From Rhizobium sp. NXC24 (GTDB taxonomy: Bacteria; Pseudomonadota; Alphaproteobacteria; Rhizobiales; Rhizobiaceae), in NCBI RefSeq assembly GCF_002944315.1, contig NZ_CP024311.1:4098446-4162445 (forward strand): a stretch of DNA of 64,000 nucleotides, given 5' to 3'. Made by a program: the position numbers and the translations under genes. A model generated the notes under the pieces. The model was not told where the DNA came from and did not search any database. It saw only the letters and a program-made list of their open reading frames with translations. Shown here in pieces: positions 1 through 64,000 of this stretch; the stretch's first letter is position 1; every line of letters starts with the position of its first letter.

Positions 1-323
1 TGAAGCACGAGCTCGAAGCCTATGGCAACGATATCACCGACAAGCCGGAGATCGTCGCACTGTCGCAAATCGACGTGCTGGACGAGGAGACGTTGAAGAA
101 AAAGACGCGGGAACTGGCGCGAGCCTGCGGCAAGACGCCGTTCCGCATTTCCGCCATCACCGGCAGCGGCATGACCGAGGTGTTGCGCGCTTTGCGCGAC
201 GTGATTGTCGAGGCGAACGCTGGCACCCAGGAAGAGAAGCCGGCGAAAGCGCCGAAACTGCGCCATCGTGACATGGCCGTTGTCGATAAGGAAAGCGACG
301 ACGACGAGGAGCAGCAGGGATGA
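1..323 (+). CDS. obgE: GTPase ObgE/CgtA, C-terminal end (partial)
   Basis: This is the last part of a reading frame entered from the left edge (codons in phase from base 3, stop at 321-323), about 106 residues. Phrases such as [16 protein letters not shown] and [18 protein letters not shown] match the G4/G5 end of the Obg GTPase domain: the stretch before the specificity motif and the SAxTG-like loop. An acidic tail (DDDEEQQG) follows, as in rhizobial ObgE. Obg is a ribosome-associated GTPase acting in large-subunit assembly and stress control. The stop overlaps the proB start by four bases (ATGA), so the genes are probably translationally coupled. The Obg fold and the Walker A motif lie outside the window. 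Confidence 0.9.
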
Positions 324-1489
324 CTGCCCGCAAGCCGCTCGACCGCTACCGCCGCATCGTCATCAAGATCGGCTCCGCCCTTCTGGTCAATCGCAAGGCC
401 GGCCTGAAGAAAACCTGGCTTGACGGCATGTGCGCCGATATTGCCGGGCTGAAGGCCAAGGGGGCCGATGTCCTCGTCGTCTCCTCCGGCGCTATCGCGC
501 TCGGCCGTTCGGTGCTCGACCTGCCCTCCGGTGCATTGAAGCTGGAGGAAAGCCAGGCGGCCGCGGCCGTCGGCCAGATTTCGCTGGCGCGCGCCTGGTC
601 AGAAAGCCTGTCGCATGACGATATCGTCGCCGGCCAGATCCTGCTGACACTCGGCGATACCGAAGAGCGCCGCCGCTATCTCAACGCCCGCGCCACCATC
701 AATCAGCTCCTGAAGATCGGCGCCGTACCGATCATCAACGAAAACGACACGGTCGCCACCAGCGAAATCCGCTATGGCGACAATGACCGGCTGGCCGCCC
801 GCGTCGCCACCATGACCGGCGCCGACCTGCTGATCCTGCTGTCTGACATCGATGGGCTCTACACCGCCCCACCGCATCTCGATCCGCAAGCGAAATTCCT
901 GGAAACGATCGCCGAGATCACGCCGGAAATCGAAGCCATGGCCGGCGGCGCGGCCTCCGAACTGTCGCGCGGCGGCATGCGCACCAAGATCGATGCCGGC
1001 AAAATCGCCACGGGCGCCGGCTGCGCCATGATCATCGCCTCGGGCAAGACCGACCGGCCGCTGAACGCAATCGAAAACGGCGCGCGCTCCTCCTGGTTCG
1101 CGCCTTCGGGCACGCCCGTCACCGCCCGAAAGACCTGGATTGCCGGGCAATTGCAGCCCGCCGGTGAGCTGCATGTCGACGAGGGCGCCGTCACCGCGCT
1201 CGGCGCCGGCAAGAGCCTTCTGCCTGCCGGCGTGCGCAGCATTGTCGGCAATTTCGGCCGCGGCGACACCGTTGCCGTTATCGGCCCCTCCGGTCGAGAA
1301 ATCGCCCGTGGCCTTGTCGGTTACGATGCCGAGGAAGCCCGCCAGATCACCGGCCGCAAGTCGGCGGAGATCGAGGCGATCCTCGGCTATCCCGGCCGCG
1401 CCGCCATGGTGCATCGCGACGACCTCGTCATGACCGCGTCCGTCAAGACGAAGGCCGAGAAATTGAAGAAGGATGAAGCTCATGCTTGA
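320..1489 (+). CDS. proB: Glutamate 5-kinase (ProB), with PUA domain
   Basis: Glutamate 5-kinase phosphorylates L-glutamate with ATP, the first step of proline synthesis in the cytoplasm. The 389-residue product has the amino-acid kinase fold in roughly residues 1-260 ([10 protein letters not shown] near the start, the glycine-rich [10 protein letters not shown], and the nucleotide-site stretch [19 protein letters not shown]). A C-terminal PUA domain covers about 285-365 ([18 protein letters not shown] onwards). The length is normal for the two-domain form, which is usually feedback-inhibited by proline. The ATG start overlaps the obgE stop, and the end overlaps the start of proA, so obgE-proB-proA-nadD reads as one operon. 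Confidence 0.97.
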
Positions 1490-2765
1490 TACTGTCGCAC
1501 AAAGCCCCGACATCGATGCGCTGATGAACGATATCGGCCGCAAGGCCCGGGCTGCGTCGCGACCTCTGGCCTTCGCTTCGACCGAAAGCAAGAACAAGGC
1601 GTTGAACGCCATGGCCGATGCCATTCTTGCCCGCAAGGATCATATCCTTGCCGAAAACGCCAAGGACCTGAAAGACGTCGAAGGCACGGATATGCTGGCC
1701 TCCTTCGTCGATCGCCTGACGCTGAACGACAAGCGCGTCGCCGAGATGGCCGAAGGCATTCGCGCCATCGCCGCCTTGGCCGATCCGGTGGGTGAAGTTA
1801 TCGCCGCCTGGGATCGTCCGAACGGGCTGAAGATCGAACGCGTGCGCACGCCGCTCGGCGTCATCGGCGTCATCTTCGAAAGCCGGCCGAACGTCACCGC
1901 CGATGCCGGCGCGCTGTGCCTGAAAGCCGGCAATGCCGTAATCTTGCGCTGCGGCAGCGATTCGCGCCGTTCCTCTCAGGCGATCCATGAATGCCTGGTC
2001 GAGGGGCTGAAGGCAGCCGGCCTACCCGAGCACGCCATTCAGCTCGTGCCCGTGAGCGACCGTGCCGCCGTCGGCGCCATGCTGCGCGGCCTCGAGGGCA
2101 ATATCGACGTCATCGTGCCGCGCGGCGGCAAGAGCCTCGTCGCCCGGGTGCAGACCGAAGCGCGCGTGCCGGTCTTCGCCCATCTCGAAGGCCTCTGCCA
2201 CATCTATATCGATGCCTCGGCCGATCTGGAGATGGCGAAATCCATCGTCGTCAACGCCAAGATGCGCCGCACGGGCATCTGCGGCGCGGCTGAAACGCTG
2301 CTGGTCGATTCGAAGGTGGCGTCCACCCATCTGAAGCCGCTGCTCGACGGGCTTGCCGCGGCAGGCTGCGAAATCCGCGGTTCTGCCGAGGTGCTCAAGC
2401 TTGTGCCGGGATTGAAAGCCGCGACGGAAGAGGATTGGTCGACCGAATATCTCGCCGCCATTATTTCCGTCGCCATTGTCGACGGTATTTCCGGCGCGAT
2501 TGGCCATATCGGCAAATATTCGTCCAACCATACCGAAGCCGTCATCGCCGAGGATCCCGCCGTGGTCGAGCGCTTCTTCACCGAGATCGATTCGGCGATC
2601 CTGCTGCACAATGCTTCGACGCAGTTTGCCGATGGCGGCGAGTTCGGCATGGGCGCGGAGATCGGCATCGCCACGGGCAAGATGCATGCGCGCGGGCCCG
2701 TTGGCGTCGAGCAGCTTACCTCTTTCAAATATCGCGTGCGCGGCACCGGACAGATACGGCCCTGA
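1482..2765 (+). CDS. proA: Glutamate-5-semialdehyde dehydrogenase (gamma-glutamyl phosphate reductase)
   Basis: ProA reduces glutamyl 5-phosphate to glutamate 5-semialdehyde with NADPH, the step after ProB. The product of about 427 residues has the aldehyde-dehydrogenase fold: the family signature [19 protein letters not shown], and [14 protein letters not shown] carrying the catalytic cysteine. I chose the ATG at 1482, giving MLDTVAQ, because AGAAGGA lies at a good distance before it. An in-frame ATG at 1473 would add three residues. The start lies inside the last codons of proB, which indicates coupling. nadD follows two bases after the stop. Confidence 0.96.
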
Positions 2766-2766
2766 C

Positions 2767-3384
2767 GTGCTGAAAGAAGAGATCGATTACCGCTATCTGC
2801 GCATGCCGCATGCCGAACGCGGCATGGTAGTCGGTCTTTTCGGCGGTTCCTTCAATCCGCCGCATCAGGGCCATGCGCTGGTGGCTGAAATCGCCATCCG
2901 ACGGCTTGGCCTCGACCAACTCTGGTGGATGGTGACGCCTGGCAATCCGTTGAAGAACCGCAATCATCTGGCGCCGCTTGCCGAGCGCATCGCGCTCAGC
3001 GAGGCGGTCACGCATGACCCGCGCGTCAAGGTGACAGCTTTCGAGCAGACGCTCGGCATGAGCTACACGGCCAATACGCTCGCCTACGTCAAGGCGCGCA
3101 ATACCCATGTTCATTTCATCTGGGTCATGGGTGCGGATAGCCTCAACACGTTTCACCGCTGGCAGAAATGGCAGGAGATTGCCCGCACCTTTCCGATCGC
3201 CGTCATCGACCGGCCGGGATCGACGCTATCCTATCTCTCCGCGAAGATGGCCAAGACGTTTCACTATGCGCGCGTCGACGAGGATGACGCACGGGTATTG
3301 TGGAAAAAACCGGCTCCGGCCTGGACCTTCATTCACGGTCGGCGCTCGACATTGAGCTCAACCGCCTTGCGCGCAGCACAATGA
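2767..3384 (+). CDS. nadD: Nicotinate-nucleotide adenylyltransferase
   Basis: NadD adenylates nicotinate mononucleotide to deamido-NAD, the central step of NAD synthesis. The nucleotidyltransferase signature GGSFNPPHQGH lies about 20 residues in. WVMGADSLNTFHRWQKW and the C-terminal RRSTLSSTALR (the family ISST-type motif) support the call. No ATG precedes the conserved core closely, so I placed the start at GTG 2767, one base after the proA stop. The ATGs at 2803 and 2824 are alternatives, the second of which sits only a few residues before the core. Product about 205 residues. In related genomes nadD is commonly followed by rsfS; here the mod genes intervene. Confidence 0.93.
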   Translation: MLKEEIDYRYLRMPHAERGMVVGLFGGSFNPPHQGHALVAEIAIRRLGLDQLWWMVTPGNPLKNRNHLAPLAERIALSEAVTHDPRVKVTAFEQTLGMSYTANTLAYVKARNTHVHFIWVMGADSLNTFHRWQKWQEIARTFPIAVIDRPGSTLSYLSAKMAKTFHYARVDEDDARVLWKKPAPAWTFIHGRRSTLSSTALRAAQ

Positions 3385-3430
3385 CGGCCTCGGCGCGATA
3401 ACGAGTCTGATTTTCAGGAAAACCTCCAAA

Positions 3431-3560
3431 ATGAAAAAGCCCGACGGGGGAGGAGATCCGTCGGGCTTTCAAACCTGATCAGCAACTGGGAGGAGGAGTG
3501 TTGCTGATCGATATCGAAAGGCTTTGGGAGGAGGAGATCGCCGTTTCGATGATTATGTTT
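3431..3560 (-). ncRNA. Anti-Shine-Dalgarno small RNA (alpha-r14 / cuckoo-like), three CUCCUCCC hairpins
   Basis: Read on the minus strand this stretch forms three hairpins in a row. Hairpin 1 pairs 3540-3550 with 3513-3522 (one bulge). Hairpin 2 pairs 3500-3509 with 3477-3486 (10 bp, perfect). Hairpin 3 pairs 3458-3469 with 3436-3447 (12 bp, perfect) and is followed by five T in the transcript, a typical intrinsic terminator. All three loops show CTCCTCCC, which can pair with Shine-Dalgarno sequences. Known rhizobial small RNAs of the alpha-r14 (cuckoo) group have this layout. The T-run exists only on the minus side, which sets the strand. The exact 5' end is unknown and I see only weak promoter-like bases upstream. 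The locus is convergent with nadD, whose transcripts may also stop at hairpin 3. Confidence 0.85.
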
Positions 3561-3960
3561 TAGCAGATTTGACCAAATGATAAAACGCTGATAGCGCAAT
3601 GCAGCAATGCATTTTCATCGTGGCTCCGAAAACAATCTGCCCAAAAAACGCTTCTTTTACATGATCTGAGCTAATTGCGTCGCGGCTTCCGGCGCGACCT
3701 TCTCCAAAATCTCCCTAAAATCGCACGATTCGTAACGTTACGTCTCATCCCGTGAGCGTTCGCCATCCTTTTGGGCGTATTCAGCCATGCATTTATGCAA
3801 TGGCAGGGCGTTCTTGTATGCGCCCCGGGGGCAAATCCCTATAAAATTCGTAGAGTTACGCTCCGCCGTAACGCTATATTTTCTGGAACATATCCCCTAG
3901 CCAAGCATCGTCGGCCGTTATATCTGTCCAGATATGTCGATATCTTCCAGGAGAAATAGA
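3561..3960. other. Gene-free control region upstream of modA with paired CGTAAC/GTTACG palindromes
   Basis: No convincing gene lies here; the short open frame at 3771-3959 has no support. The stretch holds a perfect 12-base palindrome CGTAACGTTACG at 3731-3742. A second inverted repeat, GTTACG (3855-3860) and CGTAAC (3867-3872) around a six-base loop, uses the same half-sites in the opposite order. It is followed at once by CGCTATATT (3872-3880), which could be a -10 region, and then by the ModE-like operator listed separately. The repeated half-sites suggest a regulator of the mod operon, which is inference. Confidence 0.5.
3916..3939 (+). promoter_or_regulatory. Candidate ModE operator upstream of modA
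   Basis: An imperfect inverted repeat has the half-sites CGTTATATCT (3916-3925) and AGATATGTCG (3930-3939) around GTCC, with 8 of 10 positions symmetric. Known ModE sites are built on CGnTATAT-type half-sites around a short spacer, and the position just before the modA ribosome binding site fits repression by molybdate-loaded ModE. A modE-like gene ends the cluster at 6625-7017. Binding is inferred from similarity and position only. Confidence 0.5.
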
Positions 3961-4758
3961 ATGGCCACGCGCCGCCGCCAATGGATCAAGCTTGCAACCG
4001 CCGCCCTTTCCGCCGCCTGGCTCGGCGTGTCGGTCATTCCGACGCCGGCATTCGCCGCCGACAAGATCACCGTCTTTGCCGCCGCCAGCATGAAAAACGC
4101 CCTGGATAATATCGACGCTGCCTTTACCAAGGAAACCGGAAAGCAAGTCACCGTCTCCTATGCGGCAAGCGGACCGCTGGCCAAGCAGCTCGAAAACGGG
4201 GCGCCGGCCGATGTCTTCATTTCCGCCGATACCGACTGGATGGACTATGCCGCCAAGAAAAAGTTGATCAAGGACGACAGCCGCGTCAACCTGCTGGGCA
4301 ATCAGATCGTTCTCGTCTCCGCCAAGGACAAGGCCAAACCCGTCGACGTCAAGCAGGGCATGGACCTTGCCGGCCTTCTCGGCGACGGACGCCTAGCGAT
4401 CGGCCAGCCGGAATCGGTGCCGGCGGGCAAATACGGCAAAGCAGCGCTGGAAAAGCTCGGCATCTGGTCTTCCGTCGAGAAGAAGGTCGCCGGCGCTGAA
4501 AGCGTGCGCGCCGCGCTTGCGCTCGTTTCACGCGGCGAAGCGCCCTATGGCATCGTCTACAAGACCGACGTTTCCGCCGATCCGGGCGTTGCCGTGGTCG
4601 GCACCTTTCCGGAAGACAGCCATCCGCCGATCATCTATCCGATCGCGATCACGGCCAGCAGCACCAACCCTGATACACAGGCCTATGTCGATTATCTGAA
4701 ATCGGCTAAGGCTGTTCCGTTCTTCGAGCACGAAGGCTTCACGGTTCTCAAGAAGTGA
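3961..4758 (+). CDS. modA: Molybdate ABC transporter substrate-binding protein
   Basis: ModA captures molybdate (and tungstate) in the periplasm and delivers it to ModBC. The 265-residue product opens with a signal peptide: a basic start MATRRRQ, a hydrophobic core, and a likely cleavage after PAFA near residue 32. The mature part begins with ITVFAAASMKNALDNI, the conserved oxyanion-binding start of the family, and continues with YAASGPLAKQLENGAPADVF, which carries further ligand loops. The ATG at 3961 follows CCAGGAGAA; an in-frame ATG at 3934 lacks such a site. modB follows after a gap of about 90 bases. Confidence 0.96.
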   Translation: MATRRRQWIKLATAALSAAWLGVSVIPTPAFAADKITVFAAASMKNALDNIDAAFTKETGKQVTVSYAASGPLAKQLENGAPADVFISADTDWMDYAAKKKLIKDDSRVNLLGNQIVLVSAKDKAKPVDVKQGMDLAGLLGDGRLAIGQPESVPAGKYGKAALEKLGIWSSVEKKVAGAESVRAALALVSRGEAPYGIVYKTDVSADPGVAVVGTFPEDSHPPIIYPIAITASSTNPDTQAYVDYLKSAKAVPFFEHEGFTVLKK

Positions 4759-4846
4759 GCGTCATCGCTCGACCGTAGGCAAAAAAGCTCGTCTTTACAG
4801 GCTCGCCGGCTGATGGCGGGCCTGACATGTCTTTGCGAGGCCGAAC

Positions 4847-5548
4847 TTGGACGCATTGGGTTTGAGCAGCGACGAATGGACGGCGATCGAGCTGAGCCTG
4901 CGCGTCTCGACCGTCGCCATGCTGGTGAGCCTGCCCTTCGGCATAGCCGCCGCGATGTTGCTGGCGCGCGGCAAATTCTGGGGCAAATCGATCCTCAACG
5001 GCATCATCCATCTGCCGCTGATCCTGCCGCCCGTCGTTACCGGCTTCGTCCTCCTCATCCTCTTCGGCCGCAAAGGCCCCATCGGGGCTTTGCTCGATCA
5101 ATATCTCGGTATCGTCTTCTCCTTCCGCTGGACCGGCGCGGCGCTTGCCTGCGGCGTAATGGGCTTTCCGCTGATGGTCAGAAGCATCCGCCTGTCGATC
5201 GAAGCGGTCGATCGCAAGTTGGAAGAGGCTGCCGGAACGCTTGGCGCCAGCCCGCTCTGGATATTCCTCACGGTGACCTTGCCGCTGATCCTGCCCGGCA
5301 TCATCGCCGGCATGATCCTTTCCTTCGCCAAGGCCATGGGCGAGTTCGGCGCCACCATCACCTTCGTCTCCAACATTCCCGGCGAAACGCAGACGTTGTC
5401 GTCGGCGATCTACACCTTTACGCAGGTGCCAGGTGGTGATGCCGGCGCGTTGCGGTTGACGATTGTCGCGATCGTCATTTCCATGGTGGCACTGCTCGCC
5501 TCTGAATTCCTCGCCTATCTCGCCGGCAAGAGGGTGGATTGGGAATGA
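4847..5548 (+). CDS. modB: Molybdate ABC transporter permease
   Basis: ModB is the inner-membrane channel of the molybdate importer, working as a dimer. The 233 residues hold about five hydrophobic segments. The cytoplasmic EAA loop [20 protein letters not shown] (about residues 125-145), which docks onto ModC, is well conserved. The following [20 protein letters not shown] is typical of ModB/CysT permeases. The frame has no ATG between the upstream stop and the conserved part, so TTG at 4847, preceded by GCGAGG, is the likely start. The stop overlaps the modC start (ATGA). Confidence 0.94.
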
Positions 5549-6618
5549 CGCTGATCGTCGATATCCGCCATCGATTGGGCGCATTCTCGCTTGAAGCCGC
5601 CTTCACCTCCGACGGCGGCGTCACGGCCCTGTTCGGCCGCTCCGGCTCGGGCAAGACCTCGATCATCCGCATCATCGCCGGCCTGATCCAACCCGATCAT
5701 GGCCGCGTCGACCTCGATGGCACGGTGCTCGGAGACACCGACGCCCAGGTCTTCGTTCCGCGCCACCGCCGCCGTTTCGGCTACGTCTTCCAGGAGGCGC
5801 GGCTGTTTCCGCATCTTTCCGTGCGGCAGAACCTGAATTACGGCCGCTGGTTCGCGCCGAAAAGCGGCCATAGCGAAAGCTTCGATGGCGTCGTTGATCT
5901 CCTCGGCATCGCAGCCCTTCTCGATCGACGACCGGCCAAACTCTCCGGCGGCGAGAAACAGCGCGTCGCCATCGGCCGCGCCCTGCTGTCGTCACCACGG
6001 CTGCTCTTGATGGACGAACCGTTGGCCGCACTCGACGAGGCCCGCAAAGCCGAGATCCTGCCTTATCTCGAACGGCTTCGCGACGAGACGAAGGTGCCGA
6101 TCATCTATGTCAGCCACTCGATCGCCGAGGTAGCGCGACTGGCCAACCGTGTCGTCGTCATGCGCGACGGCAAGGTGGAAGCGACGGGACCGGCGGTCGA
6201 GATCTTTAGCCAGCTTTCCGGCCCACAGGCGATCGACCGCCGCGAAGCGGGCGTTCTGCTCGAGGGCCGTGTGGAGCATATCGACCGCGAGCACCGCCTG
6301 ACCATTGTGGCGCTGAAAGCGGCAAGGCTCTTCGTGCCCGGGGAAGCGGCTGGAATTGGCAAGATCGTCCGCGTCCACATTCCCGCCCGCGACGTCATAC
6401 TGGCAACGGCACGGCCCGAAGGTCTCAGCGCCCTCAATATCCTCGAAGGACGGGTGCTTGCCCTCGGCACGGCGGCCGATGGCACCGTGGAAGTGAAAGT
6501 GGATTGCGGTGGCGACACGGTCCTTGCCCGCATTACGCAGTTTTCCTCCGAACGGCTGGGTCTGCGCATCGGACTGCCCATCCACGCGGTCATCAAGACC
6601 GTGGCGCTCGAATCCTAA
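5545..6618 (+). CDS. modC: Molybdate ABC transporter ATP-binding protein
   Basis: ModC hydrolyses ATP to drive molybdate import. In the 357-residue product Walker A is GRSGSGKTS (31-39), the signature is LSGGE (133-137), Walker B is LLLMDEP (153-159) and the switch histidine is H191. The last 70 or so residues ([19 protein letters not shown] onward) form a Mop/TOBE domain that binds molybdate and can shut the transporter when the metal is abundant. I used the ATG at 5545, which overlaps the modB stop; TTG at 5539 is possible but less likely. The gene faces modE, with only six bases between the two stops. Confidence 0.96.
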
Positions 6619-6624
6619 GGGCGA

Positions 6625-7017
6625 TCAGGACTCCACCTGCGGCTCTGCGACGGCGTCGTCAGGGTTGCGATTGGCCTCCAGCCATTCGAGATCACCGGCA
6701 ATGGCGGCCCGCACCGAACTCTCCATGCCGCGGAACCGCCGCAGCAATTCCTCGCCGAAGGGCGTCAATGCCGCGCCGCCGCCGTTCGGGCCGCCGCGCT
6801 GGGATTCGACGGCCGGCTCCTGGAACATATGGTTCAATTCGCTGATCAGCAGCCAGGCACGGCGATAGGACATGTCCATGGCCCGACCGGCGGCCGAGAT
6901 CGAACCGGTTTCGCGAATATGTTCAAGGAGTTCCATCTTGCCGCGCCCAAGCCGGCCCTGCCCCGAAAAACTGATGCGGAGGATGGGTTTCAGGGATTGT
7001 TGTGGAGCTTTGGTCAT
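6625..7017 (-). CDS. modE: ModE-type molybdate-responsive regulator, DNA-binding domain only
   Basis: The 130-residue product is a LysR-like winged helix of the ModE N-terminal type. RLGRGKMELLEHIRETGSIS, then AAGRAMDMSYRRAWLLI, holds the recognition helix, and GGPNGGGAALTPFGEELL the wing. Classical E. coli ModE is about 260 residues and has two molybdate-binding Mop domains after the helix-turn-helix. These are absent here, a form known in other alphaproteobacteria. How this short form senses molybdate is therefore not evident from its own sequence. Its convergent position after modABC supports a role in controlling the transporter. Confidence 0.88.
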   Translation of the reverse strand: MTKAPQQSLKPILRISFSGQGRLGRGKMELLEHIRETGSISAAGRAMDMSYRRAWLLISELNHMFQEPAVESQRGGPNGGGAALTPFGEELLRRFRGMESSVRAAIAGDLEWLEANRNPDDAVAEPQVES

Positions 7018-7237
7018 GGCGTCGGAGCGTTTCGATCTGATCTTGTGTATACGCGTCCTTCGCGCGCCTGTACATGGGAAGCGGGCGGCCGAGATCGGAG
7101 GACGGGGCTCACCTCACCTTGCGTTACCCTGACGCTCGCCGCGCAGCCGCCCGGCCGAATTGCCCACATATGGTGCGAAAGAGGCGGGAAATACCACAAA
7201 AGCTTGTCTTTACGTCCAATAGATGACAACCAGCGTC

Positions 7238-7266
7238 TTGAAACCTTAATGCTTTGGTGCCTATCT
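7238..7266 (+). promoter_or_regulatory. Sigma-70-type promoter of rsfS
   Basis: TTGAAA (7238-7243) and CTATCT (7261-7266) are separated by exactly 17 bases, close to the alphaproteobacterial vegetative consensus (CTTGAC, 17, CTATAT). Transcription would begin near 7273, so the GTG at 7274 would sit at the very 5' end of the mRNA. This bears on the choice of the rsfS start. Confidence 0.65.
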
Positions 7267-7273
7267 TTAAGGT

Positions 7274-7738
7274 GTGATCGACTCAGATCATGTGCCTGTT
7301 CTGTTACTCAAGGAAGGAAGAGCACTGACAACAGTACACGCCAAGGGAAGAACGCCTGTCGTTGTCCCGAAGAGCCCGGAACGTGGCGTCGATGCCGCTG
7401 CCCGCGCCCTGCAAGCCGTCCTCGTAAGCCTCGAGGACTCCAAGGCCGAAAATATCGTCACCATCAACATTGCTGGCAAGTCCGCGCTTGGAGACTACAT
7501 GGTCGTCGTCTCCGGACGCTCGAACCGGCATGTCCTGGCGATCGCCGACCATCTGATCACCGACCTCAAGGAAGAAGGCCTGGGCAATGCCCGCGTCGAA
7601 GGCCTGGAAGGCGGCGACTGGGTGCTGATCGACACGGGTGACATTATCATTCACGTGTTCCGTCCCGAGATTCGCGAGTTCTATAACATCGAAAAGATGT
7701 GGGCCGCGCCCGATCTCGACGAGGGCACGCTGCACTGA
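7274..7738 (+). CDS. rsfS: Ribosome silencing factor RsfS (start uncertain)
   Basis: RsfS binds ribosomal protein uL14 and keeps the subunits apart when nutrients are short. The conserved core runs from ENIVTINIAGKSALGDYMVVVSGRSNRH to GDIIIHVFRPEIREFYNIEKMW. The most upstream start is GTG 7274 (154 residues), but the promoter at 7238-7266 puts transcription initiation at that codon. The strong ribosome binding site AAGGAAGGAAG (7310-7320) lies inside this frame and points to CTG 7325, giving LTTVHAKGRTP, about 137 residues. GTG 7292 is a third option. I list the longest frame and think the real protein is shorter. rlmH follows after 116 bases. Confidence 0.9.
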   Translation: MIDSDHVPVLLLKEGRALTTVHAKGRTPVVVPKSPERGVDAAARALQAVLVSLEDSKAENIVTINIAGKSALGDYMVVVSGRSNRHVLAIADHLITDLKEEGLGNARVEGLEGGDWVLIDTGDIIIHVFRPEIREFYNIEKMWAAPDLDEGTLH

Positions 7739-7783
7739 CCTATTCCGGGCATTATTCCCGGTCCCGGTTAGTAGGTTTGAATA

Positions 7784-7803
7784 GCCGGACATGATTGTCC
7801 GGC
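7784..7803 (+). terminator. Hairpin between rsfS and rlmH
   Basis: GCCGGACA (7784-7791) pairs with TGTCCGGC (7796-7803) around TGAT, a perfect 8-bp stem. The following bases (AACGGTCTATATTTTG) are only partly T-rich, so termination would be weak. It may instead be an mRNA-stabilising stem in a joint rsfS-rlmH transcript. Confidence 0.35.
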
Positions 7804-7854
7804 AACGGTCTATATTTTGTGCCGCCATGATGGCGGATATGCTTGGGAGCGGGA

Positions 7855-8337
7855 ATGCGGATAGGCCTTTTTGCCGTGGGACGGTTGAAAACCGGCCCTG
7901 AAAAGGATCTTGCGGCCCGTTATCTCGACCGTTTCGCCAAGGCTGGTCCAGCAATCGGCCTCGAATTGGCGCGCATGACGGAAGTCGCCGAAAGCCGCGC
8001 ATCCAACGGCGAGACGCGCAAGCGTGAAGAAGCGGTCCTGTTGCAGAAAGCGCATCCGGACGGCGGCGTTCTTATTCTGCTCGACGAGCGGGGCAAGGCG
8101 CTGGACAGCGAAGCCTTCGCCGCTTTGCTTGGCACGTTCCGCGACCAGGGCAAGCGCGATCTCACGATCGCCATCGGCGGCGCCGACGGTCTCGACCCCT
8201 CCCTTTACGAGAGAGCCGACGCAACCATCTGCCTGGGCAAGATGACCTGGCCGCATCAGCTTGTGCGCATTCTCATCGCCGAACAGCTCTATCGTGCGGT
8301 CACGATCCTCTCCGGTCACCCCTACCATCGGGTTTGA
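7855..8337 (+). CDS. rlmH: 23S rRNA (pseudouridine1915-N3)-methyltransferase RlmH
   Basis: RlmH methylates pseudouridine 1915 in helix 69 of 23S rRNA on assembled 70S ribosomes. The 160-residue product has the SPOUT trefoil-knot elements: VLILLDERGKALDSEAFA, the glycine-rich TIAIGGADGLDP, and the conserved C-terminal GKMTWPHQLVRILIAEQLYR ending in GHPYHRV. The ATG at 7855 follows GGAGCGGGA; a TTG at 7843 would add four residues. Following rsfS is the usual rhizobial order and joins two late ribosome-maturation functions. Confidence 0.96.
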   Translation: MRIGLFAVGRLKTGPEKDLAARYLDRFAKAGPAIGLELARMTEVAESRASNGETRKREEAVLLQKAHPDGGVLILLDERGKALDSEAFAALLGTFRDQGKRDLTIAIGGADGLDPSLYERADATICLGKMTWPHQLVRILIAEQLYRAVTILSGHPYHRV

Positions 8338-8518
8338 GATTCCGCTGCCCCGGATCGAATTGCTCGAAAACAGTTTGGCTTTCGGCTATTTTGCGTTAAC
8401 GGAACGCTCACACAGGCGTGTTTTGATTCCCGCCGCAAAATTGATGATGCTTCCTGGATAATCGCGGCAAACCGGTTTAATTTCGCGCGATCTGAAGGGG
8501 CCGAGCCCAAACGACTGG

Positions 8519-10000
8519 ATGAGAAAAACCCCACCCACGCTTTCCCGCTTGCTGCTGCCCTCACTGGCGGTGTGTCTTGGCGTCGGTGTCTATGTGGAAA
8601 GCCCGTTTCAGTTCCGGGATATGGCCCTGGCGCAGGAAGATGACGGCGCCTCGCCCGCGCAGACCCCCACGCAAACCAAGGACGACCAGCCCGGCGTCGC
8701 CTCGACCGCATCCTCGACGCAGCCGGCCGAACAGGCGCCGGACCCTGCCGCCGATCTTGCCAAGAAGCGCGATCAAACCCGCACCGAGCTGGAGGAATTG
8801 TCAAAGACGATCAGCCTTTCCTCCGACAAGACGAAAGCCCTGGAAGACAGCATCGCCTCGCTCGACAAGAGCACGGCCAGCCTGCGCCAGGCGCTGATCG
8901 ACAGCGCGGCCCGCCGAAGGGATATGGACCGCAAGATAGAGCAGAGCGAAAGGAAGCTGACCGATCTCGCAGTCAAGGAAGACAAGATTCGCAAATCATT
9001 GCATGAGCGACGTGCGCTGTTGGCCGAAGTTCTGGGCGCGCTGGAACGCATGGGCCGCAACCCGCCGCCGGCGCTGCTGGTAACGCCCGACGATGCGCTG
9101 GCTTCCGTGCGCAGCGCCATCCTGCTCGGCGCCGTCGTTCCCGGCATGCGCAAGGAGACGGACAAGCTCATCGCCGACCTTACCGATCTCACCAAACTGC
9201 ATGCCGCCACCGCGGCAGAAAAGGCCGATCTCACCGCCACCATGACCAACAGTCTGGAGGAGGAACGACGCATGGACATGCTGGTCGCCGAAAACGACAA
9301 GCACAGCCATGAGAATGCCGCCGAACTGGACGCCGAACGCAAGCGTTCCGAAGAATTGGCGGGTCAGGCGACCAGTCTCGAGGGCCTCGTCGCATCGCTG
9401 GAAAGCCAGATCGGCTCGGTGCGCGATGCCGCCGCCGCGGCCCGGGCGGAAGAGGCCCGCCGGGAGCAGATGACCGATCAGCAGCGCGAACAGGCGAGGG
9501 CACTGGCCGAAAGCGGCGTGCCCGATAAAAACCGCATTGCGCCCGCATATCCGTTTTCCGACCTTAAACGGAAATTGGAGCTGCCTGTGGCGGGTGATAT
9601 TCTCCGCCAGTTCGGCGACGATGACGGTACGGGACATACCGCGATGGGCCTGACCCTCGCAACCGGCGCCGACGCGCTCGTCACCGCTCCTGCCGATGGG
9701 ACTGTCGTTTACGCCGGCGCATTTCGCAGCTATGGCCAGATGGTTATTCTGGATACCGGCGACGGTTATCATATGGTGCTGTCGGGAATGGACGCGATCA
9801 AGACGCGTCTCGGCAAATTTGTCTTCGCTGGCGAGCCGCTCGCTGTAATGGGCCAAAAAAGAGTCGCGAGCGCGACTGCATTGGCGCTGGAAACGGATCG
9901 ACCAACGCTTTACATTGAATTTCGAAAAGATGGGAAGCCGGTCGATTCTCGGCCTTGGTGGACCTCCAAAGACACTGGAAAGGCACGCAATGATACGTAG
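8519..10000 (+). CDS. EnvC-like murein hydrolase activator, degenerate LytM (M23) domain
   Basis: The 493-residue product has an N-terminal hydrophobic export signal and a low-complexity Pro/Thr/Gln segment to about residue 75. A long coiled coil follows (about 80-340; ELEELSKTISLSSDKTKALE and later Ala/Glu-rich heptads). A C-terminal M23 domain starts at PVAGDILRQFGDD. Active LytM peptidases need HxxxD and HxH zinc ligands. Here the first region reads GHTAMGLTL without the aspartate and the second LYIEFR without histidines, so the enzyme is probably inactive. That pattern fits EnvC, which activates amidases during septum splitting. The gene overlaps ctpA by 11 bases, a pair common in alphaproteobacteria. 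Confidence 0.88.
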   Translation: MRKTPPTLSRLLLPSLAVCLGVGVYVESPFQFRDMALAQEDDGASPAQTPTQTKDDQPGVASTASSTQPAEQAPDPAADLAKKRDQTRTELEELSKTISLSSDKTKALEDSIASLDKSTASLRQALIDSAARRRDMDRKIEQSERKLTDLAVKEDKIRKSLHERRALLAEVLGALERMGRNPPPALLVTPDDALASVRSAILLGAVVPGMRKETDKLIADLTDLTKLHAATAAEKADLTATMTNSLEEERRMDMLVAENDKHSHENAAELDAERKRSEELAGQATSLEGLVASLESQIGSVRDAAAAARAEEARREQMTDQQREQARALAESGVPDKNRIAPAYPFSDLKRKLELPVAGDILRQFGDDDGTGHTAMGLTLATGADALVTAPADGTVVYAGAFRSYGQMVILDTGDGYHMVLSGMDAIKTRLGKFVFAGEPLAVMGQKRVASATALALETDRPTLYIEFRKDGKPVDSRPWWTSKDTGKARNDT

Positions 10001-11318
10001 GGCTTCTCTTGTTCTCGTTGGCGCATTGATGGGTGCGACCGCGATGAGCGTCATCTACACGGCGGTAGCGCCGGCGGAAGCCGCGGGCGCTTCCACGTAC
10101 AAGGAACTGTCGATTTTCGGCGACGTCTTTGAACGTGTGCGCGCGCAATACGTAACGCCGCCCCAGGAAGACAAGCTGATCGAAGCCGCCATCAACGGTA
10201 TGCTGTCCTCGCTGGACCCGCATTCGAGCTACATGAATGCCAAGGACGCCGACGACATGCGCACCCAGACCAAGGGTGAATTCGGCGGTCTCGGCATCGA
10301 AGTGACCATGGACAATGACCTCGTCAAGGTCATCACCCCGATCGACGACACGCCCGCCGCCAAGGCCGGTGTTCTCGCCGGCGACTATATCACCGCCATC
10401 GACGGCCAGTCGGTCCGCGGCCTCAAGCTGGAAGACGCTGTTGAGAAGATGCGCGGCGCCGTCAAGACGCCGATCAAGCTGACGCTGATGCGCAAGGGCG
10501 CCGACAAGCCGATCGAACTCACCATCATCCGTGACGTGATCGCCGTTGCCGCCGTCAAGTCGCGCGAAGAAGGCGGCGATGTCGGTTATCTCCGCATCAT
10601 CTCCTTCACCGAAAAGACCACGCCGGACCTGGAAGCCGCGATCGCCAAGATCAAGAAGGATATCCCGGCCGACAAGCTGAAGGGCTATGTCCTCGACCTG
10701 CGCCTCAATCCGGGCGGTCTGCTCGACCAGGCGATCAACGTTGCCGACGATGTGCTGGAGCGTGGCGAAGTCGTCTCGACCCGCGGCCGCAATCCGGACG
10801 AAACCCGCCGCTTCAACGCGGGCCCGGGCGACCTGACCGACGGCAAGCCGATCATCGTGCTCATCAATGGCGGTTCTGCTTCGGCATCGGAAATCGTTGC
10901 CGGCGCTCTGCAGGATCTACGCCGCGCCACCGTCCTCGGCACCCAGTCCTTCGGCAAGGGCTCCGTGCAGACGATCATCCCGCTTGGCGATGGCAACGGC
11001 GCGCTGCGTCTGACGACGGCGCTTTATTACACGCCGTCGGGCCGTTCGATCCAGGGCACCGGTATTACGCCCGACGTCAAGGTCGACGAGCCGCTGCCGG
11101 ACGATCTGAAGGGCAAGCTGGTGACGGAAGGCGAATCCAGCCTGCCGGGCCACATCAAGGGCCAGAGCGAAACCGACCAGGGCTCCGGCTCGGCCGCTTA
11201 CGTGCCGCCGGATCCGAAGGACGACGTTCAGCTCAACTACGCGCTTGACCTGTTGCGCGGCGCAAAGACCGACCCGTCCTTCCCGCCGAACCCGGAAAAG
11301 GCGGTTTCCTCCAAATAA
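9990..11318 (+). CDS. ctpA: Carboxy-terminal processing peptidase (S41 family)
   Basis: CtpA-type proteases trim periplasmic proteins, among them murein hydrolases, using a Ser-Lys dyad. The 442-residue product has a signal or anchor segment in the first 30 residues. An S41 N-terminal region follows (MLSSLDPHSSYMN), then a PDZ domain at about 85-170 (LGIEVTMDNDLVKVITPIDD). The catalytic part carries GGSASASEIVAGALQD with the nucleophile Ser and FGKGSVQTI with the Lys. The start at 9990 overlaps the EnvC-like gene, suggesting coupled expression and a joint role in wall remodelling. A Gly/Ser/Pro-rich tail closes the protein. Confidence 0.95.
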   Translation: MIRRASLVLVGALMGATAMSVIYTAVAPAEAAGASTYKELSIFGDVFERVRAQYVTPPQEDKLIEAAINGMLSSLDPHSSYMNAKDADDMRTQTKGEFGGLGIEVTMDNDLVKVITPIDDTPAAKAGVLAGDYITAIDGQSVRGLKLEDAVEKMRGAVKTPIKLTLMRKGADKPIELTIIRDVIAVAAVKSREEGGDVGYLRIISFTEKTTPDLEAAIAKIKKDIPADKLKGYVLDLRLNPGGLLDQAINVADDVLERGEVVSTRGRNPDETRRFNAGPGDLTDGKPIIVLINGGSASASEIVAGALQDLRRATVLGTQSFGKGSVQTIIPLGDGNGALRLTTALYYTPSGRSIQGTGITPDVKVDEPLPDDLKGKLVTEGESSLPGHIKGQSETDQGSGSAAYVPPDPKDDVQLNYALDLLRGAKTDPSFPPNPEKAVSSK

Positions 11319-11324
11319 GGAAAT

Positions 11325-11357
11325 AGCGCCGGGCTGGAAACAGACCCGGCGCTTTCA
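11325..11357 (+). terminator. Intrinsic terminator after ctpA
   Basis: AGCGCCGGG (11325-11333) pairs perfectly with CCCGGCGCT (11345-11353) and is followed by TTCAT. It starts seven bases after the ctpA stop. The T-tract is short. Confidence 0.7.
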
Positions 11358-11400
11358 TATCCAGGGCGAGGTGATTGATCTCATCTCGCTCTAACTATTT

Positions 11401-11419
11401 GAATAAGCATGTCTTATTC
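11401..11419. promoter_or_regulatory. Inverted repeat upstream of the deacetylase-like gene
   Basis: GAATAAG (11401-11407) and CTTATTC (11413-11419) form a perfect 7-bp inverted repeat around CATGT, about 120 bases before the next start. It is AT-rich unlike the surroundings. It could be an operator or a leader hairpin; no regulator can be named. Confidence 0.35.
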
Positions 11420-11539
11420 GAAATCCATTTTGGATCTGCTTGAGTGTTTTGAATCTGCAGCGTCTCCCTGCTTTGATGGCTGCATGAAACTGGAATGCAC
11501 GGGGGCGGACATTTTCCCATTTTGGGGTGGATACGGACT

Positions 11540-12727
11540 TTGGGAACGGATTTGCATGCACCGCTGGGCCAGAACCGCGGCTCTGGCCGCAAGCGGCGGC
11601 GTCCGCCCTTCGGGCGCATCCTCGCCGGCTTCTGTCTGATCGCGATCGCCAGTTTTTCCCTCTATTCAGCACTGTTGCGCGACCATCTGCAGAAGACTCC
11701 CCCGGTCGAGACTGCCGAAAAGGCGTCGCCATCACCGCAGGCCAGTAACAAGCCGGCCACGGGCGATCAAACGACAGGCCTGAAGCAGGTCGATCCGCAA
11801 TCCGGCGCCGATACGCATCGCATCGTCACCAGCGACGGTTCGGTCGTGACCATGTTCAGCCCGAATACGCGCGACGGCGACGGCCCTGTGCTGATCAATG
11901 CCAATCAGGTCGGCCAGGATCCGCGCATGGCGGCGACGCCGAACGACAGCCTGCTGGAGGATTCGCCTTTCGGCAAGCTGCCGATTATCGCGCCGAGCGG
12001 ATTGAGACCGATGGACCAATATGCGCGGCCCTGGTCCGGTGCCCGCGGCACGCGCGTCGCCATCGTCGTCAGCGGCCTCGGCCTCAGCCAGACCGGTACG
12101 CAGCGCGCCATCGAGAAACTGCCGGAGGAAATCACGCTCGCCTTTGCCGCCAGCGGCAACAGCCTGCAGCGCTGGATGCAGGAGGCGCGGCGTGGCGGCC
12201 ATGAAATCCTGATCCAGGTGCCTTTCGAGCCATTCGATTACCCAGGCAACAACCCCGGACCCGATACGCTTTTGACCTCGCAGCCCGCGGCCAAAAACAT
12301 CGAAGACCTGCACAAGGCTTTGGCCGAAATCACCAACTATACTGGCGTGATGAACTATCTCGGCGGACGATTCCTGTCGAATGCCGATGCCATGGAACCG
12401 GTCATGCGTGATATCGGCAAGCGCGGTCTGTTGTTCCTCGACGACGGCTCCTCGGCACAGTCCAAATCCGGTACGGTTGCCAAGGCGCTTGAGGTGCCGC
12501 ATGCATTTGCGGATGTGCAGCTCGACGGAGAATTGAAGCAGGATGCCATCCTGAAGAAGCTCGACGAGCTGGAGCGCATCGCCCGCCGTAATGGCTCGGC
12601 TATCGGCGTTGCGTCCGCTTTCGACGAGAGCGTCGACGCCATCAGCAAATGGAGCGAGGAGGCCGCCATGCGCGGCATCGAGATCGTCGCCGTCTCGGCG
12701 CTTGCCGACGACCCCAAACATCCCTGA
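11540..12727 (+). CDS. Divergent polysaccharide deacetylase family protein
   Basis: After a cytoplasmic basic stretch (GRKRRRPPFG) one membrane segment (ILAGFCLIAIASFSLYSALL) anchors the protein. A Pro/Ser/Thr-rich linker leads to the deacetylase-like barrel starting at TRVAIVVSGLGLSQTGT and including GHEILIQVPFEPFDYPGNNP and TGVMNYLGGRFLSNADAM. This is the family formerly called DUF610. The last part (SALADDPKHP) is typical for rhizobia. I prefer TTG at 11540 because GGGGTGGAT lies nine bases before it; ATG 11495 would give 410 residues but lacks a good site. Substrate unknown; an envelope polysaccharide is likely from the fold and the ctpA neighbourhood. rppH follows after 17 bases. Confidence 0.85.
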   Translation: MGTDLHAPLGQNRGSGRKRRRPPFGRILAGFCLIAIASFSLYSALLRDHLQKTPPVETAEKASPSPQASNKPATGDQTTGLKQVDPQSGADTHRIVTSDGSVVTMFSPNTRDGDGPVLINANQVGQDPRMAATPNDSLLEDSPFGKLPIIAPSGLRPMDQYARPWSGARGTRVAIVVSGLGLSQTGTQRAIEKLPEEITLAFAASGNSLQRWMQEARRGGHEILIQVPFEPFDYPGNNPGPDTLLTSQPAAKNIEDLHKALAEITNYTGVMNYLGGRFLSNADAMEPVMRDIGKRGLLFLDDGSSAQSKSGTVAKALEVPHAFADVQLDGELKQDAILKKLDELERIARRNGSAIGVASAFDESVDAISKWSEEAAMRGIEIVAVSALADDPKHP

Positions 12728-12744
12728 AGGCTTAGAGGATTACC

Positions 12745-13284
12745 ATGAGCAAGAGCCGCGTCCCCATCAGAGCTGAAGACCTGCCTTATCGCCCCTGCGT
12801 CGGCATCATGGTGCTCAATCGCGAAGGGCTGGTCTGGGCCGGCAAGCGCATTCCGGACGGCAATTCCGAATATGACGGCTCGCCGCATCTCTGGCAGATG
12901 CCGCAGGGCGGCATCGACGAAGGCGAGGACCCGCTAGTGGCCGCCTATCGCGAGCTTTACGAAGAGACCGGCATAAAGACCGTGACGCTGCTCGCCGAAG
13001 CGAAGGACTGGATCAACTACGATCTGCCGCCGCAATTGATCGGCATCGGCCTCAAGGGAAAATTCCGCGGCCAGACCCAGCGCTGGTTCGCCTTCCGCTT
13101 CGACGGCGACGAAAGCGAAATCGCCATCAATCCGCCGCCGGGCGGCCATGAACCGGAATTCGAGGCCTGGGATTGGAAGCCGATGGCGGAGCTACCCAGT
13201 CTGATCGTCGCCTTCAAACGGTCCGTCTACGAGCAGGTCGTCGCCGAATTCCAAAATTTGGCTGGGTTGAAGGCGGAAGACTGA
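12745..13284 (+). CDS. rppH: RNA pyrophosphohydrolase (Nudix)
   Basis: RppH removes pyrophosphate from mRNA 5' ends and so starts RNase E-dependent decay; the same protein is known as IalA in Bartonella. The 179-residue product carries a complete Nudix box, [17 protein letters not shown] followed by YEETGI, with the metal-binding REXXEE core. [12 protein letters not shown] and [11 protein letters not shown] are also characteristic. The ATG at 12745 follows AGAGGA. It is forward and convergent with bfr. Confidence 0.96.
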
Positions 13285-13289
13285 GCGCA

Positions 13290-13317
13290 TTCCGACCGCC
13301 TGAAAGGGCGGCCGGAA
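13290..13317. terminator. Hairpin between convergent rppH and bfr
   Basis: TTCCGACCGCC (13290-13300) pairs with GGCGGCCGGAA (13307-13317) with one mismatch and a 6-base loop. It sits between two genes that end toward each other. Neither side has a clear T-run, so an intrinsic terminator is only possible. Confidence 0.4.
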
Positions 13318-13329
13318 AATCGATGCTAA

Positions 13330-13815
13330 TTATTCAGCAGAATCAGCGGAATCGGCGTTGAGCTGGCCGTATTTGGCCTCGCCGATCTTTTCAAGCAGGT
13401 CGATCTGGGTTTCCAGGAAGTCGATATGACCTTCCTCATCCGCCAACAGCTCTTCGAACAGCTTCATCGAAACATAGTCGCCGGCATCGTGACAGATGTC
13501 GCGCGACTTCTTGTAGGCGGTGCGGGCGTCATATTCGCCGGCGAGATCGGCCTCCAGCACTTCCTTGACATTCTGGCCGATGCGCAGCGGCGCCAGTGTC
13601 TGCAGGTTCGGATGCCCTTCGAGGAAGATGATGCGAGCAACGAGACGATCGGCGTGGTGCATCTCTTCGATGGATTCCGCACGCTCCTTCTTGGCAAGCT
13701 TGGTATAGCCCCAATCTTCCAGAAGCCGGTAATGAACCCAATATTGATTGACTGCACCGAGTTCGAGAAATAGGGCCTCGTTAAGCCGCTCGATGACTTT
13801 TTTGTCGCCTTTCAA
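13330..13815 (-). CDS. bfr: Bacterioferritin
   Basis: Bacterioferritin stores iron in a 24-subunit heme-containing shell. With TTG at 13815 as start, the 161 residues place the ferroxidase ligands where expected: E18, E51, H54, E94, E127 and H130. M52 is the heme ligand. The TTG is preceded by AGGAGAG, and the frame upstream (from ATG 13839) would add eight residues unlike the family. The start lies inside the end of bfd, an overlap of 35 bases, so the pair is co-transcribed and likely coupled. Confidence 0.95.
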
Positions 13816-14092
13816 TGTCCGCTCTCCTGTTTTCTTCATGGAACTTTTTCAAGCGGGACATGAAATCAAATATTTCCGCCTCCGTCGAGTGGCGGCGGGC
13901 ATGATAGTCCTCGGTCGTCTGTATAATGATGTCGACGACATTCGGGAAGCAGCCGCAGCAACGGCCGCGCTTCGACATGGCGTGATAGACCTTGGCAGGA
14001 ACGATGAGCTGCCAACAATCCTGATCGAGGAGCTCGATGATGACCTCCCGGATTTCCTTGTCGGTGATGTAATTACAACTGCAAACCAGCAT
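13781..14092 (-). CDS. bfd: Bacterioferritin-associated [2Fe-2S] ferredoxin
   Basis: Bfd binds bacterioferritin and reduces its heme so that stored iron can be released. The product is 103 residues, longer than the 64 of E. coli Bfd. Cluster ligands are C4 and C6 (MLVCSC) and the CCGC group at 45-48. The C-terminal part is basic and rich in Glu/Arg. Having bfd first and bfr second is the common rhizobial order. A good promoter lies upstream; I found no clear Irr or RirA operator. Confidence 0.92.
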
Positions 14093-14132
14093 TCTTCGCT
14101 CAGCCCGTCAAACATGACATCTGCTGTCTTGT

Positions 14133-14161
14133 TATCTGCGAAAGAAGACGATCTTTGTCAA
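14133..14161 (-). promoter_or_regulatory. Promoter of bfd-bfr
   Basis: On the minus strand TTGACA (14161-14156, preceded by C) and CAGATA (14138-14133) are 17 bases apart. The -35 matches the consensus exactly; the -10 is moderate. The site is about 40 bases upstream of the bfd ATG. Confidence 0.6.
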
Positions 14162-14234
14162 GAAAAATTCGATTCATTTTTCATCGGGCGAGCCGGACAG
14201 GGTCACTTTGGCGTGACGCATGATGCCCTGCGCA

Positions 14235-17200
14235 TCAATGGAAGTTACGGCCTCGCGGCATGACGCTTGCCGTCTCGGCCGCATTGCTGCGGCCATCTGC
14301 CGCTATCTCGGCAGCCTCTCGCACGGACGCACTTGTTTCGGTAAGCCGCTTCTTCTGCCGGTGATCCATGGTCGGACGCAGGGCCTCATCCGCCCGATCG
14401 CTGACGCCGAACCGCCTAGCTTCGCGTTGCAGGATCCCCAGCGCCGAAGTCATATCCTCGATATAGTCGACCACCACATGGATGACGCCGCTTTCGCTCT
14501 GCAGACGGCCGCGGATCTTGACCAGCCGGGCGCCCATGACGATGGCGCGGTATTTCTCGAACATCTTCGGCCAGACGATCGCATTGGAAACGCCGGTCTC
14601 GTCCTCCAACGTCATGAAGATCACGCCCTTCGCCGAGCCCGGCCGCTGTCGCACCAGCACCAACCCGGCAATCGTCACCATCCTGCCATTAGGAACATTG
14701 GGCAAATCCCTGTTCTGCACGATGCCCAGTTGGGCGAAATCCGCCCGCAGGAAAGACACCGGATGCGCCTTCAGCGACAGCGAAAGATAGCGATAATCCT
14801 CGATCACCTGCTCGCCAGGCAGCATTTCCGGCAGGGACACCACCGGCTCGATTTGCAGGTCGGTGCGGTCGGCAAGATCGAAGAGAGGTAGCTTTTCCGC
14901 AGCGCTGCCGACATCGAGAGCCCGCACGGCCCAAAGCGCCTCGCGACGGCTCAAACCGATGGAGCGGAAGGCATCCGCATCCGCGAGGCGTTCGATCTGC
15001 GCTTTGGCAAGACCGGAGCGCAGCCAGAGATCGCGCACGGAACTGTAACCAGCGCCACGACGCTCGACGAGCTGTTCCATCTCCTTATCCGACAGGCCCT
15101 TGACCTGCCGGAAACCGAGGCGGACGGCGCATTGCGTCTTGATCAGTGCGCGCATCGACACATGACGCGGCTCGACGGCGTCCTGATCGAAGCGCGCCCT
15201 CTCCAGCAGGCAATCCCAACTGGAATGATTTACATCCACCGGCCGCATCTCGACGCCATGCTCACGCGCATCGCGCACGAGCTGCGCCGGCGCATAGAAA
15301 CCCATGGGCTGCGCATTGAGGATCGCCGCACAAAAGACATCGGGATAATAGGCCTTGAGCCAGGAAGAGGCGTAGACGAGGAGGGCGAAGGAAGCCGCGT
15401 GGCTTTCGGGAAAGCCATATTCGCCGAAACCCTTGATCTGCTCGAAACAGTTTTTGGCGAATTCCCGCTCGTACCCCCTTTCAGCCATGCCTTCGATCAT
15501 CTTCTTCTCGAAAGTGTGGATGGTCCCCGTTCGTTTGAAGGTCGCCATCGCCCGGCGCAACTTGTCAGCCTCCGCAGGTGTAAACCCCGCTGCCGTAATG
15601 GCGATTTGCATTGCCTGTTCCTGAAAGAGGGGGACTCCCAGCGTTCGCTTCAGAACCTCCTTCAGCTCCGGGCTCGGATAGTCGAGTTCCTTTCCTGCCC
15701 GGTCTGCCTCTCGCCGCTTGAGATAGGGATGCACCATGTTGCCCTGGATCGGTCCAGGCCGGACGATCGCCACTTCGATGACCAGATCGTAGAATCTACG
15801 AGGCCTCAGCCGTGGCAGCATGCTCATCTGCGCCCGGCTCTCAATCTGGAAAACCCCAATCGTATCGGCGCGGCAGATCATGTCATAGACCGGCTCGCCG
15901 TCCGGATGATTGGCATTGCCGAGATCGGCGAGCGTCTTCTTCACATCATAGTGGAGGCGCAGCAGATCGAAGGCCTTGGCAAGGCAGGTCAACATCCCCA
16001 GCGCCAGGACGTCGATCTTGAGAATATCGAGGGAATCGAGATCGTCCTTGTTCCACTCGATCATATAGCGGTCGTCCATCGCCGTATGCATGATCGGCAC
16101 GACTTCATCCAACCGGTCCCTGGTGATGACGAAGCCGCCGACATGTTGGGTCAGATGCCGGGGAAATCCCATCAGCGTCGAAGCATAGGACAGAACGCGC
16201 TGCGTCGTCCGATCCCTGAGGTCGAGGCCGGCAATCCTTGCCTCGCGTTCGGATAATTCTTCTGTCGACCAGCCCCAGACACCGCTCGCCAGAGCCGATT
16301 GCACATCCTCCGACAGGCCGAAGGCCTTCGCCACCTCGCGGCCAGCCGAGCGCGCCCGATAGCTGGTGACTGCCGCCGTCAGCCCGGCATGCTCCTTTTT
16401 GTAATGTTTGTAGATATACTGAATAACGTCTTCGCGCTTCTCGTGCTCGAAATCAACATCGATATCCGGCGGCTCTTCCCGTTCCGTCGAAATGAAGCGC
16501 TCGAACAAAAGCGTCGTGATCTCCGGATTGACCTCGGTAATTCGAAGGCAATAGCAGACCGTGGAATTGGCAGCGGAGCCGCGGCCCTGGCACAGGATAT
16601 TTTCGCTGCGAGCATGTTCCATGATGCGATGCACCGTCAGGAAATAGGGCTCGTACTGCCTCTGCTTGATCAGATCGAGCTCGTAGTCGATCTGCTTGGC
16701 GACCTTGGGTGGAATACCATTAGGATAGCGCCATTTGGCGCCCGCCCGCGTCAGTCGCTCCAGCGTTTCCGAGACAGTCTCGCCCGGAACACTTTCGTCG
16801 GGATAATTGTGCTTCAGCTCATCCAGCGAAAAAGACAGCCGGCTAAAAAACTTTTGCGTATTGGCGATGGCTTTCGGGTAGTTTTTAAAAAGCCGTGCCA
16901 TTTCCGCCCCGCCCTTCAAACAGCGTTCGGCATTGGCCGCCAGCCTGAAGCCGGCCTCGGCGATCGGCACATGCTCACGGATCGAAACGACGATATCGGC
17001 AAGCGGTTTGCGCTCGCTCGCGTGATAAAGCGGCTGATTGGTGGCGATCAAGCGCACCCCGTTTCTGAGCGCGAGGATGGAGAGTGTCGCGAAGAACAGG
17101 TGATCGCGCCCGTCATAGGCGGGCGACAGCGCCATATGGAGCTTCCTGCCGAAGCGCATCCACAGCCGCGCCAGGCACCCTTCCAGTTTCGCCTGTCCCT

Positions 17201-17630
17201 CCTGCGTCTCCACGCTCGCAGCATCCGGCACGAGCGCCAGCATCATCTCGTCGCCCCATTCCAGGAGGTCGGCCTCGTGAAGCTCGCATTCCCCTTTCTC
17301 GGCCCTGAGATTGCCGGCGCTCAACAGCCGACAGAGATGCGCCCAACCCTTGCGATTCTGCGGGAAGGCGAGGATGTCGGGCGTCTCGTCCGAAAAGATC
17401 AGGCGGGCGCCGGGCTGGAAGCGATAGCGATGCTGCTTGGCGATGACATGCGCCCTGACCACGCCGGCGACGCTGTTCCGATCAGCGATGCCGAGGCCGC
17501 TGAGGCCGGCGATCTTTGCGGCCAGAACCATTTCTTCCGGATGCGAAGCTCCTTCGAGAAAGGAGAAATTCGATCGTGCCCCGATCTCGAAAAAGGGCAC
17601 GGTTTCGAGAGTTGGGGCAGGGGCACTCAT
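14235..17630 (-). CDS. dnaE2: Error-prone DNA polymerase DnaE2 (ImuC)
   Basis: DnaE2 is the C-family polymerase that does the actual translesion synthesis in the ImuA-ImuB-DnaE2 mutasome. The 1131-residue protein starts with a PHP domain ([20 protein letters not shown]). Its polymerase active site carries PDIDVDF (around residue 395) and [11 protein letters not shown] (around 550). A helix-hairpin-helix and a C-terminal OB domain ([19 protein letters not shown]) follow. The length fits DnaE2; the replicative DnaE1 is longer. The gene overlaps the end of imuB by four bases. The last 60 residues are poorly conserved and Ala/Arg-rich. Expected to be SOS-induced through the LexA box before imuA. 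Confidence 0.95.
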
Positions 17631-19255
17631 GGGAAGATTCCATGCATGTACCAGCTCGGCCTTGTTGCACCCTGACCATAGAGACCCTTGCGAAACAGCC
17701 AGAAACGATGACCGGCCTCATCCTCGATGCGGAAATAATCGCGGGCCGGGGTTTCCTCCTCGTCGACCCACCATTCCGCCGCAAGCCGCTCCGGTCCTTC
17801 GGCCCGCAGGACTTTATGCGTGATCCGCCGCCAACGGAATTGCCGGGGCGGACCGTCAGGCACTTCGGTGGCAAAGGTTTCGATCGGCTCGGGCATGCGA
17901 AACAGCCGGAGCGGGCGCTCCCCGCGGAAGAAGCCATGACCGGCATGCTCGCTTCCTGTCCGTCTGTGGGCCGCAAGGATTTCTACGGCAGGTATCGATC
18001 GAACGGCACGTTCGGGAATATGGCTTTCCTGCAGCGCGAAGCCCTGCAGGCAGTCCGGCCCCAGCCGTGCCGCGACCCGGTCGGCGAAGGCGGCGAGCGA
18101 GCCATCCTGCCGGCCCTCTTCGATGAAATCGTCTTGCGCCGCGTCGAAAGGCGCATGTTCCAGGACATTGAGGCGGACGATTTCGAAGCCGTATCCCACA
18201 TCGAGATCGTCATGAATGGCAGTGAAGCGCTCCGTGAACAGGTTGGCGATCCGGCTCGGCTCCCGCAGCGGCTGCGACGCCCCGGCGGCGATGCGGAACA
18301 CCATGCCGTCGACCCGGAACAGCAAAAGCTCGAACGAACGGCCACCGACACCGCGGGCCTCCAGCCCCGGCTTCAAGGTTTCGGCAAGCTGGCGGGCAAG
18401 CTGCAGGATATCGGCCTCCGCCTGCACCGGTTCGGCAAGCCGCCGCTCGGCTGACAACTGCGCGACCGGCCGGCGCGGCGAGATCGGCTCCTCGATCAGG
18501 CCGACGGCCTGATCGAGCCGCAACAGGAGTTGCGCGCCGAAACGGCGGGTCAGCGGCGCCCGCGGTGCGGCCAGGAGATCGCCCACCTGCTTCAATCCCA
18601 GCTTCTGCAATGCGGCGACTGTTTCCTCGCCAAGCCTGAGCGAGGCGACCGGCAGTGGCGCCAGCGCCTCTTCCATGGCTTCCGGAGGAACGACACGGCT
18701 CTCGTCGAAGCGGGCCACCGCCCAGGACAGACCCGGCGCAGAGGAGATGGCGCCACGGACATCGAGACCAAGCCGGGAAATCCGGATCAGAATATCCTCG
18801 AGCAGCGCTTCTTCGCCGCCGAAGAGATGGGCACAGCCGGTAATATCGAGGAAAAGCCCGTCCTTGCCGTCGATCGCCACCAGCGGCGTATAGCGATCGC
18901 ACCAATCGGCGATCGCCTCCAGCAGCTTGCGATCCGCGGCCGGATTCTCTTCGACGACGTCAAGGGCGGGACAGATCGCCTTCGCCTCGGCGACGCCCTG
19001 TGCAAGCTTCAGGCCGATCGTCTCGGCCCTTTCATTGAGCGCGGTGAGCCGCATGGCATTGTTCAGCTTGCCGGCACAGGCGAGTGGTGGCGCCTCAAGC
19101 CGACCGGTCGAACGCCAGGACAGACCCCATCGCTTGCGGGCGATCCGGTCGGTCGGCAGATGCGGAAAGGTCAGCGCCAGAATGCGCTGCGTATTCGCCG
19201 GGAAAGGCAGGGCGCTGAGTGTCGAGGACAGGGGCAAACTGGCGGTCATGGGCAT
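17627..19255 (-). CDS. imuB: ImuB, catalytically inactive Y-family polymerase-like subunit of the mutasome
   Basis: ImuB links ImuA, DnaE2 and the beta clamp. The 542 residues follow the Y-family fold, but the acidic catalytic residues are gone. The first motif reads [13 protein letters not shown] instead of the usual DxDxFF, and the second reads [14 protein letters not shown] instead of SIDE. In the C-terminal half, RPLRLF resembles a beta-clamp-binding motif of the QLxLF type. The ATG at 19255 follows TGGAGTGGA. This start lies 161 bases inside the imuA frame, a long overlap. Confidence 0.93.
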
Positions 19256-20063
19256 TCCACTCCAGGGTTATGGAAAAGGGTGCCGGGTTGCGGCTCTTTT
19301 CCAGGGTGAGACGAAAGGCCGGATGACCGATGCTGCCGCCAAGTAGCGATCCGTCCGGCAGGGGCCGCGCCAGGGCCGGCGCGGGTTCGACGGCGAGACG
19401 GAAGAGAGCACTGCTCGCCTCCTCCTCGCCCGCTTGACGCAACAGAAACAAGGGCCGCCCCGCTGCCTTGGCCCGAAGCGCAAGCCGCCGGCTCTCCGTC
19501 AGCCCGAAACGGGCCGGATTGCCGCGTACCTCCAGAATGACGACCGCAAAGGCCGCACTGACGAGAGCCGCCTCCGCCAGCCATAGCGCCTCTTCCAGCT
19601 TGCGCGGCGATGCCTGCAGAAAACCGGCCGGCTCCAATCCGAAATCCCGAATCCCGATCGCATAGGGCAGGCCGGCCTCCATCGCCGCGACCGTATCGCC
19701 GATCCACAGAACCGGCGATACGGCCGCAGTTTTGCCGGCGGCTTGCCCCCCAGGCCGCGCAGCGAGAGCTCTAAGCCGTGCAGCGAGAGCAAGCGTGAAA
19801 CCGCTGGCCGCTCCGGCATCCCGCAAGGCCAGTGAGCGGATCTCCGTCAGCGCATCGAGCGGCACGCCGCCCTGCATCGCCTCGTCGAGATCGGCAACCC
19901 CTATCGCAAGCGGCTGGACGGCATCGGCTGAACCAACCTCCGGCTCTGCTGCCCGTGCCTCATGCGCCACGGCAGCCAGCGCCGGTATCGGCCTGCCTTC
20001 CAGTCGGGCAATGGTTTCACGCAGGGCAAAAAGCGTCTCCCGCGCCACGGCGGCCTCGGCCAT
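19095..20063 (-). CDS. imuA: ImuA, RecA/SulA-related mutasome subunit
   Basis: First gene of the SOS mutagenesis cassette. The 322-residue product has the RecA-like core of ImuA: DLDEAMQGGVPLDALTEIRS, then VLWIGDTVAAMEAGLPYAIG and LVSAAFAVVILEVRG. There is no Walker A lysine at the expected place (the stretch reads SLALRDAGAASGFTLAL), as in other ImuA proteins, so ATP use is doubtful. The C-terminal 50 residues are Ser/Ala/Asp-rich and share DNA with imuB in another frame. The ATG follows TGGAGC, and a LexA box lies 24 bases upstream. Confidence 0.92.
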   Translation of the reverse strand: MAEAAVARETLFALRETIARLEGRPIPALAAVAHEARAAEPEVGSADAVQPLAIGVADLDEAMQGGVPLDALTEIRSLALRDAGAASGFTLALAARLRALAARPGGQAAGKTAAVSPVLWIGDTVAAMEAGLPYAIGIRDFGLEPAGFLQASPRKLEEALWLAEAALVSAAFAVVILEVRGNPARFGLTESRRLALRAKAAGRPLFLLRQAGEEEASSALFRLAVEPAPALARPLPDGSLLGGSIGHPAFRLTLEKSRNPAPFSITLEWNAHDRQFAPVLDTQRPAFPGEYAAHSGADLSASADRPDRPQAMGSVLAFDRSA

Positions 20064-20086
20064 GACGTTAGCTCCAGATCAATTAT

Positions 20087-20101
20087 GTTCCTGTTATGTT
20101 C
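20087..20101 (-). promoter_or_regulatory. LexA box (SOS operator) of imuA-imuB-dnaE2
   Basis: The plus strand reads GTTC (20087-20090), seven bases, GTTC (20098-20101). This is the direct-repeat LexA site GTTC-N7-GTTC established for Rhizobium and other alphaproteobacteria, with all eight fixed bases present. It begins 24 bases before the imuA start codon, next to a -10-like CATAAT on the minus strand, a placement suited to repression. Confidence 0.85.
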
Positions 20102-20226
20102 TTATGGATTCCAGAGGTCGGAAGAAGAGTCAACACCATTTTATGAGAAAATATTCCTCTGCCTGAATCCACTCTCGAAAAACCGAAACAAAGGCTCTAT
20201 ATGACCAGCTAAGGAAGGAAGCATTC

Positions 20227-20664
20227 ATGGCCCGCATTGACCAGAGCGAGGATTGGCGGGACCGCCATGCCCCCTCGATCAGCACATTCGAATCCCTGGC
20301 CACGGAGGCTTACAGCCACCTGCCGGACGAATTCCGTTCGCTCACCGGCAATCTCATCATCCTCATCGAAGATTTCCCCGACGACGACGTGTTCGAGGAC
20401 ATGGCGCTGGAAACGCCCTTCGATCTGCTCGGCCTGTTCGAAGGCCGCGGCATATCGGAGCGTTTCACCGCCCAAACCGGGGAAATGCCGAACAAGATCC
20501 GCCTCTATCGCCGGCCGATCATCGATTACTGGGCGGAAAACGAGGAAACCCTCGGCGACATCATCACCCACGTCCTGATCCACGAAATCGGCCACCATTT
20601 CGGCCTGAGCGACGAGGACATGGAGCGCATCGAGGCGAGCGCCGAAGAAGCGACGGACCGGTGA
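20227..20664 (+). CDS. Zincin-like metallopeptidase family protein (DUF1025-type)
   Basis: The 145-residue product carries the zinc motif HEIGHHFGLSD: H119, E120, H123 and D129, with an extra H124. This defines the minigluzincin-like family. The N-terminal half includes LPDEFRSLTGNLIILIEDFP and the acidic DDDVFEDM. There is no signal peptide, so it is cytoplasmic. Substrate unknown. The ATG at 20227 follows AAGGAAGGAAG. It stands alone and is convergent with the DUF1737 gene. Confidence 0.85.
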   Translation: MARIDQSEDWRDRHAPSISTFESLATEAYSHLPDEFRSLTGNLIILIEDFPDDDVFEDMALETPFDLLGLFEGRGISERFTAQTGEMPNKIRLYRRPIIDYWAENEETLGDIITHVLIHEIGHHFGLSDEDMERIEASAEEATDR

Positions 20665-20683
20665 GGAACCGATCCTGCTATGC

Positions 20684-20905
20684 TTACTGCTCGGAAAGCT
20701 TCATTTCCGGATCGTAATCCTTGCCTTCGACGTCCTTGACGACCGCTTGGCCGCATTGCATCAGGCCGGTCGCGGCATTGAAGGCATAGGTCGGCGAGCC
20801 CGAGAGTTCCCAGCCCTTGTTCAGTGCCGCGGTCACCTTATGGCAGAAGGAAGCGTCGTCAGGGCCGGTGAGGAAGCGGTAGAGTTTCATCAAGTCGTCT
20901 TTCAT
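20684..20905 (-). CDS. DUF1737 domain-containing small protein
   Basis: Small protein of about 73 residues. The stretch MKLYRFLTGPDDASFCHKV followed by TAALNKGWELSGSPTYAF and CGQAVVKDVEG matches the DUF1737 family, whose function is unknown. I took ATG 20905 (MKDDLMKLYRF), which has GAGG upstream; ATG 20890 would start directly at MKLYRF. It lies directly downstream of the CoA-ester lyase on the same strand and may share its transcript. Confidence 0.75.
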   Translation of the reverse strand: MKDDLMKLYRFLTGPDDASFCHKVTAALNKGWELSGSPTYAFNAATGLMQCGQAVVKDVEGKDYDPEMKLSEQ

Positions 20906-20915
20906 ACGTATCAGC

Positions 20916-20941
20916 CTCATCCTGAGCCTGTCGAAGGACGA
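20916..20941. repeat. Short dispersed repeat, copy overlapping the end of the CoA-ester lyase gene
   Basis: These 26 bases match 40283-40308 (opposite orientation) at 24 of 26 positions. The repeat supplies the stop codon and the last residues (RPSTGSG) of the lyase gene, so it has shaped a protein end. Confidence 0.6.
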
Positions 20942-21852
20942 TGGCGTTCTGCAATCAGGCGAGCTTTATGGACCAGCCTTTCCGCCTGGACAAGATGCAG
21001 CCGCTCGACCATGCGTCCGCCGAGGTTTACGACATTGAGGCCGGCCGCCGCCGGATCGGCGAAAGCGGCGATGATGGCTTCCGCCTCCGCAATGGCAGCT
21101 TCATCGGGGCCGAAATGCCGGTTGGCGGCTTCGATCTGGTTCGGATGGATCAACATCTTACCGGCAAAGCCCATAGCGCGGCCCTCGGCACATTCGGCGT
21201 CCACTGCCTGCATATCCTTGAAATCGTTGAAAACACTGTCGATGGCGTCGAGCCCGTAGGCGCTGACGGCCAGGATCACCTGCATGAGCCAGGGCACGAG
21301 ATAGGCGCGGCCTGGCTGCGCCAACACATCGGTCTCCTTGCGCAGATCATTGAGGCCGACGACCAAACAATCGAGCCGGCTTCCCGCCGTGCGCCCGGCC
21401 TCGGCGATTGCCGCGGCGTTCAAGACGCCGCGCGGCGTCTCGATCATCGCCCAGATGCGCAGGCTCTCCGGCGCATCCGCCTCGGCAAACCTATCGCTGA
21501 CAACGGTCACATCCTGCGGCTCGTCGATCTTGGGCAGTAACACCGCATCCGGCTCGAGCGCCAGCACCAACTCCAGGTCATCGGCACCGAAGCCCGACGA
21601 TAGCGTATTGATGCGGATGATGCGCTCCTTGCCGGCCTTTTCTTCGCTATCAGGCGGCGAGCCGGCGAAAAAAGCCCGCAAATTCTCCCGCGCTTCCGCC
21701 TTTTTCTCCGGCGCCACGGAATCCTCGAGATCGAAGATGACCGCATCGCAATCGAGATCGGCTATCTTCTCAAGAGCCCGGCGGTTGATCGCAGGGACAC
21801 TCAGCACCGAGCGGCGCAGACGGACGGAACGGGGAGGGGCGGGACGGCTCAT
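20917..21852 (-). CDS. HpcH/HpaI aldolase family CoA-ester lyase (CitE/malyl-CoA lyase-like)
   Basis: Members of this family cleave or hydrolyse beta-hydroxyacyl-CoA esters such as malyl-CoA or citramalyl-CoA. The 311 residues show the TIM-barrel signatures: LRRSVLSVPAINRRALEKI at the start, DAVIFDLEDSVAPEKKAEAR with the metal-site acid residues, IWAMIETPRGVLNA with the catalytic glutamate, and GLNDLRKE. The closing residues RHRPSTGSG come from a dispersed repeat, so the original C-terminus was probably altered. Substrate cannot be assigned from sequence alone. Confidence 0.85.
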   Translation of the reverse strand: MSRPAPPRSVRLRRSVLSVPAINRRALEKIADLDCDAVIFDLEDSVAPEKKAEARENLRAFFAGSPPDSEEKAGKERIIRINTLSSGFGADDLELVLALEPDAVLLPKIDEPQDVTVVSDRFAEADAPESLRIWAMIETPRGVLNAAAIAEAGRTAGSRLDCLVVGLNDLRKETDVLAQPGRAYLVPWLMQVILAVSAYGLDAIDSVFNDFKDMQAVDAECAEGRAMGFAGKMLIHPNQIEAANRHFGPDEAAIAEAEAIIAAFADPAAAGLNVVNLGGRMVERLHLVQAERLVHKARLIAERHRPSTGSG

Positions 21853-21978
21853 AATACAGTTTTGCCGCGCTTTCGGCCATCACGCAAGACAACAACAAGC
21901 AAGACAACAAAAAGCCATGCTCCTCTTGCAGAGAGAAACAGAGAGGACCACATTGCCATGAGTAGAGAGGTCTCGACC

Positions 21979-22209
21979 ATGCAGAATATCCGTTCCTTGT
22001 TTATCGCGCTTGCCGGCATCACCGTGTTTGCAGCCCTGGCGCTGTTTACCGTTTCACTCACGCTCGCTGTCGGCGGCATCCTCACCGTGCTTATGGTGGG
22101 TCGCGCGATTTCGTTGCGGATGAAGCCTGCTCCGGTGCGCGCCAAGGCGAACGGTCAGCGCGAAATGCGCATTTGGAACGACGGTCGCGGCACGATCATC
22201 GATCTCTAG
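21979..22209 (+). CDS. Small membrane protein of unknown function
   Basis: A 76-residue product begins MQNIRSLFIALAGITVFAA and is hydrophobic to about residue 48 (one long or two short membrane segments). It ends with a soluble basic tail closing in MRIWNDGRGTIIDL. I recognise the type as a conserved rhizobial hypothetical. GAGAGG sits eight bases before ATG 21979. ATG 21958, also with a purine-rich site, would add seven residues. No function can be given. Confidence 0.7.
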   Translation: MQNIRSLFIALAGITVFAALALFTVSLTLAVGGILTVLMVGRAISLRMKPAPVRAKANGQREMRIWNDGRGTIIDL

Positions 22210-22399
22210 GCCAAGGTCAGGGCAGGGCGGCGCCTCGCCGCTCTCCAGTACGCTCATCCACGCGTAATTCCTGAATTGCGGAACTGCGGCCGAAGCGCCC
22301 GGTTTCAGAGCATTTCCAAGATTCCCCTTCATTTTTGCAGGGATTTGCTCTATTGGCAGGATAATTCGTGCATAGACGAAAATTGAAGGCAGGACCCCC

Positions 22400-23008
22400 A
22401 TGGACAAGTTCGTGAAGTTGACCGGTGTCGCGGCACCCCTCCCGGTCGTCAATGTCGATACCGACATGATCATCCCGAAGGACTATCTGAAGACCATCAA
22501 GCGCACCGGTCTTGGCACAGGGTTGTTCGCCGAAGCCCGCTACAATGAGGATGGCTCGCCGAACCCGGATTTCGTGCTGAACAAGCCGGCCTATCAGAAT
22601 GCTAAGATCCTCGTCGCCGGCGACAATTTCGGCTGTGGTTCGTCGCGCGAACATGCCCCGTGGGCGCTGCTCGACTTCGGCATCCGCTGCGTCATTTCGA
22701 CGAGCTTCGCCGACATCTTCTACAATAACTGCTTCAAGAACGGCATCCTGCCGATCAAGGTCAGCCAGGAAGAGCTCGACAAGCTGATGGACGACGCCTC
22801 GCGCGGCTCCAACGCCATTCTGACGATCGATCTGGAAAACCTTGAGATCACCGGCCCGGACGGCGGCTCGATCAAGTTCGAGCTCGACGAATTCAAGCGC
22901 CATTGCCTGCTGAACGGCCTCGACGATATCGGCCTGACACTGGAAAAGGCCAAGGCGATCGACAGCTTCGAAAAGACGAACGCCGCATCCCGTCCCTGGG
23001 CTGCCTGA
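22400..23008 (+). CDS. leuD: 3-isopropylmalate dehydratase small subunit
   Basis: LeuD is the swivel subunit of isopropylmalate isomerase (with LeuC, not in this window), the second step of leucine synthesis. The 202 residues have the usual [20 protein letters not shown] and the substrate-recognition stretch [20 protein letters not shown]. The length is normal. The gene is monocistronic, ended by a strong terminator. leuB lies only 1.3 kb further on, separated by an isomerase-like gene. Confidence 0.97.
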
Positions 23009-23037
23009 TCGATTTCATTATCACATTTGCGTGTCAG

Positions 23038-23066
23038 AGCCGGGCTGAAAAGCCCGGCTTTTTCTT
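23038..23066 (+). terminator. Intrinsic terminator of leuD
   Basis: AGCCGGGCT (23038-23046) pairs with AGCCCGGCT (23051-23059) around GAAA, followed by TTTTCTTTTC. A textbook Rho-independent terminator. Confidence 0.9.
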
Positions 23067-23196
23067 TTCATGCCATGGAAAGTTCATGAGGTTGCCGGCT
23101 GTAATATGCCCGACAAAAAGGGGGATCATATAGTCTTTGCGGAGCCCTTCAGGCTGCTCCCGCTCCTCCATTTCCTCCTCCCAATCGGAGCATTTC

Positions 23197-24015
23197 ATGA
23201 CCTCCCTTCCAATTCTTGGCGCAGCCATGACGCTTGCCGATGTCGAAGCCCATCGTGATTGGCTGCTCGAAAAACCGCGCGATCTGGAACTGCAGAGCTT
23301 CGTCGAAGCCGAAATCCTGAATGGCGACTGGGCGCCGCTCGCCGAGCACGCCAGGAAATTGCTCGACGGTCACCAGGGCCGGCTCGGCATCCACGGACCA
23401 TTCTGGGGCTTCATCATCGCCTCGCAGGATCCGGAGATCCGCGCCGTCGTCACCAAGCGCCTCACGCAGGCGCTCGACGTCTGCGCCAATATCGGCGCCA
23501 CGCAGATGGTCATTCATAGCCCCTATACGTCCTGGTCCTACAACAACCTCGACAACAACAAGGGCGAACGCGAGAAGATCATCGAATACACGCATCTGAC
23601 GTTGAGGGACGCTGTCAGACGCGCCGAGAATATCGGCCTGACCATGGTCATCGAGAATATCGAGGACAAGGATCCGCATATCCGCGTCGGTCTCGCCGAC
23701 AGCTTCAATACACCCGCCGTCGCCGTTTCGATCGACACCGGCCATGCCCATTACGCCCATGGCTACACCGGCGCACCGCCGGTTGACTACTATGTCCACG
23801 CCGCCGGCAACCGCCTGCAGCATGTCCACCTGCAGGATGCCGACGGCTATGCCGATCGCCACTGGAGCCTTGGCGAAGGCAATATCCACTGGCGCGCCGT
23901 CTTCGCCGCCCTTGCCAAACTCGACAGCAATCCGCGCCTGATCATCGAGATCAAGGACAAGTCGAAAATCCCGGCATCGGCCGCCTATCTCGCCTCGCTT
24001 GGATTGGCGGAGTAA
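23197..24015 (+). CDS. Sugar phosphate isomerase/epimerase family protein (TIM barrel)
   Basis: The 272-residue product has the xylose isomerase-like barrel. Probable metal ligands are the glutamate in TMVIENIEDKDPHIRV, the aspartate and histidine in SIDTGHAHYAHG, the histidines in HVHLQDADGYADRH, and LIIEIKD. RLGIHGPFWGF and MVIHSPYTSW are further conserved strands. No signal peptide is present. I started it at ATG 23197 (MTSLPILGAAM) with GGAG upstream; the open frame continues 60 bases further upstream without family-like sequence. The substrate is not evident. It lies between leuD and leuB without obvious link to leucine. Confidence 0.85.
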   Translation: MTSLPILGAAMTLADVEAHRDWLLEKPRDLELQSFVEAEILNGDWAPLAEHARKLLDGHQGRLGIHGPFWGFIIASQDPEIRAVVTKRLTQALDVCANIGATQMVIHSPYTSWSYNNLDNNKGEREKIIEYTHLTLRDAVRRAENIGLTMVIENIEDKDPHIRVGLADSFNTPAVAVSIDTGHAHYAHGYTGAPPVDYYVHAAGNRLQHVHLQDADGYADRHWSLGEGNIHWRAVFAALAKLDSNPRLIIEIKDKSKIPASAAYLASLGLAE

Positions 24016-24036
24016 GGATAAAGCAACGCAAGCCAT

Positions 24037-24172
24037 CCGCCCTCGTGGTTCGAGACGGCCCTTTGGGCCTCCTCACCATGAGGGCTCATGCTCTCGCCTG
24101 GCTTATAGTTCGCTCCGCCCTCATGGTGAGGTGCGAAGCCCAAAAGGCGCAGCCTCGAACCACGAGGGTCGG
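24037..24172. repeat. Long inverted intergenic repeat, RIME-like, copy 1
   Basis: Left arm 24037-24085 and right arm 24117-24168 are near-complementary over about 50 bases. Both carry CCCTCGTGGTTCGAG and CTCACCATGAGGGC (or complements), and about 30 bases separate them. Related arms recur at 27169-27324 and 40205-40261. Rhizobial mosaic palindromic repeats (RIME) look like this. Confidence 0.8.
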
Positions 24173-24229
24173 CCGCAAAAGCCCCAAACCGTACCGTTTC
24201 CGCTCCTTCCTCGCTTGAAAAGCCGCATC

Positions 24230-24249
24230 TGCGGGTCTAAGAACCCGCA
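24230..24249 (+). promoter_or_regulatory. Hairpin in the leuB leader
   Basis: TGCGGGT (24230-24236) pairs with ACCCGCA (24243-24249), followed by the pyrimidine-rich ACTTGTTTCTTTT and then the leuB ribosome binding site GCGGAGG. The shape resembles a weak attenuator terminator. No leucine-rich leader peptide was found in front. Confidence 0.4.
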
Positions 24250-24276
24250 ACTTGTTTCTTTTGCGGAGGCTTTCCC

Positions 24277-25389
24277 ATGACAGTGCGCAATCTTTTCCTC
24301 CTGCCTGGCGACGGCATCGGTCCCGAAGCCATGGGCGAAGTCCGCAAGATCATCGCCTATATGAACGAGGCGAAGAATGCCGGTTTCGTCACCGACGAAG
24401 GTCTCGTCGGCGGCAGCGCTTATGATGCGCATGGCGCCGCCATCTCCGAAGAAGACATGCAGAAGGCACTTGCGGCCGATGCCGTGCTCTTCGGCGCCGT
24501 CGGTGGCCCGAAGTGGGATAGCGTTCCCTATGAAGTGCGTCCGGAAGCCGGCCTGCTGCGCCTGCGCAAGGATCTCCAGCTTTTCGCCAATCTGCGCCCG
24601 GCCATCTGCTATCCGGCGCTGGCATCGGCCTCCTCGCTGAAGCCGGAGCTGGTTGACGGCCTTGATATCCTCATCATCCGCGAGCTCACCGGCGGCGTTT
24701 ATTTCGGCGAGCCGAAGGAAATCATCGACCTCGGCAACGGCCAGAAGCGCGGCATCGACACCCAGGTCTACGACACCTACGAGATCGAGCGCATCGCCGG
24801 CGTCGCCTTCGAACTGGCGCGCACTCGCAACAACCGCGTCTGCTCGATGGAAAAGCGCAACGTCATGAAGTCGGGCGTGCTCTGGAACCAAGTCGTCACC
24901 GCGACGCACAAGGAAAAATATGCTGACGTGCAGCTCGAGCATATGCTCGCCGATGCCGGCGGCATGCAACTCGTTCGCCAGCCGAAGCAGTTCGACGTCA
25001 TCGTCACCGACAATCTCTTCGGCGACATGCTGTCCGACGTTGCCGCCATGCTGACCGGCTCGCTCGGCATGCTGCCATCCGCTTCGCTCGGCGCTCCGGA
25101 TGCCAAGACCGGCAAGCGCAAGGCGCTCTACGAGCCGGTACACGGTTCCGCACCCGATATCGCCGGCAAGGGCATTGCCAACCCGATCGCCATGATCGCC
25201 TCCTTCGCCATGTGCCTGCGCTACTCCTTCGGCCTGGTTTCCGAAGCCGATGCGCTGGAAAAGGCAATCGCCAACGTGCTCGACAGCGGTATCCGCACCG
25301 GCGACATCATGTCCGCCGGCAGCCGCCAGGTCGGCACCGCCGAGATGGGCGATGCCATCCTTGCCGAATTCAAGGCTCTGTCGGCATAA
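24277..25389 (+). CDS. leuB: 3-isopropylmalate dehydrogenase
   Basis: LeuB oxidises and decarboxylates 3-isopropylmalate with NAD+, the third step of leucine synthesis. The 370 residues carry the family pattern: [14 protein letters not shown] at the start, [14 protein letters not shown] with substrate arginines, and the metal and substrate signature [20 protein letters not shown]. The NAD-binding [18 protein letters not shown] follows. The ATG at 24277 has GCGGAGG upstream. A parS-like site and a terminator lie directly downstream. Confidence 0.97.
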
Positions 25390-25440
25390 TCGCCGCCTAG
25401 AGCGCCACGCGTTCATCTGAACGCCCAAAGCTCGCTCTAG

Positions 25441-25456
25441 TATTTCACGTGAAACA
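25441..25456. other. parS: parS-like site 1 (15 of 16 matches)
   Basis: The 16 bases differ from the bacterial parS consensus TGTTTCACGTGAAACA only at position 2 (A for G). It is intergenic, between the leuB stop and its terminator, about 30 kb left of parB. ParB should bind here to build the partition complex; binding is inferred. Confidence 0.75.
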
Positions 25457-25459
25457 TTC

Positions 25460-25499
25460 AAAGCCCTCGCTCTTTGCTTGCAGAGCGGGGGCTTTTTGT
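25460..25499 (+). terminator. Intrinsic terminator of leuB
   Basis: AAAGCCCTCGCTCT (25460-25473) pairs with AGAGCGGGGGCTTT (25482-25495) with one mismatch, followed by TTTGTT. Confidence 0.8.
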
Positions 25500-25534
25500 T
25501 GAACTCAACGCGACGGACTCCTATTTCCCATCGC

Positions 25535-26329
25535 ATGAGCACGGAAACGACATCGCCACCAGTAAGCACAATCCAGAGGCAATTACGACCTTGGCAGAGG
25601 CTGGCGCGGCGCTATGACGTCCGCCGCAGCCGTCATGGCCGCCTTCCTTGGCTCGGCTGCACGCTGACCGCCATCAACATCGTCGTTCTCGCCTTCTTCG
25701 TCTTCGACACACCGCTTGGGCAGGCTGCGAAAAACCTCTCGCCGCGACTGATTGCGGTCGCAGGCGCCGTCACCGATATCGGCAGGCTGGCCTGGATCCT
25801 CGCCGCCATCGCCGTCGTGTTTGCCGTCGGTCTTTTTATCGTACGACGCTCGCCGACGCATGGCGGTTACCGAAGCGTCCTTCTCATCCGGATAGTCACC
25901 TATGTCGGCCTGTCGGTTCTTTCCACCAGCATCATCGTCAATCTTCTGAAATACGCGATCGGACGGGCGCGGCCCCTGCTTTATGACCAATATGGCATTC
26001 TCGGCTTCGAACCGTTTCATGGTGACTTCCTGTTTCAGAGCTTTCCCTCGGCGCATTCGGCCAATGTGGGTGCTCTCTTTACCGCGCTGGCTCTGCTTTT
26101 CCCGCGATTCCGGCTGCTGTTCATCGGCATCGGCCTCTGGCTCGGCGCTTCTCGCATCATCATCGGCGTTCATTATCCAAGCGACGTCGCCGCGGGGCTG
26201 GCGCTCGGCGCCTGGATCGCCTTCGCCGTCGCGATCCTCTTTTCCCGTTTCGGCCTGGTCTTCTCCACAGGACAAGACGGTTGGCCGCGGCCGCGGCTGA
26301 ACCATGGGCTTCGCTGCCGATCGTCTTAA
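25535..26329 (+). CDS. PAP2 family phosphatase, copy 1
   Basis: Membrane phosphatase with about five or six hydrophobic segments, 264 residues from ATG 25535 (MSTETT). The three PAP2 motifs are KYAIGRARP, FPSAHS and SRIIIGVHYPSD. In the second motif the usual glycine of PSGH is alanine, while the acid-base histidine is kept. Such enzymes dephosphorylate lipid phosphates (phosphatidic acid, undecaprenyl pyrophosphate, or lipid A as LpxE); I cannot choose. A paralogue follows immediately. Confidence 0.85.
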   Translation: MSTETTSPPVSTIQRQLRPWQRLARRYDVRRSRHGRLPWLGCTLTAINIVVLAFFVFDTPLGQAAKNLSPRLIAVAGAVTDIGRLAWILAAIAVVFAVGLFIVRRSPTHGGYRSVLLIRIVTYVGLSVLSTSIIVNLLKYAIGRARPLLYDQYGILGFEPFHGDFLFQSFPSAHSANVGALFTALALLFPRFRLLFIGIGLWLGASRIIIGVHYPSDVAAGLALGAWIAFAVAILFSRFGLVFSTGQDGWPRPRLNHGLRCRSS

Positions 26330-26407
26330 ATCTGTAAAAAAACTGTAGCAGGAGCCTGCTACGCGTGATCGTCGACTGGGGTGGAGTATCGACGACAGGC
26401 GGTGGGT

Positions 26408-27151
26408 ATGCAGGCGATCTTGACGTCTCTGGACAGGCGGTGGCGGCGCAATAGGAGCGGCTTCGCTCCTTCGCATTGGAAGATCTGCCTGTTCCTGACC
26501 GCCAATATCGTATTGCTGGCGGCCCTGCTGTTCGATTGGCCGGTCGGCGCGACCATCAAGAACATTGCACCGCCCATTCATTTCTTCGGCAAGCTGCTCA
26601 CCAATTTCGGCGAATCCGGCTGGATCATCTTGGTCAGCGCCTTCCTGTTCTTCGAAGGCTGGGCCGGCAGCCGGCTGCTGCAGTCGCCGCGCTGTCGCTG
26701 CCAGGCCCTGCGCATCTGTCAGATCGGCGGCTATCTGCTGACGACCATCGCGCTTTCGGGCATCATCGCCAATCTCCTCAAGCGCGCCATCGGTCGTGCC
26801 CGCCCCACTCATTTTGAGGATTGGGGTCCTTTCGGTTTCTCCCCCTTCAACGGCCATGCCAGCTTCGAAAGCTTCCCATCCGGCCATGCGACCACCATTG
26901 GCGCCTTCTTCGTGGCACTTGCCTTCCTCTTCCCCCGCTATCGCTACATCTTCGTCGCCTGCGCTCTTTGGCTCGCGACGACGCGAGTGATGATCGGCGC
27001 GCACTATCCGAGCGACGTCATCGCCGGCCTCGCGCTTGGCGGCTGGTTCTCCTTCATGACGGCGATCGTCTATTCCCGCTACGGCCTGCTCTTTCGCATC
27101 GGCGAGACTGGCTGGCCGGTGCCAAAATTACCGCTGCTGAAGGGGAAGTAG
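26408..27151 (+). CDS. PAP2 family phosphatase, copy 2
   Basis: The 247-residue product is clearly related to the preceding protein. Motif 1 is KRAIGRARP, motif 2 FPSGHATTIGAFF (complete), and motif 3 TRVMIGAHYPSD. Hydrophobic segments alternate as in lipid phosphatases. I used ATG 26408, preceded by GGCGGTGGG; GTG 26381 is an alternative adding nine residues. The shared architecture, down to similar C-terminal ends (GLVFSTGQDGWP, GLLFRIGETGWP), indicates tandem duplication. A palindromic repeat follows. Confidence 0.85.
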   Translation: MQAILTSLDRRWRRNRSGFAPSHWKICLFLTANIVLLAALLFDWPVGATIKNIAPPIHFFGKLLTNFGESGWIILVSAFLFFEGWAGSRLLQSPRCRCQALRICQIGGYLLTTIALSGIIANLLKRAIGRARPTHFEDWGPFGFSPFNGHASFESFPSGHATTIGAFFVALAFLFPRYRYIFVACALWLATTRVMIGAHYPSDVIAGLALGGWFSFMTAIVYSRYGLLFRIGETGWPVPKLPLLKGK

Positions 27152-27168
27152 GGATCATTTCCCTCATC

Positions 27169-27324
27169 CGCCCTCGCCCTTCGAGGCTCCACCCTTCGGG
27201 TTCCGCTCCTTAAGGGTGAGAGCTCTCCTTGAGCTGGCCCGCGTCATCGCTCCGCCCCCATGGTGAGGTGTTTTGATGTCAGAGCGTCAGCAAAGGCAGC
27301 AAAGCCTCGAACCACGAGGGCCGC
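27169..27324. repeat. RIME-like intergenic repeat, copy 2 (degenerate)
   Basis: The left arm starts with CCGCCCTCG and TCGAGGC. The right arm has CATGGTGAGGTG and later GCCTCGAACCACGAGGGC, the same words as copy 1 at 24117-24168. The inner parts have diverged and carry an insertion. It separates the PAP2 pair from the ArsR-type gene; 27325-27473 shows no other feature. Confidence 0.65.
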
Positions 27325-27473
27325 CCCCCCACAGCTCTCGAAAAATCATTCGTGAACTACCTTGGTCCCGTCCATCGCTGCACCCTGAATGGTTGCCAAG
27401 CATCCCCTGCATTCATATATCTGAAGCGGCGAATTTGCGGGAAACCTTTCCCCGTTTGAGTGTGGCGAAGACG

Positions 27474-27767
27474 ATGACCGATGCAGGACAGACGAGGCTA
27501 AGCGAAAGGCAGATGGGATTGATTGCCCGGGCGCTCGCCGAGCCGCGCCGTGTGCAGATGCTGAAAGAAATCGGCGGTCGCGGCGAGCCTATGCCTTGCA
27601 GCGTCCTGACGCAGTGCCACACCGTCAGTGCCGCGACGATATCGCATCACATCAAGGAACTCGAAAACGCCGGTCTCATCGAGATCGTGCGGGAAGGCAA
27701 GTTCGCAAACCTGGTGCTTCGGCGCGATGTCCTGAATGCCTACATGGCGGAACTCTCCAACATCTGA
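27474..27767 (+). CDS. ArsR-family winged-helix transcriptional regulator
   Basis: Repressor-like protein of 97 residues. [20 protein letters not shown] and QMLKEIG begin the ArsR fold. The recognition helix lies in [20 protein letters not shown], followed by the wing [13 protein letters not shown]. No CxC metal-binding motif is present in helix 3, so it is probably not a metal sensor; a small ligand or redox signal is possible (C42 and C47 flank the helix). The ATG at 27474 was preferred over the longer frame that runs into repeat DNA. It likely controls the next gene. Confidence 0.85.
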
Positions 27768-27801
27768 CAATCATTTTCCCCACACGCCGCGCCGGCGGCT
27801 C

Positions 27802-27830
27802 TTGCATCAGTTAGATGAGTATCTAAATAT
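27802..27830 (+). promoter_or_regulatory. Promoter of the short-chain dehydrogenase with an ArsR-type operator in the spacer
   Basis: TTGCAT (27802-27807) and AAATAT (27825-27830) are 17 bases apart. The spacer and the edge of the -10 hold the perfect inverted repeat TTAGATGAGTATCTAA (27811-27826). A related half-site ATCTAA recurs near 27900. A bound dimer would block RNA polymerase. Confidence 0.6.
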
Positions 27831-27929
27831 CAAAGTGACGCAGCGAAGACCGCCGGTGTAAGGCCTCGTCTGCGCCATCAGTTCGATATTTATAAAATCA
27901 TCTAACAATTATCTCGACAGGAGCTAGAC

Positions 27930-28679
27930 ATGAGCAAACTGGCAGGCAAGGTCGCAATCGTGACCGGAGCATCGAAGGGGATCGGCGCAGGCATCGCCAA
28001 GGCATTGGGCGAGGCGGGTGCGGCTATCGTCGTCAACTATGCGTCGAGCCGCGAAGGCGCCGACAAGGTCGTGGCCGAGATCACCGCCAAGGGCGGCAAG
28101 GCGATCGCAGCTCACGGCGATGTTTCGAAATCCGCCGACGTGAAGCGGCTTTTTGCTGAAACGAAGGGAGCCTTCGGCGGCGTCGACATCCTCGTCAACA
28201 ATGCCGGCGTCTATCAATTCCAGCCGCTGGAAGAGATCACCGAAGAGGAATTCCACCGGCAGTTCAACATCAACGTTCTCGGCACGCTGCTGACGACGCA
28301 GGAAGCGGTGAAGCATTTCGGTCCTGAAGGCGGCAATGTCATCAACATCGCCTCGACCGCCGTCACCATGAACCTGCCAACCGCCACGGTCTACACGGCG
28401 ACCAAGGCCGCCGTCACCTCGATCACCCAGATCCTCGCCAAGGAGCTCGGTCCGCGCAATATCCGCGTCAACACCATTTCGCCTGGCGGGGTCGAAACCG
28501 AAGGCGTCATTGCAGCGGGCATCATCGGCAGCGATCTCGAAAAGCAGATGGTTTCCCAAACGCCGCTTGGCCGCCTCGGACAGCCGACCGATATTGCCCC
28601 GATCGCCGTTTTCCTCGCCTCGAAGGACTCCGGCTGGCTGACGGGCGAAACCCTCTATGCCGGCGGCGGCCTGAAGTAA
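27930..28679 (+). CDS. Short-chain dehydrogenase/reductase (SDR, FabG-like)
   Basis: NAD(P)-dependent oxidoreductase of 249 residues with the classical SDR features: the cofactor loop TGASKGIGAG (11-20), NNAGVYQF, the catalytic Ser in NIASTAV, YTATK with Tyr and Lys, and the PGG stretch NTISPGGVETEG. The closing GETLYAGGGLK is typical. Many such enzymes are stress-induced; substrate unknown. ATG 27930 follows ACAGGAG. The operator upstream and the ArsR gene before it suggest a small regulator-target pair. Confidence 0.9.
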   Translation: MSKLAGKVAIVTGASKGIGAGIAKALGEAGAAIVVNYASSREGADKVVAEITAKGGKAIAAHGDVSKSADVKRLFAETKGAFGGVDILVNNAGVYQFQPLEEITEEEFHRQFNINVLGTLLTTQEAVKHFGPEGGNVINIASTAVTMNLPTATVYTATKAAVTSITQILAKELGPRNIRVNTISPGGVETEGVIAAGIIGSDLEKQMVSQTPLGRLGQPTDIAPIAVFLASKDSGWLTGETLYAGGGLK

Positions 28680-28986
28680 CCGCCTATCCGCAGAGCCGCT
28701 TCCCTCCTTGGCAAGGGAAGCGGAATTGCCCGCATGCCATGGTTCCGATCCGCGCGGCCACCTCCGGCGAGAATTGCCAAACCGTCTCCGTCTTCATAGT
28801 ATCATTGCCGTTCGGGTTTTTCCGAAGATCTCCGCAGCCGCTTTTGCTGCAAAACGACATCTTGACCGCGGAAACTTTCAAGACAGATCCCTGTCTGCAA
28901 TGCGACCCCTCGCGAGCGAACGCCATGAATTACTGCGAAAATCTCTGAGGATCGCTGTTGCGACCAACGAAACGGAGCACGTCATC
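28680..28986. other. Gene-free stretch between the SDR gene and dps
   Basis: A perfect 10-bp hairpin (28696-28705 with 28714-28723) lies just after the dehydrogenase gene and may end its transcript, though no T-run follows. The rest should hold the dps promoter, but I see no convincing -35/-10 pair. An 80-codon reverse frame (28684-28926) has no recognisable family. Confidence 0.5.
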
Positions 28987-29496
28987 ATGAATACCGCCAA
29001 CACCAAATCGAAACTGGGCACGCGCACCAATCTCAGCGAAGAAGCGACACGCGATATTTCCGCAGCACTGAATGCGCTGCTGGCCGACGTCTTTTCCCTT
29101 TATCTCAAGACCAAGAATTTCCATTGGCATATGAGTGGACCGCATTTCCGCGATTACCACCTGTTGCTGGACGAGCAGGGCGAGCAGATCTTCGCCATGA
29201 CAGACCCGATGGCCGAACGCGCCAGAAAGATCGGCGGCACCACGCTGCGTTCGATCGGCCACATCGCCAAGCTGCAGCGTATCCCCGACAATGACGCCGA
29301 ATATGTCGACGCCCAGGACATGCTCGCCGAACTGGCCGACGACAATCTCAGGCTTTCCGCCGAAATCCGCGCCGCCCACGATGTCTGCGATGAATATGGC
29401 GATATCGCCACCGCCAGCCTGCTTGAAAGCTGGCTGGACGAGACGGAACGCCGCACCTGGTTCCTGTTCGAATCCACCCGCAACACCAACCGCTGA
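28987..29496 (+). CDS. dps: Dps-type DNA-protecting ferritin-like protein
   Basis: Dps forms a 12-subunit shell that oxidises ferrous iron with peroxide and covers DNA under stress. The 169 residues hold the ferroxidase signature FHWHMSGPHFRDYHLLLDE (about 45-63) and EIRAAHDVCDEYGD further on. The basic N-terminal tail (TKSKLGTRT) may bind DNA. The ATG at 28987 begins MNTANTKSK. The upstream frame is open but unlike the family. A strong hairpin follows the stop. Confidence 0.94.
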   Translation: MNTANTKSKLGTRTNLSEEATRDISAALNALLADVFSLYLKTKNFHWHMSGPHFRDYHLLLDEQGEQIFAMTDPMAERARKIGGTTLRSIGHIAKLQRIPDNDAEYVDAQDMLAELADDNLRLSAEIRAAHDVCDEYGDIATASLLESWLDETERRTWFLFESTRNTNR

Positions 29497-29508
29497 GGGC
29501 TGATGTTG

Positions 29509-29544
29509 ATTTCCGCGTTCCCGCATCGGTCGGAACGCGGAAAT
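29509..29544 (+). terminator. Strong hairpin after dps
   Basis: ATTTCCGCGTTCC (29509-29521) pairs perfectly with GGAACGCGGAAAT (29532-29544), 13 bp with a 10-base loop. The tract after it is weakly T-rich (CCTTGACT), so it may stop transcription or protect the mRNA end. Confidence 0.6.
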
Positions 29545-29598
29545 CCTTGACTCCTGTGGAAAACCCCGTAGAACCGGCGACGGAAAAGGAAGACCTCC

Positions 29599-29715
29599 AT
29601 GGTTCGCTTCGAACAGATCGATAGCTTCGGTCACCTGGCAGACTATGCCGGGCAGGAGTTCCGTTTTCCGGTTTCTTCCAAAACCAAGGCCAAAACGACG
29701 ACGAAAACCGTCTGA
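29599..29715 (+). CDS. Possible small protein of 38 residues
   Basis: A short frame starts at ATG 29599 with AAGGAAG six bases before it and encodes MVRFEQIDSFGHLADYAGQE followed by a basic, Lys/Thr-rich end. The good ribosome binding site and sensible composition make it plausible. I do not recognise it and have no conservation evidence. Confidence 0.35.
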   Translation: MVRFEQIDSFGHLADYAGQEFRFPVSSKTKAKTTTKTV

Positions 29716-29827
29716 CGTCTCTGGCCTGCCGCTCTCTCCCCGGCTCGGCTGGGGACAGGAACCGGCCGTTATGGCCGCGGTTCCCCCCCCTCGCCCAAGA
29801 GGAGAGAAGAGAAAGAGAGCTTGAGAA

Positions 29828-30862
29828 ATGGGTTTCAAAGTTGCAGTTGCGGGCGCGACCGGGAATGTCGGCCGCGAAATGCTCAATATCCTGTCCGAAC
29901 GCGGTTTTCCGGCTGACGAGGTCGTAGCCCTCGCATCGGCCCGCTCGCAGGGCACCGAAGTTTCCTTCGGCGACCGGACATTGAAGGTTTCGAACCTGGA
30001 GAACTACGATTTCTCCGACACCGACATCTGCCTGATGTCGGCCGGCGGCGATGTCTCCAAGAAGTTCTCGCCGAAGATCGGCGCCCAGGGCTGCGTCGTC
30101 ATCGACAACTCCTCCGCCTGGCGCTACGACGCCGACGTGCCGTTGATCGTGCCGGAAGTAAACCCGGATGCCGTCACGCAGTTCACCAAGCGCAACATCA
30201 TCGCCAACCCGAATTGCTCGACCGCGCAGCTTGTTGTGGCGCTGAAGCCGCTGCACGACTTCGCCAAGATCAAGCGCGTCGTCATCTCGACCTACCAGTC
30301 CGTCTCCGGCGCCGGCAAGGACGGCATGGACGAGCTTTTCAACCAGACCCGCGCCGTCTTCGTCGCCGATCCGATCGAGTCGAAGAAGTTCACCAAGCGC
30401 ATCGCCTTCAACGTCATTCCGCACATCGATGTCTTCATGGAAGACGGCTACACCAAGGAAGAATGGAAGGTGCTGGCCGAAACCAAGAAGATGCTCGATC
30501 CGAAGATCAAGGTTACCTGCACCGCCGTGCGCGTGCCGGTCTTCATCGGTCATTCGGAATCGGTCAATATCGAGTTTGAAAACGAGATCACTGCCGATCA
30601 GGCCCGCGATATCCTGCGCGAAGCCCCGGGCTGCCTCGTCATCGACAAGCGCGAAAACGGCGGCTACATCACGCCTTATGAGTCCGCCGGCGAGGACGCG
30701 ACCTACATTTCGCGCATTCGCGAGGACGCAACGGTTGAAAACGGTCTCAACATCTGGGTCGTCTCCGACAATCTGCGCAAGGGCGCGGCGCTGAACGCCA
30801 TCCAGATTGCCGAACTCCTGATCAACCGTGGCCTGGTCAAGCCGCGCAAGCAGGCGGCATAA
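29828..30862 (+). CDS. asd: Aspartate-semialdehyde dehydrogenase
   Basis: Asd makes aspartate semialdehyde from aspartyl phosphate with NADPH, feeding lysine/diaminopimelate, threonine and methionine synthesis. The 344 residues show the cofactor loop VAGATGNVGREML (8-20), the catalytic cysteine C130 in IIANPNCST, YQSVSGAGKDGMDEL, and the RVPVFIGHSESVNIEF motif with active-site His. The length is normal. A bidirectional-looking terminator and a parS-like site follow. Confidence 0.97.
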   Translation: MGFKVAVAGATGNVGREMLNILSERGFPADEVVALASARSQGTEVSFGDRTLKVSNLENYDFSDTDICLMSAGGDVSKKFSPKIGAQGCVVIDNSSAWRYDADVPLIVPEVNPDAVTQFTKRNIIANPNCSTAQLVVALKPLHDFAKIKRVVISTYQSVSGAGKDGMDELFNQTRAVFVADPIESKKFTKRIAFNVIPHIDVFMEDGYTKEEWKVLAETKKMLDPKIKVTCTAVRVPVFIGHSESVNIEFENEITADQARDILREAPGCLVIDKRENGGYITPYESAGEDATYISRIREDATVENGLNIWVVSDNLRKGAALNAIQIAELLINRGLVKPRKQAA

Positions 30863-30919
30863 AGGGTTTATAAACCATTTACGGTTTTTCAACCTTTGCT
30901 GGCTAAGTAGGAACCAAAT

Positions 30920-30957
30920 AAAAGCCTCGCTATTTCCGATCGAATGGCGAGGCTTTT
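30920..30957 (+). terminator. Intrinsic terminator of asd
   Basis: AAAAGCCTCGC (30920-30930) pairs perfectly with GCGAGGCTTTT (30947-30957), 11 bp, with additional pairing inside the loop. The T-run is part of the stem. Confidence 0.85.
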
Positions 30958-30978
30958 ACAAAGCTGCGTCAGGTATAG

Positions 30979-30994
30979 TGTTTCACGTGAAGCG
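30979..30994. other. parS: parS-like site 2 (14 of 16 matches)
   Basis: The core TGTTTCACGTGAA is intact; the last three bases GCG differ from ACA at two positions. It is intergenic, after the asd terminator, about 24 kb left of parB. Two mismatches lower the expected ParB affinity. Confidence 0.6.
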
Positions 30995-31112
30995 AAAATA
31001 TTGATCGCTTAACCGTGATAATGACAGAATTGCCGGATACTGGCATGGTCCGGTCACAGTAAGACCGCGCGTAGGCCTCAAAAATGGAAGGCTTATGCGC
31101 CATCAAAAACCA

Positions 31113-31133
31113 TTACCGCGCCTCGCGCGGTAA
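31113..31133 (+). promoter_or_regulatory. Hairpin in the leader of the lytic transglycosylase gene
   Basis: TTACCGCG (31113-31120) and CGCGGTAA (31126-31133) form a perfect 8-bp inverted repeat 17 bases before the start codon. It could be an operator or a translation-control hairpin. Confidence 0.4.
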
Positions 31134-31150
31134 GAATTCGGGGACTCTGA

Positions 31151-31972
31151 ATGCGCATGACAAAGTCTGGAATGGCAGCTCTCGTGGCAGGCGGGTTGCT
31201 GTTGGTGACGCCATTTGCGGCGAATGCGGCAGCTTGCGGCAACTCGTCGGCCGGTTTTGAGAACTGGATGCAGGAATTCAAGCAGGAAGCACAGGCCCAG
31301 GGCGTCAGTGCCTCTGTTCTCGACCGAGCCTTCGCCAACGTGCATTACAATCAACCGACCATCCGCGCCGATCGCGGCCAGAAGAGCTTCAAGCTCTCCT
31401 TCGAAGATTTCATGAGAAAGCGCGGTGGCCAGGCGATTATCACTCGTGGCAAGAACATGAAGCAGGCCAACGCCGCTCTGTTCGCGAGAATCGAGAAGCG
31501 TTATGGCGTGCCCGCCGGCCCGATCATCGCCATCTGGGGCATGGAAACCGGTTTCGGCGGCTTCATGGGCGACCAGCATACGCTCTCGGCCGTGTCGACG
31601 CTCGCTTATGACTGCCGCCGCTCCGACTATTTCACCGATCAGCTCTACGCCGCCCTCAAGCTCGTCGGCGAAGGCTATCTGAGCCCGACCGCCCGCGGCG
31701 CGGCCCATGGCGAAATCGGCCAGACACAATTCATGCCGAAGAACGTCGTCAATTTCGGCGTCGACGGCGATGGCGACGGCAGGGTCGATCTGGTCGGATC
31801 CCGCGCCGACGCGCTGGCCTCAACTGCAAACTTCCTGAAGGGCCATGGCTGGCAGCCAGGTCTTGGCTACCAGCCCGGCGAACCCAATTTCGCGGCGATC
31901 GGCGGCTGGAACGATGCAGCGGTCTACCAGCAGGCGATCGCCTATATCGGCAAGCAGATCGACGGCCAATAA
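31151..31972 (+). CDS. Lytic murein transglycosylase (MltB/Slt35-like)
   Basis: Cleaves peptidoglycan between MurNAc and GlcNAc with formation of an anhydro end. The 273-residue product has a signal peptide to about residue 26 (PFAANA), with no lipobox cysteine at the cleavage site. The catalytic glutamate is E132 in IWGMETGFGGFMG. GEIGQTQFMPKNVVNFG is the second family motif. VDGDGDGRVDL is a calcium-binding loop like the EF-hand of Slt35. ADALASTANFLKGHGW is also conserved. It acts in the periplasm. Confidence 0.93.
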   Translation: MRMTKSGMAALVAGGLLLVTPFAANAAACGNSSAGFENWMQEFKQEAQAQGVSASVLDRAFANVHYNQPTIRADRGQKSFKLSFEDFMRKRGGQAIITRGKNMKQANAALFARIEKRYGVPAGPIIAIWGMETGFGGFMGDQHTLSAVSTLAYDCRRSDYFTDQLYAALKLVGEGYLSPTARGAAHGEIGQTQFMPKNVVNFGVDGDGDGRVDLVGSRADALASTANFLKGHGWQPGLGYQPGEPNFAAIGGWNDAAVYQQAIAYIGKQIDGQ

Positions 31973-31990
31973 CTACGGCAACAAATCGAC

Positions 31991-32027
31991 AAAAGGCGCT
32001 CGGCCAAATGGCCCGGAGCGCCTTTTT
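31991..32027. terminator. Bidirectional terminator between the transglycosylase and carbonic anhydrase genes
   Basis: AAAAGGCGCTC (31991-32001) pairs with GAGCGCCTTTTT (32016-32027). T-runs occur on both strands, so it can serve the two convergent genes. Confidence 0.85.
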
Positions 32028-32047
32028 CGTTTGTCCTTATCGTAGTC

Positions 32048-32686
32048 TCAGATTTCCGGCCGGATAAAATCGCGCGTCGTCGGGTCCATCACCCACAGCT
32101 CGCCGGTCGAGATATCGAACCATGCGCCGTGCAGGTTCAATTTCCCTTCCTCTTCCAGCGCCTTGATATCGGGAAAGCTGCGTAGATTGTCGAGCGAATT
32201 GCGGATGGAGATGCGCTCCAGCGCCGTCTGCCGCTCGGCCGGCGTCATAACGTCATTGCTCTGGATCTGCTCGGCGGCCGGCTTTACGAGGCCCATCCAC
32301 CGGCCGATGAAATCGCCCGGCGACAGCGGCTCGGCATTCGGATCCAACGCTGCGCGGATGCCGCCGCAGCGACCATGTCCCATGACAACGATATCCGCGA
32401 CCTTCAGGGACTGCACCGCGAATTCCAGAGCTGCGGACGTCGAGTGAAAATGGCCGTCCGGCTCATAGGGCGGCACCATATTGGCGACGTTGCGGATAAC
32501 GAAAAGCTCTCCGGGACCAGCGTCGAAAATGGTCTCCGGCGCCGAACGGCTGTCGGAACAGGCAATCACCAGGGTTCCGGGCTTCTGCCCTTCCTCCGCC
32601 AAATTGCGATAGCGATCGCGTTCATCGACGTAACGCCCGCTCATGAAGTTGCGATAGCCGTTCAGAAGGGAGGTAGGAAAGCTCAT
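32048..32686 (-). CDS. Beta-class carbonic anhydrase
   Basis: Interconverts CO2 and bicarbonate in the cytoplasm, feeding carboxylases. In the 212 residues the zinc ligands are C43, H104 and C107, with the D45/R47 dyad in ACSDSR and MGHGRCGG. NVANMVPPYEPDG is typical for the family. The size is usual for the type found in rhizobia. pdxY lies just upstream on the same strand, after about 70 bases. Confidence 0.94.
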   Translation of the reverse strand: MSFPTSLLNGYRNFMSGRYVDERDRYRNLAEEGQKPGTLVIACSDSRSAPETIFDAGPGELFVIRNVANMVPPYEPDGHFHSTSAALEFAVQSLKVADIVVMGHGRCGGIRAALDPNAEPLSPGDFIGRWMGLVKPAAEQIQSNDVMTPAERQTALERISIRNSLDNLRSFPDIKALEEEGKLNLHGAWFDISTGELWVMDPTTRDFIRPEI

Positions 32687-32757
32687 GACATTGAATTACA
32701 GCGCACCGCCGCCAATGGCAACTATTGCAACGCAAAAAGCTATCGCATCGGCGACCG

Positions 32758-33633
32758 CTATTTTTTCCGTCGCTGCGCCGGATGCAGCAGGCGCCGCATC
32801 TGCACCATTGCCATGGGGGTCGAGAGGCTGGAAGCATCGGCGGCGAGCGTCAATTCGTCGCTGCCGCGCTTGACCGCCCGCGCCAGGACTTCATAGACGC
32901 TGGCCGTGGTCAATTGCAAAGCCCTCTCTTCGTCCATGCCCGACAGAAGCCGCGACAGGAACACGGCCGAGAGCAGGTCGCCAAGCCCGTTCGGCGCGTT
33001 GTCGATGCTGCGATGTTCGGCAAACAGCGCATTTCGGCCGCTGAGATAGAGATTGCCGGTGCCACCGGTCATCATCGGCACGGCCGACGTCACCAGCATG
33101 CGCGGCGGCCCCAGCGCCAGGGCAGCCTCCATGACGGCATTGTTGTCCTCCAGCGGCGCGCCGGCAAGCCAGGCAAGCTCGTAGCGGTTCGGCGTCGCCA
33201 GCGATGCGAGCGGGATGAGCTGATCGCGGATCGCTTCGGCGGTTGCGTCGGGCACATAGAGCCCACCGGCATCGCCGATAACGGGATCGCAGGCATAGAA
33301 GAGATCGGGGTTCTTTTCCCTGAGTGCCGTTACCAGCCGCGCGACGGAGCGTGCCTGCGCGGCATTGCCGAAATAACCCGACAGCACCGCCTTCACCTCC
33401 GCGAGCCAGGGCGCGGCGATAAGATCGTCGATCGCGTGGTCGAAATCCGCCTCGGCAAAGGTCAGCCGGGTCGAGCGGCCATGGCCGGGATGCCAGGGCA
33501 AAACGACTGTTGGCAGCGCCCAAACGGGGTGGCCCAGGGTTTCCAGCGCGAAGACGGCGGCACGATTGCCGACGGAACCTCTGACGACATGGCTGGAGAT
33601 GACGATAACGGCGCCCGCCGCGATATCCGACAT
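32758..33633 (-). CDS. pdxY: Pyridoxal kinase (PdxY-type)
   Basis: Phosphorylates pyridoxal in the B6 salvage route. The product has 291 residues from ATG 33633 (MSDIAAGAVIVISSHVVRGS). Ribokinase-fold features are GHGRSTRLTF, YFGNAAQA, CDPVIGDAGGLYVP, TPNRYELAWLAG and the catalytic NGLGDLLSAVFLSRLL with the conserved aspartate. The frame extends another 66 bases upstream without family-like sequence. It is divergent from gdhA, with 295 bases between the starts. I see no clear promoter pair there. Confidence 0.9.
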   Translation of the reverse strand: MSDIAAGAVIVISSHVVRGSVGNRAAVFALETLGHPVWALPTVVLPWHPGHGRSTRLTFAEADFDHAIDDLIAAPWLAEVKAVLSGYFGNAAQARSVARLVTALREKNPDLFYACDPVIGDAGGLYVPDATAEAIRDQLIPLASLATPNRYELAWLAGAPLEDNNAVMEAALALGPPRMLVTSAVPMMTGGTGNLYLSGRNALFAEHRSIDNAPNGLGDLLSAVFLSRLLSGMDEERALQLTTASVYEVLARAVKRGSDELTLAADASSLSTPMAMVQMRRLLHPAQRRKK

Positions 33634-33928
33634 GATGCTTGCTTCCAGTTCCGATCTTCCGGCCTTGATTGCGCCGTTTGATGATCTTTTTATCGTCACT
33701 CTGTCAATCGCGCTTCACAGAGTCATGAAAACCTCTGTTGACTACGCAATATCGCCAATTCTGCGCCAATTTTTACACGGATTGCATCAAGATCATCGCA
33801 AATCAGCAAGATTCTTCAAAATTTGAGACCGAATTGGTCGAAAAGCGATGAAATTCGCATTCAATTTGCCAGTTTTTTCGATAAACCTTCTGATAAAGTG
33901 ACCAAACTTGGAATAAGGGAGGAATTTC

Positions 33929-36900
33929 ATGGCACCCAGGACCAATCCGAAACGGGAAAAACAGATCGAAGCGGCCCGCAAGATCGCCGCTGCAACCGGC
34001 GAGGCGCATCTCGATCCGGAAATCCTGTTCGGCCGGGCGAGCAATGACGATTTGGAGCGCTACAGCCCGGAAATGCTTGCCCTTGCCGCTGTGCATGCGG
34101 CTGGGGAACTGGCAGCCTGGAACGGCGATTCTCCCCGCGTCACCATCGAACAGGTCGCCAATATCGACCCCGAAGGCGTGCCGGTTTCGATCCTCTCGAT
34201 CACCGATCATAACATGCCGTTCCTCTACGAATCGGCCATGGGCGAGGTGACCAGCAGCTACCGCGATCTTTTCATGGCGGTGCATCCGATCCTCGTCATC
34301 AAAGACGGCAAGCAGCCGACGCTTTACTCTGCCGATCATCCGAGCGATCCCGCCGATCGTGTCAGCCATATTCAACTACATCTGTCACCGCTGACCGCGG
34401 CGCAGGCGGCGGACCTGATCAAGCGCGTGCAAATCGTGCTCGATCAGACGCATTTGACCGTTTCCGACTGGAAGCCAATGCTGACGCGGCTCGATACAGT
34501 GATAACGGAGCTTTCCACTTATGAGACCGCCGCCCGCCGCAAGGCGGATCGTGATGAGGCGCTGGCCTTTCTCGCTTGGCTGCGCGACGGCAATTTCACC
34601 TTCCTCGGCATGCGCGAATATGTCTATTCCGGCAAGGGCGCCAGCGCCAAGGTGGAGCGCGACCGTGGCGCCGGCCTCGGCATCCTCTCCAATCCCGACG
34701 TCCTCGTCCTGCGCCAGGGAAAAGACGCCGTCACCACCACGCCGGAAATCCTGGCCTTCCTCGACGGGCCGGATTTCCTGATCGTCACCAAAGCCAATGT
34801 GAAGTCGGTCGTTCACCGTCGTGCCTATATGGATTATGTTGGCGTCAAGCGTTTCGATGCCGACGGCAATGTCACCGGCGAACTGCGCATCGTCGGCCTC
34901 TATACGTCCACAGCGTACACCAGCGCCGCCGGCGAGGTGCCGTTGCTGCGGTCCAAGGTGCAGAAGGTCAAGGACCATTTCGGCTTCGACCCGGCCAGCC
35001 ATTCCGGGCGCATGCTGGACAATACGCTGGAATCCTATCCGCGCGACGATCTCTTCCAGATCGACACGACGCTGCTCGCAAGCTTTGCCGAACAGATCAA
35101 CGACCTTGCCGACCGCCCGCGCGTGCGCGCGCTGCCGCGCATCGACCATTTCGACCGCTTCGTCTCGGTGATCGTCTATGTTCCGCGCGAGGAATATGAT
35201 TCCGTCGTCCGCGAGAGGATCGGCAATTACCTGAAGACCGTCTATGACGGTCGCGTTTCCGCCTACTATCCGGCCTTCCCGGAAGGCGGCGTCGCGCGCG
35301 TGCATTTCATCATCGGCCGCAGCGGCGGCAAGACCCCGCATGTTCCGCAGGCGAAGCTTGAAGCGGCGATCCGCGCCATCACCGCCCGCTGGGACGACCG
35401 CTTCGAAATGCTGGCCGGACCCAAGGCCCCGCATATCTCCGTCAGCCAGGCCTTCCAGGAGGCCTTTTCGCCGGAGGACGCCGTTGCCGACCTGCCCGAT
35501 ATCACCGCCACCGCTGGCCCCGATCAGATCCGAATCGCCTTCTACATCCGCAAGGAGGAAGCGGGCGATATCCTGTCGTTGAAGATCTTCCACGCCGAAG
35601 ACAATCTGGCGCTGTCGCGCCGCGTGCCGCTGCTCGAAAATCTCGGCTTCAATGTCCTCAGCGAGCGGACCTTCGACATTTACGTCACCGGCAAGAACGG
35701 CGCGAACGGCCGTGTCGTTCTCCACGATATGGAACTCGAAGCCCGCGGCGGCGTGACGATCGATCTCGCGCGCCACGGCGCGGCGCTGGAGGAAGCCTTC
35801 CTCGCAGCCTTCGGCGGCACGATCGATAACGATGCTTTCAACCGGCTGATCATCTCCGCCGGTCTTTCGGCTCGCGAAACCAACGTCCTGCGCGCCTATG
35901 CCCGCTATCTTCGCCAGGCTGGTATCGCCTATTCGCAGGATTATATCGCCGCGACGCTGGACAAATATCCGCGCATCGCAGCCTCGATCTTCCGCCTGTT
36001 CCACGACACGCTCGCCCCCAAGCTCAACGACAAGAACCGCACGAAAAAACTCAGCGAATTGCATGCGACGATCGAGACCGAACTCGCCGATGTTCCAAGC
36101 CTCGACGACGACCGGATTCTCCGCCGCTATGTCAACGCCGTCGATGCGACGCTACGCACCAACTATTTCCAGAAAAACCCGGACGGCACACCGAAAGCCA
36201 TGCTTGCCTTCAAGCTCGATCCGAAACTCCTGGATGGCCTGCCGGAGCCGCGGCCTTTCCGCGAGATCTTCGTCTATGGCGTCGAGGTAGAGGGCGTGCA
36301 CCTGCGCTTCGGCAAGGTCGCTCGCGGCGGCTTGCGCTGGTCGGATCGCGCCGAAGACTACCGCACCGAGGTTCTGGGCCTTGTGAAGGCGCAGCAGGTT
36401 AAAAATGCCGTCATCGTGCCCGTCGGCGCCAAGGGCGGCTTCTATCCGAAGAAACTCCCGGTCGGCGGCAGCCGCGACGAGATCTTCAATGCCGGCCGCG
36501 AGGCCTACAAGACCTATATCCGCACCCTGCTGTCGATCACCGACAATATCTCCGGCGCCGATATCATTGCGCCACCGGACACGGTGCGGCAGGATGGAGA
36601 CGACCCCTATTTCGTCGTCGCCGCCGACAAGGGCACCGCGACGTTCTCCGACACTGCCAATGCCCTGGCGCAGGAAGCCGGCTTCTGGCTCGACGACGCC
36701 TTCGCCTCGGGCGGCTCGGCCGGCTATGACCACAAGAAGATGGGTATCACGGCCCGCGGCGCCTGGGAGACCGTCAAGCGGCATTTCCGCGAAATGGACA
36801 TCGATATCCAGACGACGCCCTTCACTGTCGCCGGCGTCGGCGACATGTCGGGCGACGTCTTCGGCAACGGCATGCTGCTGTCGCCGAAAATCCGCCTTCT

Positions 36901-38719
36901 CGCCGCCTTCGATCACCGCGACATCTTTATCGATCCCGATCCGGACATGAAAAAGACGCTCGCCGAGCGGCAGCGGCTTTTCAATCTCGCCCGCTCGAGC
37001 TGGCAGGATTTCGACAAGAGCGTCCTGTCGAAGGGCGCAATGATCATCTCACGTTCGGCAAAATCGGTGACGCTGACTCATGAGGCCGCTGCCACTATCG
37101 GCATCGACAAGACCGTGGCGACACCCTTCGAGATCATGACGGCGATCCTGAAGAGCCCGGTGGACCTGCTCTGGTTCGGCGGTATCGGCACCTATGTGAA
37201 GGCACCGGCCGAAACGGATTCGGAAGTCGGCGACCGTGCCAACGATCCGATCCGTATCACCGCGGAAGAGGTTCGTGCCAGAGTGATCGGCGAAGGCGCC
37301 AATCTCGGCGTTACCCAGAAGGGCCGCATCGCCTATGGCCTCAAGGGCGGGCGCTGCAATTCCGACGCCATCGACAATTCGGCAGGCGTCAATACCTCCG
37401 ACGTCGAGGTCAATATCAAGATCGCCCTGGCATCCGCCATGTTCGACGGCCGCCTGACACGCGCCAAACGCGATACGCTGTTGGCCTCGATGACCGACGA
37501 GGTGGCGGCGCTGGTGCTGCGCAACAACTATCTGCAGTCTCTGGCGATTTCCCTGACGGAACGCAAAGGCACCAGCAACGGTCTGGAACTCAGCCGTTTC
37601 ATGAGCGTGCTGGAGGGGGCGAAGCAGCTCAACCGCAAGGTTGAGACGCTGCCCGACGACCAGACCTTTGCCGAACGCTACGCCAATGGCCGGCCCCTCA
37701 GCCGCGCCGAGATCGGTGTCCTGCTCTCCTACGCCAAGATCGTCCTGTTCGATGCCCTGGCGGCGAGCGACCTACCGGACGATCCCTATTTTGCCGCGAC
37801 GCTCAGCCAATATTTCCCGGTAAAAATGCAGCGCTCGCATGCCGCCGATATCGCCGGCCATCGTCTGCGCCGCGAAATCATCGCGACGGTACTGGCAAAC
37901 GAAGCGATCAACCGCGGCGGACCGGGCTTTGCCGTCAGCATGATGGATGCGACGGCCGCGTCTGCCGCCGAAGTGGTCAAGGCTGCCGTGCTCGCCCGCG
38001 ACGGCTTCGATCTCGATCGCCTCTGGAACGAGACCGATGCGCTGGATGGTAAGGTCGGCGGCCAGACGCAGAACCGCGTCTATGGCGAAATCACCGAAGT
38101 CTATACGGTGCTGACCCGCCTGTTGCTGAAAACCGGAGCGGCGAAGGGCGATATCGAGGAAACCGTTAGCCGGCTTCAGGCGGCATTGAAAAAGCTGAGA
38201 CCGGTCTTCCTCAGCCAGATCCCGGCGGATTTCGCCGCCGAGATCGCGACCCGCCAGGCGGATTATCAGGCCGCCGGTCTGCCTGAAAAGCTCGCTTCCG
38301 AGATCGCGACGATCTACGCGCTCGTCCTCGTGCCGGAAATCATGCAGATCGCCGAACGGACAGGCGATACGCTCAACCGCGCCGCCGAAAGCTACTTCAC
38401 GGTGTCGCAGACCTTCCGGGTCGGCCGTCTGCTGCTCGCCGGCAGCCGGATCATCACCGGCGATCACTATGAAAGCCTGGCGCTGGCCCGCAGCCTCGAC
38501 CAGATCGCTGGGGCCCGCCGTGATATCGTCATCTCGGCGCTCAGCAATCATCCGAAGGACAAGCAGCCGATCCTTGCATGGCACGCCGAAGACCGCATCC
38601 GCATCAACCGCATTGCCGAAGAGCTTGCGGGCCTCAGCGAAAGCGGCGATCCGAACCTTGCCCGGATCACCGTCGCCGCCGGCCTCCTGACCGACCTTGC
38701 GCACGATCGGGCGAGATGA
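33929..38719 (+). CDS. NAD-specific glutamate dehydrogenase, large (GDH180-like) type
   Basis: Oxidatively deaminates glutamate to 2-oxoglutarate. The 1596-residue chain belongs to the roughly 180-kDa class known from Streptomyces, Pseudomonas and Caulobacter. A long N-terminal region with ACT-like segments (to about 700) precedes the catalytic part. There, KVARGGLRWSDRAEDYRTEV, PVGAKGGFYPKK, ADKGTATFSDTANALAQEAG and VAGVGDMSGDVFGNGMLLS give the substrate and NAD sites. A C-terminal helical extension follows. The start ATG 33929 has AAGGGAGG upstream. It may feed carbon back from amino acids. Confidence 0.96.
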   Translation: MAPRTNPKREKQIEAARKIAAATGEAHLDPEILFGRASNDDLERYSPEMLALAAVHAAGELAAWNGDSPRVTIEQVANIDPEGVPVSILSITDHNMPFLYESAMGEVTSSYRDLFMAVHPILVIKDGKQPTLYSADHPSDPADRVSHIQLHLSPLTAAQAADLIKRVQIVLDQTHLTVSDWKPMLTRLDTVITELSTYETAARRKADRDEALAFLAWLRDGNFTFLGMREYVYSGKGASAKVERDRGAGLGILSNPDVLVLRQGKDAVTTTPEILAFLDGPDFLIVTKANVKSVVHRRAYMDYVGVKRFDADGNVTGELRIVGLYTSTAYTSAAGEVPLLRSKVQKVKDHFGFDPASHSGRMLDNTLESYPRDDLFQIDTTLLASFAEQINDLADRPRVRALPRIDHFDRFVSVIVYVPREEYDSVVRERIGNYLKTVYDGRVSAYYPAFPEGGVARVHFIIGRSGGKTPHVPQAKLEAAIRAITARWDDRFEMLAGPKAPHISVSQAFQEAFSPEDAVADLPDITATAGPDQIRIAFYIRKEEAGDILSLKIFHAEDNLALSRRVPLLENLGFNVLSERTFDIYVTGKNGANGRVVLHDMELEARGGVTIDLARHGAALEEAFLAAFGGTIDNDAFNRLIISAGLSARETNVLRAYARYLRQAGIAYSQDYIAATLDKYPRIAASIFRLFHDTLAPKLNDKNRTKKLSELHATIETELADVPSLDDDRILRRYVNAVDATLRTNYFQKNPDGTPKAMLAFKLDPKLLDGLPEPRPFREIFVYGVEVEGVHLRFGKVARGGLRWSDRAEDYRTEVLGLVKAQQVKNAVIVPVGAKGGFYPKKLPVGGSRDEIFNAGREAYKTYIRTLLSITDNISGADIIAPPDTVRQDGDDPYFVVAADKGTATFSDTANALAQEAGFWLDDAFASGGSAGYDHKKMGITARGAWETVKRHFREMDIDIQTTPFTVAGVGDMSGDVFGNGMLLSPKIRLLAAFDHRDIFIDPDPDMKKTLAERQRLFNLARSSWQDFDKSVLSKGAMIISRSAKSVTLTHEAAATIGIDKTVATPFEIMTAILKSPVDLLWFGGIGTYVKAPAETDSEVGDRANDPIRITAEEVRARVIGEGANLGVTQKGRIAYGLKGGRCNSDAIDNSAGVNTSDVEVNIKIALASAMFDGRLTRAKRDTLLASMTDEVAALVLRNNYLQSLAISLTERKGTSNGLELSRFMSVLEGAKQLNRKVETLPDDQTFAERYANGRPLSRAEIGVLLSYAKIVLFDALAASDLPDDPYFAATLSQYFPVKMQRSHAADIAGHRLRREIIATVLANEAINRGGPGFAVSMMDATAASAAEVVKAAVLARDGFDLDRLWNETDALDGKVGGQTQNRVYGEITEVYTVLTRLLLKTGAAKGDIEETVSRLQAALKKLRPVFLSQIPADFAAEIATRQADYQAAGLPEKLASEIATIYALVLVPEIMQIAERTGDTLNRAAESYFTVSQTFRVGRLLLAGSRIITGDHYESLALARSLDQIAGARRDIVISALSNHPKDKQPILAWHAEDRIRINRIAEELAGLSESGDPNLARITVAAGLLTDLAHDRAR

Positions 38720-38771
38720 GACAGTCCGCCCCGCGTGATAGACGCACTATCGAATCAGGGGCAGGAATTTG

Positions 38772-40157
38772 GTGGCCACAGAGATAAGGGACGACGCGCC
38801 GGCGAAAGTGCCGGCGCGGGGCATCTGGGGATGGATGTTCTTCGACTGGGCGGCGCAGCCGTTCTTCACCGTCGTCACCACCTTCATCTTCGGTCCTTAT
38901 TTCGTCGCGCGCCTGACGGCGGATCCGGTGGCCGCGCAGGCAATGTGGAGCAATATGGCGACGATCTCCTCGGTGATCATCGCCGTCTTGTCGCCGGTGC
39001 TCGGTTCGATCGCCGATCAGTCCGGCGCCCGTAAACCCTGGATCGCCTTCTTTGCCGTCATCAAGATCGCCAGCCTGTTCTGCCTTTGGGGTGCGGCACC
39101 CGGTTCGCCGGTGATCTACCCCGTCATCTTCATGATCCTTGCCTCGATCTCGGCAGAGTTTTCAATCGTCTTCAACGATTCGATGATGCCGCGGCTCGTC
39201 AGCAAGGACGATATCGGCCGGTTGTCGAATGCCGCCTGGGGACTCGGCTATCTCGGCGGCATGATCGTGCTTATCGCCGTGGTGGCGCTTTTGGCCGGCA
39301 ACCCGCAAACTGGCAAGACCATCCTCGGCCTGACACCGCTCTTCGGCCTGGACGCCAGTCTCGGCGAAGATGCGCGCATCACCGGACCGATTTCCGCCGT
39401 CTGGTATTTTCTCTTCATTCTGCCGATGTTTTTCTTCACGCCGGATGCCGCCCGCGGTCTGCCGCTCGGTACGGCGGTTCGCTCCGGCCTGCATGAGCTG
39501 AGAATGACACTCGGCGAACTGAAACGCCGCCGGGGCATCAGTCTTTTCCTCATTGCCCGCATGGTCTACCAGGACGGCGTTAACGGCCTGCTGATCCTCG
39601 GCGGCACCTTCGCCGCGGGAATGTTTGGCTGGGCGACCATCGAGATCGGCATCTACGGCATCATCCTCAACGTCGTCGCTATTTTCGGCTGCTTTATCGC
39701 CGGCTATGTCGATCGCTGGCTGGGTTCGAAGATAACCGTCGTCATCAGCCTGACCATGCTGCTCCTCGCGGCCCTCGGCATCATCTCCACCGGACCGGGT
39801 TTTACGCTTTTCGGCCTCGTGCCGCTCTCGACCGCCGATTCTGGCGGCCTGTTCGGCACAGCGGCGGAGAAGGCCTATATTGCCTATGGCCTGCTCGTCG
39901 GCCTCGCCTTCGGCCCGGTCCAGGCCTCCTCGCGCTCCTATCTCGCCCGCAGTGTCAGCCTCGCCGAAGCAGGCCGCTATTTCGGCATCTACGCACTCTC
40001 CGGCCGCGCCACCAGCTTCATGGCGACACTGTTTTTCTCGCTGATGACCTATTGGAGCGGCTCCGCCCGCCTCGGCATGGCGACCTTGATCATCTTCCTT
40101 GCAGGCGGATTGCTGCTCCTGCTGCCGACGCCCTATCCGGCCGATAAGGCGAAGTGA
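38772..40157 (+). CDS. MFS transporter, UMF1/Atg22-like family
   Basis: Inner-membrane transporter with about 11-12 hydrophobic segments over roughly 460 residues. The first lies after GIWGWMFFDWAAQPFFTVVT, a pattern of the Atg22-like group, whose yeast member exports amino acids from the vacuole. NDSMMPRLVSKDDIGRLSNA and AWGLGYLGGM are further typical loops. I chose GTG 38772, five bases after CAGGA; TTG 38769 adds one residue. The substrate is unknown. It sits 50 bases after gdhA, so amino-acid transport is plausible but unproven. Confidence 0.85.
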   Translation: MATEIRDDAPAKVPARGIWGWMFFDWAAQPFFTVVTTFIFGPYFVARLTADPVAAQAMWSNMATISSVIIAVLSPVLGSIADQSGARKPWIAFFAVIKIASLFCLWGAAPGSPVIYPVIFMILASISAEFSIVFNDSMMPRLVSKDDIGRLSNAAWGLGYLGGMIVLIAVVALLAGNPQTGKTILGLTPLFGLDASLGEDARITGPISAVWYFLFILPMFFFTPDAARGLPLGTAVRSGLHELRMTLGELKRRRGISLFLIARMVYQDGVNGLLILGGTFAAGMFGWATIEIGIYGIILNVVAIFGCFIAGYVDRWLGSKITVVISLTMLLLAALGIISTGPGFTLFGLVPLSTADSGGLFGTAAEKAYIAYGLLVGLAFGPVQASSRSYLARSVSLAEAGRYFGIYALSGRATSFMATLFFSLMTYWSGSARLGMATLIIFLAGGLLLLLPTPYPADKAK

Positions 40158-40204
40158 GATATCCCTCCATTTAATTAGGGATATACCAGCAAGCGAGAGG
40201 ATCA

Positions 40205-40313
40205 GCCCTCATGGTGAGGCGCGGAGGCCTGAAAGGCCGAAGCCTCGAACCACAAGGGCGGGTGGTTGCTTATGGGCCACCCTCGTCCTTCGATAAGCTC
40301 AGGATGAGGGTGG
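40205..40313. repeat. Intergenic repeat cluster between MFS gene and purH (RIME-like arm plus short repeat)
   Basis: Bases 40205-40261 match the right arm of copy 1 (CCCTCATGGTGAGG and GCCTCGAACCAC). Next, CCACCCTC (40277-40284) pairs with GAGGGTGG (40306-40313). The part 40283-40308 matches 20916-20941 in the other direction at 24 of 26 bases. An 8-bp hairpin at 40159-40184 precedes it. The two genes converge here. Confidence 0.7.
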
Positions 40314-40341
40314 ACGAAACGACGACGAAGCGAGCTATGGC

Positions 40342-41958
40342 TCAATGCCGGAAATGACGTACGCCCGTGAAGACCATCGCAACACCATGCTCGTCGGCGG
40401 CATCGATGACTTCCTGGTCCCGCATCGAACCGCCCGGCTGGATGACCGCCGTCGCGCCGGCGGCAATCGCCGACAGCAGGCCGTCGGCAAACGGCAGGAA
40501 GGCTTCGGAGGCCACGGCAGAGCCGCGCGTCAGCGGCTCGGCGAGCCCCATGGCCTTGGCGGCCTCTTCGGCCTTGATCGCGGCGATGCGGGCCGAATCG
40601 ACGCGGCTCATCTGGCCGGCGCCGATACCGGCCGTCTGGCCGTCCTTGGCGTAAACAACGGCGTTCGACTTCACATGCTTGGCGACGCGGAAGGCAAACT
40701 TCATGTCTTCCAGCTCCTGTGCCGTCGGTGCACGCTTGGTGACGACCTTCAGCTCCATATCTTCGACCAGCGCATTGTCGCGGTTCTGGACGAGCAAACC
40801 GCCAGAGACGGTTTTGGCAGTCAGGCCGGCCGCACGCGGATCGGGCAGGGCGCCGACCGACAGCAGGCGAAGGTTCGGCTTGCGGGCGATGATCGCCTTG
40901 GCTTCCTCGCTGACCTCTGGCGCGATGATGACCTCGGTAAAGAGCTTGACGATCTCCTCGGCGGTTTCCGCATCGAGCAGGCTGTTCAGCGCAATGATGC
41001 CGCCGAAGGCCGAAACGGAATCGCAAGCCAGCGCCCGCTTATAGGCCTCAACCAGGGTAGGGCCGGTGGCAACACCGCACGGGTTGGCATGCTTGATGAT
41101 CGCGCATGCCGGACCCTTTTCCGGCAGGAACTCGGCAACAAGTTCGTAGGCCGCATCGGTATCGTTGATGTTGTTGTAGGAAAGCTGCTTGCCCTGGATC
41201 AGTGTCGCGGTCGAGACACCAGGACGGTTTTCACCGGTGACGTAGAAAGCCGCCTTCTGATGCGGGTTTTCGCCATAGCGCATCTCCTCGCGCAAGACGC
41301 CGCCGATGACGCGATGGCGCGGCGTCGCGATATCCAGAGCCTCGGCGAACCAGTTGGAGATCATCGCATCATAGGCCGCGGTGCGGGCGAAAGCCTTGGC
41401 GGCCATGCGCTGGCGGAAGGCATAGGCGGTCTGGCCGGCATCGGCCGAAAGCTGCTCTAGCAGCTCCGGATAGTCGGCCGGATCGGTCAGAATCGTGACA
41501 TAGGCATGGTTCTTGGCCGAAGCGCGGATCATCGCAGGGCCGCCAATGTCGATATTCTCGACCGTCGTCGGATAATCGCCCCCGGCCTTGCGGACATCTT
41601 CGAAGGGGTAGAGATTGATGACGACCAGGTCGATACCCTCGATGCCATGCTCCTTCATCGCCGCCTGATGTTCGGCGTCATCGCGAATAGCGAGCAGGCC
41701 GCCATGCACCTTCGGATGCAGCGTCTTGACGCGGCCATCCATGATTTCGGGAAACTCCGTCACTTCGGATACATCGGTCACGGCAAGACCCGCCGCCGCA
41801 ATGGCCTTGTGCGTGCCGCCGGTCGACAGCAGCCGCACGCCCTTTTCGCTGAGCGCACGCGCCAGCTCGACGATGCCGGTCTTGTCGGAGACGGACAGAA
41901 GCGCGGTCTTCACCTTCACTTTGTCGGGGGCGGGGATTTTTTTGGAAACGACGGCCAT
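40342..41958 (-). CDS. purH: Bifunctional AICAR transformylase/IMP cyclohydrolase
   Basis: Catalyses the last two steps of IMP synthesis. From ATG 41958 ([10 protein letters not shown]) the 538 residues hold the cyclohydrolase domain ([45 protein letters not shown]) to about 200. The transformylase domain then carries [15 protein letters not shown] [38 protein letters not shown] with catalytic Lys-His, and SDAFFPF-like [18 protein letters not shown] precedes the start. The frame runs further upstream but out of the family. Confidence 0.97.
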
Positions 41959-42046
41959 GGCTTTCTCCAATCGAGCGTGAGGAGATGTCCGGCAAAACGG
42001 CGCGGGACAATATGCCCGCCCCGTTAACACAGCTTAAGCACTTAGC

Positions 42047-43705
42047 CTATGGCCGATGGGATAAAAACCAGCGGATTTCCGGCTTTTCGGTGATCGGGAA
42101 AACGATCTCGAGCTGGTCGGAGGAGCGCATGCCGGAAGCGTCGGCAAAAAAGATATCCTCAGTCACCAGCACCTCATTGCCCGGCGAGGAGAACACCCAG
42201 GTCTCGCCATCCGGCGCGATCAACAGCGCGGCGTCGGTCTCGGTCTGCAATAGGCTGATGGAGGGATGAACATGAAAGCGGGCGGAGGCAAGACCGTCGC
42301 TCTTCAGTAGCGATTTCTTGCCCTCCGGCACAAAAAAACGGTCGCGGCCGGCAAGAATGGTGCCGGCGGCATTGAGGCTCACCTCGCGCTCATGGGCATA
42401 ACCGAAGGTCGAGAGATAGCCGTCATGCACCGCCCGGACATAGTCGCGGCCATCTTCGGTCTCCGCGCGCTCAACAATGACCTTCTTGACGCCGCCGACC
42501 ATCACAGGCCCGAGCGCTTTGGACCTCGAAAACAGGCTCGACGAAGTGTCATCGAGCGTCACGGTCGAATGCGCCGCGGTGGCGCGCGCCGCCTGGACGT
42601 AGCGGTCGCCGGCAAAATTCGGCGAGCCGGAATTGACGATGAAGCGGGATTTGCCCGAAGACATTTCGAAGGACAGGCAGCCGGCATGCGCCGTGCGGCT
42701 GAGGTCGGCGGAAGCGGGCGCCCCGGTATCGATGATGACCACGGCCTGTCCGGCCGCCAGCCGATGGTATTTGGTATGCGGCAGCGCCTTGAACACCTGG
42801 CCGGCGGTTTCGTCATAACGCAGGACGGACATCAGCTCGTTGGCCAGCGTCGACGTCGCGCCATTGAACAGCGCGAGATCGCCATCCTGATGCCGGAAGA
42901 AGCGCAAGGCCGGATACATGCGGTCGATGCCAGGAATCAGACGCGCCGGCGCGTCGTGGCCAAGATTGACGTAGGTCTGGCGCAGCGGCAGCAAGTCGAG
43001 CAGCAGTTCCAGCGCCACGCGGGGATTACGCGAGATATGCCCACCGTCGGGGAGAATCTGCCGGTCGATTTCGCGATCGAGCGCCTGGCCGGCACGCTTC
43101 AGTGTCGAGCTGCCGTTCGGCATGGCAACCGAGGACATGGCGAGCGCGATCCGCACCCGGAACCGCGTCTCGCCGTCACGCGTCGTTGCCGCCACACGGC
43201 GGAGATAGCAGACGTGGAAAACCAGCATGCGCATGAAACGGCGATAAAAGCCGCCATCCGTGCCCTGCAGGACCACGGGCGAATGCGACAACCAGGCGAT
43301 CAGCCGCTGTGCCGCAATATCGGGCGACCAGGCTATCCCATGCAGCCGACGGCCATGCACGGCCATCCAGTCATTGAGGATGGCGCGCGCCAGCGCCGAA
43401 GCCTGATCGCTTTTTTCCGCCCGCAAATGCCGCAGCCAGCGGAAGCTATGCAGGCGGGCCGCAAAGGCCTGCGACGGCAGCTCCAGCGCGAAGGGAGATT
43501 TCCCCTCCGTTTCCAGCACCCGGCCTGCCAACAGGATACGGCCGTTCAAAAGCTCTTCGACAAAAAACGGATCGATGCTGCGCAGGTCCGTCGGAGCCAC
43601 GATCAATCGTTCCGGCACACGCATCGTGTGGCGGGTGAGACGCAATCGCGTCAGTGCCGCGCGGCGCGACATTCGCCGCCATGCTTCCCGCATGTGTAAA
43701 CTCAC
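42047..43705 (-). CDS. Heparinase II/III family protein
   Basis: The 552-residue product fits the alginate-lyase-like and heparinase II/III-like fold. An all-helical N-terminal half (LHSFRWLRHLRAEKSDQASA, ILNDWMAVHGRRLHGIAW) is followed by a beta-sandwich half (AAHSTVTLDDTSSSLFSRS, FIVNSGSPNFAGDRY, YGYAHEREVSLN-like stretch). No signal peptide is evident, unusual for a lyase of external polysaccharides but common in rhizobial members. The start is GTG 43705 or ATG 43693. It lies about 90 bases before purH on the same strand and is probably co-transcribed with it. The substrate is unknown. Confidence 0.8.
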   Translation of the reverse strand: MSLHMREAWRRMSRRAALTRLRLTRHTMRVPERLIVAPTDLRSIDPFFVEELLNGRILLAGRVLETEGKSPFALELPSQAFAARLHSFRWLRHLRAEKSDQASALARAILNDWMAVHGRRLHGIAWSPDIAAQRLIAWLSHSPVVLQGTDGGFYRRFMRMLVFHVCYLRRVAATTRDGETRFRVRIALAMSSVAMPNGSSTLKRAGQALDREIDRQILPDGGHISRNPRVALELLLDLLPLRQTYVNLGHDAPARLIPGIDRMYPALRFFRHQDGDLALFNGATSTLANELMSVLRYDETAGQVFKALPHTKYHRLAAGQAVVIIDTGAPASADLSRTAHAGCLSFEMSSGKSRFIVNSGSPNFAGDRYVQAARATAAHSTVTLDDTSSSLFSRSKALGPVMVGGVKKVIVERAETEDGRDYVRAVHDGYLSTFGYAHEREVSLNAAGTILAGRDRFFVPEGKKSLLKSDGLASARFHVHPSISLLQTETDAALLIAPDGETWVFSSPGNEVLVTEDIFFADASGMRSSDQLEIVFPITEKPEIRWFLSHRP

Positions 43706-43842
43706 CGAACCCTGCCGGAAAACTGCATATTTGCTTATGCTTACTCTCTATATCGGTGGTTAAGAAGAGGTTAGGAATATGCCAAATAAGGACATTGTGC
43801 CCGATTTTTGAACAAGTCGAGCGTAACCCCTCGGAGCCGCTA

Positions 43843-45237
43843 CTATCGCGTGCGGCGCAGCACCACTGCGAAGAACCCATCCAGTCCGGATGCGAAACCG
43901 CCGGAAAGCGGCAGCATGTCGGGCGTGGTGCGGAAAGCACCGAGAGGCGAGATTGCGGCCTCGAGACCCGGCCAATCCTCAGGCTTGATCGGCACGCGCT
44001 CGACCGTCTCCGTCTCGGCCAGAACGCGCGCGACAAGATCCTCGCCCTCTTCCGGATCAAGCGAACAGTTGGAGAAGACCACGAGCCCGCCAGGCTTGAC
44101 CAGGGTCAAAGCATGGCGAAGCAAACGCTCCTGCAGGCCGGCAAGCTTGGCGATGTCCTCCGGACCCTTGGTCCACAGCACATCGGGATGGCGACGCGTC
44201 GTGCCCGTTGACGAGCAGGGAGCATCGAGAAGGGCCGCGTCGAAAAGATCGTCGGGTTGGAACTTTGCCATGTCGGCGGCGATGGTTTCCGCCTCCATCC
44301 CAAGTCTTGCCAGATTGGCGGAGAGCCGCTTGAGGCGATTGGCGGATTGGTCGAGCGCGGTCACCTTGCCGCCGGCGAGAATGAGCTGCGCGGTTTTGCC
44401 GCCCGGCGCGGCGCAGAGATCCACCACCTTACGGCCAGAAAGCGAACCGAACAATTTTGCCGGAATGCTGGCGGCGGCATCCTGGACCCACCATTCGCCG
44501 TCCGAAAACCCATCGAGCGAAGGAATGGAGCCTTCGAAAGCGGCAAGCCGCACGCCGCCGGTCGGCAAGACGACGCCATTCAAGCGTTTCGCCCAGCCCT
44601 CGGCATCGGATTTCACCGTAACGTCAATCGCCGCCGGCTCCAGTTGCGTATCGGAAATCCTTGCCGCAGCCTCCGTGCCATAGGCAGCCTCGAGACGCGC
44701 CAGGAACCAGGCCGGCATGGCTGGCACATTGGCAACCCGGCTCAGAATCTCTTGCTTCTCCCGCCCTATCCGCCTGAGAATCGCGTTGACCAGCTTGGCG
44801 AAGCGGCGGTTGCGCGGGTCTTGGTTGGCCTGCTCGACGGCAATATCGACCGCGGAATGATCCGGCACGTCGAGATAGAGCATCTGTGCCGCACCCACCA
44901 CCAGGACATGATGCAGGGCGCGGGCGCCCTCCGGCAGTGGTGAGTCCAGCAGGGAAGCGATCGCCGCCTCGATGCGCGGCAAATGCCTAAGCGCCGAATT
45001 CAGAATGGCGCGCACCAGCGCCCGGTCGCTCTCGCCAAGCGCTCTATAGGCAGGATTGCCGCCTTCGGCATCCAGCATGCCGTCGAGCGGCGTCTTGCGA
45101 TCGATGACCGCCGCCAGAATCTTCGTCGCAGCGGCGCGCGCCGCAAATCCTGGCTTGGCGGGAGCCGAATCACGCGGCGGGCGATTGCCCGATTGCCTTC
45201 CGTCTTTGTTGAAAGGCTTCTTATTGTTGGAATTCAA
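43843..45237 (-). CDS. RsmB-type 16S rRNA cytosine-C5 methyltransferase
   Basis: The N-terminal NusB-like RNA-binding domain (about 30-165: [40 protein letters not shown]) is followed by a class I methyltransferase. The SAM loop is [13 protein letters not shown]. The catalytic cysteines are in [15 protein letters not shown] and [11 protein letters not shown]. With 464 residues it matches RsmB (C967), though alphaproteobacteria can have several paralogues, so the target base is not certain. The start overlaps the htpX stop by four bases. The N-terminus is a disordered basic tail. Confidence 0.9.
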
Positions 45238-46220
45238 GACCAGGGTCCCTTCGGCGGTTGCGAACCACCGCGACCCGTATTCGGTACGGAGCGCGATTTG
45301 CGCACCGGATTATCAGTCAAGATCGGTCCCGTCGAGCCAAAGCCGGCCTGCATGTCGGCAGCAGGGCCGCCGTCACCGCCGTAGCGCGCCATCTCGTGAA
45401 GTGCGGCGATCCGGTTTTCCGTATCCGGGTGCGTGGAGAACAGATTGTCCATGCGCGCGCCCGAAAGCGGATTGATGATGAACATATGCGCCGTCGCCGG
45501 ATGCCCTTCGGCCTCTTCATTGGGGATATGCTCCGCCCCGCGGGCGATCTTGCCGAGCGCCGAGGCGAGCCAGAGAGGATTGCCGCAGATTTCAGCGCCG
45601 CGACGGTCCGCCGAATATTCACGCGTACGGCTGATCGCCATCTGCACCAGCATGGCGGCGAGAGGGGCGACGATCATCGCCACCAGCACGCCGACGACAC
45701 CGAGGGGATTGTTATTGTCGCGGCGCCCGCCAAAGAAGAAGGCGAAATTGCCGAGCATGGAGATGGCGCCGGCGAGCGTCGCCGTGATCGTCATCGTGAG
45801 CGTGTCGCGGTTTTGCACATGCGCCAGCTCATGCGCCATGACACCAGCCACTTCCTCCGGTGTCAGCGCATTGAGCAGGCCCGTCGATGCCGCGACAGCA
45901 GCATTTTCGGGATTGCGGCCGGTGGCAAACGCGTTCGGTTGCGGGCTGTCATAGAGATAGACCTTCGGCATCGGCAGGCCTGCATTCCGGGCAAGGTCGC
46001 GGATGATGCGATAGAATTCCGGCGCGCTGCGCTCGTCTACCTCCTGTGCGTGATAGGTGGAAAGCACCATGCGATCGGAATTCCAATAGGAAAAGAAATT
46101 CATCCCCGCCGCGACGACAAGCGCGATCATCATGCCGGCTTGACCACCGATCAAATAGCCGACGCCCATGAAAAGGGCGGTCATGAAGGCAAGCAACATG
46201 GCAGTGCGCATGAGGTTCAT
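45234..46220 (-). CDS. htpX: Zinc metalloprotease HtpX
   Basis: Membrane protease that removes misfolded membrane proteins. Among 328 residues the first 40 form two membrane segments. The zinc motif is HELAH in [17 protein letters not shown], and a second pair of hydrophobic segments follows ([19 protein letters not shown] and [18 protein letters not shown]). The third ligand glutamate is expected in [14 protein letters not shown]. The C-terminal 40 residues are Gly/Pro-rich. GGAGAC precedes the ATG. The shared start/stop with the methyltransferase gene marks an operon. Confidence 0.95.
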
Positions 46221-46328
46221 CTGATGTCTCCATCACATCGTCAGTCCGAACCTTTCTCTTTGCGGCCGGACGCTCTATGATTTGGCTATTCACCCGCCTA
46301 TTTCAACGGTTCCAGGCCGCATCACGCC

Positions 46329-46547
46329 ATGCAGATTGCAGATAACGATAATAAAAATGACATCGACGCCGGCACGGCGCCTCACAAACCGCTCTCGCCA
46401 GCCGCCAAACGGGCGCTCGCGGAAGCGGAGGAGCGCCGCAAGGCCCAGGCGCAACCCGATCTCCCCCCCGAAACCGGCGGCCGCGGCGGCGCCGAGCCCT
46501 CGCGCTTCGGCGATTGGGAGATCAATGGGCGTGCGATCGATTTTTGA
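46329..46547 (+). CDS. DUF1674 protein, likely succinate dehydrogenase assembly factor 4
   Basis: The 72-residue product ends in GRGGAEPSRFGDWEINGRAIDF, the signature of the DUF1674/SDHAF4 family. In mitochondria this factor binds flavinylated succinate dehydrogenase subunit A before complex II assembly. The N-terminal part is polar and probably disordered (DNDNKNDIDAG). No sdh genes lie nearby. It is divergent from htpX. The bacterial role is inferred from the family. Confidence 0.8.
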   Translation: MQIADNDNKNDIDAGTAPHKPLSPAAKRALAEAEERRKAQAQPDLPPETGGRGGAEPSRFGDWEINGRAIDF

Positions 46548-46618
46548 GCCGATACATATTTCGGCAAACTCAATGAGAATCACTTAAATTGGAATCTCTG
46601 ATTTGAAGGGAGATGCCA

Positions 46619-46999
46619 ATGCCGAAACCTTCGAGCTGGAATAACTCTGTTTGGCCGAAGGCCGCTAAACCGTTTAAGCCGAAGAATTCATCACAAGCGG
46701 AATCGAATAAACTGTTAGCCCTATCAGCTTTAGGAGCGGGCGTTTCACTTAGTCTGACTTACGATGGGTTTCCCCGCACAGTTGAGGTTCATACTGTAGG
46801 AGTAACTACTGCTGGCCGCCCCGCTATGTGCGTCTACCAAGTAGACGGTCAAAGTAGCACGCCTCCTATACCTGATTGGCGACTCTTTTGTTTTGACGAA
46901 TGTTTTGACGTAGCTCTTACCACCATTAAGGCGAATTCACCGCGCGCCGGCTACAAAAGGGGCTCAAAGCAATTTCGCAGGATTGACGCCGAAATTTAG
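46619..46999 (+). CDS. AT-rich orphan gene, WYL-like small protein
   Basis: The 126-residue product has a basic, Pro/Lys-rich N-terminus and then a beta-rich domain: LSLTYDGFPRTVEVHTVGVT, RPAMCVYQVDG, DWRLFCFDEC and SPRAGYKRGSKQFRRI. The order of strands resembles the WYL ligand-binding domain without a DNA-binding part; that is a recollected pattern, not a proven match. ATG 46619 has GAAGGGAG six bases before; ATG 46613 lies too close. The gene is visibly richer in A and T than its neighbours, a sign of recent transfer. Confidence 0.6.
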   Translation: MPKPSSWNNSVWPKAAKPFKPKNSSQAESNKLLALSALGAGVSLSLTYDGFPRTVEVHTVGVTTAGRPAMCVYQVDGQSSTPPIPDWRLFCFDECFDVALTTIKANSPRAGYKRGSKQFRRIDAEI

Positions 47000-47078
47000 A
47001 TTCCGGCGCCAAAAAAATTCTGCTTCGTTCCGTCGATTGAAGTGAATTATCACTCGGTCATGTGTGGCGGCTTTTTGA

Positions 47079-49037
47079 TCAAGCCGCATCCGCCCTGTTC
47101 TGCCGGTTGGCGATCAGATCATCGACAACAGCGGGATCGGCCAGCGTTGAGGTATCGCCGAGTGCGCCGAAATCGTCTTCGGCGATCTTGCGCAGGATGC
47201 GGCGCATGATCTTGCCGGAGCGGGTTTTCGGCAGGCCCGGGGCGAACTGGATCTTGTCGGGCGAGGCGATCGGGCCGATTTGGGCACGAACATGTTTGAC
47301 GAGCTCCTGGCGCAACGCATCCGAACCCTCCTGACCCGCCATCAGCGTCACGTAGCAATAGATGCCCTGACCCTTGATCGCATGCGGATAGCCGACAACG
47401 GCGGCCTCCGAGACATGCTGGTGCGAGACGAGGGCCGATTCGACCTCGGCCGTGCCGAGGCGGTGACCGGAGACGTTCAGCACGTCGTCGACGCGGCCGG
47501 TGATCCAATAATAGCCGTCCTCGTCGCGCCGGCAGCCGTCGCCGGTGAAATATTTGCCCTTGTAGGTGGAGAAATAGGTCTGGATGAAGCGTTCGTGATC
47601 GCCGTAGACCGTGCGCATCTGGCCGGGCCAGCTATCGGCGATGACGAGATTGCCGTCGGCCGCCCCTTCCAGCAGATTGCCCTCATTGTCCACCAATTGC
47701 GGCTGGACGCCGAAGAACGGGGTCGTCGCCGAACCCGGCTTCAGGTCGGTCGCACCCGGCAATGGCGTGATCATGTGGCCGCCGGTCTCCGTCTGCCACC
47801 AGGTATCGACGATCGGGCAGCGGCCATCGCCGACGACGTTATAGTACCATTCCCAGACTTCCGGATTGATCGGCTCGCCGACCGTGCCGAGCAGGCGCAG
47901 GCTGGAGCGCGACGAGCGCTTGACGAACTGATCGCCGGCACCCATCAGCGAGCGGATCGCCGTCGGCGCCGTATAGAAGATATTGACCTTGTGCTTGTCG
48001 ATGACCTCCCAGAAGCGGCCCTGATCCGGGAAATTCGGCACGCCTTCGAACATCAGCGAGGTCGCGCCGTTCGCCAGCGGCCCGTAGACGATATAGGAAT
48101 GGCCGGTCACCCAGCCGACATCGGCCGTGCACCAGTAGATGTCGCCGGGATGATAATCGAAGACATATTCATGCGTCATCGCCGCATAGACAAGATAGCC
48201 GCCCGTCGTGTGCAGCACGCCCTTCGGCTTGCCGGTCGAACCCGACGTATAGAGGATGAACAGCGGGTCTTCCGCCTTCATCTTCGCCGGCGGGCAGTCC
48301 GGTTTCACCTTGGCGACCTCCTCGTGATACCAGAGATCGCGACCCGGCGCCCAACCGGTCTTGCCGCCGGTGCGGCGCACGACCAGCACCTTTTCCACGG
48401 TGACATAGTGCCGGCCGGCAATGTGGATCGCCGTATCGGTATTGTCCTTGAGCGGCACCGGCTTGCCACCGCGCAGGCCCTCGTCGCAGGTAATGACGAA
48501 GGTCGACTGGCAATCGATGATGCGGCCGGCCAGCGCCTCCGGGGAGAAACCACCGAAGACGACGGAGTGCACGGCGCCAATACGGGCGCAGGCAAGCATC
48601 GCATAGGCGGCCTCGGGGATCATCGGCACGTAGATGGTGACGCGATCGCCCTTCTTGACGCCCTGCTTCTTCAGGACATTCGCCAGCCGGCAGACATGCT
48701 CGTAGAGCTCGTTATAGGTGATCTTCTTGTCGATATAGGGATTGTCGCCCTCCCAGATGAAGGCCACGTCATCGCCGTGCTTCTTCAGGTGGCGGTCGAT
48801 GCAATTGTAAGAGACGTTGGTCAGTCCGTCTTCGAACCATTTGATTGAGACCTTGCCCGTGAAAGACGTGTTCTTGACCTTGGTGTAGGGCTTGAACCAG
48901 TCGATGCGTTCGCCGTGCTTGCCCCAGAACCTGTCGGGATCCTCGACGCTTTGCTTGTACCATTTCTGATATTTCGCCGCGTCGATCAAAGCGCGCGCTT
49001 GAACCGGCTTCGTCACCGGATGAATCTTTTCCGACAT
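47079..49037 (-). CDS. acs: Acetyl-CoA synthetase (AMP-forming)
   Basis: Activates acetate with ATP and CoA. The 652 residues contain the P-loop-like [27 protein letters not shown], the adenylate hinge [18 protein letters not shown], and the C-terminal [12 protein letters not shown]. The lysine of the last motif is acetylated in known enzymes to switch off activity. Of two adjacent ATGs I took 49037 (MSEKIHP), five bases after GAGGAGG. It is divergent from trcR, with 222 bases between. Confidence 0.97.
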
Positions 49038-49153
49038 CATTTCCTCCTCAACCTTGGCACCCTCTATCGAGACTATGGGTGCTCATTCCGTGCCATCAAT
49101 AGCAGCTCAAGTTACGACAGCAATTAGACAAAGCGCATTTCATCGGCAAAGAA

Positions 49154-49181
49154 TTGCAATTCTGCAACGCTGCGGTTATAT
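49154..49181 (+). promoter_or_regulatory. Sigma-70-type promoter of trcR
   Basis: TTGCAA (49154-49159) and TTATAT (49176-49181) are 16 bases apart, about 80 bases before the start codon. Both hexamers are close to consensus. Confidence 0.55.
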
Positions 49182-49259
49182 AGGGCCATATTTCCCGGAC
49201 AATGTGGTGTTACACCCCGGACCGCGACACCGGCGCGGACTGACAGAAGGACTATATCC

Positions 49260-49967
49260 ATGGCTCAACAATTGCTCATGCCGAAGGCAACAGCCATCTG
49301 GCTTGTCGACAATACGGCCTTGTCGTTCGACCAGATTGCACAGTTCTGCAAGCTGCATCCGCTCGAAGTCAAGGCTATCGCCGATGGCGAAGCGGCACAG
49401 GGCATCAAGGGCCTCGACCCAATCGCCACCGGCCAGCTCTCGCGCGACGAAATTGCCCGCGCCGAAGCCAATCCGAACCACAAGCTGAAAATTTCCGAAC
49501 CGAAGGTTCGCGTGCCGGAATCCAAGCGTCGTGGCCCGCGCTACACGCCGGTTTCCAAGCGCCAGGATCGCCCGAACGCCATTCTCTGGCTGGTGCGCAA
49601 CCATCCGGAACTGAAGGACGCACAGATTTCCCGCCTCGTCGGAACCACCAAGTCGACCATCGAGCAGATCCGTGACCGCACGCACTGGAACTCGACGAAC
49701 TTGACGCCGATGGATCCGGTAACGCTCGGCCTCTGCAGCCAGATCGACCTCGACATGGAAGTCGAAAAGGCCGCCAAGGGCCGTCCGCTGCCGACAGCCG
49801 CCGAACTCGGCGCGACGCTGCAGCCGGCGCAGGAAACCGAGAAGCTCGGCTTCAGCTATGATCGCGATGAAGAGAAGGAAAAGGAAATCGACGCCGACGC
49901 CGTCTTCGCCAAGTTGAAGTCGCTGAAGTCCACCACGCCGGACGATGACGACGACGACCGTTATTGA
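49260..49967 (+). CDS. trcR: DUF1013 family protein, TrcR-type cell-cycle transcriptional regulator
   Basis: The 235-residue protein is highly conserved in alphaproteobacteria. The first half has a helix-turn-helix-like LVDNTALSFDQIAQFCKLHP and a second one at HPELKDAQISRLVGTTKSTI. The closing part is acidic (EEKEKEIDADAV, TPDDDDDD). The family name TrcR (cell cycle transcriptional regulator) is from established annotation; the regulon in rhizobia is unknown to me. A strong terminator follows. Confidence 0.88.
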   Translation: MAQQLLMPKATAIWLVDNTALSFDQIAQFCKLHPLEVKAIADGEAAQGIKGLDPIATGQLSRDEIARAEANPNHKLKISEPKVRVPESKRRGPRYTPVSKRQDRPNAILWLVRNHPELKDAQISRLVGTTKSTIEQIRDRTHWNSTNLTPMDPVTLGLCSQIDLDMEVEKAAKGRPLPTAAELGATLQPAQETEKLGFSYDRDEEKEKEIDADAVFAKLKSLKSTTPDDDDDDRY

Positions 49968-49995
49968 GACGCGATCAGCTCTCTAGCGAGTTCGA

Positions 49996-50025
49996 AGCCC
50001 CGGTTTTCACCGGGGCTTTCTTTTG
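49996..50025 (+). terminator. Intrinsic terminator of trcR
   Basis: AAGCCCCGG (49996-50004) pairs with CCGGGGCTT (50011-50019) around TTTTCA, followed by TCTTTT. It lies just before the end of the convergent YggS-type gene. Confidence 0.9.
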
Positions 50026-50029
50026 GGCC

Positions 50030-50689
50030 TCACCGAGCTCCGAAAATCGCCGACCCAATGCGAACGCTCGTAGCGCCGAAAGCCACGGCAATCTCATAGT
50101 CGCTCGACATGCCCATGGAGAGTTTCTCGACCCCGCTCTTCTTGGCTAGCTTGGCGAGCAACGCGAAATGCGGCCCAGGATTCTCATCCGCTGGCGGTAT
50201 GCACATCAGTCCCTCGATCGAAAGTCCAAGCTCCTTCCGGCAGAAATCGACGAAGGCGGTCGTATCGTCCGGCGCAATCCCGGCCTTTTGCGGCTCCAGC
50301 CCGGTATTGACCTGCACATAAAGCCTCAGCACCTTGCCCTGCCGTTTCATTTCATCGGCGAGGGCGCGGGCGATCTTTTCGCGATCCACCGTTTCGATGA
50401 CGTCGAACAAGGCCACGGCATCCGCCGCCTTGTTCGATTGCAGCGGCCCGATCAGATGCAGCTCGATCTCGGGCGTTTCCGCCTTGAGCAGCGGCCACTT
50501 GCCTTGGCTTTCCTGCACACGGTTTTCCCCGAACACCCGCTGGCCGGCCGAAATGGCAGGGCGAATCGCTTCGGCATCGAAGGTCTTGGAAACGGCGACG
50601 AGCTGCACGGCACCCGCCGGTCGACCGGCTTGATGCTCCGCTGCAGCGATATGGGCACGAACCGCGTTCAACCGCTCTTGAAGTTCCAT
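50030..50689 (-). CDS. YggS/PLPBP family pyridoxal 5-phosphate-binding protein
   Basis: Binds PLP and keeps B6 vitamers and amino-acid pools balanced; no enzymatic activity is established. The 219 residues have the PLP lysine K35 in VAVSKTFDAEAI, GENRVQESQGKW, HLIGPLQSNKA, the IETVDREKIA stretch, and the phosphate-binding SMGMSSDYEIAVAFGATSVR close to the end. The start at 50689 follows GAGGTGAAAAG; the very long upstream frame is not supported. It is divergent from leuS. Confidence 0.93.
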   Translation of the reverse strand: MELQERLNAVRAHIAAAEHQAGRPAGAVQLVAVSKTFDAEAIRPAISAGQRVFGENRVQESQGKWPLLKAETPEIELHLIGPLQSNKAADAVALFDVIETVDREKIARALADEMKRQGKVLRLYVQVNTGLEPQKAGIAPDDTTAFVDFCRKELGLSIEGLMCIPPADENPGPHFALLAKLAKKSGVEKLSMGMSSDYEIAVAFGATSVRIGSAIFGAR

Positions 50690-50890
50690 CTTTTCACCTC
50701 GATATTGACGCCTGTTCCTTGAGACTTTGCAGTAATGAGGCAGGCGGCCTTTGCCAAGGGCCGATGCCACAGAATCCGGCTTTGCTTTGCAAGATAAAGC
50801 ACTTGCCGCACCCGCTAAACTTGACGCTTGGTTGGTTTCGTGATGAAGGTCACGGCCAACTCCCCATGATTTTCTGGAATACAAGATCAG

Positions 50891-53521
50891 ATGGCTACCG
50901 AACGTTATAATCCGCGCGATGCCGAGCCTCGCTGGCAGCAGAAATGGAACGAGGAAAAGGTCTTCCTCACTGACAACGCCGATCCGCGCGAGAAATATTA
51001 CGTCCTCGAGATGTTCCCCTATCCGTCGGGCCGCATCCATATGGGCCATGTGCGCAACTATGCCATGGGTGACGTCGTCGCCCGCTACAAGCGCGCCCGT
51101 GGCTACAACGTCTTGCATCCGATGGGCTGGGACGCCTTCGGCATGCCGGCGGAAAACGCCGCCCGCGACAACAAAGTGCATCCGAAGGAATGGACCTACC
51201 AGAACATCGCCTCGATGAAGGCGCAGTTGAAGGCCATGGGCCTGTCGCTGGACTGGAGCCGCGAATTCGCCACCTGCGACGTCGACTATTACCATCGCCA
51301 GCAGATGCTCTTCATCGACATGATGGAGAAGGGCCTGGTTTACCGCAAGAAGTCCAAGGTCAACTGGGACCCGGTCGACAACACAGTGCTCGCCAACGAG
51401 CAGGTCATCGACGGCCGCGGCTGGCGCTCCGGCGCGCTGGTCGAACAGCGCGAGCTGACGCAATGGTTCTTCAAGATCACCGAATTCAGCCAGGACCTGC
51501 TGGACGCGCTGGATACGCTCGACCATTGGCCGGAAAAAGTGCGGCTGATGCAGAAGAACTGGATCGGCCGTTCCGAAGGCCTGACGATTCGTTGGGAAAT
51601 CGTGCTAGAAACCTCGCCCAACTCTGAACGCGAAATTACCGTCTATACCACGCGTCCGGACACCTTGTTCGGCGCCTCATTCCTGGCGATTTCGGCCGAC
51701 CACCCGCTGGCGAAGGAAGCGGCAGCGGTGAATCCGGCTATCGATGCCTTCTGCGAAGAATGCCGCCGCGCCGGCACCTCGCTTGCCGCATTGGAAACCA
51801 CCGAGAAGAAGGGCATGGACATGGGTATCCGCGTCCGCCATCCGCTCGACCCGTCCTGGGAGCTGCCGGTCTATATCGCCAATTTCGTGCTGATGGATTA
51901 TGGCACCGGCGCCATCTTCGGCTGCCCCTCCGGTGACCAGCGCGACCTGGATTTCGCCCGTAAATACGGCCTGCCGGTCGTGCCCGTCGTCATGCCGAGG
52001 GATGGTGACGCCGCAAGCTTCAGCATCGACGATGTCGCCTATGATGGCGACGGCGTCATGATCAATTCGCGCTTCCTCGACGGCATGAGCATTGAAGAAG
52101 CTTTTGAGACGGTGGCGACGAAATTGTCGGCGACAAGCCTCGGCAATGCGCCGCAGGCCGAGCGCAAGGTGAATTTCCGCCTGCGCGACTGGGGCATCTC
52201 GCGCCAGCGCTATTGGGGCTGCCCGATCCCGGTCATCCATTGCGAGGATTGCGGCGTCCTGCCAGTGCCGAAGCAGGATCTGCCGGTGAAGCTGCCGGAC
52301 GATGTCACCTTCGACCAGCCGGGCAATCCGCTCGACCGCCATCCGACATGGCGGCATGTCGCCTGCCCGCAGTGCGGCAAGGATGCCCGCCGGGAAACCG
52401 ACACCATGGATACCTTCGTCGATTCTAGCTGGTACTACACTCGCTTCACGGCACCTTGGGAAAATGAGCCCACCGACAAAGCGGCCGCTGATCGCTGGCT
52501 GCCCGTCGATCAATATATTGGCGGCATCGAGCATGCGATCCTGCATCTGCTCTATTCCCGCTTCTTCACCCGCGCCATGCGCGAAACCGGTCATGTCGCG
52601 GCCAAGGAACCTTTCAAGGGCCTGTTCACCCAGGGTATGGTCGTTCACGAGACCTATAGCCGTGGCAATGGCCTGACGCGCGAATGGGTATCGCCAGCCG
52701 ACATCCGCATCGAGGAAACCGACGGTCAGCGCCGCGCGACATTGCTGTCGAGCGGCGAAGAGATAACCATCGGCGCAATCGAGAAAATGTCGAAATCGAA
52801 GAAGAACGTCGTCGACCCCGACGATATCATCGCCTCCTACGGCGCCGATACGGCTCGTTTCTTCGTGCTGTCCGATTCGCCGCCCGACCGTGACGTTATC
52901 TGGTCGGAAGCGGGTGTCGAGGGCGCGCATCGTTTCACGCAGCGCATGTGGCGCTTGGTGTCGGAGGCCGCTGACGCGCTGAAGACCGTCAGCGCGACTC
53001 CGGCTAAAGAAGGCAGCGCGCTGGCGATCTCACAGGTCGCCCATCGCACGCTGAAAGCGGTTCAGGGCGATTATGATAAGCTCGCCTTCAACAAGGCCGT
53101 CGCGCGCATCTATGAATTCGTCAACACATTGGCTGCTCCGCTGGCCAAGGTCGCCGCTGGCGACACGGATGCCAGCTATCGTTCCGCCGTTCGTGAAGCG
53201 GTCGAGATTCTCATCGCATTGGTCGCACCGATCACGCCGCATCTGGCCGAGGAATGCTCGACAGCGCTCGGCAATGCGCATCTGGTCGCCGTGAGCGCTT
53301 GGCCGCGCTACGACGAAGTGCTCGTCGTCGAGAATGAGATCGTGTATCCGGTGCAGATTAACGGCAAAAAGCGCGCCGAATTGACAATTGCGCGCGATGC
53401 AGATCAGAATGCCGTGCAAGAGGCTGTACTCGCCCTGGATGCCGTCGCAAGCGCATTGAATGGTCAGGCGCCAAAGAAGATCATCGTCGTTCCACAGAGG
53501 ATCGTGAACATTGTCGTCTGA
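50891..53521 (+). CDS. leuS: Leucyl-tRNA synthetase
   Basis: Charges tRNA-Leu. The 876 residues include the HIGH-type motif [10 protein letters not shown] (about 44-53), the editing (CP1) insertion with [11 protein letters not shown] and [18 protein letters not shown], and KMSKSKKN before [14 protein letters not shown]. The C-terminal anticodon and tRNA-binding parts end at [10 protein letters not shown]. The last 11 bases overlap the start of lptE, so leuS-lptE-holA is probably one operon. Confidence 0.98.
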
Positions 53522-54032
53522 TAGTCTTTTCAAGCTCGCTCGCGCTGCAGGCGTTGCGTCTCTGGTTGCCGTTGCCAGTCTTTTGTCCTCATGCCAGGTC
53601 AAGCCGCTTTACGCGGAGAGTACCGGCGTGACGCAGAAGCTCGCGGACGTTGCCTTTTCCGACGCCGGTTCGCGCGTCGGTCAGCAGGTTCGCAATCAAT
53701 TGATCTTCATCGCCGGCCGCGGCGCCGGCGAAACGAAGACCCCGAAATATACGGTCGATCTGAGCGTTAGCTCCGGCACGGGCGGCGTTCTCTACCTGCC
53801 GTCCTCCGATACGTCGGCCGCAGGCCGCACGACGGTGACGGCATCGTTCACCCTCAAGGATGCCAGCGATGGCAAGGTTCTGAAATCCGGTAGCCGCTCA
53901 GTCACGTCGCTGGTGGACTTCCCAACTCAGGAATTCGCCAAGGCACGCGCCATCCGCGATTCTGAAGACCGCGCAGCCCGCGAAGTTGCCGAGCTGGTAG
54001 GCGCCGACATCGCTGCGGCGCTTAGCCGTTAA
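53511..54032 (+). CDS. lptE: LPS assembly lipoprotein LptE
   Basis: LptE plugs the outer-membrane LptD barrel that inserts lipopolysaccharide. The 173-residue product has a lipoprotein signal with C28 in LLSSC, then VKPLYAES, typical for alphaproteobacterial LptE. Beta-strand-rich parts ([37 protein letters not shown]) and an amphipathic helix at the end follow. The start is TTG 53511 within the leuS 3' end, with AGAGGA before it. Confidence 0.9.
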
Positions 54033-54046
54033 TATGAGCGCGCGGC

Positions 54047-55084
54047 ATGGCGGAAATCAAATCCCACGAGTTTGACGGATTTCTCCAAAACGCCGCGCGC
54101 AGCTACCGCCTCTTTGTCATCTACGGCCCTGACCGCGGCCTTGTCTCCGAGCGGGCAGGGCAGATCGCCGGCAAGACCGGCGTTGATCTGAACGACCCTT
54201 TTTCCCTGATCAAGCTCGATGTGAGCGATCTCCAAAACGATGCCGGCCGCCTGCTCGATGAGGTCAATGCTATCGGCCTTTTCGGCGGTGAAAAGCTGGT
54301 GTGGATCCGCGGTGCCGCCAACGAAAAGGCTCTCGTCGATTCGCTGCAGATTATTGCCAATAATCCGCCGGATGCCAGTTTTGTCATTGTCGAGGGCGGT
54401 GATCTGAAGAAGGGCTCCAGCCTTCGCAAGGTGGCAGAGACTTCCAAAGCTGTCGCAACTATTCCGTGCTATACCGACGACATTCGCGCGCTGAACAGCC
54501 TCATCGATGTGGAGCTGGCCAACGAAAATCTGCGCATCACACCGGCGGCGCGTCAAATCCTGTTAGAGTTTCTCGGCGGCGATCGCATCGCTTCGCGCAA
54601 CGAAGTCCGTAAACTGGCGCTTTATTGCCGCGGGCAGGGGACAATTGAAGAGGATCACGTCACCGATATCATCGGCGATGCCAGCGCCATTTCGGCAGAT
54701 GACGCGGTGGATGCCATTCTCAAAGGCGATTCCGAAGCTTTTCTGCATGCCATGCAAAAAATCGCGTCTTCCAAAACACCGATGTTTCTCGTGCTTCAGG
54801 GTTGTCTGAGACAATTTCAGTTGCTGGACATGATGCGGACGGAAATGGACGAAAAGCGCGTGCCGCCGGCACAGGTCATGCAGACACTCGGCCGGCACCT
54901 GCACTTCCGCCGTAAGCCGATCATCGAACAGGCCCTCAAGAGCTGGACGGCGCCGGCAATCGCGCGGGAAATGAACAGATTGCAGGCCGCCATTCTTCAA
55001 ACGCGGCAACGCGCCAGTCTGGAAGACACAATCGCCACCCAGACGCTGCTGGCAACCACGCTGCAATCGGCCCGCAAGGGCTGA
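54047..55084 (+). CDS. holA: DNA polymerase III subunit delta
   Basis: HolA is the clamp-loader wrench that opens the beta sliding clamp. The 345 residues fit the delta family: FLQNAARSYRLFVIYGPDRGLVSE with a degenerate Walker-like region, SLFGGEKLVWIR-like GLFGGEKLVWIRG, and a helical C-terminal domain with LQGCLRQFQLLDMMR and HFRRKPIIEQALKSW. It lies 14 bases after lptE. The stop is 15 bases from that of the convergent parB. Confidence 0.93.
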   Translation: MAEIKSHEFDGFLQNAARSYRLFVIYGPDRGLVSERAGQIAGKTGVDLNDPFSLIKLDVSDLQNDAGRLLDEVNAIGLFGGEKLVWIRGAANEKALVDSLQIIANNPPDASFVIVEGGDLKKGSSLRKVAETSKAVATIPCYTDDIRALNSLIDVELANENLRITPAARQILLEFLGGDRIASRNEVRKLALYCRGQGTIEEDHVTDIIGDASAISADDAVDAILKGDSEAFLHAMQKIASSKTPMFLVLQGCLRQFQLLDMMRTEMDEKRVPPAQVMQTLGRHLHFRRKPIIEQALKSWTAPAIAREMNRLQAAILQTRQRASLEDTIATQTLLATTLQSARKG

Positions 55085-55099
55085 CTGACGCGAAACCGC

Positions 55100-55984
55100 T
55101 CAACGCCGCTCCAGCAGCCGGCAAATCTCTTCGAGCTGCTCCAGGGTCTTGTAGGAGATCTTCACCTGACCGCCGCTGCCACGATGATTGATCGCGACGT
55201 CCAGCCCCAGCGTGTCGGATAATGTTCTTTCCAACGCCAGCGTATCGGAATCCTTCTCGTCCTTGCGAGCGCTTACGGGGCGGGGATCGTTCTGAGCCTT
55301 GATATCGTTCTGCGCCAGCCGCTCGGCATCACGCACCGACATTCCCTTGGAAACAATCGTCCGAGCAAGTGCTGCCGGATCGGAAGTCGAAACCAGCGCG
55401 CGTGCATGGCCGGCCGATAGACTACCGCCGGCGAGCATGTCGCGAACCGGTTCCGGCAGCTTCAGCAGGCGCAGCGAATTGGCGACATGACTGCGGCTTT
55501 TGCCAATGATCTCGCCAAGGTCATTCTGCGTATAGCCATGTTCGGCTATCAACTGCTCGTAGCCCAGCGCTTCTTCCAAAGGATTGAGATCGGCGCGCTG
55601 AACATTTTCAACGATGGCGATTTCCAGAGCGGTTTTGTCATCAACATCGCGCACGATAACGGGAATTTCGATCAGGCCGGCCAGTTGCGCCGCGCGCCAG
55701 CGTCTTTCTCCGGCTATGATTTCATAGCGATCGACCGAGACCGTACGCACGACCACGGGCTGAACGATGCCGTGCTGTCGGATTGAGCTGGCAAGATCGT
55801 GCAGCTCGGTTTCGTCGAAATAGCGACGCGGATTCTTTGGGTTGCGGCTGATGAATTCGATTGGCACCATGCGATCCGGATTGACGCCCGGCTTGCCGGC
55901 GTCCACCGGCGTCGGCTGATCCATCTCTCCGATGAGAGCGGCCAAGCCGCGGCCGAGACGCCGTTTCGAAACATCATCATTCAT
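55100..55984 (-). CDS. parB: Chromosome partitioning protein ParB
   Basis: ParB binds parS, spreads as a CTP-dependent clamp and positions the origin with ParA. The 294 residues have the N-terminal CTPase part with EIIAGERRWRAAQLAG (the GERRxRA motif), the helix-turn-helix LGEIIGKSRSHVANSLRLLK, and the C-terminal dimerisation domain. MNDDVSKRRLGRGLAAL at the start is the ParA-interacting stretch. It follows parA after 31 bases. Five parS-like sites occur in the window. Confidence 0.97.
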   Translation of the reverse strand: MNDDVSKRRLGRGLAALIGEMDQPTPVDAGKPGVNPDRMVPIEFISRNPKNPRRYFDETELHDLASSIRQHGIVQPVVVRTVSVDRYEIIAGERRWRAAQLAGLIEIPVIVRDVDDKTALEIAIVENVQRADLNPLEEALGYEQLIAEHGYTQNDLGEIIGKSRSHVANSLRLLKLPEPVRDMLAGGSLSAGHARALVSTSDPAALARTIVSKGMSVRDAERLAQNDIKAQNDPRPVSARKDEKDSDTLALERTLSDTLGLDVAINHRGSGGQVKISYKTLEQLEEICRLLERR

Positions 55985-56015
55985 CGCAATTACTCACTTC
56001 AGAACAAACAATAGA

Positions 56016-56810
56016 TCAGGCGGCTGCCTTACGCTGCCGCTCCCGCTGGATCACTTCCGACGCCAGTTGCAGATAGGCTTGACTGCCGGCGCATTTTAGA
56101 TCGTAAAGGATCGCCGGCTTGCCATAAGAGGGCGCTTCAGATACGCGAACATTGCGCGGTATCAACGTATGGTAGACCTTCTCGCCCAAATGCGTGCGCA
56201 CATCATTGACGACCTGCTGCGCAAGATTGTTGCGGGAATCAAACATGGTTAAGACAATACCCTGAATATCGAGCAGGGGATTGACGGTGCGGCGCACCTG
56301 ATCGACGGTTTCCAGCAACTGGCTGAGACCTTCCAGCGCAAAGAATTCGCACTGCAGCGGCACCAGAACCGAATGGGCGGCCGCCATGGCGTTCATGGTC
56401 AGCAGGTTGAACGAGGGCGGGCAATCGACCAGGATGTAGGAAAAAGCGGTAGCCGCGCCATTCAGCGCGCGGCGCAGCCGGAAGACACGATCGGACTGTT
56501 GAGCGATTTCCATCTCAATCCCAAGCAAATCCATCGTCGAGGGAATGATGTAGAGATTGGGGACAGCCGTTTCCTGAACCGTATCAAGAATCGTATGGGT
56601 CCCGACCAGGAGATCATAGGACGACAGTTTTCGATCCCGCCGTTCGATGCCCAGGCCGGTGCTGGCGTTGCCTTGCGGATCGAGGTCGACGATCAAGACC
56701 CGCTCGCCGATAGCGGCTAGGGCCGTGGCTAAGTTGATCGCAGTGGTTGTCTTGCCGACGCCACCCTTTTGATTTGCGATAGTAATAATCCGGTTTCGCT
56801 CGCCGATCAT
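56016..56810 (-). CDS. parA: Chromosome partitioning ATPase ParA
   Basis: ParA forms a nucleoid-bound ATP gradient that moves ParB-parS complexes. The 264-residue product has the deviant Walker A KGGVGKTTT about 15 residues in, VDLDPQGNAST, and the Walker B YILVDCPPSFNLLT. ATG 56810 (MIGERNRIITIANQ) is the natural start; the upstream open stretch lacks family sequence. It follows rsmG after 20 bases in the rsmG-parA-parB operon. Confidence 0.97.
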   Translation of the reverse strand: MIGERNRIITIANQKGGVGKTTTAINLATALAAIGERVLIVDLDPQGNASTGLGIERRDRKLSSYDLLVGTHTILDTVQETAVPNLYIIPSTMDLLGIEMEIAQQSDRVFRLRRALNGAATAFSYILVDCPPSFNLLTMNAMAAAHSVLVPLQCEFFALEGLSQLLETVDQVRRTVNPLLDIQGIVLTMFDSRNNLAQQVVNDVRTHLGEKVYHTLIPRNVRVSEAPSYGKPAILYDLKCAGSQAYLQLASEVIQRERQRKAAA

Positions 56811-56830
56811 TGCCGCATATCCAATTATGG

Positions 56831-57448
56831 TTAAATTCGACGTCGAGGGCGATTTAACTCCAAAATAACAGAATCTCGCTCGACCACACTGTTGTGTTTT
56901 ACCAGATCGAATTCCCACCGACCACGGGCTTTCTCGACTTCACGCTCGTAATCCCGGCCTTTATGCAGCAGCAAACGGATATTTTCGTTGCGTTCCGCCC
57001 AAGGCGCTGCGTAGTCCAGCAACACATCCAGCTCGGCCAGCGCTCTTGCCGAGATCACCTCGCAGTGACGAATGACCTTCGGCGCTTCCTCGATACGGAT
57101 GGCGTGGACGGCGCCGAGAGCCTCGCATTCCCTGAGGCAAACCCGCAGAAACGCAGCCTTTTTCTGATTGCTCTCCACCAGATCGACATGTCCATCGGCC
57201 TGTTCCGCCAGTAGAATGGCGGTAATGATGCCGGGAAAACCGCCGCCGCTACCGAGGTCAACCCATCGGGCTGGTTTCGGATGAAGTTGAAAGATCTGTG
57301 CGCTATCGGCAATATGTCTTTGCCAGAGATCGTTGATCGTCGAGGGCGCCACCAGATTAATGGTCTTCGCCCACTTCTGAAACAGCTCAGCAAAATGCTG
57401 CAAGCGTCCCTGTGTTTCACGTGAAACACGCACACCGTTTAATTCCAT
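56831..57448 (-). CDS. rsmG: 16S rRNA (guanine527-N7)-methyltransferase RsmG (GidB)
   Basis: Methylates G527 in the 16S 530 loop. The 205 residues include the SAM loop [27 protein letters not shown] and the [13 protein letters not shown] stretch. The start ATG 57448 gives [13 protein letters not shown]. The codons for VSRET are made of a perfect parS site, so the coding and segregation signals share DNA. It is the third gene of a reverse cluster after mnmE and mnmG. Confidence 0.96.
57413..57428. other. parS: parS site 3, perfect, inside rsmG
   Basis: TGTTTCACGTGAAACA, 16 of 16 bases of the bacterial parS consensus, lying within codons 7-12 or so of rsmG and 1.4 kb from the parB start. Strongest ParB site expected in the window. 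Confidence 0.9.
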
Positions 57449-57473
57449 GGCAGGACTCTCACACCTTGCAATA

Positions 57474-59354
57474 TCAGGAAACGAGCTTCTGCTCTTCCGC
57501 CTCGACGTGCTTCCGCAGATGGGCCAACAAAAGCGATATGGCCGCCGGCGTCATCCCGTCGACACGCGACGCTTGTGCAATATTCTTCGGGCGCGCAGCC
57601 GTCAACTTCTGCTTCAGCTCGTTCGATAGACCGGACAAGACGGAAAAATCGAAGCCCATCGGAATTACGCGCTCTTCTTCGCGTCGCACCTGCACGATGT
57701 CCGAAGTCTGGCGATCCATATAGACTGCATAGGCAGCTTCGATCTCGACAGCTTCAACGACGCGGCCCTCGATCGATCGCAACTCCGGCCACAGGCCAGA
57801 CAGTGAGTCAACGGATTGACCCGGATAGGATAGAAGATCATATGCCGATCGGCGCTGACCATCCTTATTCAGATGCAGCCCGGCTTTTGCCGCTTCCGTC
57901 GGCGTGACACTCAAACTCTTCAATTGAGCCCGAGCTTGCTCGAGCTTCTCCATATAGATTTTGAACCGCTCGCCGCGATTCACATCGACGCAACCAATAG
58001 ACATCCCCAGCGGTGTCAGCCGAACATCAGCGTTATCGGCTCGCAGGGACAAACGATATTCTGCGCGAGAGGTGAACATGCGATAGGGTTCGGCCACTCC
58101 ACGAGAGGTGAGGTCGTCGATCATTACTCCAATATAGGATTCCGTGCGGCTGAGCTTCACAGCCTCTCCGCCGGAGGCTAAGCGAGCGGCGTTCAGGCCG
58201 GCAATCAAGCCCTGTGCTCCAGCTTCCTCGTAACCCGTGGTTCCATTGATTTGCCCAGCCAAAAACAGACCGGGAATCTTCATGACTTCGAGCGATGGCT
58301 TCAATTCGCGGGGATCGACATGATCATATTCGATCGCGTAGCCGCACTGCAGAATTCGGACTCGTTCCAGACCCGGAATGGTTCTGATAAATGCATCCTG
58401 TACGTCCTCGGGAAGCGAGGTCGATATGCCGTTGGGATAGACGGTCGTATCGTCGAGCCCCTCCGGCTCCAGAAAAATCTGGTGACCGTCGCGCTCGCCG
58501 AACTTAACGATCTTGTCTTCGATCGATGGACAATAACGCGGACCCACACCCTCGATCTGGCCGGAATACATCGCCGACCGCAGGAGGTTGTCCGCAATGA
58601 TCTTGTGCGTTGCCGGTGTTGTCCGCGTCACCCCGCATTCGATTTGCGGAGTCGTAATGGCATCCGTCATGAAAGAGAAGGGCACGGGCTCGTCATCAGC
58701 GCCTTGGCGGCCCACGGAATCCCAGTCAATGGTCGTGCTATCCAAGCGCGCCGGCGTCCCGGTCTTCAAACGGCCGAGCGCCAGACCATAACGATGAAGC
58801 GTGGCGGATAGGCCCATCGAGGGTTCCTCGCCAACTCGGCCGGCCGGGATCTTTCTATCACCAATATGGATCAAGCCACGGAGAAAGGTCCCGGTCGTCA
58901 GAACGACAGCACCACATCGAAGGATGCGGCCATTCTTTAGAATCACCGCGGAAACGCGGTCACTTTCTATGGCGAGATCAAAGGCATCCCCTTCGATCAC
59001 GTCCAGGTTTTCGATCGCGTCGATCTCACGCTGCATGGCGAGACGATAGAGCTTCCGGTCTGCCTGGGTGCGCGGACCGCGAACGGCCGGACCCTTCTTC
59101 CGGTTCAGCATGCGGAACTGAATACCTGCCGCATCCGCGACGCGGCCCATTAGACCATCGAGGGCGTCGATCTCGCGAACCAGGTGACCCTTGCCCAGGC
59201 CGCCGATCGCGGGATTGCACGACATCACACCAATCGTATCGCGTTTATGGGTGACGAGCCCGGTCTGCGCGCCCAGACGGGCGGCTGCGGCCGCAGCTTC
59301 ACTGCCCGCATGTCCACCACCAACAATAATCACATCATATATTTTATCGAGCAT
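57474..59354 (-). CDS. mnmG: tRNA uridine-5-carboxymethylaminomethyl modification enzyme, FAD subunit
   Basis: MnmG with MnmE installs the carboxymethylaminomethyl group at wobble U34 of several tRNAs. The 626-residue product from ATG 59354 (MLDKIYDVI) has the FAD site [12 protein letters not shown] (10-21), [16 protein letters not shown] with conserved cysteine, and [10 protein letters not shown] with the tRNA-binding region. The next part, [14 protein letters not shown] [16 protein letters not shown], is also diagnostic. Gap of 25 bases to rsmG. Confidence 0.97.
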
Positions 59355-59409
59355 CGTAAAGCCCTCGGTATTGCCGTCTGTTTGGCACACCAAAATCAGG
59401 AGTCAAGAA

Positions 59410-59425
59410 GGTTTCACGTGAAACG
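59410..59425. other. parS: parS-like site 4 (14 of 16 matches)
   Basis: GGTTTCACGTGAAACG: the inner 14 bases are identical to the consensus and only the two outer bases differ, symmetrically. It is intergenic, between mnmE and mnmG. Confidence 0.8.
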
Positions 59426-59449
59426 TTTTCCACAGCGTACCTAACGCCG

Positions 59450-59465
59450 TGTTTCACGTGAATCA
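59450..59465. other. parS: parS-like site 5 (15 of 16 matches)
   Basis: TGTTTCACGTGAATCA differs from the consensus at one position. It overlaps the stop codon of mnmE (59463-59465, reverse strand) and lies 40 bases from site 4. Confidence 0.8.
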
Positions 59466-60782
59466 TTTGCCGATACAGAATTCGGAAAAGATAACATCAA
59501 GCAAATCCTCGACATCTACCCTTCCGGTGATGCGGCCTAAACTGTGCGCAGCCTGCCGCAGGAACTCCGCGCGTATATCCAAGCCTGCAGCATTGAAGGT
59601 CACGGCCTGGTTCAGTGCCTCCAGACTTTCCGCAAACAGCGTCCGATGCCGCAAGCGGCTTGGCAAAGCCAATGAAAGTGCTGATGACCGCGTTAGCAAA
59701 TCGTTAACCAACAATTGATGCAGTTCGGCCAAGCCTGCGCCAGTCGTGGAAGAAATGCGAAGATCGTAATCTTCACCACCAATCGGATGTATGTCCGATT
59801 TAGTGCCTATTCGAAAGACTTTTCCGTCAAATCCGTCGAATTTGGTTTGCGGGGCAGACCCTATCTCAGCCAACGACAGAATAATATCCGCCTCCGACGC
59901 TGTCTTCAGCGCCCGCCGGATCCCCTCGCGTTCAATGACTTCCTCCGTGTCCCGCAAGCCGGCAGTGTCATAGAGCCTGACCGCATATCCCTCGATATTG
60001 AGATCGACATGGAGAACGTCACGCGTGGTTCCAGCAATATCCGTCACGATCGCCACCTCGCGGCGCGCCAGTGCGTTCATCAAGCTCGACTTGCCGGCGT
60101 TCGGCGCGCCGGCGATAACGACTTTTAACCCATCCCGGACAATCTCGCCCAAATCGGCCCCAGCAAGATGTGTTGACAATTCGGATTGCAGCTTTGCCAT
60201 ATCCGTCCAGACCAGATCGGATACCGAACCTGGCACATCATCCTCATCCGCAAAATCCAGCTCCGCCTCGATAAGAGCCCGAGCGCGTGTCAAACGATCC
60301 GCCCATCCCTCATAAAGCTTTGAAAGACCGCCCGCCGCGTGTTCCACAGCCAACCGGCGCTGCATTTCCGTCTCGGCTGCGATGAGATCGGCCAAGCCTT
60401 CGATTTCCACCAGATCCATCTTGCCATTTTCAAGGGCGCGACGCGAAAATTCGCCATGTTCCGCCAAGCGGCAGCCTTTAATGCCGGCGAGCTCCTTGAG
60501 AAGCGCAGCCACAACCGCTTTGCCGCCATGAACGTGAATCTCGGCACAATCCTCCCCGGTAAAGGAAGCTGGAGCGGGGAAAATAAGGACTAAGCCTCGG
60601 TCAATCACGAGACCATTTCGAGTCCGAATCGTTTTCAGCGCCGCTTGCCGCGGCTTCGGCAACGCTCCGACGAGCGCCTTGGTCGCCGCCAGAGCCTCCG
60701 AACCGCTGATGCGGACGACTCCGACGCCCGCCGGGAGACCGCCGCTGGAAAGCGCAAAGATCGTATCGCTGGAGTGCTGCAT
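59463..60782 (-). CDS. mnmE: tRNA modification GTPase MnmE (TrmE)
   Basis: Partner of MnmG. The 439-residue product from ATG 60782 ([14 protein letters not shown]) has a THF-binding N-terminal domain, a helical domain and an inserted G domain. The G domain shows APNAGKSS (G1), DIAGTTRD (G2), DTAGLRDT (G3) and GTKSD (G4). The C-terminal CIGK carries the conserved cysteine of the CxGK motif. ATG 60797 would add five residues. Confidence 0.96.
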
Positions 60783-60931
60783 AGAATTGATCCGCATCCG
60801 AATCGAATTGGCCGAGATCGACTTTCAAAGCCTACGGCACATGCTTACAAACAAAATCGGGCCGCATAAAGCGACCCGATCAAATTCACAGGATACCCGG
60901 CGCTCAGATGAACGATGAATCCGGCTAAGGA

Positions 60932-62197
60932 TTACGTGTTCATTGAATCGAAGAAGTCCGGATTGTTCTTCGTCTGCTTCAGCTTGTCGATCAAGAATTC
61001 GATCGCATCCGTAGTGCCCATAGGCGCAAGGATACGGCGGAGAACAAAGATCTTCTGCAGATCCTGGCGCGGAACCAGCAAGTCTTCCTTACGGGTGCCG
61101 GACTTCAGAATATCCATCGCCGGGAAGATGCGCTTATCGGCAACCTTGCGGTCGAGGACGATTTCCGAGTTGCCGGTTCCCTTGAATTCTTCGAAGATCA
61201 CTTCGTCCATGCGGCTGCCGGTGTCGATCAGCGCCGTCGCAATGATCGTCAGCGAACCACCCTCTTCGATGTTACGGGCGGCACCAAAGAAACGCTTCGG
61301 ACGCTGCAGGGCGTTGGCGTCAACACCACCGGTCAGAACCTTACCGGATGAGGGGACGACCGTGTTATAAGCGCGGCCAAGACGGGTGATCGAATCGAGC
61401 AGGATGACGACGTCGCGACCATGTTCGACAAGGCGCTTAGCCTTTTCGATGACCATTTCGGCGACCTGTACGTGGCGAACGGCGGGTTCATCGAAGGTCG
61501 ACGAAATGACTTCGCCGCGCACGGAACGCTGCATATCCGTCACTTCTTCCGGACGTTCGTCGATCAGAAGAACGATCAGATAGCAATCCGGATGATTGGC
61601 GGTGATCGAATGCGCGATGTTCTGCAGCAGCACCGTCTTACCGGTGCGCGGCGGTGCTACGATCAGGCCGCGCTGACCCTTGCCGAGCGGCGCCACGAGA
61701 TCGATGACGCGCGGCGACAAGTCCTTCGAGGTCGGAACGTCGAGCTCCATGCGGAAGCGCTCGTTCGGATAAAGCGGCGTCAGGTTATCGAAATGCACCT
61801 TGTGACGAATCTTTTCCGGATCGTCGAAATTGATGGTGTTGACCTTGAGCAGCGCGAAATAGCGCTCGCCTTCCTTCGGTCCGCGGATCGGCCCCTCGAC
61901 CGTATCGCCCGTCTTCAGCGAGAAGCGGCGGATCTGCGATGGAGAGATATAGATATCGTCCGGACCCGGCAAATAATTGGCATTGGCGGAACGCAGGAAG
62001 CCGAACCCGTCCTGCAGGACCTCGACAACGCCTTCGCCGATAATTTCCACGTCCTGGCTGGCAAGCACCTTCAAAATGGCAAACATCAGTTCCTGTTTGC
62101 GCATCGTGCTTGCATTTTCGACCTCGAGCGATTCGGCAAAGGCCAAGAGATCGGTCGGGGATTTGTTCTTAAGTTCTTGAAGCTTCATTTCAGCCAT
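60932..62197 (-). CDS. rho: Transcription termination factor Rho
   Basis: Hexameric RNA helicase that ends transcripts. The 421 residues have the OB-fold RNA-binding domain ([22 protein letters not shown]), Walker A in [13 protein letters not shown], Walker [17 protein letters not shown], and the R-loop region [11 protein letters not shown]. The ATG at 62197 starts [14 protein letters not shown]. The upstream 200 bases hold no gene; a GC-rich hairpin lies at 62332-62353. rho next to mnmE is the normal rhizobial order. Confidence 0.98.
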
Positions 62198-62397
62198 GAA
62201 GGGATTTACTCTGTTTTAGAAGGGGAAAGGCAATGTTGGTCGTATTCAGAACCGCGATGAGGGTGTTCGCGGGCGACAGAACTGATACATGCCACGAAGA
62301 AGAGATGGCGGGAAAATAGCGATTCACTTTCGGCCCCGCAAGGGGGGCTGGCAAAATGAAGGAAATTTAAGTTTCGCGTTAAGTTCTGCGTCTTATA

Positions 62398-62952
62398 TCA
62401 CGCAAACGGCTTCACCACGACCAGAATGACGATCAGGATCATCAGCACCGTCGGCGCCTCGTTCATGAACCGCCAATAGCGAGCCGAATGCCGGTTTTCA
62501 TCGCGCGCAAAGGCGCGAACGGCGCGGCTGAAGAACATATGGACGATGGTCAGCAGCACGACAAGGCCAATCTTGGCATGCAGCCAACCGCCGTGGAAAT
62601 CGTAAACCGACCAGGCGAGATAGAGCCCGAAAATCCAGGTCAGCATCATTGCCGGCGTCATGATCACCCGCAAAAGCCGGCGCTCCATCACCTTGAAGGT
62701 TTCCGACTGCTGCGAACCGGGCTCGGCATCGGTGTGATAGATGAAAAGCCTCGGCATATAGAAGAGCCCGGCCATCCACGAGATCACCGCGATGATATGA
62801 AAGGCCTTGATCCAGAGATAGAGATTGTCCGGATGCCAGGCAAACAGGCCGATCGCCAATGCCGCGAACAGCAGGATCATGAAATAGGCGCGCCGGCTGG
62901 CGTATGCGCCGGCGCGAGGATCTATCTGCTTTTCTCCCGATTGCTCGTTCAT
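62398..62952 (-). CDS. hemJ: Protoporphyrinogen oxidase HemJ
   Basis: HemJ oxidises protoporphyrinogen IX in the membrane, the penultimate step of heme synthesis in most alphaproteobacteria. The 184-residue product has five hydrophobic segments. IKAFHIIAVISWMAGLFYMPR is the diagnostic first part with the conserved histidine, and FKVMERRLLRVIMTPAMMLT follows. From ATG 62952 it reads MNEQSGEKQID. It starts four bases after the hemE stop, giving a hemE-hemJ heme operon. Confidence 0.92.
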   Translation of the reverse strand: MNEQSGEKQIDPRAGAYASRRAYFMILLFAALAIGLFAWHPDNLYLWIKAFHIIAVISWMAGLFYMPRLFIYHTDAEPGSQQSETFKVMERRLLRVIMTPAMMLTWIFGLYLAWSVYDFHGGWLHAKIGLVVLLTIVHMFFSRAVRAFARDENRHSARYWRFMNEAPTVLMILIVILVVVKPFA

Positions 62953-62956
62953 CTCG

Positions 62957-64000
62957 TCAGCCCTTCCATCCACGCACGCGCTCGACCAAGGCGGCGACAT
63001 CGGATGGATCGGCCTGCGGCGTGATGCCGTGGCCAAGATTGAAGATCAGCGGACCATGGCCGAGATGCTGCAGAATATCGTCAATCCCATCGCTAAGAGC
63101 CTTACCGCCGGCAACGACACGCATCGGATCGAGATTGCCCTGCACCGGTCCTTCCTGTTGCAGCTCCCTCGCAAAGCTTAGCGGCACCGACCAGTCGAGA
63201 CCGATCGCATCGGCTCCTGTCTTCTGCCGGTAGGTTTTCAGCAGATAGCCCGCGCCCTTGGCAAAGGCGATGATCCGCGCCTGCGGCCGCCGTGCCTTGA
63301 CCGAAGCGATCATTCTGGCAACCGGCTTGATGGCAAAAGCCTCGAACTCCGTTTCACCGAGCACGCCCGCCCAGGAATCAAAGATCTGCACCGCATCCGC
63401 GCCAGCATCGATCTGCGCCACCAGGTAGTCAGCGGAAATATCGGCAAGCAGCATCAACAGATGCTCGAATGCCTTTGGATGCCGGTAGGCGAAAAGCCGG
63501 GCAGGGGCCTGATCCGGTGTGCCATGGCCGGCGATCATGTAGGTCGCGACCGTCCAGGGCGCACCGCAGAACCCGAGCAGCGTCGTCTCCTCGGGCAGTT
63601 CGCTCCGCAGCCGCCGTACCGTCTCCATCACCGGAGCCAGATGATCAATGACGCCGTCGGTCTTCAACGCCGCAATACCGGCTTCGTCGATCGGATCCAT
63701 CTCGGGACCATGCCCCTCGGTAAAACGCACATTGCGTTTCAGCGCATCAGGGATCACCAAGATATCGGAGAACAGGATTGCAGCGTCAAAGCCATACCGC
63801 CGGATCGGCTGCAACGTCACTTCGACCGCATGTTCAGGGGTATAACAGAGCTCGAGAAAGCTCCCGGCCTTTGCCCTTGTCTCCCGATACTCCGGAAGAT
63901 AGCGGCCAGCTTGGCGCATCAGCCAGAGAGGGGGAGGGGTCAGCGTTTCACCACTGAGCACTCTCATGATCTTCCGGCGTTCATCGCTCAAAGACGTCAT
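62957..64000 (-). CDS. hemE: Uroporphyrinogen decarboxylase
   Basis: Decarboxylates uroporphyrinogen III to coproporphyrinogen III. The 347 residues contain the signature [18 protein letters not shown] near residue 30, [15 protein letters not shown] with the catalytic aspartate, and [13 protein letters not shown]. The ATG lies on the last three bases of the window, so the gene is complete if this is the start, which agrees with family length. The known alphaproteobacterial oriC position is directly upstream of hemE, beyond the edge. Confidence 0.96.

Follow-up and report, generated by a model that had tools for sequence, protein, structure and literature searches.

The founder of the alphar14 family of small RNAs (sRNAs) is NfeR1 (Smr14C2 or SmelC397) of Sinorhizobium meliloti, a multicopy RNA of approximately 123 nt that has three anti-Shine-Dalgarno (aSD) hairpins, an LsrB-type box upstream and predicted targets that are mostly ABC transporters (PMC10746234, PMC7143759). 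NfeR1 is activated by LsrB and uses its three aSD motifs, which are redundant in reporter assays, to repress SMc03121, SMb20442 and ntrB; an identical nine-mer, CCUCCUCCC, in all three loops is given as a trait of alphar14 RNAs (PMC10746234). Expression under nitrogen stress and independence from Hfq are further traits of NfeR1. Only one of the six NfeR1 loci of S. meliloti is reliably detected by Northern blot (PMC7143759). The cuckoo family (Reinkensmeier and Giegerich 2015, via PMC4504443) is described by two to four hairpins in which the loop motif, but not the helices, is conserved. Related features are also present in AbcR1 and AbcR2 (alphar15), which share the aSD1 loop CUCCUCCC and ABC transporter targets, AbcR1 being LsrB-dependent; these RNAs have one such loop together with UUCCCCUC, interact with Hfq and are encoded beside lsrB (PMC8844928).

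The window analyzed here, namely the whole stretch of 64,000 nt from Rhizobium sp. NXC24, contains next to nadD an RNA gene that is a member of this known sRNA family, a chromosomal alphar14 (NfeR1/cuckoo) paralogue. It resembles NfeR1 in its length, its three aSD hairpins, its occurrence in several copies, its LsrB-type upstream box and its predicted targets, mostly ABC transporters, but lies beside nadD, has a shorter loop 3 and carries the upstream box in the form TGCA-N5-GCAT instead of TGCA-N6-GCAT. Compared by description with the cuckoo family, it presents no difference that we could find. We consider it probable that this RNA is a trans-acting sRNA of the NfeR1 type, which would cover ribosome-binding sites, mainly those of ABC-transporter solute-binding genes. 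The observations behind this view are its family membership, structure, conservation and upstream box, as well as the over-representation of solute-binding genes among the perfect complements of its loops.

Identity and Genomic Context of the RNA Gene

The earlier note on this DNA, made from the sequence alone, had placed an RNA of alpha-r14/cuckoo layout at 3431-3560 beside nadD. A cmscan search places the match to Rfam family RF02344 (ar14) at 3554-3432 of the minus strand, at a score of 109.6 bits (gathering score 58.8) and over the full length of the model (positions 1-123), so that the proposed extent was right within a few bases and the proposed family is supported; the adjacent gene is indeed nadD (table 1). 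With respect to the Rfam consensus, the alignment flags three base pairs of helix 1 as non-standard, and the C that precedes CUCCUCCC in loop 3 is a U in the nadD-side copy. No family other than ar14 reached its cut-off in the whole window.

The last result bears on an assignment to the AbcR (alphar15) family or to the CcsR/CIN1 group, which we find scarcely credible. AbcR1 and AbcR2 also have a CUCCUCCC loop and act by silencing the mRNAs of ABC transporters (PMC8844928), and the cuckoo paper has been cited for CcsR-like sRNAs encoded beside DUF1127 genes (PMC10253847); yet at cut-off cmscan returns ar14 alone, three CUCCUCCC loops are present here instead of one combined with the UUCCCCUC motif, and nadD and modA directly flank the gene.

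The stop codon of nadD, which is preceded by proB and proA (NCBIfam), lies 47 nt from the convergent RNA gene. A leader or riboswitch of a neighbouring gene was rejected because both nadD and modA are on the opposite strand. A coding gene was likewise rejected, since no open reading frame of at least 80 aa overlaps the stretch; one of the three frames is open over the 123 nt, but without ATG. A published account of the nadD-side copy, or of the four-hairpin form described below, was not found in a search that left most of the subscription literature uncovered and thus carries little weight.

Table 1. Coordinates of the RNA gene, its parts and its neighbours in the window
Feature	Position	Strand	Evidence
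alphar14/cuckoo-type small RNA gene (RF02344), ~123 nt	3432..3554	-	cmscan, fold, covariation
Hairpin 1, loop motif CTCCTCCTCCC at 3536-3526	3513..3550	-	fold; 11-mer in 81/81 rows
Hairpin 2, loop motif CTCCTCCTCCC at 3498-3488	3477..3509	-	fold; 11-mer in 78/81 rows, ATCCTCCTCCC in 3
Hairpin 3, intrinsic terminator, loop motif TCTCCTCCCC, 8-mer at 3455-3448	3435..3470	-	fold
Possible weak -10 element TAAAAC	3557..3562	-	inference
Conserved upstream box TGCATTGCTGCATTGCG	3595..3611	-	3610-3598 part fits LsrB consensus GCAT-N3-TG-N3-T
nadD, convergent neighbour	2803..3384	+	NF000845 365.8 bits
modA, divergent neighbour on the other side	3961..4758	+	NF007958 289.2 bits, TIGR01256 213.6 bits

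Structure and Conservation of the Hairpins

The motif CTCCTCCC has three minus-strand copies, at 3533-3526, 3495-3488 and 3455-3448. Its number in the window is not unusual (four matches on both strands; shuffled sequences have a mean of 2.5, and at least four in 23 of 100 cases), but three of the four matches cluster within 86 nt on the same strand. The predicted fold, a series of three hairpins, has -48.4 kcal/mol, compared with -24.9 +/- 3.2 for shuffled sequences (z -7.29), none of 200 shuffles folding as well, and the aSD core CUCCUCCC is unpaired in all three loops, as is characteristic of alphar14 RNAs. The sequence of loop 3 is TCTCCTCCCCC (3456-3446). Hairpin 3 is GC-rich and followed by TTTTT, thereby reading as an intrinsic terminator; a simple terminator scan missed it because the scan takes loops of 3-8 nt and the loop here has 10. 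Two further statements of the earlier note, that three minus-strand stems each present CTCCTCCC in the loop and that the last is an intrinsic terminator, are thus confirmed, the latter by reading of the sequence.

An alignment of 81 rows, 71 of which are distinct, was used to evaluate covariation. In the three helices, 92.9% of the cells are paired; changes on both sides of a pair, which involve nine pairs, are found in 106 cells, compared with 35.6 +/- 8.5 for shuffles and no more than 31 for slid controls. Further pair types do not exceed the shuffles (27 vs. 27.4), and the kinship of the rows can by itself produce an excess over shuffles. The mean column entropies are 0.000, 0.021 and 0.090 for loops 1-3, 0.396, 0.319 and 0.259 for the corresponding stems (one base of stem 2 being counted with stem 1, hence 21 + 19 bases instead of 20 + 20), and 0.790 for unpaired positions elsewhere. 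The alphar14 pattern of variable stems with conserved loops is therefore seen in the column entropies, and again when the paralogues of the same genome are set side by side, a comparison that left out row L007. Fold and conservation together also correspond to the cuckoo definition.

Upstream Region

A block of 20 bases upstream of the RNA, AATGCATTGCTGCATTGCGC, shows a mean agreement of the rows with the window of 0.84-0.87, compared with 0.30 and 0.46 in the flanking bins. Within it, GCATTGCTGCATT matches perfectly the published LsrB consensus GCAT-N3-TG-N3-T (PMC8844928). The consensus is found in 79 of the 81 rows, 72-74 nt before loop 1, and in 0.7% of shuffled upstream stretches; the two remaining rows (L036 and L063) are one base off. 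By its sequence, the box is probably an activator site for the LysR-type regulator LsrB. When the 17-mer was searched in the same genome with up to two mismatches, six sites were obtained and none with the reversed control; two of the six precede alphar14 copies, namely the nadD-side copy and L004, and none lies before L001 or L003.

The promoter looks weak, for the promoter scan gave no sigma-70 match upstream of the RNA and the alphaproteobacterial signature CTTAGAC-N17-CTATAT is absent there. An NtrC site of the NfeR1 type, TGC-N11-GCA, does not occur at -200 to -1 in the window, in which the nadD-side copy departs from NfeR1; the motif is present somewhere in the distal upstream part of 41 of the 81 rows.

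The absence of a strong promoter at the nadD-side copy would fit a mostly silent paralogue, kept by selection for a terminator shared with the end of nadD while another alphar14 copy does the regulating. The convergent arrangement, the short distance from the nadD stop codon, the fact that the most variable loop is the terminator loop and the Northern blot result in S. meliloti, reliable for only one of six copies (PMC7143759), would agree with this as well. A terminator, however, needs neither the retention of CTCCTCCTCCC in hairpins 1 and 2 nor an activator-like box at fixed distance (table 1; 79 of 81 rows), and we thus regard a silent paralogue as unlikely in comparison with an active NfeR1-type sRNA.

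Three minor observations were made in passing. A weak terminator-like site lies at 3597-3585 of the minus strand, between box and RNA, in a scan whose yield of such sites was at chance level (two sites found, 0.8 +/- 1.0 expected). A near copy of the box with two mismatches (L335; 41445-41461 of contig C1 of the same genome) stands shortly before a frame beginning with MIGLVLVTHGKLAEEF, which by eye is possibly a PTS EIIA gene. The genome also contains a ROSE RNA thermometer at L337:1150-1248 (RF00435, 71.8 bits).

Copies and Distribution

Four alphar14 copies are present in the genome of the window. The family was found in all 60 sampled genomes of the genus, including this one, with three to nine matches each; across the order, 199 genomes were searched, of which 63 gave a match at E 1e-3 and 29 one above the cut-off. 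A scan with NadD gave 486 encoding stretches in named records, and the RNA follows nadD in all of the best 80, which belong to Rhizobium or to records titled only Rhizobiales or Rhizobiaceae bacterium. Among these best 80 of 486 loci, CTCCTCCC is present in loops 1 and 2 of all and in loop 3 of 64. In a sample covering the family, NadD was matched in 79 of 81 genomes and 30 loci were fetched (the present one, one from the same genus and 28 from other genera); none of the 28 loci from other genera has an RNA match above the cut-off, and one of them (L243) has a single CTCCTCCC. Since the RNA accompanies nadD in 80 of 80 loci on the Rhizobium side and in 0 of 28 elsewhere, the nadD-linked copy appears to be a feature of Rhizobium, as far as sampled. 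Among named relatives, those closest to the window in the tree are Rhizobium sp. SEMIA4064 and R. leucaenae. The founder sRNA is known from one species; in the Rhizobium sampled, it is part of a gene family with one copy fixed beside nadD.

Other arrangements of alphar14 genes were encountered along the way. In another genus of the family (L159, L160 and L162), two or three copies stand in tandem within approximately 0.5 kb. A copy on contig C4 of the present genome (L003:1462-1623) has a fourth aSD hairpin at its 5' end, and when this type was used as query in 60 genomes of the genus, all of the best-scoring 30 loci, which were fetched (L339-L368), had four TCCTCC loops, with a fifth further down in L352. 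Covariation extends over the whole four-hairpin structure; of the cells in the additional helix 78% are paired, a shortfall due mostly to its lowest four pairs not holding, and the Rfam ar14 model spans only the last three hairpins. We considered these copies as a new form and rejected the idea, for the cuckoo definition already permits two to four hairpins (PMC4504443).

Predicted Targets

The pattern GGGAGGAG-N2-10-ATG occurs 68 times in the genome, compared with 11 times when read backwards. Part of this excess is to be expected, GGAGG being the usual core of Shine-Dalgarno sites, and GAGGAGGG, a permuted word, is enriched as well (43 sites vs. 6 backwards). The 68 places amount to 66 distinct sites, which were all examined, and 42 of these start frames of 100 aa or more, some probably at internal starts, given that the matches of L149 and L263 are confined to the later portion of the respective Pfam profile. 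Solute-binding families were recognized by Pfam in 11 of the 42 frames (L130, L139, L152, L155, L248, L258, L261, L267, L269, L272 and L280). A phmmer search with these 11 proteins detected solute-binding proteins in six of 354 open reading frames from 20 background stretches, and in a like-for-like comparison leaving one query out the frequencies are 10/42 vs. 6/354 (p = 3e-7). The background is only partly random, for it consists of 11 of 20 random stretches plus nine spaced stretches of C4 that replaced the other nine because the sites are rich on C4; one of the C4 stretches overlaps the site locus L258, which works against enrichment. The excess is seen on C4 alone (7/25 vs. 6/220, p 6e-5) and on C1 alone (4/16 vs. 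0/117, p 1e-4). ABC ATPases are not enriched among the 42 frames (3/42 vs. 15/354, p = 0.30). A small control class, defined by AAGGAGGT, comprises 32 sites, of which 28 loci were examined and 13 have frames of at least 100 aa.

One candidate was followed through the genus. L130 (Peripla_BP_6) has a close relative (at least 89%) in 35 of 40 genomes searched, and in the best 30 loci fetched, its own included, the 8-mer precedes the start codon in every case. A solute-binding gene, SMc03121, is also a confirmed target of NfeR1 in S. meliloti (PMC10746234). A further difference from NfeR1 is that the ntrB gene of the present genome has no perfect 8-mer site, its duplexes with the loops amounting to -10.2 to -12.2 kcal/mol vs. 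-12.8 with the 16S tail; ntrB is therefore not supported as a target here, and, with the missing NtrC motif upstream in the window, neither is the NtrC branch of the NfeR1 circuit. The other site in the window, at 23182-23169 of the minus strand, opens only a 45-aa frame.

The loops of the RNA complement GGGAGGAG(GAG), and the 3' tail of 16S rRNA complements AAGGAGGTG; both pair with Shine-Dalgarno sites by a CCUCC core. Owing to this shared core, any GGAGG site gains some pairing, as illustrated by ntrB, and the RNA could in principle be a general competitor of the 16S tail that damps all strong Shine-Dalgarno mRNAs without a dedicated target set. The strong skew of the perfect complements towards solute-binding genes makes such a role very improbable, as does the stronger pairing of the sites with the loops, at means of -19.9 to -20.7 kcal/mol compared with -14.4 for the 16S tail, a comparison that is partly circular, the sites having been picked for the 8-mer.

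The NfeR1-type mechanism that we favour would begin with LsrB-dependent transcription from the upstream box of the RNA itself. The product would be a 123-nt RNA with three exposed, single-stranded CUCCUCCC aSD loops that ends at the terminator hairpin. Its loops would pair with Shine-Dalgarno sites of the GGGAGGAG type in trans-encoded mRNAs, above all those of periplasmic solute-binding genes, and the translation of uptake proteins would consequently be stopped or lowered. For the nadD-side copy, transcription, LsrB binding, pairing and repression are predictions, as is an unequal function of the loops. The pairing with ribosome-binding sites suggested in the earlier note is supported, in that it has been demonstrated for NfeR1 (PMC10746234) and fits our target survey. 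The 42 frames with perfect sites provide concrete candidates for the targets of such an RNA in rhizobial nutrient uptake.

The longer complement GGGAGGAGGAG, an 11-mer that corresponds to loops 1 and 2, was rejected as a genome-wide target word: it has 12 sites, seven of which lie inside sRNA genes, compared with eight backwards. Separately, an ABC ATPase gene (L132) and a GFO/IDH/MocA oxidoreductase gene (L251) carry the full GGGAGGAGGAG just before the start codon.

Differences among the Three Loops

It had been proposed that the loops may be unequal, and sequence conservation agrees: the nine-mer CCTCCTCCC is present in loops 1 and 2 of all 81 rows and in loop 3 of 32, whereas reporter assays of NfeR1 indicate redundancy. 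Even the 8-mer CTCCTCCC is absent from loop 3 in 16 of the 81 rows. Between fixed stem ends, 65 rows have a loop 3 of 12 or 13 nt, and the remaining 16 have one of 10 nt (GATCCTCCCC). The alphar14 description of an identical nine-mer in all three loops holds for loops 1 and 2 of the nadD-side copy but not for loop 3, which reads UCUCCUCCC; this is a departure from the description, the Rfam cut-off resting elsewhere and the covariance match lying far above it.

To place these states on a tree we used nadD together with the 1200 bases before it. The short loop 3 requires eight changes on this tree, at least six of them by well-supported branches, and it is clustered, since shuffles need 14.8 changes; from the count, gain and loss are indistinguishable. 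Duplex calculations on the 42 sites give mean energies of -20.7 kcal/mol for loop 1, -19.9 for loop 2, -19.9 for loop 3 of the window and -16.2 for the short loop, which accordingly costs approximately 3.7 kcal/mol. The loop 3 of the window retains the full 8-mer and, by the same calculation, pairs as well as the other loops.

In the nadD-linked group it thus seems, from the pattern of conservation, that loops 1 and 2 bear the main constraint while loop 3, which doubles as the terminator, varies. A stronger reading, which we advance tentatively and with some reservation, is that the loops are not interchangeable: the first two would be the working antisense sites, and the loop tied to the terminator may have repeatedly changed its length, losing or regaining the full motif. 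If the loops were so ranked, the dose of antisense sites would be determined by how many loops work in each molecule and how many copies (3-9) a genome has, two copies in the present genome falling under an LsrB-type box. The conservation pattern leads to a direct test of whether the antisense loops are redundant, as in the reporter assays, or ranked, as in the sequences.

A last, minor observation regards the base that follows the sites: an A stands directly after GGGAGGAG in 10 of the 11 solute-binding genes, compared with 11 of the 31 other frames, and GGGAGGAG extended by this A would pair with UCUCCUCCC of loop 3 in the window.
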